Made by a program: the position numbers and the translations under genes. Source: Anastrepha obliqua (lineage: Eukaryota > Arthropoda > Insecta > Diptera > Tephritidae). From it: 64,000 bases of DNA. The stretch spans positions 62,272,406-62,336,405 of the forward strand of contig NC_072897.1 in assembly GCF_027943255.1 (NCBI RefSeq), written 5' to 3'. This document shows positions 1 to 64,000 of the stretch, one piece after another (position 1 is the stretch's first letter; the number at the start of each line of letters is the position of its first letter). The notes beneath the pieces are model-generated. The model had not been told where the DNA came from. It did no database searches and was given only the letters and a program-made list of their open reading frames with translations.

Positions 1-593
1 CAATACCAAAGACCCGGAAGCGTCCACGTCTAAAGCAGCTATTTCAGAGATGGTGGCTAACCGGCACTTGATCGTGCACTTGTCGACCACAGCAATTCTC
101 TAGGGTAGATATCGCAAGACAATTGGAAGGTAGTAGAGATGAAACTAATAGACGCCATGATCGCAAAAATGGATGCTGGACCAGATTCTCCAACGAAATT
201 ATTCGACGGCGCTGGCTGGTTCAGTGAAGTTAAAATCCTAAAATGTATGGATGAGCCGACCCTGAAGTGGTTAAGGGAGATTTTTAAAACGCTCCAAGGC
301 CTGTGAGACGGTGTATTGTTGGAAGTATTATAGTAGACCGTAGCAGTATTCCGGCTCTGCCCAAAACGAAGGTCCTTATCCCTCGATTGGTTAAGCCAGA
401 AGATGCGTTACGCCTACTACAGCGACAAAAGCCTTGTGTACCAACGGGTGATTGGAGGGCGTGGAAAGCCATAAAGCCTCCAAATCATGATATTCTCTAC
501 CCACGCTTCGGGGTGTGGAGAGCGTGCTCCTCGCCTCAAAAGGCGGGATCCGAAAGACAAGAACCACAACACGCTAGTGGCAGAGGATATTGA
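1..593 (+). pseudogene. LOA copy A ORF1 (nucleic-acid-binding protein) remnant
   Basis: Short broken frames here resemble the C-terminal half of the intact ORF1 at 44480-45718. The order is a WLK..DEPTLKWL-like stretch near 230-290, then IPRLVKPEDALRLLQ near 382-425 and TGDWRAWKA near 445-472, which parallels WIPNMEFEAKQLIPYLQ and MDDWSIIKA in the intact copy. LOA ORF1 proteins bind the element RNA. No single frame spans the region, and its 5' part is missing at the window edge. The frames support homology only weakly, but gene order and orientation fit. Confidence 0.6.
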
Positions 594-675
594 GAAGGAC
601 CTCTGATTGGAGCAAATCCATATGTTGCGGGTGCAACGGCTATGGAAACTAACCCCGCGGTAGAACCCAAGGCAA

Positions 676-3600
676 ATGCTGAAGATTGTACATAGTCTTT
701 CTTGCAGCCAACTGGCCTCAGCCGAGCTTATCCTTACTTTAGAGGATCGCGACTACGACGTGTCCCTTGTACAGAAGCCATGGTTAGCCTCAGACGGCAT
801 GGTATCCGGGCTAAGGCCACTCAACACTTACATACCGAACCTAGTGGCTAGGGTAAAAACTGTTATACTGGTAAAAAAGGTGTTAATTCTTATATTCTCA
901 ATTCACACTTCTCAGAAGATCTAAATGTTGTAGGGCTGAAAACAAAGAACCTACTCATGACGTCTTGTTACATGCCACACAAAGAAGAAACACCATCTAG
1001 AGAGCGTCAAAGGCTGGTGGAAATAGCCAGCAAAATGAAGCATGACCTTGTTATTGGTGCTGACTCCAATATGCATAATTCGGTATGGTGTAGTACCGAC
1101 ATAAACGACAGAGGTGAGTCACTTCTTAATTATATAATTCAAAGTCTTGCAAATCGAAGAGAGGAACCGATTTTCGTTGGCGCTAGCTCGGAAAAGGTTC
1201 TGGATATAACTCTTCTTACTGATGATAAAACTATAATATGACTAGGGACTAGAAGGTTCTGGAAGAAATTCTCAGATCATAATTACAGCAGCTTCAATAT
1301 TGATTTCCATTTCACAAAAATCAGTTAAGTCCTGAGGAGTCCCAGAAACACTAGCTGGGATCTTTATGGAAAGACAAAGACAAGTGACAAAGGATATGCG
1401 AAATAATACACCGATAAATTCGCATGAAGACGTCGAAGTTTTACTCATCTTGTTCCCCAAAAACACAATCCTCAGACTCCTTGGTGGATAAGGAATTGGG
1501 CGCTTGAAGGCAGTATGTTCGCGAAACCCTCAAGCTAGCGAGGTTGGCAGAATGTGAGGTTATTTGGGAAGAACATAGAGATGCACTTCAGCTTTTTAAA
1601 AAAGAAATCCGTGTTACCAAAAGGAACTCCTGGAAGGACTTCTGCACAGGTATAAAAAAAGAACAGTTTAAGTGGCAAGGCTTAGAAAGCGATTGTCAAA
1701 TTATTATTCTAACCTTTTCAGAAGGAACATGGTACATAAACCAAAAACAGCGTAGAGTCTTTAGATGACATCATTAGCACCCACTTTCCATGCTGAGTTG
1801 ACGTAAGCAATACCGATCCAGCCAGGGAGACAGGGGGGTTCACTAAAACAGACGCAATTACCCACGAAAGACTGGATTGGACAGTCAATCTATTTGAATC
1901 TTTCAAATCGCCTGGTCTTTCCAGCCGTGATACAAAAAGCTTCACGTGTAGTATAATGGTTGAAGAATATATATATATAATATATATTAACGAGGGATGT
2001 TTGAGGCTAAACTATGTACCGACAAATTGGAGTATTATGAGGGTCGTCTTTGTACACAAAGCAGGAAAAAGTGGCCATCTGTACTCGATAGATTACATGC
2101 CGATTAGTCGTACGTCATTCATTATCAAAGTGTTTGAAAAACTTTTAGCAAACCAGGTCTTGAAGGGCTGTGAAAATCACAACACGTGTACATTAAGGAT
2201 CAACGCAGACTGCACTACATACTCTGGTCTTTAATGTCGAAAAAGCTTTGGAATACAAGGAATATGCTTTAGGATTATTACTGGGGCATTCAACAATGTA
2301 TTAAGTCGATTGGGTTGGGCATAATGCACTAAATAATAAGTGCAATAAGCGGATTTAGTGATTTGAAGATTTAGTGATAATGAAACCCTTATTTTAACTA
2401 CCACTAAAAAATTAGTGGTAGTGCAAATGCCCAACCCTGGTATCAACTAACGCTATTTTAGAAAGCATTAATGGTGTAGAAATGCATCCTGCCATATATT
2501 ACTGGATTGCAAGTCTCCTAAACTGCGCAGGGGTTGTGGTACTATTTTAACGAGGGAAGCACGTAGAGGGACACTTCTCAGGTTGCTAGTCGTATACCAA
2601 ATACTCACTCGATTTGAAGGTAGAGCTCCAAGACTGATCGCATATGCAGATGACGTTGCTATAGTTATTACAGGAAATACCTAGGAGTAATAGTGGGCAA
2701 TAAATTGACGTGGAAATCTATTTTTGAGGAGGGGGTGAAAAAGGCTACGATTGCTTTATACGCATGTAAAAGGATGCTTGGAAGCACATGGGGGCTCTCA
2801 TCCGCTCCTATGAACTGGTGCTACACTGCAATTGTTAGATGTATATTTCTATATGGCATATTGGTATGGTGGAAGGCGGTAACGAAGAAAACATATCTCA
2901 GGTCATTGGCAAAAGTTCAACGACTCTCCGCGCTTTACATTACGGGACTTAACTACAGGAGCGCTTAGCACCAGTCCTATTTAAGCACTTAATGTACTAG
3001 GTCTCCTATTACCATTAAACTTACATATAAAAACAATCGCTACTTGCAGCGCGGTAAGACTCAGAGATATACATAGGAAGCTGAACAACAAGATTGTACG
3101 GTCACAGCAAGATCCTCCTACAGGGACCCTCACTGCTCAAAAACAAATCAGACTACACAGTCTCCAACCTTAACTTCAAGAAAGACTTTACGGTACGTTT
3201 TCCACTGAGAGCCGAATGGAGGAAAGGGAAGGTGATTGGAAGATACGATATTGAAGTCTACCCTGACTGTTTCAAGATGAACTGTGGTGTGAGAGCTGGC
3301 TTCCCTTCGGAGCCACTCAACCTATCTCAGTCAATTCGACTTCCTGACTCTACCAGCGTGTTCCAGGCAGAACTTTTAGCGATCAGAGAAGCATGCAAAT
3401 CATTAAAACTCTACAAGGAAGTTGGTGCAAGAGTAGCTATTTTTTCAGAGAGTCAAGCAGCTATCAAGGACTATTTCAGTGGAAATACTCAACCACTTTA
3501 ACAACAAGTACAACATGATGACAAGTATACTAAATCGGTTATATCATTCGATAGAAGGAACTGCAGAACTTTAGTTAGTACACTAACAGGGCATTGCCTA

Positions 3601-3760
3601 GTTGCAGCAGCTACTGTCTGGCTCTCCCAAAAACTAGACTATGCTACCTGGGTGCTCTCAGCTTTGACAGGCTAGAATTTATCCCTGAACTGGAGCTTGA
3701 GCGACTCCTAAAATTCGAGAACAGTACGCGCATCTTGAGTGACACATACTTTCGCTAAAA
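676..3760 (+). pseudogene. LOA copy A ORF2 (endonuclease / RT / RNase H) remnant
   Basis: Endonuclease pieces are at 676-924 and 957-1241, including GADSN and NDRGES motifs and a DITLL segment. The usual catalytic Glu motif QEPW reads QKPW here, so the nuclease would be dead even without frameshifts. A linker like that of the other LOA copies is at 1530-1700. RT fingers (VFVHKAGK, IKVFEKLL) lie at 1990-2150, the AYADD active site near 2640-2660 and the thumb (ACKRMLGSTWGL) at 2693-2968. RNase H (FQAELLAIREACKSL, ESQAAI) is at 3260-3480. A MITE interrupts the RT between the FNNV and STNAIL segments. At least six breaks are visible. Confidence 0.8.
2312..2437. mobile_element. Short MITE inserted in LOA copy A
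   Basis: The 126-bp stretch begins with GGGTTGGGCAT and ends with its exact reverse complement. The inverted similarity continues inward (ATGCACTAA against TTAGTGGTAGTGCA). It carries no coding capacity. Resuming the LOA frame on either side (FNNV then STNAIL) shows it is an insertion. The superfamily cannot be assigned from the termini alone. Confidence 0.7.
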
Positions 3761-3841
3761 TGGGACTCTGATGTGGTATCGCTTTGGGCCAAAATGGCCT
3801 CTGCGGGGCTTCGGCCAGCCCTTATAACCTAACCTAACCTT

Positions 3842-4595
3842 CATATTCCTGGCATTTTTCACGCCTAATACGTATTAGATGCTCTAATATTATACAGTAA
3901 TTGCAGTAATTACAACTAAATTTTCTGAATTCATTCGAAATTTGAGTCTTATCTTGCTAAACTAAATATGCTGCTGATTCTTGTTTTTGTGGTCTGAATA
4001 TCGATAATCAAAAGCATAATAACGTCAACGTTAATATAAATATTACTGATTCTGATATAAAATCTGCTATGGTCAAAAATAAAATTGTGCGAGCAACTTC
4101 AGCTGCCTTGTTACAAGTCGGCAGTCGATTTCTGCCCGCTCGTTTCTCACGTATTCACAAACTCGTCCATGGCAATGAAGCAACATGAGCGAGGACTGCG
4201 TTAATTTTTTCCTTAACATTTAATTTTCATTTTTTTCACAAAAAAACCGCCGTAACATCTCCTGTTACGTCAGCCAATCAGCTGATTCTTTCAAATTTGC
4301 AGAGAGTCGGTTAACGATCTGATCTTAGCCAACGCTCTGAAATATTTTCACCATTGCCGATATGATATAGTTTTGCAAATGGTGAGCTTGCACAAATGTC
4401 AAAAAATATGCTTCGCATAATTGTATGCTGGGTGCTGCAAAGAAAGCAATTTTGGAATTATTAAATGTATGATCACTGTGAGAAGAACCGTAACGTACGA
4501 TCAAATTGTTCAAATTGCACCCGCAAACCCAAGGCAGCTGTGTGTAAAACCCAATAACAAATCTCAACATCATGAAGTCTATTTATATAAAAAAA
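3842..4595. other. No gene recognised (AT-rich intronic sequence)
   Basis: I see only short, low-complexity frames. A 70-codon frame at 4421-4633 has no recognisable motif and I do not regard it as a gene. Confidence 0.5.
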
Positions 4596-4599
4596 ATTT

Positions 4600-4916
4600 A
4601 TGTTATGCGACGTTTGAGAGAGAATGTGCGTAGGAAATGTTCGCCATGATAACGCACCATCTCACAAGGCTCATATTGTGAGCACTTTTTTGACCAAAAA
4701 CTCGACAAATATAATCGAAAAACCACCGTATTCACCGGATTTAGCCCACTGTGACTTTTCGCTTCTCCCACAACTTAAATTGCCTCACCGCTGAAGGAGC
4801 TGAAGAAGATCTCTTCAATCGCGTTTTAAATGTGCTTTGATGACTGAACTAATCGTTGGTGTATTACTTCGAATGGAGCCTATATTGAAGGTGATAAAAT
4901 AAATTTTCATTATTAA
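4600..4916 (+). pseudogene. Mariner transposase C-terminal remnant
   Basis: Conceptual frames give HDNAPSHKAH, then YSPDLAHCDFSLLPQLKLP, then NRWCITSNGAYIEGD. These correspond to the second and third catalytic aspartate motifs and the C-terminus of a DD34D mariner transposase. The frame breaks after KLP and the N-terminal half is absent. No terminal inverted repeats are evident. Confidence 0.75.
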
Positions 4917-5715
4917 ACAATTATTTTGCGTTTTATTAAATAATTCCTGGTACTTTTATTGCAAAATGTATGTTCGGCTTCGTACCAATTGATGTAACAC
5001 AAGCTTGAAGTGGAATTTCAAGAGCGAGTTCGCCGTGATGTAATTTTAGACAAGCTACGAAAAAGTGTTAACATGACCAACTTTTGTAAACAAATATAAA
5101 AAGTTTACAACATTGGAGTTAATTAAAAAGAGAATATAAAGAAAAGAGTTATTTGTAAACAAAACTCTAAAACTACTTCAACGCATCAACTGTCAGAACA
5201 AATAAACTGACATAAAAACCGAATAGCGGTGGCGCGATATATGATGCAACCATCTGTATTATCTTAACCATCGTTCTTTTTAATATGTTTCTCGTCATTC
5301 AATGTTATTATGTGCAAGTGTAGAAGTGTTTGAAACGAAATTATTGAATTATTTTATTGCCTGGTATGATCTATAAGTTTATACTTATATAAATACATGG
5401 CTGTAAAATATTTTATTTCAAATATTTAATGCATTATATATTTACTAATTCTCAACTTCAGTATGTACTCTTCACCTATCCCTACAGCGCTACATTTAGG
5501 ACTAGCCACTTTCTCTTTCTCCACTTTAATAAAGTTAATAATTGTTTCTTTAATGTGGACTTAATCTTAGAAAACAGCAAAAATAAATGATTTTGCAATG
5601 AATCAAGTTGATTAAAATTTAATTTAATTATTTGCTCAAACCATTTTGCGAGAGCACAGAGGACTTTTACCTGAATCAGGTTTTGAATGGACATGAATGC
5701 TTCAAAGCATATGTA
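4917..5715. other. No gene recognised before the Gypsy LTR
   Basis: AT-rich sequence without a supported frame. A 70-codon minus-strand frame at 5482-5694 has no recognisable motif. Confidence 0.5.
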
Positions 5716-6220
5716 AGTTAGTGGAACGTGTTAACTTTAGTGGAACGTGTTAACTTCCCCAACTTATTAATTCATTCAGAGAATAGTAAGAGCGAATGAG
5801 AACGAAGCTGCAACTACAACTACAATATATGAATGATCTTCATTGATTGCAAAGGACAAATTGCGGGAATGGAAAAACTTTTGCACACGGCACGCTAAGC
5901 GACAGATAAGTAGTAAGAGCGAATGAGAACGAAGCTGCAACTACAACTACAACTATATGAATGATCTTCATTGATTGCAAAGGACAAATTGCGGGAATGG
6001 AAAAGGTTTTGCACACGGCACGCTAAAGCGGTAGATAAATTCCTGGAAAACGTTATTTGATGGAATTAGCAAAAACATATTGTATTTTCGATTAACGGTT
6101 AGCAAAATTGGATAGGCTTAGCTTAAGTAAAATATTGTAAAAGAAGTACAGAAGAAGATCGGCTTTGAAAGTGATCGGTTCATAAAAATAAAATTTGAAA
6201 ATAAATTGAATTGTTTAATT
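5716..6220 (+). repeat. Putative 5' LTR of the Gypsy element
   Basis: I set the ends by analogy with gypsy-group LTRs that start AGTTA and end AATT: AGTTA is at 5716 and AATT ends at 6220, directly abutting the primer binding site. The first 40 bases carry a short direct repeat (AGTGGAACGTGTTAACTT twice). The left boundary is uncertain without a 3' LTR to compare. Confidence 0.6.
5784..6037 (+). repeat. 127-bp tandem duplication inside the LTR
   Basis: Two nearly identical copies start at 5784 and 5911, each beginning TAGTAAGAGCGAATGAGAAC and containing GAAGCTGCAACTACAAC and GAATGATCTTCATTGATTGC. They differ by a few substitutions and small indels. A duplicated LTR segment may duplicate promoter or enhancer elements. 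Confidence 0.9.
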
Positions 6221-6237
6221 GGCGCCCAACGTGGGGC
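6220..6237 (+). other. Primer binding site for tRNA-Lys
   Basis: TGGCGCCCAACGTGGGGC matches the reverse complement of the 3' end of insect tRNA-Lys(CUU) including its CCA, as I recall that tRNA. It sits just inside the LTR end, the expected position for minus-strand cDNA priming. Confidence 0.85.
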
Positions 6238-6794
6238 CTGTCGCAAAAAAATTTTCAACCGTAAGAGGACTACATAAAAGTACAGTTCCAAATCGAGAAA
6301 CAGCCGGCAGGATAAGAACCTCACTATAAAAATTAAACGGACCAGAACTTTGCAGGAGATCAACTCGAGGAATTATCAAAAAGAATTTTTGTAAGTAAAT
6401 ATTCAAGATTATTTCTTGTTGTGATTTTTTGTGATGTGATTTGGATTTCAATTTGAAAATAAATTTTTGATATTAAATATAAATTTGAACTACAAAGTGA
6501 TTTTAACAATAAATTTTGGAAGAAACAAATAACTAGATACGCTTTTGGAATACTAATACTTTTGTAATTTTCGAAAAACTTTTGTTTAAGTTGTAATTTG
6601 AATACTAAAAAAATACCTAAGTAACATTTTTGGATATATTATTTTTCGTTTTCGTTTATGTGCTCAGAATCTTGTAAAATCGCGTAACTTTTCTAAAAAT
6701 TTTTTTTTTCATTGACCCACATATTTCGTTTAAAGCGATAAGGTTTTGGTGCTTTAAAAAGAATTAATAGTAAGCATAAAGGAAGTAAGCTAAA

Positions 6795-8030
6795 ATGAGT
6801 GTTACACGTGAACAAGTGTTAGAAATAGTAAGGAATTGTTATGAGGAGGCTAGGAACGGATTTTCAGAGGAAATTAATCGCCTCTCCGAAGCTCTCAATC
6901 GTTTAGCTCCACCCAGCATAGAAACTTATTTGCCGGTCGCCATTGATCCTAGTGTTAGTTCAGATAATACGAGCTTAGATTTAATAAAGTCTCTTCCGGA
7001 ATTCAAGGGTGATACTTCTGCATACCCTGCTTGGCGATCTGCGGCTCATTTCGCTATGAATTACTATAAGCCAAATTCTGAAAAATATTATGTAGCTATG
7101 GGAATATTCAGAAACAAAATAACAGAATCTGCTAACACATCTCTTTCATCTTTCAACACAGTGCTTAATTTTAAAGCTATAATCGCAAGATTAGATCAAA
7201 CATATGCCGACAAAAGACCGCTTTACGTGTTGGAAAATGAAATGAGTATTTTGAGACAGGGTAATTTACAAATAACGGAGTATTTCGATAAAGTTGACAA
7301 GCAATTGACGCTTATTATTAATAAGCAAATCATGTCACATAGCGGAAATTCCCAGGTTATCAATGCACTTAACGAAAGGGCAAGAGAAAATGCACTTCGT
7401 GTATTTATTTCGGGTCTTCGTAGGCCATTATGTGACATACTTTTTTCCACTAGGCCAAAGGATCTCCCCACTGCCCTTGCAGTTGCCCAAGAGCTTGAAA
7501 CCAGCCATAAGAGGTACGACTTTGCCAGCACATTTGCTGCGGGAACGTCGGTAAAGCCGAATATCTCAGTTACTCTTCAATATCGGCAGCCATTTCATTC
7601 TAATCAGCAAAATTTTCGCGCTTATTCTAATAATAAGCCAACGTCAATGGAAGTTGATCGTAGTTTACCTTCTTCTCGACAACAAGCTAATCTGCCAACC
7701 AATAACGTTTTCCAAAAACAATTTAACTCAAACAATTTCACAAATGTTTCACGCCCCCAACACAATTCAAACTCTTTTCAGCCTGTGGCTTTTAAACGTA
7801 ATCGCGAGCAAACATATTCCAATCGATCACCTTTTCCCAAAGTGCAAAAAGTCAACTATATGTCACATGAAATAGGAAGCAATCTCAACAAGGGAGAGTT
7901 CGAAGAATACATCCCTAATTCTGATCAGGATGAATATGGTTGCGATTATCCTGAAACAGATGGGAATGATTATGAAAGTCTGGGAGATATTGATGGTAAT
8001 TTTACAGATGAAATTAACCTTTTAAACTAA
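6795..8030 (+). CDS. gag: Gypsy Gag polyprotein
   Basis: This 411-codon frame starts at the ATG in AAAATGAGTG and precedes protease and pol. Gag forms the capsid-like particle that packages the element RNA in the cytoplasm. The central part (about residues 60-240) has the helical capsid-like pattern of metavirid Gags, including EFKGDTSAYPAW and LRVFISGLRRP. The C-terminal third is rich in Asn, Gln and Ser and ends with an acidic stretch (about 360-411). I see no CCHC zinc knuckle, which is also absent from several insect Gypsy Gags. The stop codon lies immediately after a TTTAAAC heptamer that could shift ribosomes into the protease frame. Confidence 0.88.
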   Translation: MSVTREQVLEIVRNCYEEARNGFSEEINRLSEALNRLAPPSIETYLPVAIDPSVSSDNTSLDLIKSLPEFKGDTSAYPAWRSAAHFAMNYYKPNSEKYYVAMGIFRNKITESANTSLSSFNTVLNFKAIIARLDQTYADKRPLYVLENEMSILRQGNLQITEYFDKVDKQLTLIINKQIMSHSGNSQVINALNERARENALRVFISGLRRPLCDILFSTRPKDLPTALAVAQELETSHKRYDFASTFAAGTSVKPNISVTLQYRQPFHSNQQNFRAYSNNKPTSMEVDRSLPSSRQQANLPTNNVFQKQFNSNNFTNVSRPQHNSNSFQPVAFKRNREQTYSNRSPFPKVQKVNYMSHEIGSNLNKGEFEEYIPNSDQDEYGCDYPETDGNDYESLGDIDGNFTDEINLLN

Positions 8031-8326
8031 ATTCGCTCCTGCCATTTGTTAAGAAGAAAGCAACAAACGGACAGGAGCTACGCATTTTAATAGATACCGG
8101 TACCTCCAAAAATTATATCAAAAACTTTGAATTTCTGAAAGGCGTAAAAAATATGGATAAGCCATTTAACCTAAAATCTATTAATGGGGTTAACGTTATT
8201 AATAAAAAGTGTCTAGTAAATATTTTAGATAATACGACAACTTTTTATTTGCTCGAGAATTTAAAAACATTCGATGGTATCGTTGGATATGACTTTTTAA
8301 AAAAATCAACGCAAGCATTGACATAG
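8018..8326 (+). CDS. Gypsy aspartic protease frame
   Basis: The frame opens after a TAA at 8015-8017 and closes at TAG 8324-8326. It contains ILIDTGTSKNYI near 8084-8119, the catalytic DTG of retropepsins. A DGIVGYDFL-like segment near 8273-8299 matches the conserved C-terminal protease turn. It has no start codon of its own and should be made by frameshifting from gag. It is out of frame with the RT that follows. Either a second -1 shift occurs at 8296-8305, or one base has been lost from the A run. Confidence 0.8.
   Translation, partial: PFKLNSLLPFVKKKATNGQELRILIDTGTSKNYIKNFEFLKGVKNMDKPFNLKSINGVNVINKKCLVNILDNTTTFYLLENLKTFDGIVGYDFLKKSTQALT
8021..8027 (+). promoter_or_regulatory. Candidate -1 frameshift site TTTAAAC at the gag end
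   Basis: In the gag frame the heptamer reads T TTA AAC, the classical X XXY YYZ slippery pattern, and the gag TAA stop follows directly at 8028-8030. A -1 slip enters the frame that carries the protease DTG motif. I have not established a downstream stem-loop or pseudoknot. Confidence 0.7.
8296..8305 (+). promoter_or_regulatory. Candidate second frameshift site (TTTAAAAAAA) between protease and RT
   Basis: In the protease frame the codons are TTA AAA AAA preceded by T, so both T TTA AAA and A AAA AAA heptamers are present. A -1 slip here leads exactly into the open RT frame. A one-base deletion in the same A run would look identical. Confidence 0.45.
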
Positions 8327-10929
8327 AAAAAGGGTATTTGTTGTACCACAACGGGCAGACAAGACTTGAGCATCTTCCTTGTAGTCAAGTGAATTTGATA
8401 ACAATAGAAGACTCTGTTCCAGTTAGTATTGAAAACGAGTTCAATGATATGATTAATATCAACATTAATGCGTTTGCCGAGGTAAATAGGGCATTGCCCT
8501 ATAACACCAAAGTACAGGGCAGAATTCGTATGACCACAAATGAGCCAATTTATACCAAAAGTTATCCCTACCCTGTTTCCGCTGCAGAATTCATAAATTC
8601 TGAAATATCGACTCTCCTAAAAGATGGAATAATCCGCAAATCGTTTTCCGCTTACAACTCTCCCGTTCATGTAGTTTCCAAAAAAGGACTAGATAAAAAT
8701 GGTAGAGGAAAATTACGAATGGTGATAGACTTTAGAAAAATAAATGAATACACAATTTCGGATAGGTATCCTATCCCAGACACATCAGTAATTTTGGCGA
8801 ACTTAGGAAAGTCGAAATATTACACTACTCTTGACCTTAAATCTGGATTTCACCAGATTCTTTTGTGTGAAGAGGATCGACCAAAAACAGCTTTCAGTGT
8901 CAACAATGGAAAGTATGAGTTCTGCCGCCTCCCGTTTGGCCTAAAAAATGGCCCTAGCATTTTTCAACGAGCCATCGATGATGTTCTTCGTGAATACATA
9001 GGAAAATGTTGTCATGTTTACATGGATGACATTATCATTTTTTCACCGAATGAACAAACACATTTAGAATACATAAATACGATTTTGCAAGGTTTAGAAA
9101 AGGCAGGAATGAGGGTGTCATCGGAAAAATCCAGATTTTTTAAAACTGAGGTTGAATTTCTGGGATTCTTAATTTCACGAAATGGCATTCGGACATGCCC
9201 AAGTAAAGTAAATGACATCCTCAGTTATAAAACCCCAAATACTCTCCGAGCATTACGTTCATTCCTCGGGTTAGCGGGGTACTATCGGAGATTTGTGAAG
9301 GACTACGCCGGCATTGTAAAACCGCTTACAAAATTTCTTAGGGGTGAAAATGGGAATGTTGGCGCGAATAAGTCCAAAAGTGTTTCTATAACTTTTGACT
9401 CCGAGGCTATAAATGCATTTCAAAAAATAAAAAAAATATTGGCATCGGAGGATGTTCTCCTCCAACACACAGACAGTAAACCATTTGAACTTACCACAGA
9501 TGCATCTTCGAGCGCCTTAGGAGCAGTTTTATCACAAAATGATAGGCCTATTACTATGATTTCCCGTACGTTATCTAGTACAGAACAAAACTACGCTACC
9601 AACGAACGAGAACTCCTTGCGATTGTGTGGGCATTAAAAAGTTTGCGCCATTATTTGTACGGTGTTACTAAAATTAACATTTTTACTGATCATCAGCCAC
9701 TAATTTTTGCTATGTCGGATAAAAATCCAAACACAAAAATGAAAAGATGGCGCGCTTTCATCGAAGAATTCTCACCGAACCTACACTATAAGCCAGGCAA
9801 GGACAATAAAGTAGCCGATGCATTGTCCAGGCAATACATCCACAGCCTGAGTCAATCAAATGAAGTTGAAACCGTTCATAGTGAGAAGTCTTCTAGTAAA
9901 GTAATTAAAACAATCAAATACCCTGTCAACCAATTCAAAAACCAGTTAGTGATATCTAAGTCTGACCACTTCAGCAAAATAACAAAAATCCTTTTCCAAA
10001 GATTACGACGACATATCATTTGTTTTGACACCATCGAAAGACTAATCGAATGTCTGAAAGATGTTATAAATCCAACAGTTACTAACGGCCTGCACTGTGA
10101 ACTTGAAGTCCTAGCCAAAATCCAAAATGACCTAACAAAGCATTTCGCCGGGACAAAATTTGTTCACACCGAAAAGTTTGTGATCAATTTAGTCAATAAA
10201 AACGATCAATTAGAAACGATAGCCACAGAGCATAACAGGGCTCATAGGTGTCTCCATGAAAATTTTCAACAGATTTCGAATGAATATTTTTTTCCAAATA
10301 TGAGAAAAATGTTAAAGTCTTTAATTTCCAACTGCAAAATTTGTATGGAAAACAAATACCAGAGGAAGCCACCTAACCCGGAGATAGGGAAAACTCCGAT
10401 ACCAAATTACCCTGGGGAAATACTCCACATCGACATATTTATTACAGGAAAACAATATTTTTTAAGTTGCATTGACAAATTTTCTAAGTTTGCCATTGTC
10501 AAGCCAATAGCTTCACGTTCTACCATCGACATTAAGGATGCTATGCTAGAAATACTTTTAACATTTAAAAATACAAAAATCATAGTGTCTGATAATGAAA
10601 AAGCCTTCCATTCTAACTTAATAAAAACAATTCTAAGGGACAATTTTTCAATTGAACAATTTTTCATCCCTACACTTCATAGCGAGAGTAATGGACAGGT
10701 CGAAAGGTTCCAGTCCACACTGCTAGAGATAGCTCGTTGTATCAAGGAACAACAACAAATATCTGAGACTAATGACCTAATCTTAATAGCTACACATAAG
10801 TACAATAATAGTATCCATTCAACTATTAAATCTAAACCCGTTGATGTTTTTCACAGCCCATCGATAGATACACTAGAAATTATTAAAAACGAATTAATGT
10901 TAGCCCAAGAAAAAACGGCTGGAATTTAG
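8302..10929 (+). CDS. pol: Gypsy Pol: reverse transcriptase, RNase H and integrase
   Basis: A single open frame of about 875 codons. The RT carries LDLKSGFHQI, LPFGLKNGPSIFQ and the active site YMDD (9019-9030). The RNase H begins with TTDASSSALGAVLSQ near 9494 and includes TDHQPL near 9688. The integrase has an N-terminal HHCC zinc finger (EHNRAHRCLH, then CKIC near 10336). Its catalytic residues are Asp at 10431, Asp at 10591 and Glu at 10702, spaced like the DD-35-E core. There is no chromodomain and no env afterwards. No start codon fits the beginning, so expression depends on entry from the protease frame. All catalytic residues look intact. Confidence 0.92.
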   Translation, partial: KINASIDIEKGYLLYHNGQTRLEHLPCSQVNLITIEDSVPVSIENEFNDMINININAFAEVNRALPYNTKVQGRIRMTTNEPIYTKSYPYPVSAAEFINSEISTLLKDGIIRKSFSAYNSPVHVVSKKGLDKNGRGKLRMVIDFRKINEYTISDRYPIPDTSVILANLGKSKYYTTLDLKSGFHQILLCEEDRPKTAFSVNNGKYEFCRLPFGLKNGPSIFQRAIDDVLREYIGKCCHVYMDDIIIFSPNEQTHLEYINTILQGLEKAGMRVSSEKSRFFKTEVEFLGFLISRNGIRTCPSKVNDILSYKTPNTLRALRSFLGLAGYYRRFVKDYAGIVKPLTKFLRGENGNVGANKSKSVSITFDSEAINAFQKIKKILASEDVLLQHTDSKPFELTTDASSSALGAVLSQNDRPITMISRTLSSTEQNYATNERELLAIVWALKSLRHYLYGVTKINIFTDHQPLIFAMSDKNPNTKMKRWRAFIEEFSPNLHYKPGKDNKVADALSRQYIHSLSQSNEVETVHSEKSSSKVIKTIKYPVNQFKNQLVISKSDHFSKITKILFQRLRRHIICFDTIERLIECLKDVINPTVTNGLHCELEVLAKIQNDLTKHFAGTKFVHTEKFVINLVNKNDQLETIATEHNRAHRCLHENFQQISNEYFFPNMRKMLKSLISNCKICMENKYQRKPPNPEIGKTPIPNYPGEILHIDIFITGKQYFLSCIDKFSKFAIVKPIASRSTIDIKDAMLEILLTFKNTKIIVSDNEKAFHSNLIKTILRDNFSIEQFFIPTLHSESNGQVERFQSTLLEIARCIKEQQQISETNDLILIATHKYNNSIHSTIKSKPVDVFHSPSIDTLEIIKNELMLAQEKTAGI

Positions 10930-11429
10930 AACAATGCCTATTTTGGAATTTCTGGCAAACTATAATGTTTTTTTTTAATGAAACTTGGTGGTGATGTTAG
11001 TGAGGTGTTAAGGAACACTCTTTATAGCTTTAAATTAATCGGGAAATAATAATTTTTTAATTATTTACATTCAAAATGCCCTTGGGAACATCACTATAAT
11101 TTGCCACATTACACTCTATATTTTTTAACATTTCACTATAAATCACCAAATATACACTCACACGCGTGTTTTTACCGATTTTTATGCTAATATTCTAATT
11201 ATATCTATTAAAATTAAATGCAAATACATTTGCCTATGTAATCACATTCCAATTTTAAGCGCGAATAAGAAGAAGATTGGAATTACAACAGTATGGTGTT
11301 GCCGGATGCCTGCAAATGAAAACAAAAATTAAGTACTTGAGTTTAGTGTTAATGATGGGAATGGGGGTTATTGTGCCTGCTTACTACATACACGCATATG
11401 ACGTTTTAATTTTGGGTTCAATGGTTTTA
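10930..11429. other. AT-rich stretch between pol and the minisatellite; no 3' LTR recognised
   Basis: I looked for the LTR landmarks (GAAGCTGCAACTAC, GAATGATCTTCATTG, CACACGGCACGCT) and found none. A short resemblance to the LTR start (GTTAGTGAGGTGTTAAG near 10997) is too weak to call. Confidence 0.55.
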
Positions 11430-12422
11430 ACACGGAAAGGAGTTTTACGCAAAAATACTGTGCATTGCGTAGCCGGAGTTGGACTGATGAGGGTTATTTT
11501 TTTGAAGCGCGGCCGAAGGCCGACCACGCGAAAAGGAGTTCTACGCAAAAATACTGTGGATTGCGTAGCCGGAGTTGGACTGATGAGGGTTATTTTTTTT
11601 AAGTGCGGCCGAAGGCCGCCCACGCGAAAAAGAGTTCTACGCAAAAATACTGTGGATTGCGTAGCCGGAGTTGAACTGATGAGGGTTATTTTTTTGAAGT
11701 GCGGCCGAAGGCCGCCCACGCGAAAAGGAATTCTACGCAAAAATACTGTGGATTGCGTAGCCGGAGTTGGACTGATGAGGGTTATTTTTTTGAAGTGCGG
11801 CCGAAGGCCGCCCACGCGAAAAGGAGTTCTACGCAAAAATACTGTGGACTGCGTAGCCGGAGTTGGACTGATGAGGGTTATTTTTTTGAAGTGCGGCCGA
11901 AGGCCGCCCACGCGAAAAAGAGTTCTACGCAAAAATACTGTGGATTGCGTAGCCGGAGTTGGACTGATGAGGGTTATTTTTTTGAAGTGCGGCCGTAGGC
12001 CGACCACGCGAAAAGGAGTTCTACGCAAAAATACTGTGGATTGCGTAGCCGGAGTTGGACTGATGAGGGTTATTTTTTTGAAGTGCGGCCGAAGGCCGCC
12101 CACGCGAAAAGGAGTTCTACGCAAAAATACTGTGGATTGCGTAGCCGGAGTTGGACTGATGAGGGTTATTTTTTTGAAGTGCGGCCGAAGGCCGCCCACG
12201 CGAAAAGGAGTTCTACGCAAAAATACTGTGGATTGCGTAGCCGGAGTTGGACTGATGAGGGTTATTTTTTTTAAGTGCGGCCGAAGGCCGCCCACGCGAA
12301 AAGGAGTTCTACGCAAAAATACTGTGGATTGCGTAGCCGGAGTTGGACTGATGAGGGTTATTTTTTTGAAGCGCGGCCGAGGGCCGCCTACGTGATAAAG
12401 AGTTCCACACAAAAATACTGTG
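11430..12422. repeat. Minisatellite, 96-bp unit, about 10 copies
   Basis: Units repeat every 96 bp (for example ACGCG at 11526 and 11622) with only a few substitutions per unit. Each unit holds a strong palindrome (GCGGCCGAAGGCCGC) and a second inverted pair (CTACGCAA and TTGCGTAG about 12 bases apart), plus a T7-8 run. Because 96 is divisible by three and stops are rare, long frames are open on both strands across the array. I treat these as by-products rather than proteins. The end units are the most diverged. Confidence 0.93.
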
Positions 12423-12819
12423 TTAATTAATTTAATTTAATTTTAATTACTTTATTATTTTTTGTGATACGCTTAATATCATTGTTTTTAAGTTTAAATG
12501 AGTTGTATGTTTTTATTTTCAAATTTATTTCTCAACTTTAAATTACAGCAAAAAATACTGCAGTTTTACAATGAACCTTCCACTGAACATCCCTGCGTGC
12601 GAACTTCGTTTTCATTTCAGGTGTATGGCAACACCAACTTTTCGCTAAATTATAGAACTTTAACATTAAATTACTTAAAAACTATAAGCCTCCGGCAGGT
12701 TCTGTTTTCAGTTTTAAGATGGGGATACACCCCTCTATCACCCCTCTATCACCCCCTTTTTACCGTTTTTTCCAAAGCGACACTTCAAATAAAAAATTAA
12801 ATTTTTTTCATGGTTCCAT
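12423..12819. other. No gene recognised between minisatellite and RTE copy 1
   Basis: AT-rich, with a short CACCCCTCTAT duplication near 12727-12750. No supported frame. Confidence 0.5.
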
Positions 12820-15800
12820 GTGTAGAAGTCCACGCAAGTGGGGAAAGTTACTGATGGCCATTCACTTGGGAGTGGCCAGGACGATTCTTCTACATATGGT
12901 TCAAGCAGCTCACAACGTCCGGGATTAGCCCACGTATCCTCTGGTTAGCTTCCGAACACCCGTTCGGGAGTGAGCTAACGTGAGAAGGCGAAGCATCCCA
13001 GCATAGCTGGTTGTGCGCTGGGTTTGGGACCCGCCACTTAAAAATCCCCCCCAATGAAAACAGCAACAAAGCCTCGGATGAGAACTTCCAACACTGATGA
13101 CGACCCCTGCAAACGAAATAAGGAATACGATTTGAGGGCATGCACCTGGAATGTCCGGTCCCTTAATGGGCAAGGTGCCTCTGCCCGGCTGGTTGATGTC
13201 CTCGTGAGAGTAAAGGCTGACATCACTGCCATCCAAGAGATGCGATGGACGGGGCAAGGTAAGAAAAACATAGGACCTTGCGACGTATACTACAGCTGCC
13301 ATGTAAAGGAACGCAAATTCGGTGTCGGATTTGTTGTGGGAGAGAGACTTCGTCGCCAAGTACTGTCGTTCACTCCGGTGGACGAGCGTCTCGCAATAAT
13401 CCGCATCAAAGCGCGATTTTTTAACATCTCGCTAATTTGCGCCCACGCCCCGACGGAAGAGAAGCGTTTGGAACGTTCCTGTGAGCGCTGCCCCCGCCAC
13501 GACATAAAAATCGTGCTTGGCGACTTCAACGCCAGGGTGGGCAAGGAGGGAATTTTTGGTCCCACAGTCGGAAAATTCAGCCTACACAACGAAACATCCG
13601 GTAACGGACAGAGGCTGATCGACTTCGCCGGGGCCCGAAACATGGTAGTCTGCAGCACCAGATTCCAGCATAAAAAGATACACCAAGCTACCTTGCTGTC
13701 TCCTGATCGAAAAACACGAAACCAGATCGATCATGTTGTGATAGATGGAAGACACGCTTCTAGTGTATTAGATGTACGTACGATCCGAGGAGCCAACATC
13801 GACTCGGATCATTACCTTGTTGCAGCCAAACTGCGCACACGCCTCTGTGCAGCAAAAAACGTACATCTACCTGCGCAAAGAATGTTCGACATCGAAAAGC
13901 TGCAATCACAACAGACAGCCAGAAAATTCGCCACTCGACTCTCACTCCTGCTCTCGGAGAGCACTGCCCAACACACCGGCATGCGCGAGCAATGGAGCAA
14001 CATTTCTCGTTGCCTACGTACCGCCGCCGAAGAAGAAATCGGATTCCGGCGAGCCCGAAAAAACAATTGGTACGACGAGGAATGTCATGCTGCCGCCGAA
14101 AGAAAAAAATGCCACCTATAGAGCCACGCTGCGATCGGGCGCAACGCGAGCCATGTGGGATCGCTACAGAGAGCTGAAAAAGGAAGAGAGACGTATTATC
14201 CGACAGAAGAAACGAGAGGCCGAAATACGTGAGTGCGAGGAGCTTGAGATGCTGGCCGATAGGAACAACGCCCGAAAATTCTACCAGAAAGTTCGGCGGC
14301 TTACAGAAGGTTTTAAGACCGGGGCGTTTTCCTGTAAGAACAAAGACGGCGATCTGGTGACTGACGTACAGAGCAATCTTAAATTATGGAGGGAACACTT
14401 CTCGAACCTGTTAAACGGTGACAGCTGCGCATGTCACCGAGAAAGTGAAGATCCCGATACCCCAATCGTTGACGACGGAATTGTCGTTCCGCTACCCGAC
14501 CATGACGAGGTGAGAATAGCAATATCACGGCTAAAGAACAACAAAGCCGCGGGCGCCGACGGACTGCCGGCTGAGCTATTCAAACATGGCGGCGCGGAGC
14601 TGGTAAGGTGCATGCATCAGCTCCTATGCAAAATATGGTCGGATGAAAGCATGCATGCCGATTGGAATTTAAGTGTGCTCTGCCCAATCCATAAGAATGG
14701 CGATCCTGCAATTTGTGCCAATTACCGCGGGATTAGTCTTCTAAATATCGCCTATAAGGTTCTAGCGAGCGTATTGTGTGAAAGGCTGAAGTCCACCGTC
14801 AACGAACTGATTGGACCTTATCAGTGTGGCTTCAGACCTGGAAAGTCTACCATCGACCAAATATTCACAATACGCCAAATCTTGGAAAAGACCCATGAAA
14901 GGAGAATCGACACACACCATCTTTTCGTCGACTTCAAAGCTGCATTCGACAGTACGGAAAGGAGTTACCTGTAGGCCGCGATGTCTGAATTTGGTATCCC
15001 CGCAAAACTAATACGGCTATGTAAGATGACGTTGCTCAACACCAGCAGCGCCGTCAGAATTGGGAAGGACCTCTCCGAGCCGTTTGATACTAAACGAGGT
15101 TTCAGACAGGGTGACTCGCTGTCGTGTGACTTCTTTAACCTGATGTTGGAGAGCATCGTACGAGCCGCAGAACTTAATCCCTCAGGCACAATATTTTATA
15201 AGAGCGTACAATTGTTGGCGTATGCCGATGATATTGATATCATCGGCCTTAACAACCGCGTTCTTAGTTCTGCCTTCTCCAAACTGGATAAAGAGGCAAA
15301 GCGAATGGGTTTGGTGGTGAACGAGGACAAAACGAAGTACCTCCTGTCATCAAACAAACAGTCGGCGCACTTGCGTATCGGCACCCACGTCACTGTAGAC
15401 AGTTATACTTTCGAGGTTGTAAAAGACTTCGTTTATTTAGGAACCAGCATTAACACCGATAACAATGTCAGCCTTGAAATCCAACGTAGAATCTCTCTTG
15501 CCAACAAGTGCTACTTTGGACTAAGTAGGCAACTGAGCAGTAAAGTCCTCTCTCGACGAACAAAACTATATTAACACTCTACAAGACTCTCATCATTCCC
15601 GTCCTAACGTATGGCGCAGAAGCTTGGACGATGACAACATCCGATGAAGCGACGCTTGGAGTGTTCGAGAGAAAGATTCTGCGGAAGATTTTTGGACCTT
15701 TGCACGTTGGCAACGGCGAATATCGCAGGCGATGGAACGATGAGCTGTATGAGCTTTACGGCGACATAGACATAGCGCAGCGAATAAAGATCCAGCGGCT

Positions 15801-16060
15801 ACGTTGGCTGGGTCATGTCGTCCGAATGGATACAAACGCTCCGGCTTTGAAAGTATTCGATGCGGTACCAGCTGGTGGTAGCAGAGGAAGAGGAAGGCCT
15901 CCTCTGCGTTGGAAAGATCAGGTGGAGAAGGACTTGGCTTCACTTGGTGTGTCCAACTGGCGCCGGTTAGCACGAGAAAGAAACGACTGGCGCGCTTTGT
16001 TAAGCTGGGCCAAAATCGCGTAAGCGGTTATCGCGCCAATTAAGAAGAAGAAGAGCGAAA
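12820..16060 (+). mobile_element. RTE-clade non-LTR retrotransposon (copy 1, nearly full length)
   Basis: The left boundary is inferred by comparison with the third copy, which shares the start TGTAGAAGTCCA at 54054. The element has a short 5' UTR, one endonuclease-RT frame and a 3' end GCGCCAATTAAGAAGAAGAAG, a short-repeat tail typical of RTE. There is no RNase H. It is the best preserved of the three copies of this family in the window (others at 20206-22185 and 54054-56090). Confidence 0.88.
13054..16023 (+). pseudogene. RTE endonuclease-reverse transcriptase, broken
   Basis: The AP endonuclease domain (13120-13830) has TWNVRSLN, AIQEMRW, CAHAPTEE, LGDFNARVG and DSDHYLV, so its active-site motifs are present. 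The RT (about 14500-15500) shows NNKAAGADGLPAELFK, YRGISLL, QCGFRPGKST, FDFKAAF-type residues and AYADDID. A C-terminal domain ends in WRALLSWAKIA at 16023. It carries three breaks: an extra A in the A run near 14105 (the other copies read GAAAGAAAGAATGC), an in-frame TAG at 14972-14974, and a small insertion near 15568. This enzyme would have nicked DNA and reverse transcribed its own RNA. The first ATG used here is tentative. Confidence 0.88.
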
Positions 16061-16672
16061 AAAAATATAATAGCTTTGTCTTGTTATAGACTTAAATTAA
16101 TAACTACATGTACTGCTTTCGAAATCCACTTCAAACTTCGTCAAATATTTTCATATAAAAGGATTTATAATAAGGCAAACTGTATGTATCTTCTGATTAA
16201 AAAAAAGGTGGTTAATTTTGGTCATTTTTTGGTCATTTTTGTTGTGAATTGTACTTTAATCGATAAAATTTTATAAATGAAATTATGGTAATGATAAATT
16301 CCTTCTTTATTTGCCAAAATTTTGTTCCGTAAAATAATTTCAAAATTTATGTTTTGATTATATTATTGTAATTAACAATATTACATCTTATATGAAAATT
16401 ATTTCATCTTATATGAACATTGAATAGAGTAAATTTGCGTGTATGAGATACTACAAGTCTCATGTGTAAAGACTATACAAAGTGAGAATGCAACTACCCT
16501 GAAAACGATTTAGCCTTCTATTCGTACTGCAGTGCCGCGTGCCCGAGCAAGTTCGAATTCGAAAGAGTAAGTCGTAGACTCCCGAAATCAGTAAGAGTAA
16601 CTCGGAGAGTTTATGCATGCGTAGACCGCGCGTTAGCTCTGTCTTTCTTACTCTTCTACAGAAGATCTACTA
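16061..16672. other. No gene recognised
   Basis: AT-rich intronic sequence followed by a more balanced stretch (16480-16670) with no frame or repeat I recognise. Confidence 0.5.
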
Positions 16673-17800
16673 CTGTGGGCAAAAAGTAAGGTGAATTTAT
16701 TTGTCAAAGTTCGCGGGATTAAAATTTCGCTCTAGTTATTTTTTTTCATGAGTTGGCAGCACTGTTAATAACATCTGGACCAACTTTCATGTGAATGTCA
16801 TTATCAGTAATATATTTACGCTTGTGTTTACCAAACGCCAAGAGTGCATTTTTCGATTTTTACAATGTCTGATTTGATTGAGCAGAGAAGTGCCATCAAA
16901 TTTTGTTTGCGGAATGAAATTTCGACTGCGGAAACGTTTAGCATGTTGCAGAAGGTATTTGGTGATTCGACCATGTCGCAGAAAAATGTTTATAAGTGTA
17001 CAAAGACTTCAAAGAGGGTCGAGAGCGTGTTGATGACTTGAAGCGCTCCGGACGACCATCGACGTCAACAGATGACCAACACGTCAATAAAGTGAAGGAG
17101 TTAGTGCTCAAAAATCGTCGGTTGACTGTTAAAGACCTTACTGATATGATCGGAATATCAGAAGGATCTGTGAAAACCATTTGAAAAGACCATTTGGGCC
17201 TACGAAAAGTCAAATCTCGTTTGGTACCGAAAAATCTCAATTTCTTGGAAAAAAGTCGTCGCGTTGATGTGTGAGAAACAATGCTTTCAGACTATCAGGA
17301 AAAGCCCAAATGCATCATTACGGGAGATGAGACTTGGATTTATGCTTACGACCCTGAAACAACCGACCAATCAAGCGAATATCGTGCTAAAGGCGAGGCC
17401 AGACCGAAAAGAGCACGTCAAAGTCGTTCAAAAATAAAGGTCATGATGACAGTTTTTTTCGATTTTCGTGGTGTGGTGCACTATGAATTCCTTCCACCTG
17501 GCCAAACTGTTAATAAGGAATATTATTTGAGGTTTATGCGTCGTTTACGTGAAGCAATTCGTCTAAAAAGACCAGAATTATGGGCCAACAACTCTTGGTT
17601 TTTGCATAACGATAATGCACCGTCTCACACAGCACTGGTTCTTCGTGACCATTTCCCAAAACTCAAGAGACCACTCCGGGGAACGCGTTTCGAGTCGATT
17701 GAGGAGATAAAAGCTGAATCGAAGAAAGTGCTGATGGCTATACCGGAAATGGACTATTTGGCATGTTTCGGGGATTGGAAAAGTCGTTGGCATAAGTGTA

Positions 17801-17955
17801 CCTTCTACTCAAATATGAACAAGACGGTATCAATAAAACGAACCGCGGATGACATATGGCCAAAATAATTTTTTTATTTTTTGGTAGGACTGTTATAAGC
17901 TTACGTGGCAAATTTCAGCGTGATATGTCACATAGTTTGTTTTCTGTGCTACTGT
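17801..17955 (+). repeat. Left terminal inverted repeat of mariner element 2
   Basis: Pairs with 18526-18671 in inverted orientation through CTGTGCTACTGT, with a few substitutions and small indels (for example an insertion around GGTAGGAC at 17882-17890). Confidence 0.85.
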
Positions 17956-18576
17956 AAACAAGTCAAGCTCGAGTGTGTTCTTCGAATTCTCTTTTATGAC
18001 TTCAATTGTCTCAAAATGTTTTCCACGGAGCGGCAACTTGAGCTTGGGAAACAGAAAAAAGCCACATGGAGCCATATCAGGCGAAAACGGTGCTTGCGGA
18101 ACGATATTAACATTATTTTTGTTCAAATAATCGCGAACAAGACGTGATGTATGAGCTGGTGCATTATCGTGATGCAAGAGCCATGACTTGTTGCCCACAA
18201 TTCCTTCCTTTTAAGACGAATGTTCTCGCGCAAACGCTTTAAAACGTCTAAATAATATTCAGCGTTAACCGATTTTGCGATTTGTGCGATTTTCACGCAC
18301 AATTTCCTTTACTTTTCCGATGTTTTCGTTGTTTACTGATGTTGCTGGACGACGTTCATGAGGCAAGTTTTCAACCGATGTATGGCCCTCTTTGAACGAT
18401 TTGTACCACTGGAAAACACGTGCACGCGATAGAGCAGAGTCCATATAAGTTGTCTGCAATATTTTTAAGGCGTCTGAAGCCGAAATTTTGTTGGAATAAC
18501 AAAATTTCAAACAAATTCTTTGAGCACAGTAGCACAGAAAACAAACTATGTGACATATCTCACTGAAATTTGCCAT
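17893..18576 (-). pseudogene. Mariner 2 transposase, internally deleted
   Basis: The N-terminal part (18576-18265) reads MANFSEICHIVCFLCYC, then a helix-turn-helix region with FQWYKSFKEGHTSVEN and RRPATS. The C-terminal part (18198-17893) has LLHHDNAPAHTSRLVRDYL and APFSPDMAPCGFFLFPKLK. The third catalytic Asp is replaced by Gly in MAPCGFF. The central segment with the first catalytic Asp (TGDE type) is deleted between the two parts. Both extreme ends are encoded within the long inverted repeats, so N- and C-terminal peptides share related DNA. It is non-functional as a transposase. Confidence 0.85.
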
Positions 18577-18671
18577 GTAAGCTTATAACAAAAAATAAAA
18601 AATTTATTTTTGCCATATGTTATCCGCGGACCGTTTTATTGATACCGTCTCGTTCATATTTGAGTAGAAGG
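18526..18671 (-). repeat. Right terminal inverted repeat of mariner element 2
   Basis: Reverse complement of 17801-17955. It contains the transposase start codon (18574-18576), so the repeat overlaps coding sequence. Confidence 0.85.
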
Positions 18672-18964
18672 TATTTCATCGAGAGGGGATTATTTGGAAG
18701 GGGATGAAATTGATTTACAAGAATAAATAAAGATTTTTCATTTTACAACCAAATTCCCCTTACTTTTTGCCCACAGGTAAATATATAAAATATTAATCCT
18801 GGCAATCCTAATATAATAAGGATAATGGGAAACTTTTATCAAATTATTGCATTGTCATCGGTCCTTTATAGGTGTGCAAAATTCCAAGTCGATCAGATTT
18901 TTAGAAGCCAGTGAAAATTAAGCTCAAAGATTCCGTTACATACATACAACCCGAGCTAATAAAA

Positions 18965-19160
18965 GTGTGTTAAAAAGGGAACCGACCGCCCAAAGAAGCT
19001 GTCCAGAAGAGATGTAAGCTCCATTTTAAGAGATGTCGACAAAAATTCGAGAATTAGTGCTTAGGATTGGTCTTCTCGACATCCGAAAAAAGTTGTATCC
19101 AATAACTATTAAAAGATATCTTAATAATAGCGGATATTTCAACAAGGGAAATTTAACGCG
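18965..19160 (+). pseudogene. Tc1-like transposase N-terminal remnant
   Basis: The frame reads KKGTDRPKKLSRRDVSSILR then VDKNSRISA, a stop, and DWSSRHPKKVV. This resembles the second helix-turn-helix of Tc1-like transposases (GRP-K-LS-RD-R-I-R-V-KNP type). Only this piece is recognisable, with no catalytic core nearby. Confidence 0.5.
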
Positions 19161-19350
19161 GGAAGAGCTTGCCTTGGATCAATGCCACGACACTTTTAAG
19201 CAGTGAGTGATAACGGCGGTGGACCTTCTAAATACAAGAAGCATTCAAAAAAGCTAGTTTTTAAATGAATAAATTTGTTTTTTTAAGCTTATTGAACTGT
19301 ATGTAGACTTTTGTCATACCGCTTTTTACTTATTTTGTTATTTTTTTTTG

Positions 19351-19518
19351 TTATAAAGCAATTGAAATAATTTTTAAAATGATTGTAGGACTGCAGATAA
19401 ACGTTGACAAAACTCAAGCTCTCAGAACTTTTTGTTATAAAGCAATTGAAATAATTTTTAAAATGATTGTAGGACTGCAGATAAACGCTGACAAGACTTA
19501 AGCTCTCAAAATTAACGC
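19351..19518. repeat. 84-bp tandem duplication
   Basis: Two copies starting at 19351 and 19435, each containing TTATAAAGCAATTGAAATAA and GATTGTAGGACTGCAGATAA, differ at only a few positions. No function is evident. Confidence 0.85.
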
Positions 19519-19714
19519 CTAATGTGACGAGCATTTTTTCATCTAAAATAAGTCATTGAAAATGTCGTTTTTGTTACTTTGACAAATGTGGCGGCTCTTC
19601 GGCAGATGTCGTTAATCGGCTTACTTGGCGCCCTAGGCGCTAGTGTGGAACTCAGGCGTCATTTCCCGCGTACAAAACTACAATAACATAATTTTCGAAT
19701 CGAACGTACAATAC

Positions 19715-20020
19715 GCACTGTTATCTGTTATACGGATCCGAGACGTGGAATGCAGCACCAAAAGACATACAGAAAGTACATGTGTTTGCCAATAAGAGCC
19801 TTCGCCAAATCATCAAAATTGTTTGGTCCAACACAATGACAAATGACAACCTGTGGCACCTGACAAACAGCAACCGATCAATACAAAAATTGTAAAACGT
19901 AAATGGAATTGAATTGGCCATACGCTAAACAAACCATCCGATGAAATCGCTAGAGGAGCCATTACATGCAACCCACAAGGCAGCCGACGTAGACGAAAAC
20001 AAAACAGCTTGCAGAAAACT
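19715..20020 (+). pseudogene. Non-LTR retrotransposon C-terminal domain remnant
   Basis: The frame gives LLYGSETWNAAP-like sequence, FANKSLRQIIKI and TMTNDNLWHLTN, then a stop followed by broken continuation to PQGSRRRRKQ. This is the C-terminal region that follows the RT in RTE/BovB-like elements, but from a different family than the three RTE copies here. The RT core is missing. Confidence 0.55.
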
Positions 20021-20205
20021 TGTTACGGCCCTTTTCTCCTTAACGCAACGATAGGAACTAATTGAAATAATTTATCAAGAGAAATAATTTAGGTTTTTGT
20101 AAATTTAGAAATAAATAATATGAACAAATATGAATTCTGAAAAAAAAGTTTTTTTATTATTGTATACGTTCTGGAAAATAAGAAAATATGCTGCTGTATA
20201 AAGAC

Positions 20206-22185
20206 TTCTACTTATGGTCCAAGCAGCTCACAACTTTCGGGATTAGCTCATGTATCCTCTCGGTAGCTTCCGAACACTTCATCGAGAGCGAGTGAATGTG
20301 AGAAGGCGCAGCATCCCAGGATAGCTGGTTGTGCGCTGGGTTTGGGGCCCACCACGTAAAAAATTTTTAATATCTCGCTCATTTGCGCCCACGCCCCGAC
20401 GGAAGAGAAGCACCATGCGACCAAAGATTTCTTCTATGAGCGCTTGGAATGTTCCTATGATCGCTGTCGCCGCCACGAAATAAAAATCGTACCTGGCGAC
20501 TTCAACGCCAAGGTGGGCAAGGAGGGATTTTTGGTCACACAGTTCGAAAATTCAGCCTGCACAAAGAAATATCCGCTAACGCACAGAGGCTGATCAACTT
20601 CGCCGGGGCCCGAGACATGGTATTCTGCAGCACCAGATTCCAGAATAAGAAGATACACCAAGCTACGTGGTTCTCTCCTGAGAGAAAAACGTGAAATCAG
20701 ATCGATCATATTGTGATAGGTGGAATACACACTTCTAGTGTTTTCTTCACTGTTTTCACTTCGAGAGTACTGCTCCACAATCCGGCATGCACGAGCAATA
20801 GAGCAAAATTTCTCGTTCTTTACGTACCGCCGCCGAAGAAATATCGGACAGTTGGTACGACGAGGGACGTCATGCTGCCGCAGAAAGAAAAGATGCTGCC
20901 TATAGAGCCACACAGCGATGGCAGGGATCGGTACCGGAAGCTAGGTAAGGAAGAGAGACGTATTATCAGAAAGAAAGAACGAGAGTAAGAGCTTGAGATG
21001 CTGACCGATAGGAACAACGCTCGAAAATTCTATGAGAAAGTTCGGGGGCTTACAGAAGGTTTTAAGACCGGGGAGTTTTCCTGTAAGAACAAAGACGGCG
21101 ATTTGGTGACTGTCCTCCAGAGTGTACTTAAATTATATCGGGAACCCTTCTCGAACCTGTTAAATTGTGACAGCTGCGGATGGAGAATGTGAAGATCCTA
21201 TACCCCAATCGTTGACGACGAAACTGTCCCGACCATGATGATGTGAGAGTAGCTAACATGGCTGAAGAATAACACGGCTATTCAAACATGGCGGTGAAGA
21301 GCTGTTAAAGAGCATTCATCAATCAGCTTCTGTGCAAAATATGGTGGGATTAAAGCATGCCTGCCGATTAGAATTTATATGTGCCCTGCCCAGGTGTGCC
21401 CCTGCCTTTGCCAATTATCGCAGATTTAATCTTCTAAATATCGCCTGCAAGGTTCTATCTAGAGATTATTGTTTGAAAGGATGAACCATCAACCAACTGA
21501 TTGGACCTTATCAGTGTGGCTTTAGACCTGGAAAGTCCACCATCGACCAGATGATATTGATCATCGGCCTTACCAACCGCGCTACTAATTCTGCCTTTTC
21601 CTAAATGGATAAAGAAGCAAAGCAAATAGGTCTGGTGGTAAACGAGGACAAAACGAAGTACGTCCTTGCATCAAACAAACAGTCGACGCACTCGCGTATC
21701 GACACCCACGTCACTATTGTAAAAGACTTCGTTTATTTAGGAACCAGCATTTACACCGTTAACAATGTCAGCTTTGAAATGCAGCGAAGGATCTCTCTTG
21801 CCAACAAGTACTAATTTGGACTAAGTAGGCAACTGAGTAGTAAAGTCATCTCTCGACGAACAACACTAGCACTCTACAAGGCTCTCATCATGGCCGTCCT
21901 AACGTATGGAGCAGAAGCGTGGACGATGACAATATCGGATGAAGCGTCCCTTGGAGCGTTTGGAAGAAAGATTCTGCGGAAGATTTTTGGACCTTTACAC
22001 GTTGGCATCGCCAAATATCGCAGGCGATGTAACGATAAGCTGTATGAGATTTACGACGACATAGACATAGCGTAGCAAATAAAGATACAGCAGCTACGTT
22101 GGCTGGGTCATGTCGTCCGAATGGGTACAAACGCCCCGGTTCTGAAAGTATTCGATGCGGCGCCAGCTGGTTGTGGCAGAGAAAA
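20206..22185 (+). mobile_element. RTE copy 2, strongly degenerate
   Basis: It is collinear with copy 1 (12820-16060), from the 5' UTR (GGTCCAAGCAGCTCACAACTT) through endonuclease, RT and C-terminal pieces. It carries many stops and several internal deletions that shorten it to about 2 kb. Recognisable pieces include the NNARKFYEKVRGLTEGFKTG linker (about 21010-21080), LVVNEDKTKY (21640s) and AVLTYGAEAWTM (21890s). It ends near 22185 before the RTE 3' terminus. Confidence 0.85.
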
Positions 22186-22600
22186 AGAAAGAGAAAATAT
22201 TTATTCAGTTCGAAAAAAAAATCTTTTAAAAGTGTATCTACTTCATTAGAAAACTTATTATTACTTATACAATGCATAAAGCTAAGTTAATGTGAGTTAA
22301 ACTTACAACTAACGTGACACATTCTATCATAATCATAAACAAAGAAATGAATGTGGATGCAGAAAAGAAATCAGTGTTATACAATAACAATCGCACTCAT
22401 TACGTAATGCCACACCCCATAATTTTATTTTTCCATAGAGATACTCGTATGTGGTCAAACTTTTGTATACCATATAAGTAACGCGTAACATTATTACAGA
22501 AACGTTAATTTTGTGGGTTTTCGAATAAGAGGTGTTATTTTGATATTTAAAGAAAAATGCTATTTTTTAATATAAATGATCGGATGTTTATTTCATTATA
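22186..22600. other. No gene recognised
   Basis: AT-rich spacer between RTE copy 2 and the mariner remnant. Confidence 0.5.
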
Positions 22601-22617
22601 AAGAGGAAAATATGCCG

Positions 22618-23050
22618 TTAATAGTGGAAAATAACATCAGGCAAATGACCACCACGATCACGCTTACAAGACAATATCCTTTTCATGAAATTTTCCATAA
22701 CCGAATTGCAAAGTGGCTGCCCTATATCCTCGATAGCCTCACGAATTCCATCTTTGAGGTCTTGAATCGACTCTGGGCTGTTGGCGTAGACCTTCTCTTT
22801 CACGTGGCCCCAAAGAAAAAAACCACAAGGTGTTAAATCACAAAATCTTGGTGGCCAATTGTGATCATCCCTTCGAGAGAAACGGCCCGGAAACTTTTCC
22901 CGTAAAAGATCAATGGTTTCGTTTCTTGTGTGGCACAAAACGCCGTCTTATTTAAAAAAAAAACGTTGTCCAGATCAATACTATCCAATTTCGGCCATCA
23001 AAAATCGTTAATCATCTCTCGATAGCGCAATCCATTCACCAATTAAACCT
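22618..23050 (-). pseudogene. Mariner-like transposase C-terminal remnant (PPRFCDLTPCGFFLWG type)
   Basis: On the minus strand the frame from 22938 down reads ETIDLLREKFPGRF, DHNWPPRFCDLTPCGFFLWG and HVKEKVYANSPESIQDLK, ending HLPDVIFHY. This is the C-terminal third of a mariner-like transposase with a longer spacing before the last acidic residue (DD41D/rosa-like type, from memory). The expected Asp in TPCDFF is Gly here. Upstream sequence to about 23050 continues in broken frames. The N-terminal two thirds are absent. Confidence 0.75.
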
Positions 23051-23054
23051 CTTA

Positions 23055-23465
23055 TTGGAAAACCCTTTACATTGTATGAGGTAAAATGAGTTGTTTAGTA
23101 AACTTACGCCTAGTTTTTTTCCCCTCTAGAGAAGTTATTCTTTCCTAGGCCGCAAAATGGCTTTGGATCTATAAATGGGGAGGCCACCCCTTTCCTTGCT
23201 AATTTATCTACGATTTCATTCCCAGAAATTCCTATGTGCCCTGGCTTAAGATATTCAGCTTAACAGCAGTTTTGATGTAACCTGGAAAGAGTTGAGAGCC
23301 TTGATTGCTGCCTGACTGATAGTAAGGATAGCTATGCTTCTCTTGTTATGGTTGCGTTGAAGGTTGAAGTAAGCGCATCTCTCACTGCGTAGACTTAAGC
23401 TTGAAATATACTTATACTCTTCTCTGGCGCTTCCGAGCATAATGTACATAATGAAGAGGTGTGGT
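23055..23465 (-). pseudogene. Non-LTR retrotransposon RNase H remnant
   Basis: The minus-strand frames contain SIAILTISQAAIKALNSFQ (around 23340-23280), where the catalytic Asp of the usual DSQAA motif is Ile. They then give GISGNEIVDKLARKGVASPF (about 23240-23180). These are the third and fourth RNase H motifs of I/LOA/R1-type elements. Nothing else of the element is recognisable. Confidence 0.7.
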
Positions 23466-23486
23466 CAACATCAAACGGTTAAGTCG

Positions 23487-23608
23487 CGAGGGGCGACCGC
23501 TATTAGAAAAATGTTTTTATTTTGGTGTTTCACCGAGATTCGAACCAACGTTCTCTCTCTGAATTCCGAATGATAGTCACGCACCAACCCATTCGGGTAC
23601 AGTGGCCG
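23487..23608 (-). mobile_element. tRNA-derived SINE, head part
   Basis: Read on the minus strand, the tRNA-like head contains a box A-like GGTTGGTGCGTGAC and a box B GGTTCGAATCTC, the internal RNA polymerase III promoter. The start of the SINE body follows (CTAATAGCGGTCGCCCC). The 3' body present in the copies at 55664 and 63648 is missing. Confidence 0.8.
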
Positions 23609-23877
23609 CCAAGTATTTTTATTGCTCAGTTTGGAGCTCTGTTAGCTAAAATTTAGATTTTACTTAGTTTCAAAAGACAATTAGAGGTTGTTATTCAGCA
23701 CGTCATCACCATTACACCAGCGATATTTTCCATCGTCCATGATTACAATGTTTTGTTTTGCTCATCGGTTTGCTTCATCTTTATTGTCGCTTTGACACGT
23801 TTACATATGTTTTACATTTGTACGAAAAATCTATTTTATGTATTTATTAATGACGACCAAACGACAACTGAGTTGTT

Positions 23878-24590
23878 GTTGTTGTTGTAGCAACCCTACC
23901 CTAAGCCCTGTCGGAGCGGTGTAGTCACCGATCGTCATCGTCGAACTCATCTAACGGTAGGCCCAGCAAGCATGCGACCTTTCCCATGACAGTCGGTTTT
24001 ACGTTACCGGAACGACCCGGATATATATCCGGACAAGGACTGTCGCTTCAGCAGCATTCCCCATATATTTATGGGGAATGTTTATGCTGCTACAACAACC
24101 ACCATGGGTTGGGTCCAGAAGGAGAGAGGTGTTAGGTGAGTGGGTTTGAGTAGGCATGTGAAAAGGTGGTATCATGCGGTGTGCCTTCACTTGCCGGACA
24201 TACATTATACTACAATGTCCAGAACGTAATTGAGCTTTCATCCAGATGGCAAAAAGGGTGATTTAGTGGGACAAACTTGGAGATTCCTTAAGAAAAACTG
24301 GCGAGATAAATGTTCACTTCGGAACAAAAGTCATCGATGTCATTGCCCCATGACATTATCGAACAATAGGAACATGCATAGGAGAACAGTGAGACTTCCT
24401 TTGGTGGTTGGGGGAGCTTCGATATGTAGAAGTAAGTAAGGGTGAAAGGTCACCACCCTGGGGTACACCTTTCTTTATCCTCCTCTGTTTTGAGCTTTGA
24501 TCTCGAATGATGACTGAGGAGTTGCGGTGGTGTTTGCTGCTCATGAAATTCATTAAGTTTTTAATATCAAGGCGTACTATATCATCAGGC
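23878..24590 (-). pseudogene. Jockey-like retrotransposon 3' fragment
   Basis: The minus-strand frame near 24480-24400 reads KKGVPQGGDLSPLL, the RT motif before the active site, preceded by LMNFMSSKHHRNSS. Sequence further down is heavily diverged, and the fragment ends with a GTT/AAC short-repeat tail at 23871-23888. A CCGGATATATATCCGG palindrome sits near 24018-24033 in the 3' part. Much of the RT after the motif is deleted. Confidence 0.6.
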
Positions 24591-24599
24591 GTAGCAAAG

Positions 24600-24990
24600 G
24601 GATGAAGGACAAGTTACTTAAATCTTATTCCCGTAAAAGCAAGGCAGCTAAGGAGAAGGTACTGAGATGATTTCACTTCATCCTCCATACAACTGACGCA
24701 AAAAGGACTCGAAGTAATGCCCAGTCTCACGGCATGTATACCTTGCGCCAAATGTTCGGTAAGGGCACCCACGAAATCTCAGTGCTGAGATTGTGTTAAC
24801 CTCAGAAGATCCCTCGAGCGCCTTCGATCCGCTTGTGACCAGAAAGATTTCGTGACATTACAAGTTTGTGTACTTGCCCAACGCTAACTGAGTTTACGTG
24901 AAGCCCACATCTTCAGGAGCAGACCGCAGGTAGTCAACGGGATCCAAATCTTCTCATTTCGAGGGGAAACTACCTAACAGGTCCCCTGTC
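24600..24990 (-). other. Probable non-LTR 3' fragment, unassigned
   Basis: Minus-strand frames read ELASQTGDLLGSFPSKM and VWRMK-like sequence with several stops. The style is that of the C-terminal tail of an I/R1/LOA-type element, but no catalytic motif is present. Confidence 0.35.
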
Positions 24991-26131
24991 TGGCTAGCTC
25001 ATTGGCCTCGCAGTTTTATGTAACTTAAACGTAGACAGCTATAAATTGTTATATTGTGTTTCTCAATTTGTAATACAAATTGAAAAAGCTCGCGATAACC
25101 TCTAGCAAAACTCTCATGTATGATGCGCTCATCAGTATGATGCTCAATGTGGTGCTTTATAATTCTTGTTATGTTAGAAATATTTCGCCAACGCCATAAA
25201 TAGTATTGACTTATTTCCCCATGGTGGAACATTCACAATGATTGGAAGATGTTTCCTATGGATTTTCCACACACGAAAGGCAACACGGATGGACGAGCGC
25301 GTTCAGTTAAAATGCAGATTTCACTGACTAATTCTTCCAAATTCTCATTCTGCATTTGCGGTAGGCCATGATGATAATGTCGGTCACTGATGCTTGACCC
25401 CAGTAGCAGCACCTATTTCCTAAGCTCAGCCATTCAGTGTTCCAGTGTTCCTCAATTTAACAGTTTACTCACCAGCACCCTCTCTTCGAATTCTTTTATT
25501 CAGAATGGACGAAGAAAAATTTGTTGGCTCCGGTTGTGTTATGATAACGAAAAATAAAAAAATATTTTGGGGCTGAAGTCGCGATTTATATAACATTTAT
25601 ATAGTACAATACAAAAGTTTCACGTCAAAAATAAGAGCTCAAATCTAAACTGCCTTTTGGTGTTATAAGAAGGGCTTCGCAAGAATAAGGAGTCTGCTAC
25701 CTAGAGTAATTTGGTAAATCTTTGATTTAGTGGTTCAAAGGATGGCTTTTAGATGAGTATGAATGCTTTCTCTACATGGTTCTTGCAACTTTCACCTATC
25801 GCCACTTTGTGTCCTAGCACGCGGAAAGGCTTTGAAGACTGCTTGTAGTTGAAAAGTAAATTTATGTGAGGTTAAGCAGGATTTGTGTATAAGGATGGCA
25901 TATGTAGGAATTTATATATTTTCAATACCCAAGATGATACGCTACGTGCAGGATTGACTTCCCTGAGGCTCGGAGATTTCGTGAGCATACAGATTGCGAT
26001 CTCTATCGTATTCGTATATTTTACAAGCTTTGCAAGTTGGATATAGATTTTCAGTTGACTTTGGTATGAATTAGAACTTACATACATACACAAATAAATA
26101 CATACGTATGATGAATAAGAAGAACTTGTAC
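24991..26131. other. zfh2 intron sequence without recognisable element
   Basis: No supported frame on either strand. A 73-codon minus frame at 25872-26093 has no motif. Confidence 0.5.
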
Positions 26132-26272
26132 CTTCATAGGCAAATTTGCCTTTTGAGACATTTCCATTATACTTTCTTCACTTGGAGAGTTATTGATGTC
26201 AAAGTGTGCACGAAGGATTTTTAGCTGTTCATCAGTGATACGCGTTCGTGCACGTTTTTGATTACTCGCCAT
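26132..26272 (-). CDS. zfh2: zfh2 exon encoding most of a homeodomain
   Basis: A 141-bp exon, exactly 47 codons. The acceptor TTTTTTCCAG lies directly upstream (AG at 26274-26273) and the donor AAG|GTACAAG at 26131-26130. Both borders are phase 0. It encodes [40 protein letters not shown] and LPMK, the first two helices of a homeodomain. The wording matches the ZFHX3/ZFHX4/Zfh2 homeodomain that begins RTRITD and contains [10 protein letters not shown]. The intron cuts just before the DNA-recognition helix, whose exon (HWFRN type) I did not find to the left. The product is a nuclear transcription factor that acts in fly neural and appendage development (family knowledge). Confidence 0.92.
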
Positions 26273-26347
26273 CTGGAAAAAAATATTAATTTGAGGTTTA
26301 ATGCACATGAATGCAATTCAAAAAGGAAATCGTCCGTAGCTCGTTAC

Positions 26348-27012
26348 CTGTGAAATGCTTGTTGCTACAGATTGTTGTTGTTGAGATTGTTGCTGCTTTG
26401 GTAATGTACCAATAATATCCGCAGTTGACCCGACTGGAACTGGAGTGCCTGGTATAGTCAAATCGCTTCCGCAGAGAAGCGTATGGGCACCGCAATTGTG
26501 AGCTACTTTAGGTGTGTGTGGAGACGTAACCAACTCTGTATTGTTGCTAGCGCTAGCATTAGCGCCAACCCCAAATATAAGCGGTGGAGCAAGATTCATG
26601 AAATTCATGGACATTATGTGGTGAAATTGCATGAGATTTAGCATCTCGACGGGATTCAGTGGCAAACCGGTGGAAGCGCCTGTCAGCTGCGGCAACTGTT
26701 GTAATTGTTGAATATTTTGTAGTTTTTGTTGTTGTTGCTGAATGTATTTCTGCGCCAACAGCGATCCACTGGGCTTAGTTTGTAAATGTTGGATTAGATG
26801 AGCTTGTGTAATCACTGCTAATTCATCACTGCTGCAGTGTTGCTGTTGTGAAGACTGATTTAGTAGTGCAGCGGTGAATGCAGCGACGTGCTGTTGCTGA
26901 TCCTGCAATATGTGAGCTGTTAATGGGGAAGATGATGCTTGTGATGTTTCATTCAAGTTCTTGGAATCCATTTGTTCCTTGCTATGTGGTGATATGGGTG
27001 GCGACTGACAAG
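26348..27012 (-). CDS. zfh2: zfh2 exon with glutamine-rich linker
   Basis: A 665-bp exon that joins the zinc-finger exon (28451) to the homeodomain exon (26272). The acceptor is GAAAACTTGCTAG|CTTGTC (AG at 27014-27013) and the donor CACAG|GTAACG (GT at 26347-26346). Entry is phase 1, completing a codon with the last G of the upstream exon, and exit is phase 0. It encodes a low-complexity linker rich in Gln (runs of five), Ser, Leu and Ala, with SPPISPHSKEQ near its start and NLMQFHHIMSMNFMNLAPP in the middle. There are no zinc fingers. Its role is probably transcription-factor spacing or activation (inference). Confidence 0.88.
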
Positions 27013-27650
27013 CTAGCAAGTTTTCAGAAGATCAGGAAATAGAAAGCAACAATATATACATATCATTATTATTATACTCTAAAGCAAGTGCAAAATATTA
27101 ATTAAATCATGGTTAAAAACGAGGTAGGGTGGTAGTACGTAGATATGTGTTTGTGTATGCCCGACCCGCAATGGGTAAGGTTAACAATACATATATGTTT
27201 TTATTATATAAGGAATACACACGCTCCAAGAGATAAATATTGACAACTTATACATCCATACATTTTAGTGCTTCTATTTTATTTTGCTCTTAATATTACA
27301 ATAATTGCAAGTTTTCATTTCTTCTAAATAGTAGTGTTCATGTTCGAGTTTATTTTAATATAAATTGATTTTTTATTTGAATTAACTATTCGTTATTTTA
27401 GCTTCTCGTTAACTTTATCAATGATTAATTTTGTATGACTCTATAATTTTGCGCCAAATTTAACTTCAAATTGATAACAAACTATGATCAACGTGGGTAA
27501 ATGTCAGTGAAAAAATAATCGTCAGTGAATAAAAACTGTTTCAGGGCGTATCCATATGTCCAACTCTGCCAATGCATCCTAACCAAGTTTCAGATATACT
27601 TAGCCTATCCAAGTTTCAGTTATACTTAGTTTTATGTTAGTATAAACTTT
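27013..27650. other. zfh2 intron, left part
   Basis: AT-rich intronic sequence with no gene. A near duplication of CCTAACCAAGTTTCAG and CCTATCCAAGTTTCAG lies near 27575-27620. Confidence 0.6.
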
Positions 27651-28386
27651 AAGGGGGTGGTAGGGTTTAGCGCTAAAAAAAACACTTTTTTTTTAATTTT
27701 TTACAGAAATATGGCTTAAGATGCTTTAATAAAATCAGTTGCATGTTATTGTACATCTTTTCAATAAGTTTTTAAAAAATATTAATAATAAAATATTGAC
27801 AAATAAGCCTATGACAGAGTTTTTTTGGAGATATGTTTTTCGAGAGGTGCTCTGCGGTGCCAATCGGCATTCATCGTAGAATCATCTGAAACTAAAAAAG
27901 TCGAATTTTTCAGTTAAAGTATGACGTAATGCCCCCCCCCCCCCCCTTTTAATAAAATTTTATTTTTTTCATTTTTGTAGTTTTGGTGGCAAAAAAACGT
28001 AAAACGAGCATTTTTGGCGAAAAATTTCGCCATATTTGTAAGTGAAAAACAACCTTAAAAAAAAAAAATAAAAAAAAAACGGTGGGGGGTGGGGAGGTAT
28101 TTTTGATTTAGAAAACGTGTGCCAAATTTGAAAAGAATCGGTTGAATAGTTTCGCAGTTGTGATTGGCACTGACTTTTAAGAAGTCGTTTCGGGAAAAAC
28201 GCGTTTGAAAAAATGACTCGAAAAAATTATCGATGCTCCGCATTCGAGGTAGAGTGCCTACAAAGGCTATAACTTTGAGAGTTCTGCTCCGATCCACTTA
28301 AAATTTTGACACAACATTCTTGAAATGATTTACTATAAGATGAGTGAAGAAAAAAAATTTCGATTTTGTGACCCTACCCCCCCCTT
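27651..28386. mobile_element. Non-autonomous TIR element with TTAA-type target and G-rich ends, in the zfh2 intron
   Basis: Left end TTTAA|GGGGGTGGTAGGG and right end CCCTACCCCCCCC|TTTAA are inverted, with TTTAA (containing TTAA) on both sides. The internal sequence is AT-rich and non-coding, with a long C run near 27931-27948. The left end (TTTAGCGCTAAAAAAAACAC) resembles the terminus at 41752 (ATAAACGCTAAAAAAAAAACAC), so the two belong to related families. TTAA targets and 5' GG ends fit Kolobok-type transposons (family knowledge; superfamily unproven). Confidence 0.7.
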
Positions 28387-28450
28387 TAAGCAGTTTGGTA
28401 TAAAACGAGTATATATGTATTTATGTATAAGAATTGATGCATGCATTTAC

Positions 28451-30187
28451 CGTCACCGTCGTTAGTTTTAGGTGCATTATCCAGAACTGCCTCAGTTATT
28501 TGCGAGTTTGTTGTACGAAAAGTTGGCGACCCGCGGCTGCTGCAACTTAATAATGTTGGTGAACTAGAAACGTGTTGGTTACTTTTGCTATGTATCTGAT
28601 CCATATGTTTTTGTAGCGCTTGTGTGCTGCGAAAATTTCGCTGGCACAATGTACATTTGGTAGCATCGCGCATCGTGTGATATAACAAGTGGGTGGACAA
28701 TTTTTCTTGAGTTTTGAATGCAAGTGAGCAGTGCTTGCAGCGATATTTGTATACATGACGCTCTGATATAATTAAACTTATGTGTACATTTTTATAATGG
28801 GCGATCAAAGCAGCTTGCGAGGGAAATGTCGCGTGGCAAGGTCGGCTGGGATGACTAGCAGCCAAACAACGGTGATCTCCATTTGGCAAGACCACAAAAT
28901 GTTGAAATTTTTGTACATGTAGCAACAATTGTTGTTCATGCTTAAAATGCATGCAACACTGTTCACATGATAGTTCACTACTATTTACGGCTTCCAGTGA
29001 TTGAATGTACGCTGTTGGATTAGAAGTATTGAGATTTATGGATGCATCGGTTGAGACTGCCATCGTTGATAAGTTTAATTCCGTTGAACCTGCATTATTT
29101 ATATCTTTGATTGTGTTTGTTTCGGTGGCAGGTCTGACAGTTTCGGCAGCATCGACACTTGCTGATTCTGTGTGAAAATGCTTCCAAACGCTGGTGTCCA
29201 CCAGTTGTAAGAGTCGTGCTAATCCATCGCGATTTACGCTGTGTACATTCATCAAATGCGATTCTAGTGTTTGCTTACGGTCGAATGTGCCAGTGCATAA
29301 TGGGCATTGAACATTGGCATAATTTGTGCTACTTTGGTCAACCTGACTACTGTCATCAATATCATTTGATACTATCTTAATGCTTTTGAGCACTGATTGA
29401 TGTTGCTGCAATTTTTCTTCAAGTTCCCTACTTATAACATTATTACTTTCATTTTCCTCAAGTTCCCTACTTATAACATTATTACTTCCTGATCTTGATT
29501 CATTTATTGATGGTGAAAATTCATTCGTGTTTATTGTTGTTGTGATCCAAGGAGAAATTGTCGATGCATTTTGCAAAGCCAATGTATTGCTCATGTCCGC
29601 TCCATTTTCGAACTCCTCATCTTCAGGCAAAAATAAACGTTCTCTCTTTACTGAAGTTGGACAATCGTCATCAATAGCATCATTTTCGAAATTGGATTTG
29701 CTACTACCAGAGTGTGTAGCAGTTACTGCACACGCTGCTGCAGCTGTAGCTGCTGCTACTGCGGCTTGAAATGCTTGCATTGCCACGGAGTTCGTTGGAA
29801 TGCTGATGTAGTCTGGTTCCGTTTGGGGATGAACTGCTCCTAGGTGTATTTCCATCTCTGTTTTGGATTGTGCAAAGAAATCACAGTTGTTGCATTTAAA
29901 AATTACAGATGGTATGCCAGTAGTATTAATGGCCGAACCCAAAGTTGTGGTTAAACCATCCCTATCCCCAATAGATGACTGAAAATTTGGTGTACTAACA
30001 CGTTGGTATCCTTTGCTACGTACACTTGTATTTCCTGATGCAATCGAGGAGTTTGATGATGGTGAGAAGGAGTTGTGATCAATTACAGATATGTTATATG
30101 CGTTGTCTTCATTAGTTAACCGCGTCGTGGGGACAGAAAAATAGCCGGGAACTGAAACCGATCTGATATTTTCTAACTTACTGTTAT
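28451..30187 (-). CDS. zfh2: zfh2 large zinc-finger exon
   Basis: A 1737-bp exon. The acceptor TATTCCCGCAG is at 30189-30188 and the donor GGTGACG|GTAAAT at 28450-28449. It is phase 1 at both ends, so it splices in frame to the 27012 exon. C2H2-type fingers include FKCNNCDFFAQSKTEMEIHL (near 29905-29840), QCPLCTGTFDRKQTLESHL (near 29300), CEQCCMHFKHEQQLLLHV (near 28970), YRCKHCSLAFKTQEKLSTHL (near 28750-28690) and KCTLCQRNFRSTQALQKHM (near 28655-28600). An additional HRCLAASHPSRPC...H..H finger is near 28880-28790. Spacers contain an Ala-rich run (AAVAAATAAAA) and acidic Ser-rich sequence. Finger order and wording fit Zfh2/ZFHX3. The upstream exon is not found in the window. Confidence 0.93.
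29421..29488 (-). repeat. 39-bp in-frame tandem duplication inside the zfh2 exon
   Basis: AAGTTCCCTACTTATAACAT occurs at 29421 and again at 29460, 39 bp apart. In protein terms SNNVISRELEE appears twice, 13 residues apart. The frame is preserved, so the coding sequence tolerates it. Confidence 0.9.
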
Positions 30188-30449
30188 CTGCGGGAATAAA
30201 CAAGGTGTTATTATTAGTTTTGTGAACATACATAAATATGTTATAAAATTTTTATTCAAAAAGTATGTAGTTTGCGTTTAAAGTTAAGATAAAAACCCGG
30301 ATACCTGTGCTTTTTGATTACTTTTAAACATCCGTATAAAATGTAAAGTGATCGCATTCGCAAAAAATCACGAAAAGTATAACCAAGCGTTTTGAAATAA
30401 AGTCATATTTTCAGATGAATGCAAATTCTTCCGCTGGTCGTCAAAAAGC

Positions 30450-30780
30450 AGGAAGAAAAGTTAAAACGGAATTAAGTCCTATGAATATGGCCGACTCTGT
30501 TGAGCATGGTAAGGGTTCGGATGCATGGCAGTAAATAAGGCAGGAAATTTGGTTTTTATCGAAAACATTATGGACCGATACGGGAACTTAAACATTTTAA
30601 AAAATGATCTTAAACGATGCTTTTAAGTTTTAGCATTGAGGGGTAGTTCCTATATTGACCCTAGGCACACATCTTATATTATCGAAGACGGCTTTTCTAC
30701 TATGTGCGAAAACACCACAAAACACCGCCGTAATCATCAGATACAAAACAATGAACATTTATGGAAACACTTAAAGGGTC
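30450..30780 (+). pseudogene. Tc1-like transposase remnant
   Basis: Broken frames read KLSPMNMADSVEHGKGSDAW, then LVFIENIMDRYGNLNILK-like sequence and LKRCF. This corresponds to the HGGGSVMVW and I-D-G-IMD--Y--IL motifs of Tc1 transposases. Several stops are present, the catalytic Asp motifs are lost and no inverted repeats were found. Confidence 0.5.
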
Positions 30781-31073
30781 GAATACGTAAATATTCGATG
30801 TAAAACAAAGATTAGTTAAAAAATGTCGTTCAAACAGGGTGAAGTAAAATAATGCGAGCAGCAACTAAAAACTTGGCGAAATCAATGCCATCACGACTTA
30901 AAGCCATTATAAAGTTCAATGGTTATTCAACCAAAAATTAGAATTTGATTTAAAGAATATTTTTTATTTAATAAATTGTTTTGTATATTATCATTTTATA
31001 CTTACTTATGTGATATGAATTTTTATAATTGAAAATTGTTTTTTTGTTCGTTTTATGTGAATGATTGTGTTAA

Positions 31074-31433
31074 TTGCATAAATCAATCGCGGAAATTATG
31101 CCGATATATCTAGTGCATGTTTATAAAGGATGCACCGTATATAAAAAGCTGCAAGCAACATCCTTTCCTGCACTAAGAAAGAAGATAATACCATCTCAGA
31201 GCGCCCAAAATGAGCCAAGCCACCAACAAGTACAACTAAACTTAAACCAACAGAAGCTATCGTATGCACAAGTTGCTAGTAATGAAATAAACCAAAACAC
31301 CAATGAAAACAACGCCTTGATCAGCGAAATCCGGGGAATGATGAAGCTATTAAGAGATGTAATGAGCCAAATGACTGCCATGACAAACCTTTTAGTAAAT
31401 CTTGTCCAAAAGCCCCATATTCCATGCCCTTAA
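31074..31433 (+). pseudogene. Jockey ORF1 (Gag-like) C-terminal part
   Basis: About 120 codons. The recognisable part is FPALRKKIIPSQSAQNEP followed by KLSYAQVASNE and ending MTAMTNLLVNLVQKP, the C-terminal tail seen in Jockey ORF1 proteins after the zinc knuckles. The knuckles and RNA-recognition part are missing, so this is a truncation. Its stop TAA (31431-31433) lies inside the start of ORF2 (ATGCCCTTAA), giving a 10-base overlap that may support reinitiation. Confidence 0.7.
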
Positions 31434-34100
31434 ACCTTACTTTGTGGAATGCAAATGGGCTGTCACAACACTCAAATGAGTTAAAAATTTTCTTGCAAAA
31501 ACACGATATAGACATCTTCTTAGTATCAGAAACCCATTTCACCAAAAAGAGTTTTTTCATTATTCCCTTCTACTGCTTCTATCACACAATGCATCCTGAC
31601 GGATCTGCTCACGGAGGCTCTGCTATTCTTATAAAGAAATCAATCAAGCACTATGAATCTACACATTATAGAACAGAAGAAATTCAAGCAACAAATGTCA
31701 TAGTACAAGACTCAATCGGTGCATTACTTATTTCTGCAATATACAGTCCACCTAAACACAAAATTAAAAATAAAGAATATGTTAAGTTTTTTAAAACCCT
31801 GCTAGCACGCTTTGTAGCAGGAGGTGACTATAATGCAAAAAATACACTATGGGGTTTTCGGCTTACGACAACAATGGGACGAGAATTGCACAACGCAACC
31901 ACATCAATGAACTTGAAAGTTTTCTCAACGGGAGAGCCAACTTATTGGCCTTCAGACCCAAAAAAGATACCTGATCTTGTTGATTTTTGTGTCATCAAAG
32001 GTCTATCGTACCTGCAGATAACCTGTAAATCCTGCCTGGAGCTTTGTTCTGATCATTCGCCAGTGATAATCACAATAAATGATAAACTCGAAAATAGGTC
32101 CCAAAACTGCCAACTTATCAACAGCCGTACAAATCAATGGAATCAATTTAAAACCATTTTGACGTCGACACTTGGCATAAAAGTTACTCTAAAAACGAGG
32201 AAAATATAATCGAGGCTACCAAATATCTAACAATATGCATCCAGGATGCAGCTTGGTCATCCACCACTCATGTGAGTCCCCATACTCGTACACAAAGAAA
32301 TTCAAACATCGGTGTCTTCCTAAGAAACAAACTGAAAGAAAAACGCCAGGCAAGAAAAATATGGCAACAAACAAGATCTCCTGAATATAAAAGCCGTTTA
32401 AACAAATTATCAAAAGAAATAAAATTATTATTGAAAGAGCAACATGATAAAGAAATGAAGCAGTTTCTATGGGGTTTGGAACCAACACACCTCACCAATT
32501 ACTCCCTGTGGAAAGGCAGCAAAAAAGTAAGTACCACAAAAGAGTACCGTCCACCACTTCGTAAAAAAGATGGTTCATGGGCGAAAACCTCAATCGAGAA
32601 ATCTGAGCTTTTTTCTAGATACCTAAAAGATATTTTTACACCAAACGATACTGAAGCTGATCTTTGTTTTGACAGCACTGTTGCTGCCTTTCTAAACGAA
32701 CCTTACCTACCGATGAAGAAATTCACCAAAAGTGAAATAGTTAGCTCTATTAAAAAGCTAAAAGATCACAAGGCACCAGGATATGATCGCATCACGGCCG
32801 AAATTCTCAAAAAACTACCTCCTGAACCCTATAATTTCATTACTCATTTGTTTAATGCGTGCTTAACCAGAAACATTTTCCCAGCTCAATGGAAAGTAGC
32901 AGAAATTAAAATGGTGCTCAAGACGGGAAAACCAGGCGATAAAGTGAAATCCTATCGCCCTATCAGTCTTTTACCAATACTGTCAAACGTTTTTGAAAAG
33001 ATCTTCCTTAAACGTTTAATGGCTTTTATCGAACGCAAGCAAATAATTCCGAAACATCAGTTCGGTTTCAGGAATGAGCATTCGACAATTGAGCAAGTCC
33101 ATAGACTTGTCGAAAGAATACAAACAGCGCCCGACCGAAAACAAATCTGTTCAGCAGTTTTCCTGGACATATCACAAGCCTTTGACCGAGTGTGGCACCA
33201 AGGCCTACTCTTTAAAATAAAAACGAAACTACCACTAAATGCCTATTTGCTCCTTAAATCATATCTAAACCAACGAATGTTCTACGTAAATTACGAAAAT
33301 GAAATTTCCAATTTTCAACAAATTAAAGCTGGGGTCCCACAAGGCAGTATATTAGGTCCAATCCTGTACTTAATTTTTACACACCACAAAAGGTGTACTA
33401 ACTGGCACTTTCGCCGATGACGCTGCTATTATGGCGACAGCAGCGGATCCCGTAGAAGCCTGTTATATGCTCCAAATAAGCATAAATAAAATCTCCAAAG
33501 GGCTCCGGAGCTGGCGGTTGAAAGTAAACGAACATAAATCTCAACACGTAACCTTTACCACAAAAAGAACCACCTGCCCACAAATCAACTTAAACCGTAT
33601 TCCAATTCCGCAATGTGATAGTGCTAAATATCTAGGCATTAATTTGGATAAACGGCTTACGTGGAAAACGCATATCTTTAATTAATTAATATTTAATATT
33701 TCGTAATATGTACTGGCTGCTAAACCGCAAATCCACCCTCTCAATGGACAAAAAACTTATCCTTTACAAATCTGTGATAAAAACAGTCTGGACTTACGGA
33801 ATCCAACTGTGGGGTACTGCGTCAAATTTAAACTTGGAAATCCTGCAGCGTTTCCAGTCCAAGACTCTACGCACCCTAGTCAACGCTTCGTGCTACGTGA
33901 CAAATGCCCAAATTCATCGGGACTTAGACATCCCTTCAATAAAAGAGGAAATACAAAATGTAACCAGTAAATACCGAAATCGACTTCAATCGCACCCAAA
34001 TGAACTGGCCTCTACCCTCATGTCACCATCATGTGTCTTTTTAAGGTTGAAAAGAAAAACACCAATTCAGCTCGTCCAAGAGCCATCTATAAAATATTGA
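31424..34100 (+). pseudogene. Jockey ORF2 (endonuclease-reverse transcriptase), broken
   Basis: The endonuclease starts at ATG 31424 (LTLWNANGLSQHSNELK, LVSETHFT, GGDYNAKNTLWG, SDHSPVI). The frame shifts near 32150-32270. The RT frame 32272-33420 has GYDRITAEILKKLP, YRPISLLPILSNVFEK, HQFGFRNEHSTIEQVHRL, FLDISQAFDRVWH and GVPQGSILGPILYLIFT. A small deletion near 33375 shifts the frame before the active site FADDAAIM (33408-33431). The thumb part runs to RLTWKTHIF at 33680, where another short deletion occurs. The last frame 33708-34100 ends LVQEPSIKY. There are three breaks with the catalytic residues otherwise present, a moderately young dead copy. Confidence 0.87.
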
Positions 34101-34634
34101 ATTTATTTATTAGAAAGGATATTTCACTAGAAATATTCCTTTAATACTAAAATCAAATCCACTCTTAAATGTAACCAAATATTTGTAAAATGTCTTCTAA
34201 GAATTGTAAGTATAGACAGAATACAAAATAAAGTTTAAAAAAAAAAAAAAAATACAAAAAAAAAAATGTTTATTTAACTGTTAACTATATATATATACTA
34301 TATATACAATATTAAACCTTTTTTATTTTTATTGAGGGACTTTGTGAGGATTCGTGTTTCATAAGGGACTTTCACCCAGAGTCGAATATGAATGTGGTTG
34401 TTGATCGCAAAAACCCATTTCTTTTATTACCTACGCCCAAGAAAATATACCCTTCCAGCTACATTTATTCTAATACAAAGATCACTAATCTGGCATTTAC
34501 CTTATTTGAATTTATGCCAATATTATGATATTATGATTTTTTAAGAGCTATAGGAAAGTTTTACAAAAACACACACATAAAATTCAGAAAAATGCATGCA
34601 ATTTTTATTTAAATCGAAAGTACAGTCCATATAA

Positions 34635-35737
34635 TTATAATATATATATATATATATATACATATATATAATATTTAAAGATTATTTTATGCAAATGTTG
34701 ACCGCGACTTCGCTTCAAATGGTCCAACCGCTTAGTCCAATTTTGGCATACTCTTTCCAATGTTTCGGCCGGTATCTCACATGTAAATGCTTTAATGTTG
34801 TCTTCCAATGCGTTAATTGAAGCAGGTTTGTCTGAATAGACATGAGCTTTAACATAGCCCCACAAAAAATAATCTAAATGCGTTATGTCGCACGACCTGG
34901 GTGACCAATTGACAGGTCCCGAACGTGAAATAAAATGTTCACCGAACTCGCCTCTCAACAAGTCCATTGTTACGTGTGCTGCGTGGCATGTGGCGCCGTC
35001 TTGCTGAAACCACATGTCATGCAAGTCAAGTTCTTTCATTTTGGGCAAAACAAAGTTGGGTATCATTTCACGGTAGTTCTCACCATTCACAGTTACTTTA
35101 CGATTCGCAGCACCTTTGAAGAAGTATGGTCCAATGATACCTCCAGCCCATAAACCGCACCACACTGTGACCTTTTCTGTATATATTGGTAGCTCTTGCA
35201 ATTCTTCTGGCTGATCTTCAATCCAAAATGGACAATTCTACTTATTTACGTACCCATTGAACCAAAAACGAGCTTCGTCGCTGAACACAATTTTTCGATA
35301 ACAAGTGGATCTTCAGCCAACTTTCCAAGAGCCCATTCAACAAAAATTCTGCGTTGCGGTAGGTTGTTCGGCTTCAATTCTTGCACCAGTTGTATTTTGA
35401 AAGGCTACACACCTAAGTCCTTTCGCAAAATTTTCCACGTTGTTGAGTAACAGAGGCCCAATTGCTTCGCACGGCGACGAATCGATGCGATGGTCATCAT
35501 TAATACAGCCGCGATATTTTCTTCAGTTCGCACTCTACGTAAGCGTGTTGGTGGTTTGATGTCTAATAATGTAAATTTGGTTCTAAATTTAGTCACAATA
35601 GCTCGAATAGCCACTTCAGTGGGTCGATTAAAATGACCATAAAGTTTCTTAACAGACCACGCATTATTATAATAAAACTCAATGATTTGCAAGCATTGTT
35701 CGTTTGTAAGACGATTCATGGTTAAATTATAGACCAA
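34635..35737 (-). pseudogene. Mariner-like transposase (WFQQDGATCH type), broken
   Basis: The N-terminal part (35737-35405) reads MNRLTNEQCLQIIEFYYNNA and LCYSTTWKILRKDLGV, a helix-turn-helix region. The start is probably ATG 35719. A stop after DLGV and frame breaks affect 35405-35201, where KIQLVQELKPN and broken catalytic sequence are visible. The C-terminal frame (35201-34635) has KVTVWCGLWAGGIIGPYFF, DMWFQQDGATCHAA and PRSCDITHLDYFLWGYVK. The wider spacing between the last two acidic motifs fits the DD41D (rosa-like) group known from tephritids (family knowledge). I could not delimit its terminal inverted repeats. Confidence 0.82.
34637..34675. repeat. TA-rich microsatellite
   Basis: A near-pure run of TA repeats adjacent to the mariner-like element end. 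Confidence 0.85.
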
Positions 35738-35759
35738 ACTAAAGATGTCTGATAGTGAA

Positions 35760-36640
35760 ACAAAAGACGAAACGTGCGTCAGCTGTTTAAACCAACTGTT
35801 TAAAAAGATAGTAGCTAAAAAATTACCCGTTACAATTCATAATGATATTGTATTAGGCGTGTTTTATTTGGCCGTCCTAAACTAATAGCTTAATCTTGGT
35901 CAGATATAATGAGTCAGCTTAGAGAGGAAAGCTTAAATTTCAATTTTTGTTGGCCATGCTGTTAAAAATTGCAATGGGAATTTTGTCACAAAATGTTGAA
36001 AAGCAAATAATGGAGAATAAGGAAAAATGGTAATGTTTCGAAATAAAAATATTTTGTATAGTATATGCTATATATGTGTATATTGTATGTTGTATATTAA
36101 TTATATTTTAATTATTTACAGCAAGAGGAAAGTGTGGACGAAAAGGCTCAATACTTGCCCCATTTTTTATTGAATTTGCCATGTTGCACTTTCCATCATT
36201 TTATTTTGTTGTTTTCTATTAGTTCTGACACTGGTGAAATATAAATTCATTTTAAACATTTTCTAATTTTTCTTTTGGAAAACCTAGTACCACTCTGAAT
36301 TGAAATACAATTGGAACTCGAAATGCATCTAGTTCATTAAACAAGCTAAAGTAGATTCTCACAACCCAATATAAGGCTCTTATATAATACAAAGTAAGCT
36401 AGTAGCTTACGATGGTGATCAAATAAAACATGCAGTTTATATAAATGTCTATTGTTAATCTGTTATGTATGAATTAAGTGCCAACGTCAATACATTGCAT
36501 TTTTTATGCTATCTTATCTGTGTTGCTAGTATATTCTGTTATTTTGCTTTATTCTTTAAAGTCCGTTTTTACTATTGTAACGCTCTTGATTCGCTTTATT
36601 AATTAACTAAGTAAACATGCATATGCAAAAGTAGTGTCAA
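35760..36640. other. No gene recognised
   Basis: AT-rich intronic sequence without motifs or long repeats. Confidence 0.5.
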
Positions 36641-37439
36641 AAGTAGGATTTCAAAAGAAGAGCCGGACAGCGGAGGATTTAAAGAGGCAGGTGCAATCCG
36701 AGTAGCTATGAAGGAAGGTGCACACAATGTTGCGGCAAATGCAACTCGGCCAACCAAACCGGCACCATTTAGTATGGCGTAATACAAATCTTTAGTGCAG
36801 GATTACTTCACACTCTTAGATTGGGCATTAGAGCTTAGTAAAGTTCCAGAAGAGGAACAGCACTAATGTGTCCGTGTAAAAAGGGGGCAGAGCTCAATGC
36901 GGCATTTAAAATTTTTGTTAGCCCGAAAACAACGACTATAACGAAATAAAAACCGTTTTGATTCGCTATTTTGATGGGCCGCGATTTAAGTATGCGAAAC
37001 GTATAAAATTAGACAAAATATATAAACAGGAGGGGTTACATGGGAAAGTGATGCGAACAACATAGCCACTCCGCTCCAAATGGTAACCTCTACGCACTAT
37101 CCTAGAATTGATATCCTGGATTTGGTACTTTCTGTTTTCATTAACGAGGCTTTATCGACCGAGACAAGGCGGTATAACCTTGTCAGCACTTTAAGCTGAG
37201 GTGGTGAGGTACCCGTGCCGAGAGCTGCATGACTGGTAGTGCCTAAATAACCAGTATTTAATGGTCCCCTCCGAAGCCCAGCCAAAGTCGGTTGTATTAA
37301 GTGCCTTATTATGGTATGCCGGCTCTGCCGGGGCGAACCACCCCTTCCGTGCCAACTCGTGGGACCAAATACCTAATGGAATTTTTAAAATAAGGGAAGA
37401 ACCAGAATAAGAAAAAGAAAAAAACCGAGAGTGTGCTAG

Positions 37440-38877
37440 GCACCCGGTGGCTTGCTCAAGGCGCAATACCTGAGGGTGAAATTCATCCTAGCAAAAATTG
37501 CCAAGAATGAACAGGCCGGTAAAGCACATGAGCTGGATATAGACGATCGTGCTAAGTGCGAAGCTGCTATCAAAGAGTGCGAGGCCGCAATCAAAGAGTA
37601 CGAGGCCGCCACCGCAGCTAAGCTTAACCAGCCCTAACAACAACCTCATCAACAGCCTAAATCGGCACAGAGCTCGACTAAGCGTAACCGTAACCGACGC
37701 GAAGAGTAAATACTCCTCAGCAAAGGGTGTTGAAGGTCATTCAACCAGTGCGGAAGCTGCGGCCACGAGGGCGGCTTACAGTGAGGTGGCCAGGGATCAT
37801 CTCCGAGTTGCCCTCGTGGACGCTATAACCAATAATGGAAGGTAGATGTTGCCCCTTTGGGCTGCTATTGAGGGACGGCTATCTAGTATAATCGTCAGAC
37901 ACTTCATAGCCAATAAAGGACCAGCACCTCTCTTGCACTCGGGTGATAAAATGTGCCAATCGGTTCTTGAAGGAGTTTCTGGAGAGATTTTTGCTGCGAA
38001 AGGAGTTTCTGCTCCGGTTAGCAACGCCTGGGAACGGCTTTCCCTAAAGCTCATCCCTGCTTCAGAAATTTCAAGGCGACCACGAGCTCGGTAAACAACA
38101 GTAAGCCAAAGTGAAGGTCTTCCCCGCCTTTGTTGCCCCGGATGACGACCTGGAGGAATTAGGACACGATACTAAAAAGCTGCTGGATTAACTGCGGCTC
38201 ACGGACGTAGACTCCGAGCAAAGGGAGCTGTCGTAAAGGTAGGCAACTCTTTTTATCAGTTTGTTAAAAAAAACCTTCGTCACTCTAAACTAGTCACCGA
38301 CAACCTACGAGTCATCCCCCGTGGGGAGGACATCAATTCCGAGCAAAGGGAGCAGTCGTAAAGGTAGGCAACTCTTTTGATCAGTTCGGTAAAAGTAGTT
38401 CAAAGTAACCTTCGTCACTCTAAACTAGCCACCGATAACCTACGATCATCCTCCGTGAGGAGGACATCGATATCTGTCTGATACAAGAACCTTGGATGGG
38501 GCAGCAAAAAATCATGGGAGTGAGGGATAGATTTTATGACCTTTTTTATGTCGCTTACCGCACGATCTGACGGTGTAGTAAGCTATGGGTTTTCGTTCAT
38601 AACACTGAGGGTCTACAATAAGGCCAAGACGTATAATCTAAAGGACCCGGTTGGAGCTGAGATAGGCCCCACGGCGGAATCTGGCTCCGGTCCTACCACC
38701 GCTACAGCGCTACGAAAGGCATCTGCTGACGGCAGTATTTCTTCCTTGTTAGATAGAGTACTTGGTACTACTCTCACTGATGAGGAAGAGCTACTGGCGC
38801 CAGATTCAGATGATCCTAACAAAACGGTGGTGGAGAGGAAGCCCAGTAACTATAATGTTACGCGTTCTTCAAATTAA
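37440..38877 (+). pseudogene. LOA copy B ORF1 remnant
   Basis: Pieces collinear with the intact ORF1 at 44480 are AQYLRVKFILAKIAKNEQAG, VARDHLRVALVDAITNNGR and WERLSLKLIPASEISRRPRA (intact copy: GLRLKLIPASEIPRRPRA). Near 38225-38440 an approximately 125-bp segment (GGGAGC(T/A)GTCGTAAAGGTAG...) is duplicated with divergence. The last frame (38536-38877) ends VVERKPSNYNVTRSSN and overlaps the ORF2 start by about 23 bases. Several frameshifts are present. Confidence 0.75.
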
Positions 38878-41747
38878 CCTTCACCACTCAAAGGATGCGT
38901 CCGCCAAACTCATAATCCACCTGGCCAAAGGTGGACATCATATTGTCCTGATTCAAGAACCATGGGTATCACATGGACTTGTGTGCGGACTAAGGACTCA
39001 AAAATATAAACTGATGTATGCTCGCAACAAAGGTAACCCTAGAGCGAGCGTACTAATAAGAAAAGGGATAAATGCTTTTATGCTCTCTAATTACAGCGAC
39101 ACCGATCAACTGACCATTAGCCTGGAGTCGGGAAATGAACGGATGTGGCTATCTTCCTGCTACCTCGCACATGACCATGAGGAGCTACCGAGATTAATAT
39201 TCAAAGATCTGGTAGCGCAGGCGCAGAAGCTTGGCGCAAAGCTAATTATTGGTGCGGATGTATGTGCGCATCACGAGATATGGGGCAGTACTGATACTAA
39301 AGCTAGAGGTGAGTGTCTTTTTGATTATCTGATAGGTACTAAACTACAGATTTGCAATAAAGGTAATAAACCTACTTTTGTCATTAGTAATAGACAGGAA
39401 GTGTTAGACGCTACTTTTGCTTTTGACTCCGTTATTAACAGAATTAGGAACTGGAAAGTTTTGAAAGAACATTCCTTCTCTGATCATAGATGTATCTCGT
39501 TTGAAGTTAGTAAAAATCTACCGAAATCTAAGCCTAGTAGAAATATCAGGAAAACAGACTGGGAAAAGTATGTAGATTGTATCGGGGTTACCCTAGGAAC
39601 ATGTCCATCTGTGGTACCACAAAGCATAGAAGGAATAGAAAATTTGGTTGACAAAATTACCTACAACATGAATGCTGAATTGGCGGAAGCCTGTCCCCTA
39701 AAAAGGCTGAGGGGTAAACCCAAGCCTAAGTGGTGGACGGTTGAACTAAGCAAGCTTCAAAAAACAAGCAGAAGCGCTTTTAATGAGGCAAAGAAAACAC
39801 GTCTCGAAGAAGATTGGAAAGGCTATAAAGATGCTCTGAGAATCTACAAGAAGGAAATCAGAAATGCCCAAAGGCAATCTTGGAAATGCTTTTGTGAAGA
39901 GGTTGAGGGGGCAACTGAGGCCTCCAGACTTCGTAAGATTTTAGCGGGAAGCCCTCAAAATTGGGAACTGCTACAGAAAAGTGATGGTGCTTTCACTACA
40001 ACCAGTAAAGAGTATCTAGAACTTTTACTCGAGACTCATTTTCCAGGCTGCTCAGACATTACTGGGCATGACATGGAAGATACAGTACACTGTCGTGAAG
40101 TCAGAATAGACGCTATATCTGAGGATCGGCTCTTATGGGCGATTGAAAGTTTCAAACCTTTTAAATCACCGGGTCCAGATGGTATTTACCCGGTGGAACT
40201 GCAAAAGGCCGCCGGATATCTAGCACACGGGCTATTAGCAATCTTCAAAGGTTGCTTTCTTTACGGTCATATACCTCTTAAGTGGAGACAAGTCAAAATT
40301 GTTTTCATTCCAAAAGCTGGTAGAAACTCACATACCCATCCAAAAGACTTAAGACCGATATCTCTTTCTTACTTCCTATTGAAAACTTTGGAGAGGTTGA
40401 TAGAATTTCACTTAAGCCTAACTATAGATAGAAATCTTATCTCTACGTCACAACATGCCTACACGAAAGGGAAATCGGTAGAGATAGTTCTACATAACCT
40501 TATTTACACGGCACAGAGTTCACTGCACAAACAGGAATTTTATTTAGCCGCTTTCCTTGATATTGAAGGGGCCTTTAACAGTGTTTAAGGGGGGGCAATT
40601 ACTGCAGCACTCACTAAACTTAGGGTAGAGCCGGGCTTGGTAGGCTTCATTCGCAAAATGCTAAATAGCAGAATCCTTGAAGCGGAACTAGCAGAATCGG
40701 TGCTCAGGAGATTGGTAAGTAGAGGTACACCGCAGGGTGGAGTCCTCTCACCATTTTTATGGAACGCAGTTGTAAACAAACTTCTGTTAATACTGGAATC
40801 GGTGGGCTGTAAGGTGACCGCTTACGCCGATGATGTTGTTATTGCTGTCTCTGGTAAATTTGTATCTACATTAAGAGACCTAATACAAAATGCTTTAGAT
40901 ATACTTTCTAGGTGGGCAGGAAAGTGTGGTATAGGAGTCAACCCAGACAAAACACAACTCATATTGTTCACTAGGAAACACAGAATCCCTCAGCTAAGTC
41001 CAATTATGCTCAAAGGCAAAGCTTTTGTGATTTCGGAAGAAACCAAGTACTTGGGATTAAACATAGATAGGAAACTGACTTGGAAGTCAAACATCTTAGA
41101 AAGAGTCAGGAAAGCGAACCTAGCTTTTTATGCCTGTAAGAGAGCTTTAGGTAAGACCTGGGGAATTAAACCAAAGGTTGCTCATTGGCTTTACACTGTT
41201 GTCGTCAGACCCATTCTTCTAATATATATGGAAAAGTTGTCTGGTGGTGTGCTATGCAGAAAAAAACCTTTTCTAATTTATTGAATAAGGTGCAGAGATC
41301 AGCGGAATTAGCAATATGTGGCGTCATGAAAACCACGCCATCCATGGCTTTGGACATCATGCTACATCTGCCACCCCTAGATCTCTTCTGCAAATACTCA
41401 GCGGCTGCTCCGCTTTAAGGCTCAAAGCGAGCTCACAATGGAGAGCTGTCACACATGGACATTCAACCATTTTAGACTCCTACACGGATATACCCAGCGA
41501 CTGTGATTATCACCCTCCCATTCTTTGCTTCGAAAGGAATTTCCGAAAGAAAATCCCTTCTAGACTGGAATGGCTTTAAGAAGATCCAACACCCAACATA
41601 TCCGTTAAGATCTACACGGACGGATCCAAAATGGACATCGGTGTAGGATCAGGGTTATTTTGCGAAGAGCTTTCTATTAGTGAATCCTTTAAACTACCGG
41701 ATCACTGTAGCGTTTTTCTAGCGGAAATAAACGCTATTCATGAAGCC
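38855..41747 (+). pseudogene. LOA copy B ORF2 (endonuclease / RT / partial RNase H), broken
   Basis: The start is ATG 38855 (LRVLQINLHHSKDASAKL). The endonuclease has LIQEPW, GADVCAHHEIWGS and SDHRCI. The RT includes SPGPDGIYPVELQK, LRPISLSYFLLKTLERL, SQHAYTKGKS, FLDIEGAFNSV, GTPQGGVLSPFLW and AYADDVVIAV. One in-frame TAA at 40586-40588 follows FNSV. A frameshift near 41225 (within PILL..) and another near 41410 precede the RNase H start IYTDGSKMDIGVGSG (about 41607-41650). The sequence stops at EINAIHEAL, where the DNA transposon sits. All RT catalytic residues survive, so inactivation is recent relative to copy A. Confidence 0.87.
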
Positions 41748-43130
41748 TTAAGGGGGGGTAAGGGATAAACGCTAAAAAAAAAACACATTTTTCATGAATT
41801 TATTGTAGCGAAACGGTTCAAGTCAGTTTATTAAAAGTTGTTGCATATTATAAAGTAACATTTCAAGAATAATTGATAAAATTTTCATGCAAAAATATTG
41901 CAAAATGAGCGAATGAGAGCACATTTACGTAGACGTCTTTTCAAAAATACATTTTGCAGTAGTCAATTACTTTGTTCTTTAGCTACAAAATTATGCAGTA
42001 AAAGGATATCAGCTTCTTTGCTCATTTTTTTGAGGAATATTTTCGCCTCCTCCGTAATTGTTTCTAGAGAAGAACGATCGGTGTTAGTCCACAGTTGATA
42101 AGTTATATTATTAATATTTCTCTTTTTGAGAGCTTCTTCTATTTCAGTAGCAATTTCATGAAAGCCAGGGCAAAGATCACATTGTTTCATATAACATTCA
42201 TTTTTAGGCTTACTACAAATCATGCATTCTATTATTTCTTCATAAGTAGTTACAGATATATCTTCAAAAATACTTTTTAAACCGTTTAACATTAATTTAA
42301 AATTCTGATGTACTTTACACACACAAACCGTGTGTGTTCCATTCCTATCAGCAAGTACACATTGCTTTGGTCGCAAGGAAGCAAATTTACTAAAACCGAC
42401 TTTTATTTCTGGATATAAAGATTTAAATGCTACATATGCTTCTTTCAAATTACATAAAATAAGACGTTTTTGTAACTTAATTTTTTTCCCGTCTTCTTTG
42501 AACTGTAAGGCAATCCTTTTGCCCTGGCATGACACGGCTTATTTCATCGGAAGTATAAAAATTTATTATTTTTTCAATATTTTCAGAAGAAAAAGTTCTA
42601 CGGGTACTTGGAGCGGGGGGATATGATCCGAAACCGTAAAGATTCTGTATTTTTTTTGCATACTTTGCTGTACTATAATTAAGATTAAATTCACGTTTTA
42701 AAGTACTTAGGTTCCAACTTAAAGGTGTAACAGTCAGCCAATGAATTTTTTTTTTAATTAGATGCAGATTTTACTTTTAGTTTAATTAAATTCATTATTC
42801 TATCTATTCCAACATCACCTTCTACAAATTCGATGTCAGATCTACCCGACACAGAACCTAGGCTACTTGCAGTTTCAGAAACTTCACTAAGAGCAATATT
42901 ATTAATATTATCATTAGAATCAATGCTTACGGAACTATTTTCCGACGGCTCCTTTCCCTTTGATAACAGCATCTTGCAAGATAAGCAAATATATTCCCCC
43001 AAACCTGGATGTTTTTCTTTCAGTGATGCAGACGATTTAGCAACATTCTTTTCGATCCAAGAATGAAACTTGAAAGGATTGCAACAAACTTTATTCGGCA
43101 TGATGATTACTTTGCAAAATTAAATTTTAA
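41748..43130 (-). mobile_element. TTAA-targeting DNA transposon, G-rich terminus, right end not found
   Basis: The left end TTAA|GGGGGGGTAAGGGATAAACG sits abruptly within LOA copy B. A broken transposase-like frame follows on the minus strand (43101-41963), so this is the 3' terminus of the element. The expected complementary right terminus was not found up to 43330. It is related by its end to the MITE at 27651-28386. It fits Kolobok-like features (TTAA target, 5' GG), but the protein family was not verified. Confidence 0.6.
41963..43101 (-). pseudogene. Putative transposase of the TTAA element, frameshifted
   Basis: The N-terminal frame (43101-42754) reads MPNKVCCNPFKFHSW, then EYICLSCKMLLSKGKE, a possible CX2C zinc-binding part, and a Ser-rich acidic stretch. 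After an interval it resumes as SDEISRVMPGQKD, shifts one base near 42505, and continues (42535-41963) LQKRLILCNLKEAYVAFK, GFSKFASLRPKQCVLADRNG and THTVCVCKVHQNFKLML, with CMICSKPKNECYMKQCDLCPG further on. Cys/His-rich proteins of this type recur in invertebrate genomes next to DNA transposons (family knowledge). I cannot name the catalytic residues. The C-terminal part appears missing before the terminus. Confidence 0.6.
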
Positions 43131-43955
43131 ACTTGGAGCACCAACAAAATCTAAGAGACGTTGTTCACTCAAAAGTAAAATTCAATCTAACTGAATTTGA
43201 AACACAGTCACTCGCTTCACAAAGAAAAATGTAATTATCGTTAAAAGCTCATTAACACAGTGCGGAGTGACAATTTTAAAAACTTATTCATAGTGGGCTG
43301 CGGGGGGTCCGAACCCATTAATCAAATGGGATACGAATATAAAAGGACCATAAATTATACTTATTCCACAATTTTCCTAAATTATAAAATAATTGTTGTC
43401 AAAGAACCTATATACAATAACCTTACATAAATTACTACCCATTATGGCGATGAAAAACTATTACTCGTACGGCAAACTAAATTCAAACAATATGACCTTT
43501 CTTATTTCGGAAACTTCTAAGATTCTATTAATAAAAATTAACAGTAATATTAATAAAAAATGTTAATTTATTAAGTTGGAGTAATATTAAAAAAAAATAT
43601 GATGTAAAACTGTGTTCTTTATACTGTATTGGTAAAGAATAAAGCATGCTGCGGGAGCTTCCGCGCGCGGCTACTAGGCCGAGTCATGCAGTGTAAAATT
43701 CAAAAATTAATTTCTCGAGAACAAAAAAAAACCCATCTCTATAATTTGCAGTATATTTTAAGAAGGGTTCAAACTTTGATAAAGAATTTTTTTTACAAAA
43801 TTCCACAGTGTACTTCGAGTAAAAAACCAACAATAAAAAATTATTGTTTAAACAAATTAGCTAAACATTATTTTTTTTTATTTTTTAAAAAATATATTAT
43901 GAAAATTCAACCTTTTCCCTATAATTTTTATAAACAACTTTTTTTTTGTATCACT
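43131..43955. other. AT-rich spacer, pre-insertion flank of the U6-LOA unit
   Basis: No supported frame. A 121-codon frame at 43629-43994 is a low-complexity K/F/N-rich translation and runs into U6. It is not considered a gene. Confidence 0.55.
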
Positions 43956-43966
43956 AATATATTTCA
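43956..43966 (+). repeat. Target-site duplication, left copy
   Basis: AATATATTTCA, 11 bp, ends exactly one base before the first G of the U6 sequence. An identical copy is at 49419-49429. Confidence 0.88.
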
Positions 43967-43983
43967 GTTCTTGCTTCGGCAGA

Positions 43984-44023
<40 letters not shown>

Positions 44024-44072
44024 GGCCCTGCGCAAGGATGACACGCAAAATCGTGAAGCGTTCCACATTTTT
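43967..44072 (+). ncRNA. U6: U6 snRNA sequence, retrotransposed at the 5' end of a LOA element
   Basis: The 106-nt stretch from GTTCTTGCTTCGGCAGAACA to GTTCCACATTTTT matches insect U6 snRNA along its whole length, including ACAGAGA and the AGCATGG region. It lacks one C in the GGCCCCTGCGC run (GGCCCTGCGC here). U6 is the catalytic RNA of the spliceosome. This copy is unlikely to be a normal gene. It begins exactly after an 11-bp repeat that recurs after the LOA tail at 49419, and upstream there is no convincing PSE plus TATA arrangement at the usual spacing (a TTTATAAA-like stretch at about -39 to -32 is AT-rich background). It reads as a cDNA copy of U6 RNA joined to the retrotransposon. Confidence 0.93.
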
Positions 44073-44479
44073 ATTCTCAACAATCTTTTTTTATCTTTGA
44101 CAGAATCTTTGAACTGCCTACTCTTTCATACGATTATTTCCACTGGTTCTATCGTGGAAAATTGTATATCTGCCCACTGGACAGAAGTCAAAGATAATAT
44201 AAAAGTAGTATGGGGGAACCTGTTATCTCTATAGGGCGCGTCCCCAGGTGGTGGATAGGGGAACGCCTCCCAGATATGGAAGGCAGGAGAATCGGTCTTC
44301 CGCGAACCACACAGGTCGAAGACGTAAACTTCGTTAAAAAAACTCCCTCAACCCAAGGTGTAACGCGACCCGTGCCTATTGGGTGGGTTTGGCAGCCGGG
44401 GGATAAAATTAGGCTGTCTCCTAACGGAGCCCTCCTGATATCAGGCCGCCTCAGGTTGTAACGGTGGCCTTACCATGGT

Positions 44480-45718
44480 ATGGGGCGCTGCCATGGCGGA
44501 CCGTTTATTTCCCCTCCATCCTCATTGGTCACCGCACATGGCGACATGGGCAGCTCTTTGGAAGGGACAGACAAACGAACGGACACAATCGAGCTGAGGA
44601 AGTTGGGAACTCCCTCAGAGGACGAGCTCTTGGCTTCTAGTCAAGAGACAGTTGATGACAAAGCTGTGGGCCACAGCACGCCATCAACTATAAATCAACC
44701 GATCACATCCGCTGATGCCAAGGGTCAAAAGCGTCAATACCCAAAAAAAGGCCCGTCTAGATATAAGCTTTACCAGCGGTCTCTAGCTATTCTCGGCAGA
44801 ATAAGCAAAAATGAGGCCGAAGGTAAAACTCATCCCAAAGATGCGGCCGATAAGGCAAGGTGCCAAAAGGTGGTCGATGAGTACCTGGCGTTCCAGGCCA
44901 CCCAGAAGGCAGAAGCCGTAAAACGCAATCGTTCGCAGGACGAGGGCTGTAAAACTGCGAAAAAGCTCAAGACGTCTCACACTGCTCTGACGCCCAAACC
45001 AGCCAAACGCGCGTTTAACGAGGTGGCACGGGATCACCTGCAAACGGCGTTGGTGGACGAGTTAACGAACCGCGGTAAACCTGCGTTAGAAAGGTGGTCC
45101 GAAATCGAGGCACGGCTGTCTCGCATTGTCGTTGATCACGTCATGGCAAGCCCGGAGGGTCAAGTGCCAGGTTATGATTCAATGGAGGTGGTCCGTGGAT
45201 ACAGGGTGATCAAATGCGACGATCAGTTCTCTGTTGATTTCCTTCAAAACGCTATTAGCAAAATCCAGAGCGACTGGGAAGGTTTGAGGCTCAAACTAAT
45301 CCCAGCCAGTGAGATCCCAAGACGACCAAGGGCTCGTATCTGGATACCGAACATGGAGTTCGAAGCTAAGCAGTTAATACCATACCTGCAAGCACACAAC
45401 CGCACTGTTCCAATGGATGACTGGAGTATCATCAAAGCGGAGGCTCCGCAAAAGAACAGTGTGTCCTTCCTTCTTCAAATCTCGGAGGAGAGTATTGAGC
45501 CACTGGGAAAAGTGGACAACAAACTTCGGTTTGGCGTGAGGAAAGCGCATCTGAAGTTATTCCGTTCTGCAAATCCGGAGGATGAGCAGGACGAGGTTGA
45601 CGACGCTAATGAGTTGCTCATGGGCATGCAACTGGAAGAAGCCGGGTCCACCCAAAACGATGGCGCTAATGAGCAGCATACGGGCATGCAGCTTGACGCC
45701 CCTAAAAACGACCAGTAA
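44480..45718 (+). CDS. LOA ORF1 protein (RNA-binding, Gag-like), intact
   Basis: 412 codons. ORF1 proteins of LOA elements bind the element RNA and help form the ribonucleoprotein. The N-terminal 100 residues are low-complexity. Residues about 95-160 are Lys-rich (RYKLYQRSLAILGRISKNEA, KRNRSQDEGCKTAKKLK). Residues about 175-220 hold FNEVARDHLQTALVDELT. A conserved C-terminal domain (about 230-385) contains LRLKLIPASEIPRRPRARIW and YLQAHNRTVPMDDW. The acidic tail has two GANE/GMQL-type repeats. No CCHC knuckles are visible. The start is either ATG 44480 or the in-frame ATG at about 44545. The stop TAA is followed after two bases by the ORF2 ATG (TAAGTATG), suggesting termination-reinitiation. 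Confidence 0.88.
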   Translation: MGRCHGGPFISPPSSLVTAHGDMGSSLEGTDKRTDTIELRKLGTPSEDELLASSQETVDDKAVGHSTPSTINQPITSADAKGQKRQYPKKGPSRYKLYQRSLAILGRISKNEAEGKTHPKDAADKARCQKVVDEYLAFQATQKAEAVKRNRSQDEGCKTAKKLKTSHTALTPKPAKRAFNEVARDHLQTALVDELTNRGKPALERWSEIEARLSRIVVDHVMASPEGQVPGYDSMEVVRGYRVIKCDDQFSVDFLQNAISKIQSDWEGLRLKLIPASEIPRRPRARIWIPNMEFEAKQLIPYLQAHNRTVPMDDWSIIKAEAPQKNSVSFLLQISEESIEPLGKVDNKLRFGVRKAHLKLFRSANPEDEQDEVDDANELLMGMQLEEAGSTQNDGANEQHTGMQLDAPKNDQ

Positions 45719-45720
45719 GT

Positions 45721-48700
45721 ATGGGTCTCAAGGTTGTCCAGATCAATCTGCAGCACTCCAGGACTGCAACGGACAACCTAGACGTTCTCCTATCGGAGGA
45801 GGACGTAGACATCGCACTGATACAGGAACCCAGAGTGCGGAGTACTGAGGTAAGCGGATTCTCTCTCAAAAACTACAACTTGTACTATAAGCGGACCCAG
45901 GGTAACCCCAGGGCATGTATTGTAGCAAAAAAACATCTAAATGTATTTTTAATCCCATCCTACAGCTCATCGGATGTGACGGTCATCGAAATGGAGGCTA
46001 CTGACGGCGTCAGGATCAAAATTGCCTCCATCTACATGGCACACGACCAACCAGCACCACCTGACGAGGCTCGTAGGCTTGTGCTTGACTGCAAAAACAG
46101 TATCCTGCTACTAGGATGCGACGCCAATGCGAGGCATCCCCTATGGGGGAGTACCGAAACGAATGATCGAGGTGAGTCCCTATATGAATTTATCATCAAT
46201 ACTAACCTAACAGTATGTAACAGGGGTAATACCCCGACTTTCACCTTTCCAAGCACGGAAAGCTTTAGAGGATGGGCGGAAGTAATAGATGTGACATTAC
46301 TGTCTGAAAATACTTCAGTGAGGGTAGAAAATTGGAGAGTCTCAAGCAAAAAGTCCTTTTCGGACCACAGCTGGATCCTCTACCACCTGGATCTTGAGAT
46401 AGATCCACCCTTACCATATCGAAACCCACTTAGAACAAATTGGAAACGGTTCAAAAATGTAGTAGGGAATAGGATAGGAAGGATTCCGATCCATCAAATC
46501 ACTCTCGCAGAAAACATTGAGAGTAGGGTCACAACATTGGAAAAGACATTCAGTAGGGCCTACAAAACGTCATGTCCAATTAAATATAGCAAAAAATCCT
46601 ATCCTCCTTGGTGGAGCAATGAGCTCTCAAAATTAAGGGAAGAAGCCAGATCAAATTTCAATCTCAGCTACTCAACAGGTAATTGGCAGTTGTATAGAGA
46701 AAGTCGGAGACAATACAAGAAGGCAATCAGGGCCGCCAAGAAAGAGAGCTGGAGAGATTTCTGTTCTTCTATCGAATCTACCAGAGATTCTGCGAGACTT
46801 AGCCGTATTCTGTCCAAGGATCATTCAATGGCTTCTTGGGTCAAGAGGCCGGATGGCACTTGGACTTCTGCGGCGGAAGAGTCTCTAGAACTTCTTTTAG
46901 ATACACATTTTCCGGGATGTAGCACCCATGACAGTGATGCTGGGAGAATCCAGCGGAGCCGATATGACCCACAGCATCTTGTCGATGTAATAGTTACGAA
47001 AGAGAAGGTTGCATGGGCAATCAAATCATTCTCACCTTTCAAATCTCCAGGCCCTGATGGGATCTTTCCTAAGATGTTACAGGAAACTCTTGATAGTATT
47101 CTACCATGGCTAATGGAAATTTTCAAAGCGTGTCTAAATCTAGGTTATATTCCAAACAGCTGGAAACTTGTTAGGGTCGTCTTCATACCAAAGGCAGGCA
47201 GAAGAGGACATGAATCAGCGAAGGACTTTAGGCCTATCAGTTTGTCGTCCTTCCTTGTTAAAACTTTGGAACGGCTTTTAGATATGCACATTAGAAGTTC
47301 GCTGGAGAGCTTTAGTATATTAACTGCACAACATGCTTACCTCAAAGGCAAATCGACGGAGACAGCGCTTCACGAGGTAATCCGAACAATAGAGGGGTCT
47401 CTAGTAAACAAACAGTATACGATGGTAGCTTTTCTTGACATAGAGGGTGCATTTAATAAAGTTAGCACGAATGCTTTCCAACGGGCGTTAATAGACTTAG
47501 GGGTGGAAAATTGTATCACCAATTGGATCATCTCTGTGCTAGAAACCAGGATCATTAGAGCTAATATGGGTAACATCAACATAACTAAGAGAGTCCACAG
47601 GGGTACTCCACAGGGGGGAGTACTATCTCCACTTCTTTGGTTATGTGTGATTAGCAAAATCCTAATAAAACTTAATAGAGGAGGGGTAAAAGCGGTGGCG
47701 TACGCTGATGATGTGGTGCTAATGGCGTCAGGACTGTGTCCTAATACGATCAGTGGGATCATTCAAAGGGCGTTAGGCGAGCTTAATTCTTGGGCAACAG
47801 GCTGTGGCTTAAGTTTAAACCCGCGTAAAACAGAACTCATGCTTTTTACCACCAGATACAAGGTACCAAGCTTTACCCTACCAAATATTAATGGACAAAC
47901 CCTCTCACTTTCACCCAGTGCAAAGTACTTAGGGGTAATTTTGGACTCCAAACTTAGCTGGAAATTAAACGTCGAAGAACGGGTAAGGAAAGCTGAAATT
48001 GCTCTATATGCCTGTAAACGTATGCTTGGAAGAAGATGGGGTCTTCAACCTAAGCATACATTATGGTTGTACAAGGCGGTTATACGACCAATTTTATCGT
48101 ATGGTTCGGTAGTTTGGTGGAAAGCTCTAGGGAGAGATTACAACATCAAATTACTCGGCAGAATACAAAGATCAGGCTGTGCAATAACGGTCGGCGCAAT
48201 CAGATCATGTCCAAGGGAGGCTCTGAACGCACTGACACACGTTATTCCAATAGACCTACATATTAAGAAGTCGGCAACCATGAGTGCATTTAGGTTAAAC
48301 GAAGCGGGCCGCTGGAAAGAAAACACTTATGGTCATGCCAGTCTACTATTGCGGCAAACTCAGTTAACCTCGGTGAGGACTGACTACATCGTCCCGACGG
48401 TAACATTCAATAGGAATTTTGCCACTCTCTTTCCATCTAAGGAAGAGTGGAATAAGGGATTCTCATTAAACAACTTCGACACTACAGTCTATACAGATGG
48501 TTCTAAAATTGATTGTGGTGTTGGAGCTGGTATATATTCTCATAGACTTAAAATTGAAAAATCTGTGCGCCTCCCCAATACCTGCAGTGTCTTCCAGGCG
48601 GAAGTACTGGCAATTGGGGAAGCTTGTAGGCTACTAATCACAGACTTCTCTTTTAAGAGCAATATCGCTATTCTCTCGGATAGCCAAGCTGCAATCCAGG

Positions 48701-49314
48701 CACTGGATTCAGCGACTACAACCTCAATGGTGGTGGAACAAAGTAGGAATAGCCTTTCCACCTTGAGCGAAAAACATAATGTTACCTTAATCTGGGTCCC
48801 AGGACATCGGAATATTGAAGGTAACGAAAAAGTAGATGAACTGGCAAGAGGGGGATCTGCCATGAATAACGCTCTTGCAGAACCGGTATTCACACCATTA
48901 GGTGCAGTCAAGAGTACAATTTCCCTAAAATACCTCCGAATGGCGGAGTGTAGATGGAGGGGCCAGACGAAATGCAAAATCAGCACAACGTCATGGCCCA
49001 CCTACAACCTTAAACAATCATCAATATTGTTAAACATGAAACAACGGGATGCCTGGAGACTAACGGCAGTCATAACTGGCTTTTGGTCTGTCGGAGAACA
49101 GGCAGCCAAAATGGGCATCCCTCACAACACATACTGTCACAGTTGCAAACAACCGGAGAAAAAGGAAACAATCTTCCATTTCCTCTGTGAATGCCCTGCC
49201 CTATGGAAGGACAGAATGCTAACCCTGGGCAAACCGCTGTTCGAGAAGCTCGAACAACTGTGCTTAGATGTCAACAACCTAATAAGGTTGCTGAACCGCA
49301 CAGACTGGGTATAG
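45721..49314 (+). CDS. LOA ORF2 protein: AP endonuclease, RT, RNase H, zinc finger; intact
   Basis: 1197 codons without interruption, the full length for the group. The endonuclease (1-225) has Asn9, Glu36 in IQEP, Asp134/Asn136 in GCDANARH and SDH at 214-216, so its catalytic set is complete. The RT (about 430-740) carries SPGPDGIFPKML, RPISLSSFLVKTLERLL, QHAYLKGKST, AFLDIEGAFNK, GTPQGGVLSPLLW and the active site AYADDVV near 660. RNase H (about 922-1060) has YTDGSK, FQAEVLAIGEA, LSDSQAAIQAL and GNEKVDELARGG, with the acidic residues present. A C-terminal CCHC finger (CHSCKQPEKKETIFHFLCEC, about 1139-1158) may help recognise the RNA 3' end. It should nick target DNA and copy its RNA there. 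It is likely active in sequence terms. Confidence 0.95.
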   Translation: MGLKVVQINLQHSRTATDNLDVLLSEEDVDIALIQEPRVRSTEVSGFSLKNYNLYYKRTQGNPRACIVAKKHLNVFLIPSYSSSDVTVIEMEATDGVRIKIASIYMAHDQPAPPDEARRLVLDCKNSILLLGCDANARHPLWGSTETNDRGESLYEFIINTNLTVCNRGNTPTFTFPSTESFRGWAEVIDVTLLSENTSVRVENWRVSSKKSFSDHSWILYHLDLEIDPPLPYRNPLRTNWKRFKNVVGNRIGRIPIHQITLAENIESRVTTLEKTFSRAYKTSCPIKYSKKSYPPWWSNELSKLREEARSNFNLSYSTGNWQLYRESRRQYKKAIRAAKKESWRDFCSSIESTRDSARLSRILSKDHSMASWVKRPDGTWTSAAEESLELLLDTHFPGCSTHDSDAGRIQRSRYDPQHLVDVIVTKEKVAWAIKSFSPFKSPGPDGIFPKMLQETLDSILPWLMEIFKACLNLGYIPNSWKLVRVVFIPKAGRRGHESAKDFRPISLSSFLVKTLERLLDMHIRSSLESFSILTAQHAYLKGKSTETALHEVIRTIEGSLVNKQYTMVAFLDIEGAFNKVSTNAFQRALIDLGVENCITNWIISVLETRIIRANMGNINITKRVHRGTPQGGVLSPLLWLCVISKILIKLNRGGVKAVAYADDVVLMASGLCPNTISGIIQRALGELNSWATGCGLSLNPRKTELMLFTTRYKVPSFTLPNINGQTLSLSPSAKYLGVILDSKLSWKLNVEERVRKAEIALYACKRMLGRRWGLQPKHTLWLYKAVIRPILSYGSVVWWKALGRDYNIKLLGRIQRSGCAITVGAIRSCPREALNALTHVIPIDLHIKKSATMSAFRLNEAGRWKENTYGHASLLLRQTQLTSVRTDYIVPTVTFNRNFATLFPSKEEWNKGFSLNNFDTTVYTDGSKIDCGVGAGIYSHRLKIEKSVRLPNTCSVFQAEVLAIGEACRLLITDFSFKSNIAILSDSQAAIQALDSATTTSMVVEQSRNSLSTLSEKHNVTLIWVPGHRNIEGNEKVDELARGGSAMNNALAEPVFTPLGAVKSTISLKYLRMAECRWRGQTKCKISTTSWPTYNLKQSSILLNMKQRDAWRLTAVITGFWSVGEQAAKMGIPHNTYCHSCKQPEKKETIFHFLCECPALWKDRMLTLGKPLFEKLEQLCLDVNNLIRLLNRTDWV

Positions 49315-49400
49315 TCATGCCGTAAATAACAAGTTGGTAACGAGGATGTGGCAACAAAATGGTGCGGAAGCGCTAGTTGGATTCAGGATGAATCACCACT

Positions 49401-49420
49401 CTAACCAACCAACCAACCAA
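49401..49420 (+). repeat. CCAA short-repeat tail of LOA copy C
   Basis: CTAACCAACCAACCAACCAA closes the element and directly precedes the right target-site duplication. Short-repeat tails instead of poly(A) are usual for LOA/I-type elements. Confidence 0.88.
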
Positions 49421-49429
49421 TATATTTCA
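49419..49429 (+). repeat. Target-site duplication, right copy
   Basis: AATATATTTCA, identical to 43956-43966. The first AA could also be counted as tail. Confidence 0.88.
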
Positions 49430-49559
49430 AGATAAAAATTATCGAAAAAAATTTAGCATAAAAATTCAATAAACAATAACTTGCAAAATAATTGAAATTT
49501 TGCAAAACCCTTTGACATGCTTCCAAAGAGTCACAAACACAACAAAATTCCAAAGTATA

Positions 49560-49800
49560 AAGAAAATTGAAGGACCAACTGGTACTACTTTCGTGGAACG
49601 CCCCACGTATAACATCGATATGTTCTGGCACAACAAATGGTTTTGGACGACTTTCCCGTAATTTGTCGGTGAGGTAAGGGTGATCACGAGAAAATTCATT
49701 GTACTATTTTGCTAAACGATTGTACCAGGTGCTAAACGATGGTGCTTGCCCACCATATAATGATTTTAGTTTACCGAAGCATTCTTGTGTTATTAATTCT
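49560..49800 (-). pseudogene. Mariner transposase N-terminal remnant
   Basis: The minus-strand frames read LKSLYGGQAPSFSTWYNRLAK, a stop, then YNEFSRDHPYLTDKLRESRP and FVVPEHIDVIRGAFHE. This is the double helix-turn-helix region of a mariner transposase (RL-SLYG-EAPS, L-DE-REGRP, V-PE-IDAVR type). No catalytic domain follows. Confidence 0.7.
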
Positions 49801-49929
49801 TTTCGAAAAATTTGCCACTGTAAATAACACTAATATTGGCCACACATCAAAACATTCTGAGCGCGTTTATGATAAATGTGTCAATTTTCCACTGAAAAGT
49901 CTAATGTTTCGTGGAAATGTATAAGTAAA

Positions 49930-50360
49930 TAGGAATCATCTTACATATGTATATGTATTTCATTAAGTCCTTCTGAAAAAAAGACATGACCGATGATGAC
50001 TGTACATGAATGTAGTTGTGTTTTACTTGTTCGTATTTAATTAAATTGTTTATCTTTTCTTTTCAAAGTTACACACTTATTTTCGCCGATTGTTTGTGGT
50101 TACCAGCACCCCAAGCAATTTATGCATCCAAACATACATAACAACGTTCATAAGTATGATATATTTATATGTATGTATATGCACTTTTGTGCGCAATTAA
50201 ATCTAATTGAATAAATGGTGCTTGAAAATTAAATCTCAGGGTCTGATTTAAATGGCTGAAGCTATTAAGTGATTTAACTTTTTAAATGGATTTTTCGAGT
50301 GATGCAGCTAGCGATGATGGTGAATATGGATTTCATAAACAAATACGAGTATAGCAATGA
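49930..50360. other. No gene recognised
   Basis: AT-rich intronic sequence. Confidence 0.5.
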
Positions 50361-51058
50361 CCCGATTTACACGAGGAGACATCTGGAAGGGAAACATTTT
50401 GTTCAAGGGCGAAGGACGGTCGGGGAAGAGAGAAGGGATTTTGTCTCCCGTACTCGGCGACACGCTTTGCTCTTCTTATTCGTATTTCTTATCTTAAAGC
50501 AATTTTTGACAGTTGCTTCATTCGTTTTCTTCTTTTGTGGAAGAAAGTTCTAAGTTATGTGTTGGTTTTCAATCAAACGGAAGATAACAACGATGACAAA
50601 CATCCGAACGCTGCTCGGGAAATGCACGATTATTTTTGCTAGTAAAGTAGGTATAATTTAAAATAGTTATGGGACATGTTTATGTCGATTTCTAATTTTT
50701 CCCTGCATTTCTAGATACTCAAGTTAATTTTAAGTTAATTATTTACATATGAAGTATTTTTAATTTAATTTTTTTTTATTCAAGTATAAGAATTTATAAA
50801 TATATTTCAATAAAAAAAAACAACAAATTATTTATTATTTAACCAGTTTGCATTTTTCATTCATATATTTAAGAAACTGTTGTCGAACGCGCTCTGCTTT
50901 ACACGTAAGCGCGTGCTAGAATACATAAGAACCAGACGATGCTAAAGTATTAAATGTCAAAATGTCGCGGAAACATTTTTGCCCGTGTGTACGCGAATGA
51001 AACATCAAAAGAGAATTTCCAGTGTCTCCCTTCCAGATGTCTCCTTGTGTAAATCGGG
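50361..51058. mobile_element. Candidate non-autonomous element with about 40-bp inverted repeats
   Basis: CCCGATTTACACGAGGAGAC at 50361 is matched by the reverse complement of the segment ending at 51058 (CCCGATTTACACAAGGAGAC). The match continues through ATCTGGAAGGGA. About 620 bp of AT-rich sequence lie between, without a frame. I see no clear target-site duplication, so it could also be an inverted duplication. Confidence 0.6.
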
Positions 51059-51084
51059 ACAATACTTTACATCTATTTCTCTTT

Positions 51085-51145
51085 AAAGTTAAATACATAC
51101 ACACATACAAACATATGTACATATACATACATATCAACAAATTCC
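51085..51145. repeat. ACAT/ATAC-type simple repeat
   Basis: An imperfect run of CATACA and ACATATGT units. Confidence 0.7.
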
Positions 51146-51604
51146 AAGAATTCAGTTTAAGCACTTATAAGAAAATTTATTTTTATAAGAAATTTAAAAA
51201 TACAGTGAAGTCAACGTCTGAGTGAAAAGTTTTGTACACCAAGTATGGATATGCTCTTTAAACCTGCTCTTAACTGGGATCTTATGGGGCCAAATGCGGA
51301 TGTTATTTGTTTTTTTATTAATGACATTGGGGACTGCATGTGAGATGTTTACTACGGATAGGATTATTTAAAAAAAAACAAGTCAAATTAATCGTGAAAC
51401 CTGATTTTCGATATATTAGGCCAGTGGTGAAAAATAATGCTATTTAAGGTAAACAACAAGGTTCAAGCTTTATATTAGTTATTCTGAAAATATCTCAGTA
51501 CGTCAGGCTCAGATGGTAGCAGTATTCGAAAATATCCAAAAACATGATTTTTGGGGTTTTAACCCCTAGTTTCTCAAAACTCAACATGCCAAAATAGGCA
51601 CATA

Positions 51605-52342
51605 ACACATCGGTCAATAAGTCCCCGGTCTGACATATAGAGGGCGCCACTAACATAAAATTAGCTTTATGGTTCGAAAGAACATACCCTTTTAGGCATA
51701 CTGTCAAATTTGTATGTCATTCGGATCATTATTGTGTGAGTTATTGAAGCTTTAGTGACGCTACTTTTGTTATTTTCAGAACAATGGAAAAAAAAAGAAT
51801 TTCGTGTGCTCATTAAACACTGCTTTTTGATGGGAAAAAATACCGTCGAAGCAAAACAGTGGTTGGACGATCATTATGGCACCTCTGCACCAGGCAAATC
51901 AACAGTGATCGACTGGTATGCTGATTTTAAACGCGGTCGTACGGACACCAACGATGCACACCGCTCTGGTCGCCCAAATGAGGCAGTTGTTCCCGAAAAA
52001 ATCAAGCAGGTCCATAAATTGGTTTTGGCCGACCGTAAATTGAAGCTGGATGATATTGCTGACATCGTAAAGATATCAAAGGGAAGTGTTTTCACCATTT
52101 TACACGACCATTTGTCGATGCGGAAGCTATGTTCGAAGTGGGTGCCGCGTTTGCTGACTGTGGACCAAAAACAGCAACGTCTCGATGATTCCGAGAGCAC
52201 TACAAAACTGGCATCGAACGTTTGGAAAGGCGTTGGACTGACTGTATAGCCTTAGAAGGAAACTATATTGATGAATAAACTCGAATTTTGATGCAACTCT
52301 TGTGTTTTCTTTGTTAGACCGGGGACTTATTGACCGATGTGT
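51605..52342 (+). mobile_element. Internally deleted mariner with perfect ends
   Basis: ACACATCGGTCAATAAGTCC at 51605 and its reverse complement ending at 52342 form inverted repeats of at least 27 bp. TA lies on each side (51603-51604 and 52343-52344). At 738 bp it is about half the length of a complete mariner. Confidence 0.93.
51784..52250 (+). pseudogene. Mariner transposase, internal deletion
   Basis: An ATG at 51784 starts the expected MEKK N-terminus, but the following A run has one extra base and shifts the frame. The remaining frame gives FRVLIKHCFLMGKNTVEAKQ, STVIDWYADFKRGRTDTNDA, HRSGRPNEAV, ISKGSVFTILHDHLSMRKL and KWVPRLLTVDQKQQR, the paired helix-turn-helix DNA-binding region. 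After DSE the frame jumps to the extreme C-terminus (TGIERLERRW and ALEGNYIDE in another frame, around 52205-52277). The entire DD34D catalytic core is missing. The copy could be mobilised only in trans. Confidence 0.88.
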
Positions 52343-52559
52343 TATGGATAAAAAATTGCAGGTTTAAGTAATCTTAATGTCACCGAATATGACTGTGTAG
52401 AAGTTAATGCTAATTTTTTCATCTGTCGCACTTTCAAAGGTTCAAAATAATCCAGAACCTAACCAGTTTATTCGTGTTTTGCTAAGTGCAGGGCAGTGGC
52501 AGAGTTGGTACCTGGTTCCTTCCCGTTTTGTGTTCGCTTCTTGAATCATTGCTGCATCT

Positions 52560-53960
52560 ATATCCAGTCATTGTTTACAGAGAGGTGATTATATTCTGGC
52601 CGTGCTAGCTACAGGAAATATTGCGCCTGCTTTGGCTAGTATATCCACTTTCTCGTTTCCATTTGGCGTTTAATCCGGCATTGTCATATGCAGTATGAGT
52701 TTGTCATTTCAGTTGATATTGCTTTCATGACTGTTTGGCTGTCAATGAAAAAGTTTATTTGAGGGTTCGAAGAAGTGTCATCTATGGCTAAGACTGCTGC
52801 TTTTGTTGCTACATACATACATATATCTCACCTTCAAACACACTGCAGTAGTCCGGTAATTTGTAAGACTGTTCATAGCCTAATTCCGAACAGAATAATG
52901 CGGCTATATCTCCCTCTTCCCTCTTAGAACTGTCTGTGTATATGTTAAAGGTGTGGCGCGTTGAAAGTTGTCCCTTCCACCATCCGCCCTTTCCTAATAC
53001 TAGCTTTGGTTCCCTATTGAAACTAGCTTGTGGAATAACGTAGTCCGAGTTAACGTTTAAGCCTCTGCATATCCGGCTGTGGTCATATGACCTTTGAACT
53101 AGTCGTGCTGTTCTCAATAGCCTAAGTGCATACTTCTTTGCAGAACCTTTTGCTACTAAGTCTATTGGATGAAGGCTTTACCTTGTCCAGCGCCGCTGTA
53201 GGAGAGCACCTGTTGTAACGGCTATGCAACTCTTGGTACGTTCTCAAATTCATTAGCGCTTGCCTTCTTATTCAAACTTGAATGCTAAAAAGTATTATTG
53301 GTCTTACTACCACCGTATAAGTCCAATGTGAAAGGCGTGGAGATAATTCCCATATCTTACCGACCATTTTTCTGCAGGCATATAACGCATTGAGTGCTTT
53401 CTTCGTTCTTCCACATCGAGTTTGGACGTTTGTTTGCTATCCAACATTGCTCCTAGGTACTTGCTATGTATATGTTTTAACCTATAGTGTGATGTTATCC
53501 AGTCAGGTGAGGTCCTTAAGTGCCCCTTCAAGCACTTGACTCATAGTGTTTAAGCATCTTGCTGAGATGATGATGGCAAGGTCATCTGCATAAGCAGTTA
53601 ACATTGGTCCCTTACTTCTCATTTTAAGTAAGACCCTGTTTACTACTAGAGTCCACAGTAGAGGAGAGAGTACGCCTCATTGCGGTGCACCTCTATTAGC
53701 TCTCTGGTGCATGACCAAAGAACCACATTCTGTTACTACTGTGCGACAATTCAATAGGTTTCCGATCCAGTATCGATGGATATGTGTCAATTGATCCCAA
53801 ACCCTCAATCAGTGCCTCGTTCGAAACATTGTTTAAAGCTCCAGATATATTAAGATGACTTATCCATACTATCTGCAGTACAACTTTACTCAGAGCAGTT
53901 TTAGTGGGCCTGCCTTTTATGTAAGCATGCTGATATTCAGATATGAGATGAGAGAGAATA
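52560..53960 (-). pseudogene. LOA/R1-like retrotransposon remnant
   Basis: Read on the minus strand, an RT piece with RGAP and LSPLLWTLVVNRVLL and the active site AYADDLAII lies around 53690-53590. The thumb (HSKYLGAMLDSKQTSKLDVE) is at 53470-53400. An RNase H start (FNIYTDSSKREEGD, KLPDYCSVFEGEI) is at about 52955-52820. There are several stops and frameshifts, and the endonuclease is missing. It lies in the sense orientation relative to zfh2 but is only a fragment. Confidence 0.75.
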
Positions 53961-54053
53961 AAGTTACAATTAATTAATTAAGAATTGATGTTAAAATTAA
54001 ACCCTTATGTATGTAAGCATTGTATCATATATAGGAGGATGGTTGTACATATA

Positions 54054-56090
54054 TGTAGAAGTCCAAACAAGAGGGGAAATTCACTGATTGAAATTCACTT
54101 GGGAGAGGCCAGGACGATTCTTCTACATGTGGTCCAAGCTACTCACAACTTCCGGGCTTAGCTCAAGTATACTCTGCACAGCTCCCGAACATCCGTTCGA
54201 GAACGAGCTAAAGTGAGAAGGTGAAGCAACCCATAATAGCTGGTTGTGCGCTGAGTTTGGGACCAACCACGTAAAAAGCGCATGTAAAGGAGCGCAAATT
54301 CGGTGTAGGATTTTTTGTGGGAGAGAGACTTCGTCGCGATGTATTCTCGCTCACACCGGTGGTCGAGCATATCGCAATAGTCCGCATCTAGCTTATTTTC
54401 ACCCACACTCCGATGGAAGAGAAAGACGATACGACCAAAAACTCCTTCCTATGTGCGCTGCCCTCTCAAAGACGTAAAAATCGCCTTTGGGGACCTCAAC
54501 GCCAGGGTAGGCAAGAAGGAAATTTTTGGTTCCACTGCCGCAAAATACAGCCTGAACATCGAAGAATACGGTATCGGACAGAGGCTGATCGACTGCACTG
54601 GGGCCTGAAACAATGTGGTATGCAGCACCGGATTCCAGCATAAGAACATACACCAAGCTACGTGGTTGTCTCCTGACAGAAAAACGCGACACAAGATCGA
54701 TATGTTGTGATAGGTTGAAGAAACGCTTTTGGCGTTTTAGATATACGTATGATCTGAGGACCCAACAACGACTCAGGTCAATACTTCTCGGATTTCGGCC
54801 AGCCCGAAAAAACAGTTGCTACGACGAGGGATGTCATATGAACGCAGAAAGAAAGAATGCTGCCTATAGAGCCAGGATCGCTACTGGGAACTAAGAAAGG
54901 AAGAGAGACGTATTATCCGAAAGAAGAAACGAGAGGCTGAAATACGTGAGTGCGAGAAGCTTGAGATGCTCCCCAACAGGAATAACGTCCAAAAATTTTA
55001 CCAGAAAGTTCGGCGGCTACAGGCGGTTTCGCGGCCGGGGCGTTCTCCTTCAAGAACAAAGACGGAGATCTGGTGACTAAAATCCAAAGCCTACTTAAAT
55101 TAGGGAGGGAACGATTCTTGAACTTATTAAATAGTGACAGCTGCGTATGTCATAGAGAATGTCAACATCCCGATACCTAAATCGTTGAAGACGGAATTGT
55201 CGTTCCGCTACCCGACCATCACGAGGGGAGAATAGCGATAATGCGCCTAAAGAACAACAAAGCCGCGGAGCCGACGGACTGCCGGCTGAGTCGATCAAAC
55301 ATGGCGGCGAGGAGCTGGTAAGGTGCATGCATCAGCTCCTATGCAAAATATGGTCGGACGAAAGTATGCCTTTCGATTGGAATTTAAGTGTGCTCTGCCC
55401 AATCCATAAGAAGGGTGATCCCCCAATCTGTGCCAATTACCGCGGGATTAGTCTTCTAAATATAGCCTATAAGGTTCTAGCGAGCGTAATGTGTGAAAGG
55501 CTGAAGCCCACCATCAACCAACTGCTTGGAACTTATCAGTGTGGCTTTATAATTGGAAAGTCCACCATCGATCAGATATTCACAATACGCCTAATAAGTC
55601 TTGGAAAAGACTCATCAAACAAGAATCGACAAGCACCATATGTTTGTCGAATTCAAAGTTGCAGACGAGCTCCTCCTCCTATTCGTGGTGTGCGTGTTGA
55701 TATTGTTCCACAAATGGAGAGACCTACAGTTTCAAGCCGACTCCGAACGGCAGATATTTTTTATAAGGACCTTTTTCATGGCAGAAATACACTCGGAGGT
55801 TTGCCATTGCCTGCTAAGGGGCGACCGCTATTAGAAAAAACTTTTTCTTAATTTTATGATCTTTCACCGAGATTCAAACCGACGTTCTCTCTCTGAATTC
55901 CGAATGGTAGTCACGCACCAACCCATTCGGCCACGGCGCCCTACATTGACATAGCGCAGCAAATAAAGATCCAGCGGCTATGTTGGGTGGGTCATGGCGT
56001 CCGAATGGTACAAACGCTCCGGCTCCGGTGGTAGCAGAGAAAGAGGAAGGCCTCCTCTGCATTGGAAAGATCAGGTAGAGAAGGACTTGG
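54054..56090 (+). mobile_element. RTE copy 3, degenerate, with a SINE insertion
   Basis: It is collinear with RTE copy 1 from its 5' start (TGTAGAAGTCC) through endonuclease, linker and RT to FFGLEN-type pieces. Intact-looking RT segments include MHQLLCKIWSDESMP, LNIAYKVLASVMCERLKP and YQCGFIIGKSTIDQIFTIR (55327-55590). A SINE sits at 55664-55940 and the sequence then resumes in the C-terminal region (DIAQQIKIQRL type). The RT middle is therefore deleted. The end near 56090 lacks the RTE 3' terminus. Confidence 0.85.
55664..55940 (-). mobile_element. tRNA-derived SINE, near full length, inside RTE copy 3
   Basis: The minus-strand reading gives a tRNA-like head (GGCCGAATGGGTTGGTGCGT and GGTTCGAATC-like box B, here GGTTTGAATC). 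The body follows with TCTAATAGCGGTCGCCCC, AAGTGTATTTCTGCCATGAA-type sequence (here GAGTGTATTTCTGCCATGAA) and GTAGGTCTCTCCATTTGTGG, ending GGAGGAGGAGCTCGT. The last about 40 bases of the body seen in the 63648 copy are missing. Confidence 0.85.
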
Positions 56091-56099
56091 TTTTGCTCA

Positions 56100-58160
56100 A
56101 AAGATACAAGTGCTGATAAATCCTTCGTCGTAGTTGTTACAGTTTTCGTTTGGCAATAAGTTTTATTGCGGAATTCAGTTCAAGGCAAATGAGTAAGTTG
56201 AGTGTAAAATCCTTTGAATTTACGCGTAACTTTAAGGTTTTGATTTAAGTTTTTTTTTTGTTTTTTTTTTGTCCCAATGTATTTATATATTTATCTTAAG
56301 TCCTTAAAGCTAAGATTTCCATACTTCTTATTAGTGATAAAGGATTGAGTTTTGTTAGGTGACCAATATCGCTCTAATATTTTATATTAAATGGTTAATG
56401 TTAAAGTTTTTAAACAAAAACAAGATGACTTCGCTGAATTCCGCAAAGTGTATGTACATATATATCAAAATATATTCGCCAGCAAAAACATTGAAAAATG
56501 AAACTGAACTAAAGTTTAAGCGAGAGTGTTTTCTTTCATGAATCGGCGTGGAAGTTTTTGAGAATTTCGGAGTCATAAAATTTATTACATTTTAGTACTT
56601 TCAATAAAAAATTTCGGAAAATATTAAAATGTATCTGAGTCGGACCGATTTGAGAGTATTTCGTAGATAAAATTTTTGAACATTTTTATGCAGACTTTTT
56701 AAGCTTAAGCCCTTCTATCCACCAAGGCGATTTTTTGGAAAAACTATAATATTTAAAAATTAATTTTATTCATAAAATAATGTTTTTCCAAAATACATAT
56801 TTTTGCGGAAGTCTTGAAACATAATACATTTTATAGTTTCGGTGGAAAAATCGCAATTTTTTTGGTGAAGCACCCTAATGTGTATACACGCTTACGGACA
56901 CTGCAATCTGGAGACTTCTGTAGCGATTATTTACCGTTGAACTCTGACGGAACCCAGCCGGGTTAAAAATTGTTTCCCACTTAGTTCACATATCTTTGTT
57001 TGGCATTACTTGCGTGTGCGTGTGTAAGTAATGGAGTGGAAAAATGCCGAACCATAAAAAAATATTGAATGTGCGAGATTTATTAGGAATTTTAATTTTA
57101 CGCCACAAATACTACATTCTTCGCAAAATTAATTTAGTGCTGAAGTTAGATTTGTAAAGGTTTAATTTTTCTGCAATCAAATTTCAACCTCCAGGCAGCA
57201 AAAATATTACTTGCAAAATACTCTAATTGAAGGCTTTTAAAATCTTAAAAAACTCGTTTAATAAATAAATAACAACTTGCACCAAACGCTTTATATTTTT
57301 TTGTAATTTTATTTTAAAACAGCAAAGGCTGTATATGGTATACGCTATAAAACTTCTTAAAGATAGTTTCGACATATAATTCAGGGGTGCAATGCGGTAT
57401 TTTGAGAATACAGATTACAGTGCAAGCTACTGTACGTATGTACTTATGTATATACTACATAATCAAGTGCTGCAGTGCATTGATGATAGAATAGATACTT
57501 CTTCAGAAAAGTAAAGAAGATATCAGGCATTTTAATAGAGCGTGTCCATAACATACTCCCAAACTTCGATTGTCAAGGGCGAAAAAATTTACCCAGGTTT
57601 TTCTAATAGGGCAGATTCTATGGATTCTATGAATTGGGCGATAAGAATCACATATATTACATATGTAATTTAATGCGTCTAGAATTACGATTATTTTAAT
57701 CAGCTTAAAATTTTCATAAATTAACATTGTTGTAATCGTCAATCGAATAAACTTTCAATTACAATCAGAGTAATCTAAATTTAGCGAAAATTCAAATTAC
57801 AATTATAGTAATTGTAACCTTAGAGCTTACGAAGAACGATTACAACAGGTGCAGAATTAAAATTTCCTTAATAACAGTTTTTTGAGTAAACGTAATTCGA
57901 GAAATATGTATGCAGAAGATATAGTTTAGTAAAGCCCACATTGAAGGTAACCATTACATTTCGGGATAAACTTCGAACAGTTTTTTCCTATAAAATTGTT
58001 AAAGCTTTTTCATCAATTTTCCAAATATAATTTCGACCGATGATGAGGAAATTGATTCCGAATTTTTGAAAAATTAGCATGTTTATAGGCTAATATTGAA
58101 TATTATTATTAAACTTATTTTTTAGCAGTAATTTTTACCACTAATTATTGTCTTTGTTAC
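56100..58160. other. No gene recognised (AT-rich intron)
   Basis: Only short chance frames, with T- and A-rich runs and no supported repeat family. Confidence 0.5.
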
Positions 58161-58162
58161 TT

Positions 58163-58235
58163 GTATAGTAACCGAACGGGTTGGTGCGTGACTACCATTC
58201 GGAGTACGTAGGTTCGAGTCTCCGTGTATAAAATA
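58163..58235 (+). mobile_element. tRNA-like SINE head (short variant)
   Basis: CCGAACGGGTTGGTGCGTGA and GGTTCGAGTCTC correspond to box A and box B. Relative to the other SINE copies it lacks a block of about 17 bases before box B, so it is closer to a real tRNA length. No SINE body follows. Confidence 0.6.
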
Positions 58236-58239
58236 CCAA

Positions 58240-59160
58240 AACGAAGATTTTGGTTTTTTTAGCTCCCTTTATTGCATACAATCTGTTATAAAAAAATTTA
58301 GTATTATTTATAGTTACATTTTAAAGCAATTTAGCTTTGCGTAAGAACACCCAGTGAAGTTCATTACATTATAAGTGTAACATAATACGAGACATAGGTA
58401 TATATTTTTATACATTTTACATATTACATTTTAAATCTTTCCTAATGAATTAATAGGCATACATATTTTTATTTTTGGGAATTGAAGTTGTTATTAAAAA
58501 GGTTAACTGCTAGTGGATTTGAATGAGTGGCAAGCCGACTGCTGTATCGCTGACTGATTCTATTGATTTCTTCGTAAATTCCGTAACATTTAGATATCGG
58601 TGCAATGCTTCCTTTCGTACAAACCATGGCACACACGCGTAACACTTGGGGTTGGAATCTCTGCAGTATTTACAGGTTAGATCTTGAGGCCGAGCCCCAT
58701 ATTTATACTCCGTACGTCTATATTGGTTCGAGAATTGTTTTATATATTATATGAGGACTTTATTGTTTAGAGACAATGCTGATTTGTAGCCAAGTAACCA
58801 ATAAAGTGAACGGAGTTTCAGCCCAAGTTGTTTCCGCTTTAAAAATATATAGTGGAGCGCCCGTGGGTTTTGACCTCGGATCTCATAGGGACTGAATGAA
58901 TTGCCATGTAACCAACAGGATTTTCTTTTGTATGCTCTAAATTGTAACTTCTACCAATATTATATTGTGCAATTAATTTTTTCATTGTTTAAACAAAAAA
59001 ATATGAAAAATTAATACATTGGAGCATAATATTTAATTGGAAATAATTTTTTTTAGTTCTACGTTAAATTTTACTTAAATAGATAAAGACAAACATCTTC
59101 TCAACGTTCCATTTTATTTGAAGGGTCGAAGAGACCTTGAGCAGGTAGTCAAACTTTTCT
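58240..59160. other. No gene recognised
   Basis: AT-rich. A short tRNA-like resemblance near 58850-58915 is too weak to annotate. Confidence 0.5.
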
Positions 59161-59164
59161 GGTA

Positions 59165-60982
59165 TTGCAAGTGATCAGACTATTGATGAAAGGAATGAGC
59201 GTCGAAGGGGGTCCTTTTAAACAAGGTGCCACTGAAAGTGTAGTTCATAAATGGATCAGAGGAGTTATTTATAGTAAAGATATTATTGAAAGCATAGACA
59301 ATTTTTGTGACATATCTTTCAATAAAAGTCATCAACACAGTGATTCTACAGATGCTAGAATAGAAAGGGATGGTATCGGTGTAAAAAGATTGGTAGACTT
59401 TTTCAAAGAACACAGTCCTTTTCCTGATACAGATGCAATTATGTCAATTGCCACTGGAATTACCGGTGATAAAAGCATAAATTGTTACAATGCTTCTGAC
59501 GAAGGTTTAAAAGTTATGAAGAAAATCGAAGCGAAAAATGTGCGCGAATTGAAGTTATTAAGGAAAGATAAAATAAATTCTCTATTGGCTAAAACTAATA
59601 AAATAAAAATTCATGACAATGTTATTCCCGTTGATCCATTGTTGCTGTTTCAACGTATTTGTGTGTTGAAAAAAACAGATGATGAACTAAAAACTTATAT
59701 GAATTATGAACTGGCACCATATCCACTTGCTCTGTTTGAAGATGGCCAACTGCGAAAGACAAAAAAATCAACTTTCTACGAATTATTCCCTGAAATTCAG
59801 ATTAATTTGAAAAGCTTAGAAAATGCTCATTATGTTATTGATGGAGGCATGTTGTTATATCGCAAATGGCAATTAAATGAAACATTCAAAATGGTATGCG
59901 AACATTACATAAGATATTTGAGGAATAATTATAATAACGCATACGTGGTATTTGATTGATATAAGAAGGATGGTATTAAATCTGCTGAAAGGAATCGCCG
60001 CGCACTAAAAAATATAAGTACAGATATTGAATTTGATGAAAATATGTCGTTAAAAATCGCTCAAGATAAATTTCTAACGAATAAAAAAAATAAATCTCGC
60101 CTAATCAAAATGTTAAGAATAAAATTAGCTGATAACAACATTTTTACATGCCAAGCGGAAAGCGATGCAGATAAATTAATTGTTGATACAGCAATTAGTT
60201 TAGAATCTCAAAATATTGTTGTAATTTCTGAAGACATTGACGTCTTGGTTGTGTTAATGGCATTGGCGCCTACTGATCGTGAAATATATTTTTTAAAACC
60301 ATCCCGAGGTAAAGCTAACCAACAAATATTTTCATCGAAAAGCTTAGAAAAATCTCTACCAGCATGTAAAGAACATGTTCTATTTTTACATGCTTTCACG
60401 GGCTGTGATACTTCTGCGTTTTACAATAAAGGGAAAATTAAGTTTATCAAAAATTTTGAGAAGCGGAATGATCTACATGACTAAGCAGCAGTATTTAAAA
60501 ATGTACATGAAGATGCAAATAATATATTTCAAGCTGGTATTACATGTATTTTGGGACTGTATGGTGCTTCGGCAAAAATGACAGATTTGAATACATTCAG
60601 GTTCAATTATTTCATCAAAGCAACTGCCAAAGACACAAGTGTTCTTTTATCTTCGTTACCTCCCACATCTGATGCAGCATTTGAACACTTAAAACGGGTT
60701 TACCTACAAATCCAGATGTGGTTAGGGAATGATTTAATCATCGAAAATTGGGGATGGAACTATTCCAACAATTCTTATCATCCAATATTTACGAATCAAT
60801 TACCTGCTCCGGAAAATTTATTAAAAATGTTATTTTGCAATTGCAAAAAAGGATGTGGAGCTGCATGCGGATGCCGAAAACGTGGATTATACTGCAGTGT
60901 AGCATGCCTACAGAGAACCGACGACAGCTGTCTAAATGTAGCGCCTATGATTAACATCAGTGAAATTGAAGATGATATTTGA
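59165..60982 (+). pseudogene. FEN1/XPG-like nuclease plus CXC-domain transposon protein, two stop codons
   Basis: A 605-codon reading frame in one phase is interrupted only by TGA at 59957-59959 and TAA at 60482-60484. Residues 1-120 include FKQGATESVVHKWIRGVIY. Middle and C-terminal motifs are VIDGGMLLYRKW, AYVVFD-stop-YKK, CQAESDADKLIVDTAI, VVISEDIDVLVVLM and LFLHAFTGCDTSAFYNKGK. The acidic pattern (FDG..., ESDAD, SEDID) resembles the FEN1/XPG PIN-like nuclease fold. The end has LPPTSDAAFEHLKRVYLQ, WGW and a Cys-rich CNCKKGCGAACGCRKRGLYC resembling a tesmin/TSO1 CXC domain. XPG-type nucleases are reported in Academ transposons (memory, unverified). No terminal repeats or flanking partners were found. 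The true start is uncertain. Confidence 0.7.
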
Positions 60983-61004
60983 AAATATGTAAATTTTTCA
61001 ATAG

Positions 61005-61335
61005 ACAAATTTTTTTGTTAATTATTTTTTTTCTTTTAAATAGTCATAACTTTTTTGTTTTTAATAATTAATTCGATTTTACTTTTATGCTATAATAACA
61101 GAAAACAATTTTTTATTTTTTTTTGTATGTATATTCTATTTATTTTTTAAGTTGCTTCCACTTCTGTTACAAAAAAAATAAATTCTACAACGTTATTTGC
61201 ATTATAGCACATAAGTTATTGCAATCATAAATTTTTGCTATTCAAAAATCAAATGCACAACTTTTAAATAGGTAGAGATTATTATTTATGTTATTCACAA
61301 CACATTTTCGCAAAGATAATTTAATTTCATCTAGT
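61005..61335. other. No gene recognised
   Basis: T/A-rich sequence following the nuclease-like pseudogene. Confidence 0.5.
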
Positions 61336-61337
61336 CC

Positions 61338-62140
61338 CTAAGACATCCTTGGTTTTAATGTTTTTAACTCTCCAGACGCTCCACTAATATGCGATCGCCA
61401 CGTGAGACGCCTGTCTTGCAGAATATCTAAATATTTGACATTATCTGTCTGAGGTATAAGAGTGTTGTTTAGAGATACAGCAGGACATGAGACGTAGCGG
61501 AGCGTGAAAATAATCTGCATAGTTTGGTTTCTGTATTGGTTTCGTTAGCTTCAATACGTCAGGTTTTCAATCATGAACTAACGCTGTTGAAGTTTTCTTG
61601 TAAGTAGTAAGAAGCAATTGAGGCATGGCTACTTTTGGACATTATACCTGTATCATCGCCATTAGTGGCTGTATATGTGCTCTTCTTTCAAGGTAGGTCG
61701 GTTGTGAACAAAGTGTATAAAACGGGTCCTAGGACGCTTCCTTGTGGTGCACCTGCTTTAATTTCGTAAAGATTGGTAGTTTCACCGTTTATTTTAACAA
61801 GAAAATGTATACTATTCAGGCACGATTTTAGAAGCATATACTAATTATGCGGTAGGCTTGTATAGCAGGCCTACATGCCATACCTTATCAAAGGCTTGCA
61901 TAATATAATATCTAAAAATACTACAGTATAGTATTCCTCTTTTTCGAGTGCATCTCTAGCAAATTTGTACACACAATTAACCTGTTCTATAGTGGAGTGA
62001 TGTTTGCGGAATACAAATTGGTGTGTTGGAATGAGTTTCCTTTGCTTAATTATCGGAAGTAGCCTTTCAAAAAGTTTAGAAGCAATAAGCAGCAGGCTTA
62101 TTGGCCTATAGTTGGAAACAGCGTTCGGAGGTTTCTCAGG
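61338..62140 (-). pseudogene. Jockey-type reverse transcriptase remnant
   Basis: Minus-strand pieces in order are AVSNYRPISLL and LFERLLPIIKQRKLIPTHQF (about 62125-62020), GAPQGSVLGPVLYTLF-like sequence near 61755-61710 and SCPAVSLNNTLIPQTDNVKY followed by DRRLTWRSHI (about 61490-61390). Stops and frameshifts are frequent, and the catalytic FADD region is lost between the pieces. The right end stops abruptly near 62140. Confidence 0.75.
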
Positions 62141-62144
62141 CCTT

Positions 62145-63034
62145 TGAATTTGAAATTTTATTTTGTTTTTTTTTAATTTGCAAAAAAATTTTGTTCAGCA
62201 ACAATGTTGTTTTTTGTTTTTTTTTTATTTTGTTTGTTTTTTTAATTCAATAAGATACTAATGCAAAAATGCGAAAAAAGTTGAAAAAAAAAATGTTTTC
62301 TTAATTATATGTAATAATGTTTAGCCAATGTTTAAAAACAGTGCACTTTTTCCTTTAATTCTTTTCTAAAATTTTGATCAATCGGTCCGGAAAAACGGGT
62401 TAATAGATCGATTTAAAAATGTACATGGTTATTAGTGGAATATTAAACTGTAAAAATCTCTGGAAACATGAGTCCCCACATTAATATTTGTAAGTGAGCG
62501 ATAGACTTTCTGAAAAACCCTAAAAAGGCGTTTTTTTGTGTTCACTTCAAACCAACGTTAAGGGTAAAAAACAATTTTTTTCTCAAAATATGAAGCTAGG
62601 ATCTTATAGAAAATTTCTTTTACTTTCCAAAACCATTATCTCATTTATTGTGGGGTTATTAGTTGCTGAAATATCCATGATCAAAGATAAAATGGTCTTT
62701 TTTTCGTAAAATGCGGATATCTCAGAGAAAAATGATAGTAGCCAGAACTCAAAAAAAGCAAATTGAAGCTAAATAATCAAGCTAGTTCACTGCATAGCTA
62801 GTTTAAGTCGGAAAAATTTGCCAAGCCCGTACAATAAAAAAAAAAAACAAGGAACAAATTTCGAAAATTTTTGTGTGGCCCTTTAACTGACGATTACAAA
62901 ATCATCGCTAAGTAAAAAATTTTTTTGCTCAAAGATCTTAAAACTAGAAGTTTAGAGCTTCAAATTGCTTTTTATCGGAACTCCGTGCGACCGTTTTTCA
63001 CCGAGATACAGCTTTTCAAAAGTCACTAAGAAAT
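62145..63034. other. No gene recognised
   Basis: Very A/T-rich with long T and A runs. It looks like decayed non-coding transposon sequence, but I cannot assign a family. Confidence 0.45.
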
Positions 63035-63262
63035 TTAGGAAAATTTACTGTTCTCTTTTCTTATAGTAGCATATTTTTCAGCTGACAAGGGTTGGATTTT
63101 GACTTCACTTCCACTAATAACTTTTAATTCGAAGCAATAGTTGTCAAGCTTTAACTGTTTTGTTTTATTAGGTGGAAAGTTATCTGAGCTAGACCTTCTT
63201 CGCTCTTTATACAGCGTAGTTTTGAGTTTTTGTGTTGACTTTGGCTGAGGGTGACTTATCAA
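63035..63262 (-). other. Unassigned 75-codon frame
   Basis: The frame reads MISHPQPKSTQKLKTTLYKE, then KLDNYCFELKVISGSEVKIQ. Upstream in another frame is a Lys/His-rich stretch. It could be the tail of a decayed transposon protein. I do not recognise it. Confidence 0.25.
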
Positions 63263-63647
63263 TAAATGTTGTTGTCGTACTCTGTGTACTCCATGATGCC
63301 TCGATGGAGCTACATACTTTATTGGCTGCTTGCAGTGATGCTGGCAGACATTTTTTTGGCGACGGCATTGTGTTTATGCCTTAAGTGGCTTTAAATAGAT
63401 TGTAAAATAAATTTTCGCTTTACAACACTGTTCACAGCTGTTCATAAAAAAAGGCGCGGTTCTGGCAAATTTACCTTCAACGCTCGATACCGTTAGCCGA
63501 ATTATCACGACACGCAAGTGCCTACGAAAGCTGCTATGTTTTGTAGAGTTTGTGCGTCCTGCACACTCACTTATTGCTTATTTTTGCTATTCACAACGGA
63601 GCCACTACTAACACGTCCATTCGGAAAGAAAAAAAAAATGGAGATAA

Positions 63648-63860
63648 AGTTTTCTCTAATAGCGATCGTCCCTCGGCAGGCAATGGCAAAACTCCAAGTG
63701 TATTTCTGCCATGAAAAAGCTCCATATAAAAAATATCTGCCATTCGGAGCCGGCTCAAAACTGTAGGTCCCTCCATTTGTAGAACAACAACAAGACGTAC
63801 ACCACTTATTGGAGGAGGAGCTCGGCTAAACACCCAAAAAGGGTGTTAGCGCCAATTAAA
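63648..63860 (+). mobile_element. SINE body and 3' end
   Basis: It is collinear with the body of the SINE at 55664-55940 (TCTAATAGCGATCGTCCCTC, GTGTATTTCTGCCATGAAAA, GGTCCCTCCATTTGTAGAAC) and extends to the 3' end CACCCAAAAAGGGTGTTAGC then GCCAATTAAATA. The tRNA head is missing. The terminal GCGCCAATTAA is the same as the RTE 3' terminus near 16032-16042. Confidence 0.8.
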
Positions 63861-64000
63861 TATACTATTGTATATATATATAATGTATACATATTTTTTT
63901 AGTAATAAAGTTTTTTAACTTAATTATACAAATAGTTTTTACTGATTAAAATCCACTTTACAAAGAAAACATAATAGCACTGATTTTTACGAACATTTAG

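Follow-up and report, generated by a model that had tools for sequence, protein, structure and literature searches.

A U6 snRNA copy, a putatively mariner-like piece and an almost complete LOA-type LINE inside one target-site duplication in a fly genome

We found that a U6 snRNA copy, a middle piece with mariner-like features and a LOA-type LINE constitute one genuine single insertion in the window, which is the whole stretch of 64,000 nucleotides of Anastrepha obliqua that was analysed and is part of contig C6 of an 836-Mb assembly (all genome searches below cover that assembly). The insertion is tripartite, with a single target duplication enclosing all three parts. It is of interest above all because, together with other U6/LINE joints found elsewhere in the same genome, it suggests that U6 capture may be common to LINEs in general, so that an accident familiar from mammals may occur far more widely. 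The parts of the insertion are as follows.

43956 to 43966, no strand: left copy of the target-site duplication, AATATATTTCA, identical to 49419-49429
43967 to 44072, plus strand: U6 snRNA copy, complete (Rfam RF00026, 110.2 bits)
44073 to 44210, plus strand: middle piece, an antisense mariner-like repeat, internally shortened, with at least 41 other genome matches
44211 to 49418, plus strand: LOA-type LINE with a CCAA-repeat tail and 20 other copies
44480 to 45718, plus strand: ORF1, 412 aa from the first ATG, DUF4780, true start uncertain
45721 to 49314, plus strand: ORF2, 1197 aa, with endonuclease, reverse transcriptase (RT) and RNase H
49419 to 49429, no strand: right copy of the target-site duplication, identical to 43956-43966

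Anatomy of the insertion

A previous sequence-only reading of this stretch had placed identical copies of AATATATTTCA before U6 and after the LOA tail, and this was borne out: AATATATTTCA ends right before G1 of U6 and the same 11 bases stand directly after the CCAA tail, the length of the duplication being 9-11 bp because two A's are common to the tail and to AATATATTTCA. Exact matches between the two 2-kb flanks were rare (15 of 3,960,100 pairs for 11-mers, 112 of 3,968,064 pairs for 9-mers), so that chance would seldom put a match precisely at the two ends of the insertion. A laxer control, which accepted a match of at least 11 at any place in the downstream 6.5 kb, was reached at 3% of the positions used for comparison, and the case for the duplication rests on the match sitting exactly at both insertion ends. 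No repeat of 8 nt or more was found around U6 alone, LOA alone, or U6 with the middle piece, where the longest bracketing repeats were 7, 7 and 6 nt, respectively. The same reading was right that U6 and LOA share one orientation and that no such repeat separates them (no bracketing repeat of 8 nt or more), and was mistaken in joining U6 directly to LOA, since 138 nt of a third sequence (44073-44210) lie between the two.

The U6 copy covers the full Rfam model (1-105 of 105, E 7.2e-28) and runs from G1 to five T; this full-length RF00026 match bears out the claim that it extends from the exact mature 5' nucleotide to the T run. Only about 1 nt is shared at the joint between U6 and the mariner-like piece. 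Compared with the Rfam consensus, the window U6 has one C fewer within the GGCCCC stretch, a feature common to three U6 copies (window 43967-44072, L061 and L063), and the shared form is perhaps a U6 gene variant.

The LOA-type LINE and the mariner-like piece

The name LOA comes from the sequence-only reading, and the three domains of ORF2 are those expected of a LINE of the LOA clade; the sole NCBI-named relative among the matches listed is annotated as R1-type. Other copies of the element align from window base 44211 (19 of 20) or 44213 (1 of 20), and over about 360 bp their identity to the window is 98.6-99.2% in 19 and 95.3% in L048. CCCT precedes TGGGGG as the element start in 17 of the 20 copies (the exceptions are L039, L044 and L050), and an exact 10-14-nt duplication was present at the LOA start in 13. 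Shorter duplications of 5-7 nt were seen at L039, L043, L045 and L056, none was found at L058, and the stretch read for L044 contained no LOA 3' end. The start duplications and the CCCT of most copies indicate that LOA normally begins CCCTTGGGGG; the natural 5' end, which the sequence-only reading had proposed to seek by such an alignment, was therefore found, and the window element stops 4 nt (CCCT) short of it. In addition, the window element is without roughly 100-160 bp at 44562-44570 that are present in the 20 compared copies. Thus the earlier description of a full-length coding LOA held as to coding, both reading frames being open, and failed as to length, by these 4 nt and by the internal shortfall. 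Near the ORF1 start, a GACAGACAAACGG-rich stretch varies in length by roughly 100-160 bp between LOA copies, and this makes the ORF1 start uncertain.

None of the 20 compared copies has U6 at its 5' end. Other RNA heads were sought with Rfam at L050, L044, L058, L039, L043 and L009 (the window's own locus, scored with an incomplete U6), and nothing exceeded the cut-off. An extra RNA head at L050 was considered and rejected, as its approximately 300 extra bases recur downstream as a long target duplication; this copy (L050 on the 5' side, L100 on the 3' side) thus has a direct duplication of about 300 bp, not 10-14 bp. Elsewhere in the window, a second, broken LINE lies about 3 kb upstream of the insertion (38753-41284) and resembles LOA ORF2 by eye, and about ten 96-bp tandem repeats (11436-12422) are open on both strands, with 378 and 350 aa from stop to stop. 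A host zinc-finger ORF has nine relatives, and the single one with a named organism comes from Lucilia cuprina, which makes a fly likely.

A genome search with 44074-44225 gave at least 42 matches including the window, the other 41 at 78-93% (scoring covered the best 40 of 54 candidates). Among the matches listed, the nearest copy is on contig C2 (L010/L011), with three blocks at 92-96%, and relative to it the middle piece is without about 26 and about 71 nt. A near-identical source was absent among the matches listed, the nearest differing by 4-8% per block. Splicing as the cause of the two gaps was rejected, because the gap borders in the C2 copy are by eye not GT-AG. The C2 copy also has an extra insertion of about 100 bp flanked by AAAGATTATAT. 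Homology of the middle piece extends to 44213, and the TGG at 44211-44213 is common to LOA: the C2 copy reads AGTAGTATGG and then departs, LOA reads TGGGGGAACC, and the mariner/LOA joint thus has 3 nt of microhomology. The opposite strand of one repeat copy matches PF16087, a mariner-type helix-turn-helix, below the cut-off (E 0.0049, 16.9 bits, cut-off 22.6). This match, with other motifs that we take to be of mariner type, faintly suggests that the middle piece may be mariner-like.

U6 loci elsewhere in the genome

The Rfam U6 search of the genome gave at least 36 matches at E up to 10, at least 16 of them over the cut-off; these are lower bounds, with the best 48 of 79,432 candidates scored, some U6 copies represented only in part and the window's own copy missed, and weak matches can be chance because 10 of 14 prokaryote controls also match below the cut-off. 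Thirty of the 36 loci were read for flanking LINE homology. In 10 of these 30 other loci, LINE homology in the orientation of U6 begins no more than 4 nt after the U6 end, by LINE protein homology in eight (L059, L060, L062, L065, L068, L072, L080, L088) and by LOA DNA at nt 2-3 after U6 in two (L063, L075). The mirror test upstream of U6 gave 0 of 30 within 4 nt and 1 of 30 (L059) within 10 nt. Other LINE types are under-counted here because the query consisted of 120 LOA/R1-like proteins only. With Pfam, 10 loci picked as LINE-like had RT or RNase H downstream in six cases, four over the curated cut-off and two below it (L062, L068), and an upstream match at L059 only, also below the cut-off.

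When the genome was searched by pattern for U6 3' ends, 21 sites came up (1 in the reversed control): three with promoter-like elements (L109-L111), the window copy and 17 others. The three have upstream GCTTTTTCGG and TATAA in common, which presumably resemble the proximal element and the TATA box of insect U6 genes, so that L109-L111 look like U6 genes with promoters; neither GCTTTTTCGG nor TATAA occurs upstream of the window U6. LINE homology follows right after U6 in eight of the 17 other sites (L059, L060, L062, L063, L065, L068, L080, L112), and a LINE-like sequence follows by eye only in four (L061, L064, L085, L113), with the computed LINE match of L085 on the other strand only. L069, L073, L082 and L114 are without a LINE assignment, and one site was unread. 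The base after the T run was also considered as a signal (A in 13 of 20 T-run copies, by eye) and is uninformative because T is excluded by definition.

U6 joints involve more than one LINE lineage: the LINE at L063 and L075 is LOA-type (85% DNA identity), identity to the LOA-type RT is no higher than about 28-31% at L059 and L060, and L062 has a TAAA tail. All 11 LINEs placed by computed homology begin in the RT domain or later, and none is full length. At L062, the TAAA tail is followed by TAAGAACAACAT, which also stands before its U6 with 2 extra bases (a 12-bp duplication), a length reached by 0 of 86 control positions; at most of the other U6/LINE loci, the 1.5 kb that were read showed no duplication. 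The U6 part seems to be 3'-truncated in L072, L075 and L088, and this is tentative because L075 and L088 are below the Rfam cut-off. In L074, L075 and L088, U6 stops after the same bases, GATTAGC; in L075 and L088 a LINE comes next, and L074 is without a LINE assignment.

Origin of the insertion and comparison with known systems

The single duplication and the exact ends of U6 argue for one U6-adding retrotransposition of a non-L1 LINE, as do the lack of a U6-type promoter upstream and the recurrent U6/LINE joints elsewhere. Starting from this anatomy, with its third piece and the natural LOA 5' end, we consider that the insertion probably arose in one round of target-primed reverse transcription during which the template was switched twice, U6 being copied last. 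The LOA enzymes would have copied LOA RNA from the CCAA tail to within 4 nt of its 5' end; the RT would then have shifted at the 3-nt match (TGG) onto an antisense transcript of the mariner-like repeat and used about 138 nt of it as template, skipping twice unless the shortening was already present in the source RNA. It would next have shifted to the 3' U run of U6 snRNA and copied it to its first base; once the U6 end was attached to the target, the three parts would have come to stand within one duplication. We infer an RNA template for the mariner part, the order in which the jumps came, and switching in preference to ligation. Less in favour of this account are the absence of a near-identical source of the middle piece among the matches listed, the joint of only about 1 nt between U6 and mariner, the lack of a duplication in the 1.5 kb read at most other U6/LINE loci, and the 100-160-bp shortfall of the window LOA. 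The sequence-only reading had proposed that the LOA RT jumped to U6 RNA: a single event adding U6 to a non-L1 LINE stands, the jump was not direct, with the mariner-like piece in between, and RT switching and prior ligation are not separated.

At the mariner/LOA joint, switching is favoured because of the TGG microhomology, the loss of CCCT and the lack of a parental duplication. The U6 joint is compatible with either switching or ligation, and the approximately 1 nt shared there gives no special support for switching. Ligation of RNA as the first step, in which a ligase such as RtcB joins the U6 3' end to a 5'-OH mariner or mariner-LOA RNA that is then copied, agrees with a complete U6 that extends through its T run and whose joint shows no clear microhomology, and PMC13247085 describes ligation of U6 to LINE-1 RNA, citing Moldovan 2019. 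However, it leaves the TGG microhomology and the missing CCCT at the mariner/LOA joint unexplained, and no self-cleaving ribozyme was found that would give LOA a 5'-OH (at the LOA 5' end, Rfam gave no HDV-like ribozyme even with E as high as 10 allowed, and a home-made pattern search gave 0 matches, against one match in 4 of 100 shuffles). We regard ligation first as unlikely for the insertion as a whole.

Much less probable is 5' transduction, by which a parent LOA downstream of a mariner remnant was read through and U6 was added by one switch or ligation. L1 copies of near-full length with extra 5' sequence are described in PMC13174262, but a read-through RNA should retain the parental duplication and CCCT before TGGGGG, neither of which is present, and no mariner-LOA junction besides the window was seen among the matches listed. 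End-joining repair at the 5' end, with patches of mariner DNA as filler and U6 joined separately, would suit a middle piece that aligns with its best relative in patches (the gaps being about 26 and 71 nt); we give it very little credence, as filler DNA is not expected to contain a complete, correctly oriented and exact-ended U6, and joints between U6 and LINEs occur repeatedly. Least credible of all are separate insertions or a false join in the assembly that mimic one event; U6 copies and repeats are abundant in the genome, but only the outermost repeats fit a duplication, the joints lie at the U6 T run and the LOA start, and the same type of joint recurs.

Work on mammals uses the U6/L1 fusion to read out how L1 behaves, and whether RT switching or RNA ligation causes it is still debated. 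Taking the window insertion and the other joints together, U6 capture at the 5' end of LINE cDNA or RNA might be general in animal LINEs and no speciality of L1; in this fly it might involve several lineages, be able to head a near-complete coding LINE and perhaps use a 3'-shortened U6, a reading that we hold about as probable as its opposite. The use of several lineages and of 3'-shortened U6, if true, would point to a shared cause, for example the 3' end of U6 or the presence of U6 particles in LINE RNPs. If several fly LINE lineages carry the fusion, neither L1 nor mammals are needed, and the question of its cause becomes testable in Drosophila cells. Moreover, a near-complete coding LINE with a new 5' head means that a LINE can gain a 5' region in one step.

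According to PMC13174262 and PMC4476161, U6/L1 chimeras are common in mammals; a complete U6 stands in sense orientation on the 5' side of an often truncated L1, and a duplication surrounds both. The window insertion is alike in these features of U6 and duplication and differs in being non-L1 and non-mammalian, in the third piece in between, and in a LINE that is almost complete, whereas the mammalian one is usually 5'-truncated. In contrast to the three other loci in which U6 seems 3'-truncated, PMC4476161 states that such truncation was never seen for U6/L1 switching; its table gives repeat-associated U6 as 0 in Xenopus, chicken, turkey and zebra finch and 16 in lizard. No insect U6/LINE chimera was found among the papers listed from the openly licensed PMC literature, judged by titles and abstract openings.

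Tripartite chimeras are reported in PMC2104539 (WEIRD/Mg-SINE/MGL in Magnaporthe, B2/U6/L1 in mouse), and these likewise consist of three transcripts that share one orientation within a single duplication and are attributed to two switches of template. Here, unlike there, U6 is outermost and the middle is antisense DNA-transposon sequence; the LINE is nearly of full length and its ORFs are open, while the Magnaporthe LINE part has 4369 nt of about 6 kb by the same source. The SINE HaSE2 of Helicoverpa armigera is also an insect retroposon with mariner-like sequence, which its authors (PMC3272025) ascribe to integration or template switching; it differs in being a tRNA-headed SINE family with mariner at the 3' side, without U6 and without a coding LINE. 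U6/LINE chimeras of mammals and tripartite chimeras of mammals and a fungus were already known; new here is a chimera that is of an insect, non-L1, near-full-length and tripartite.
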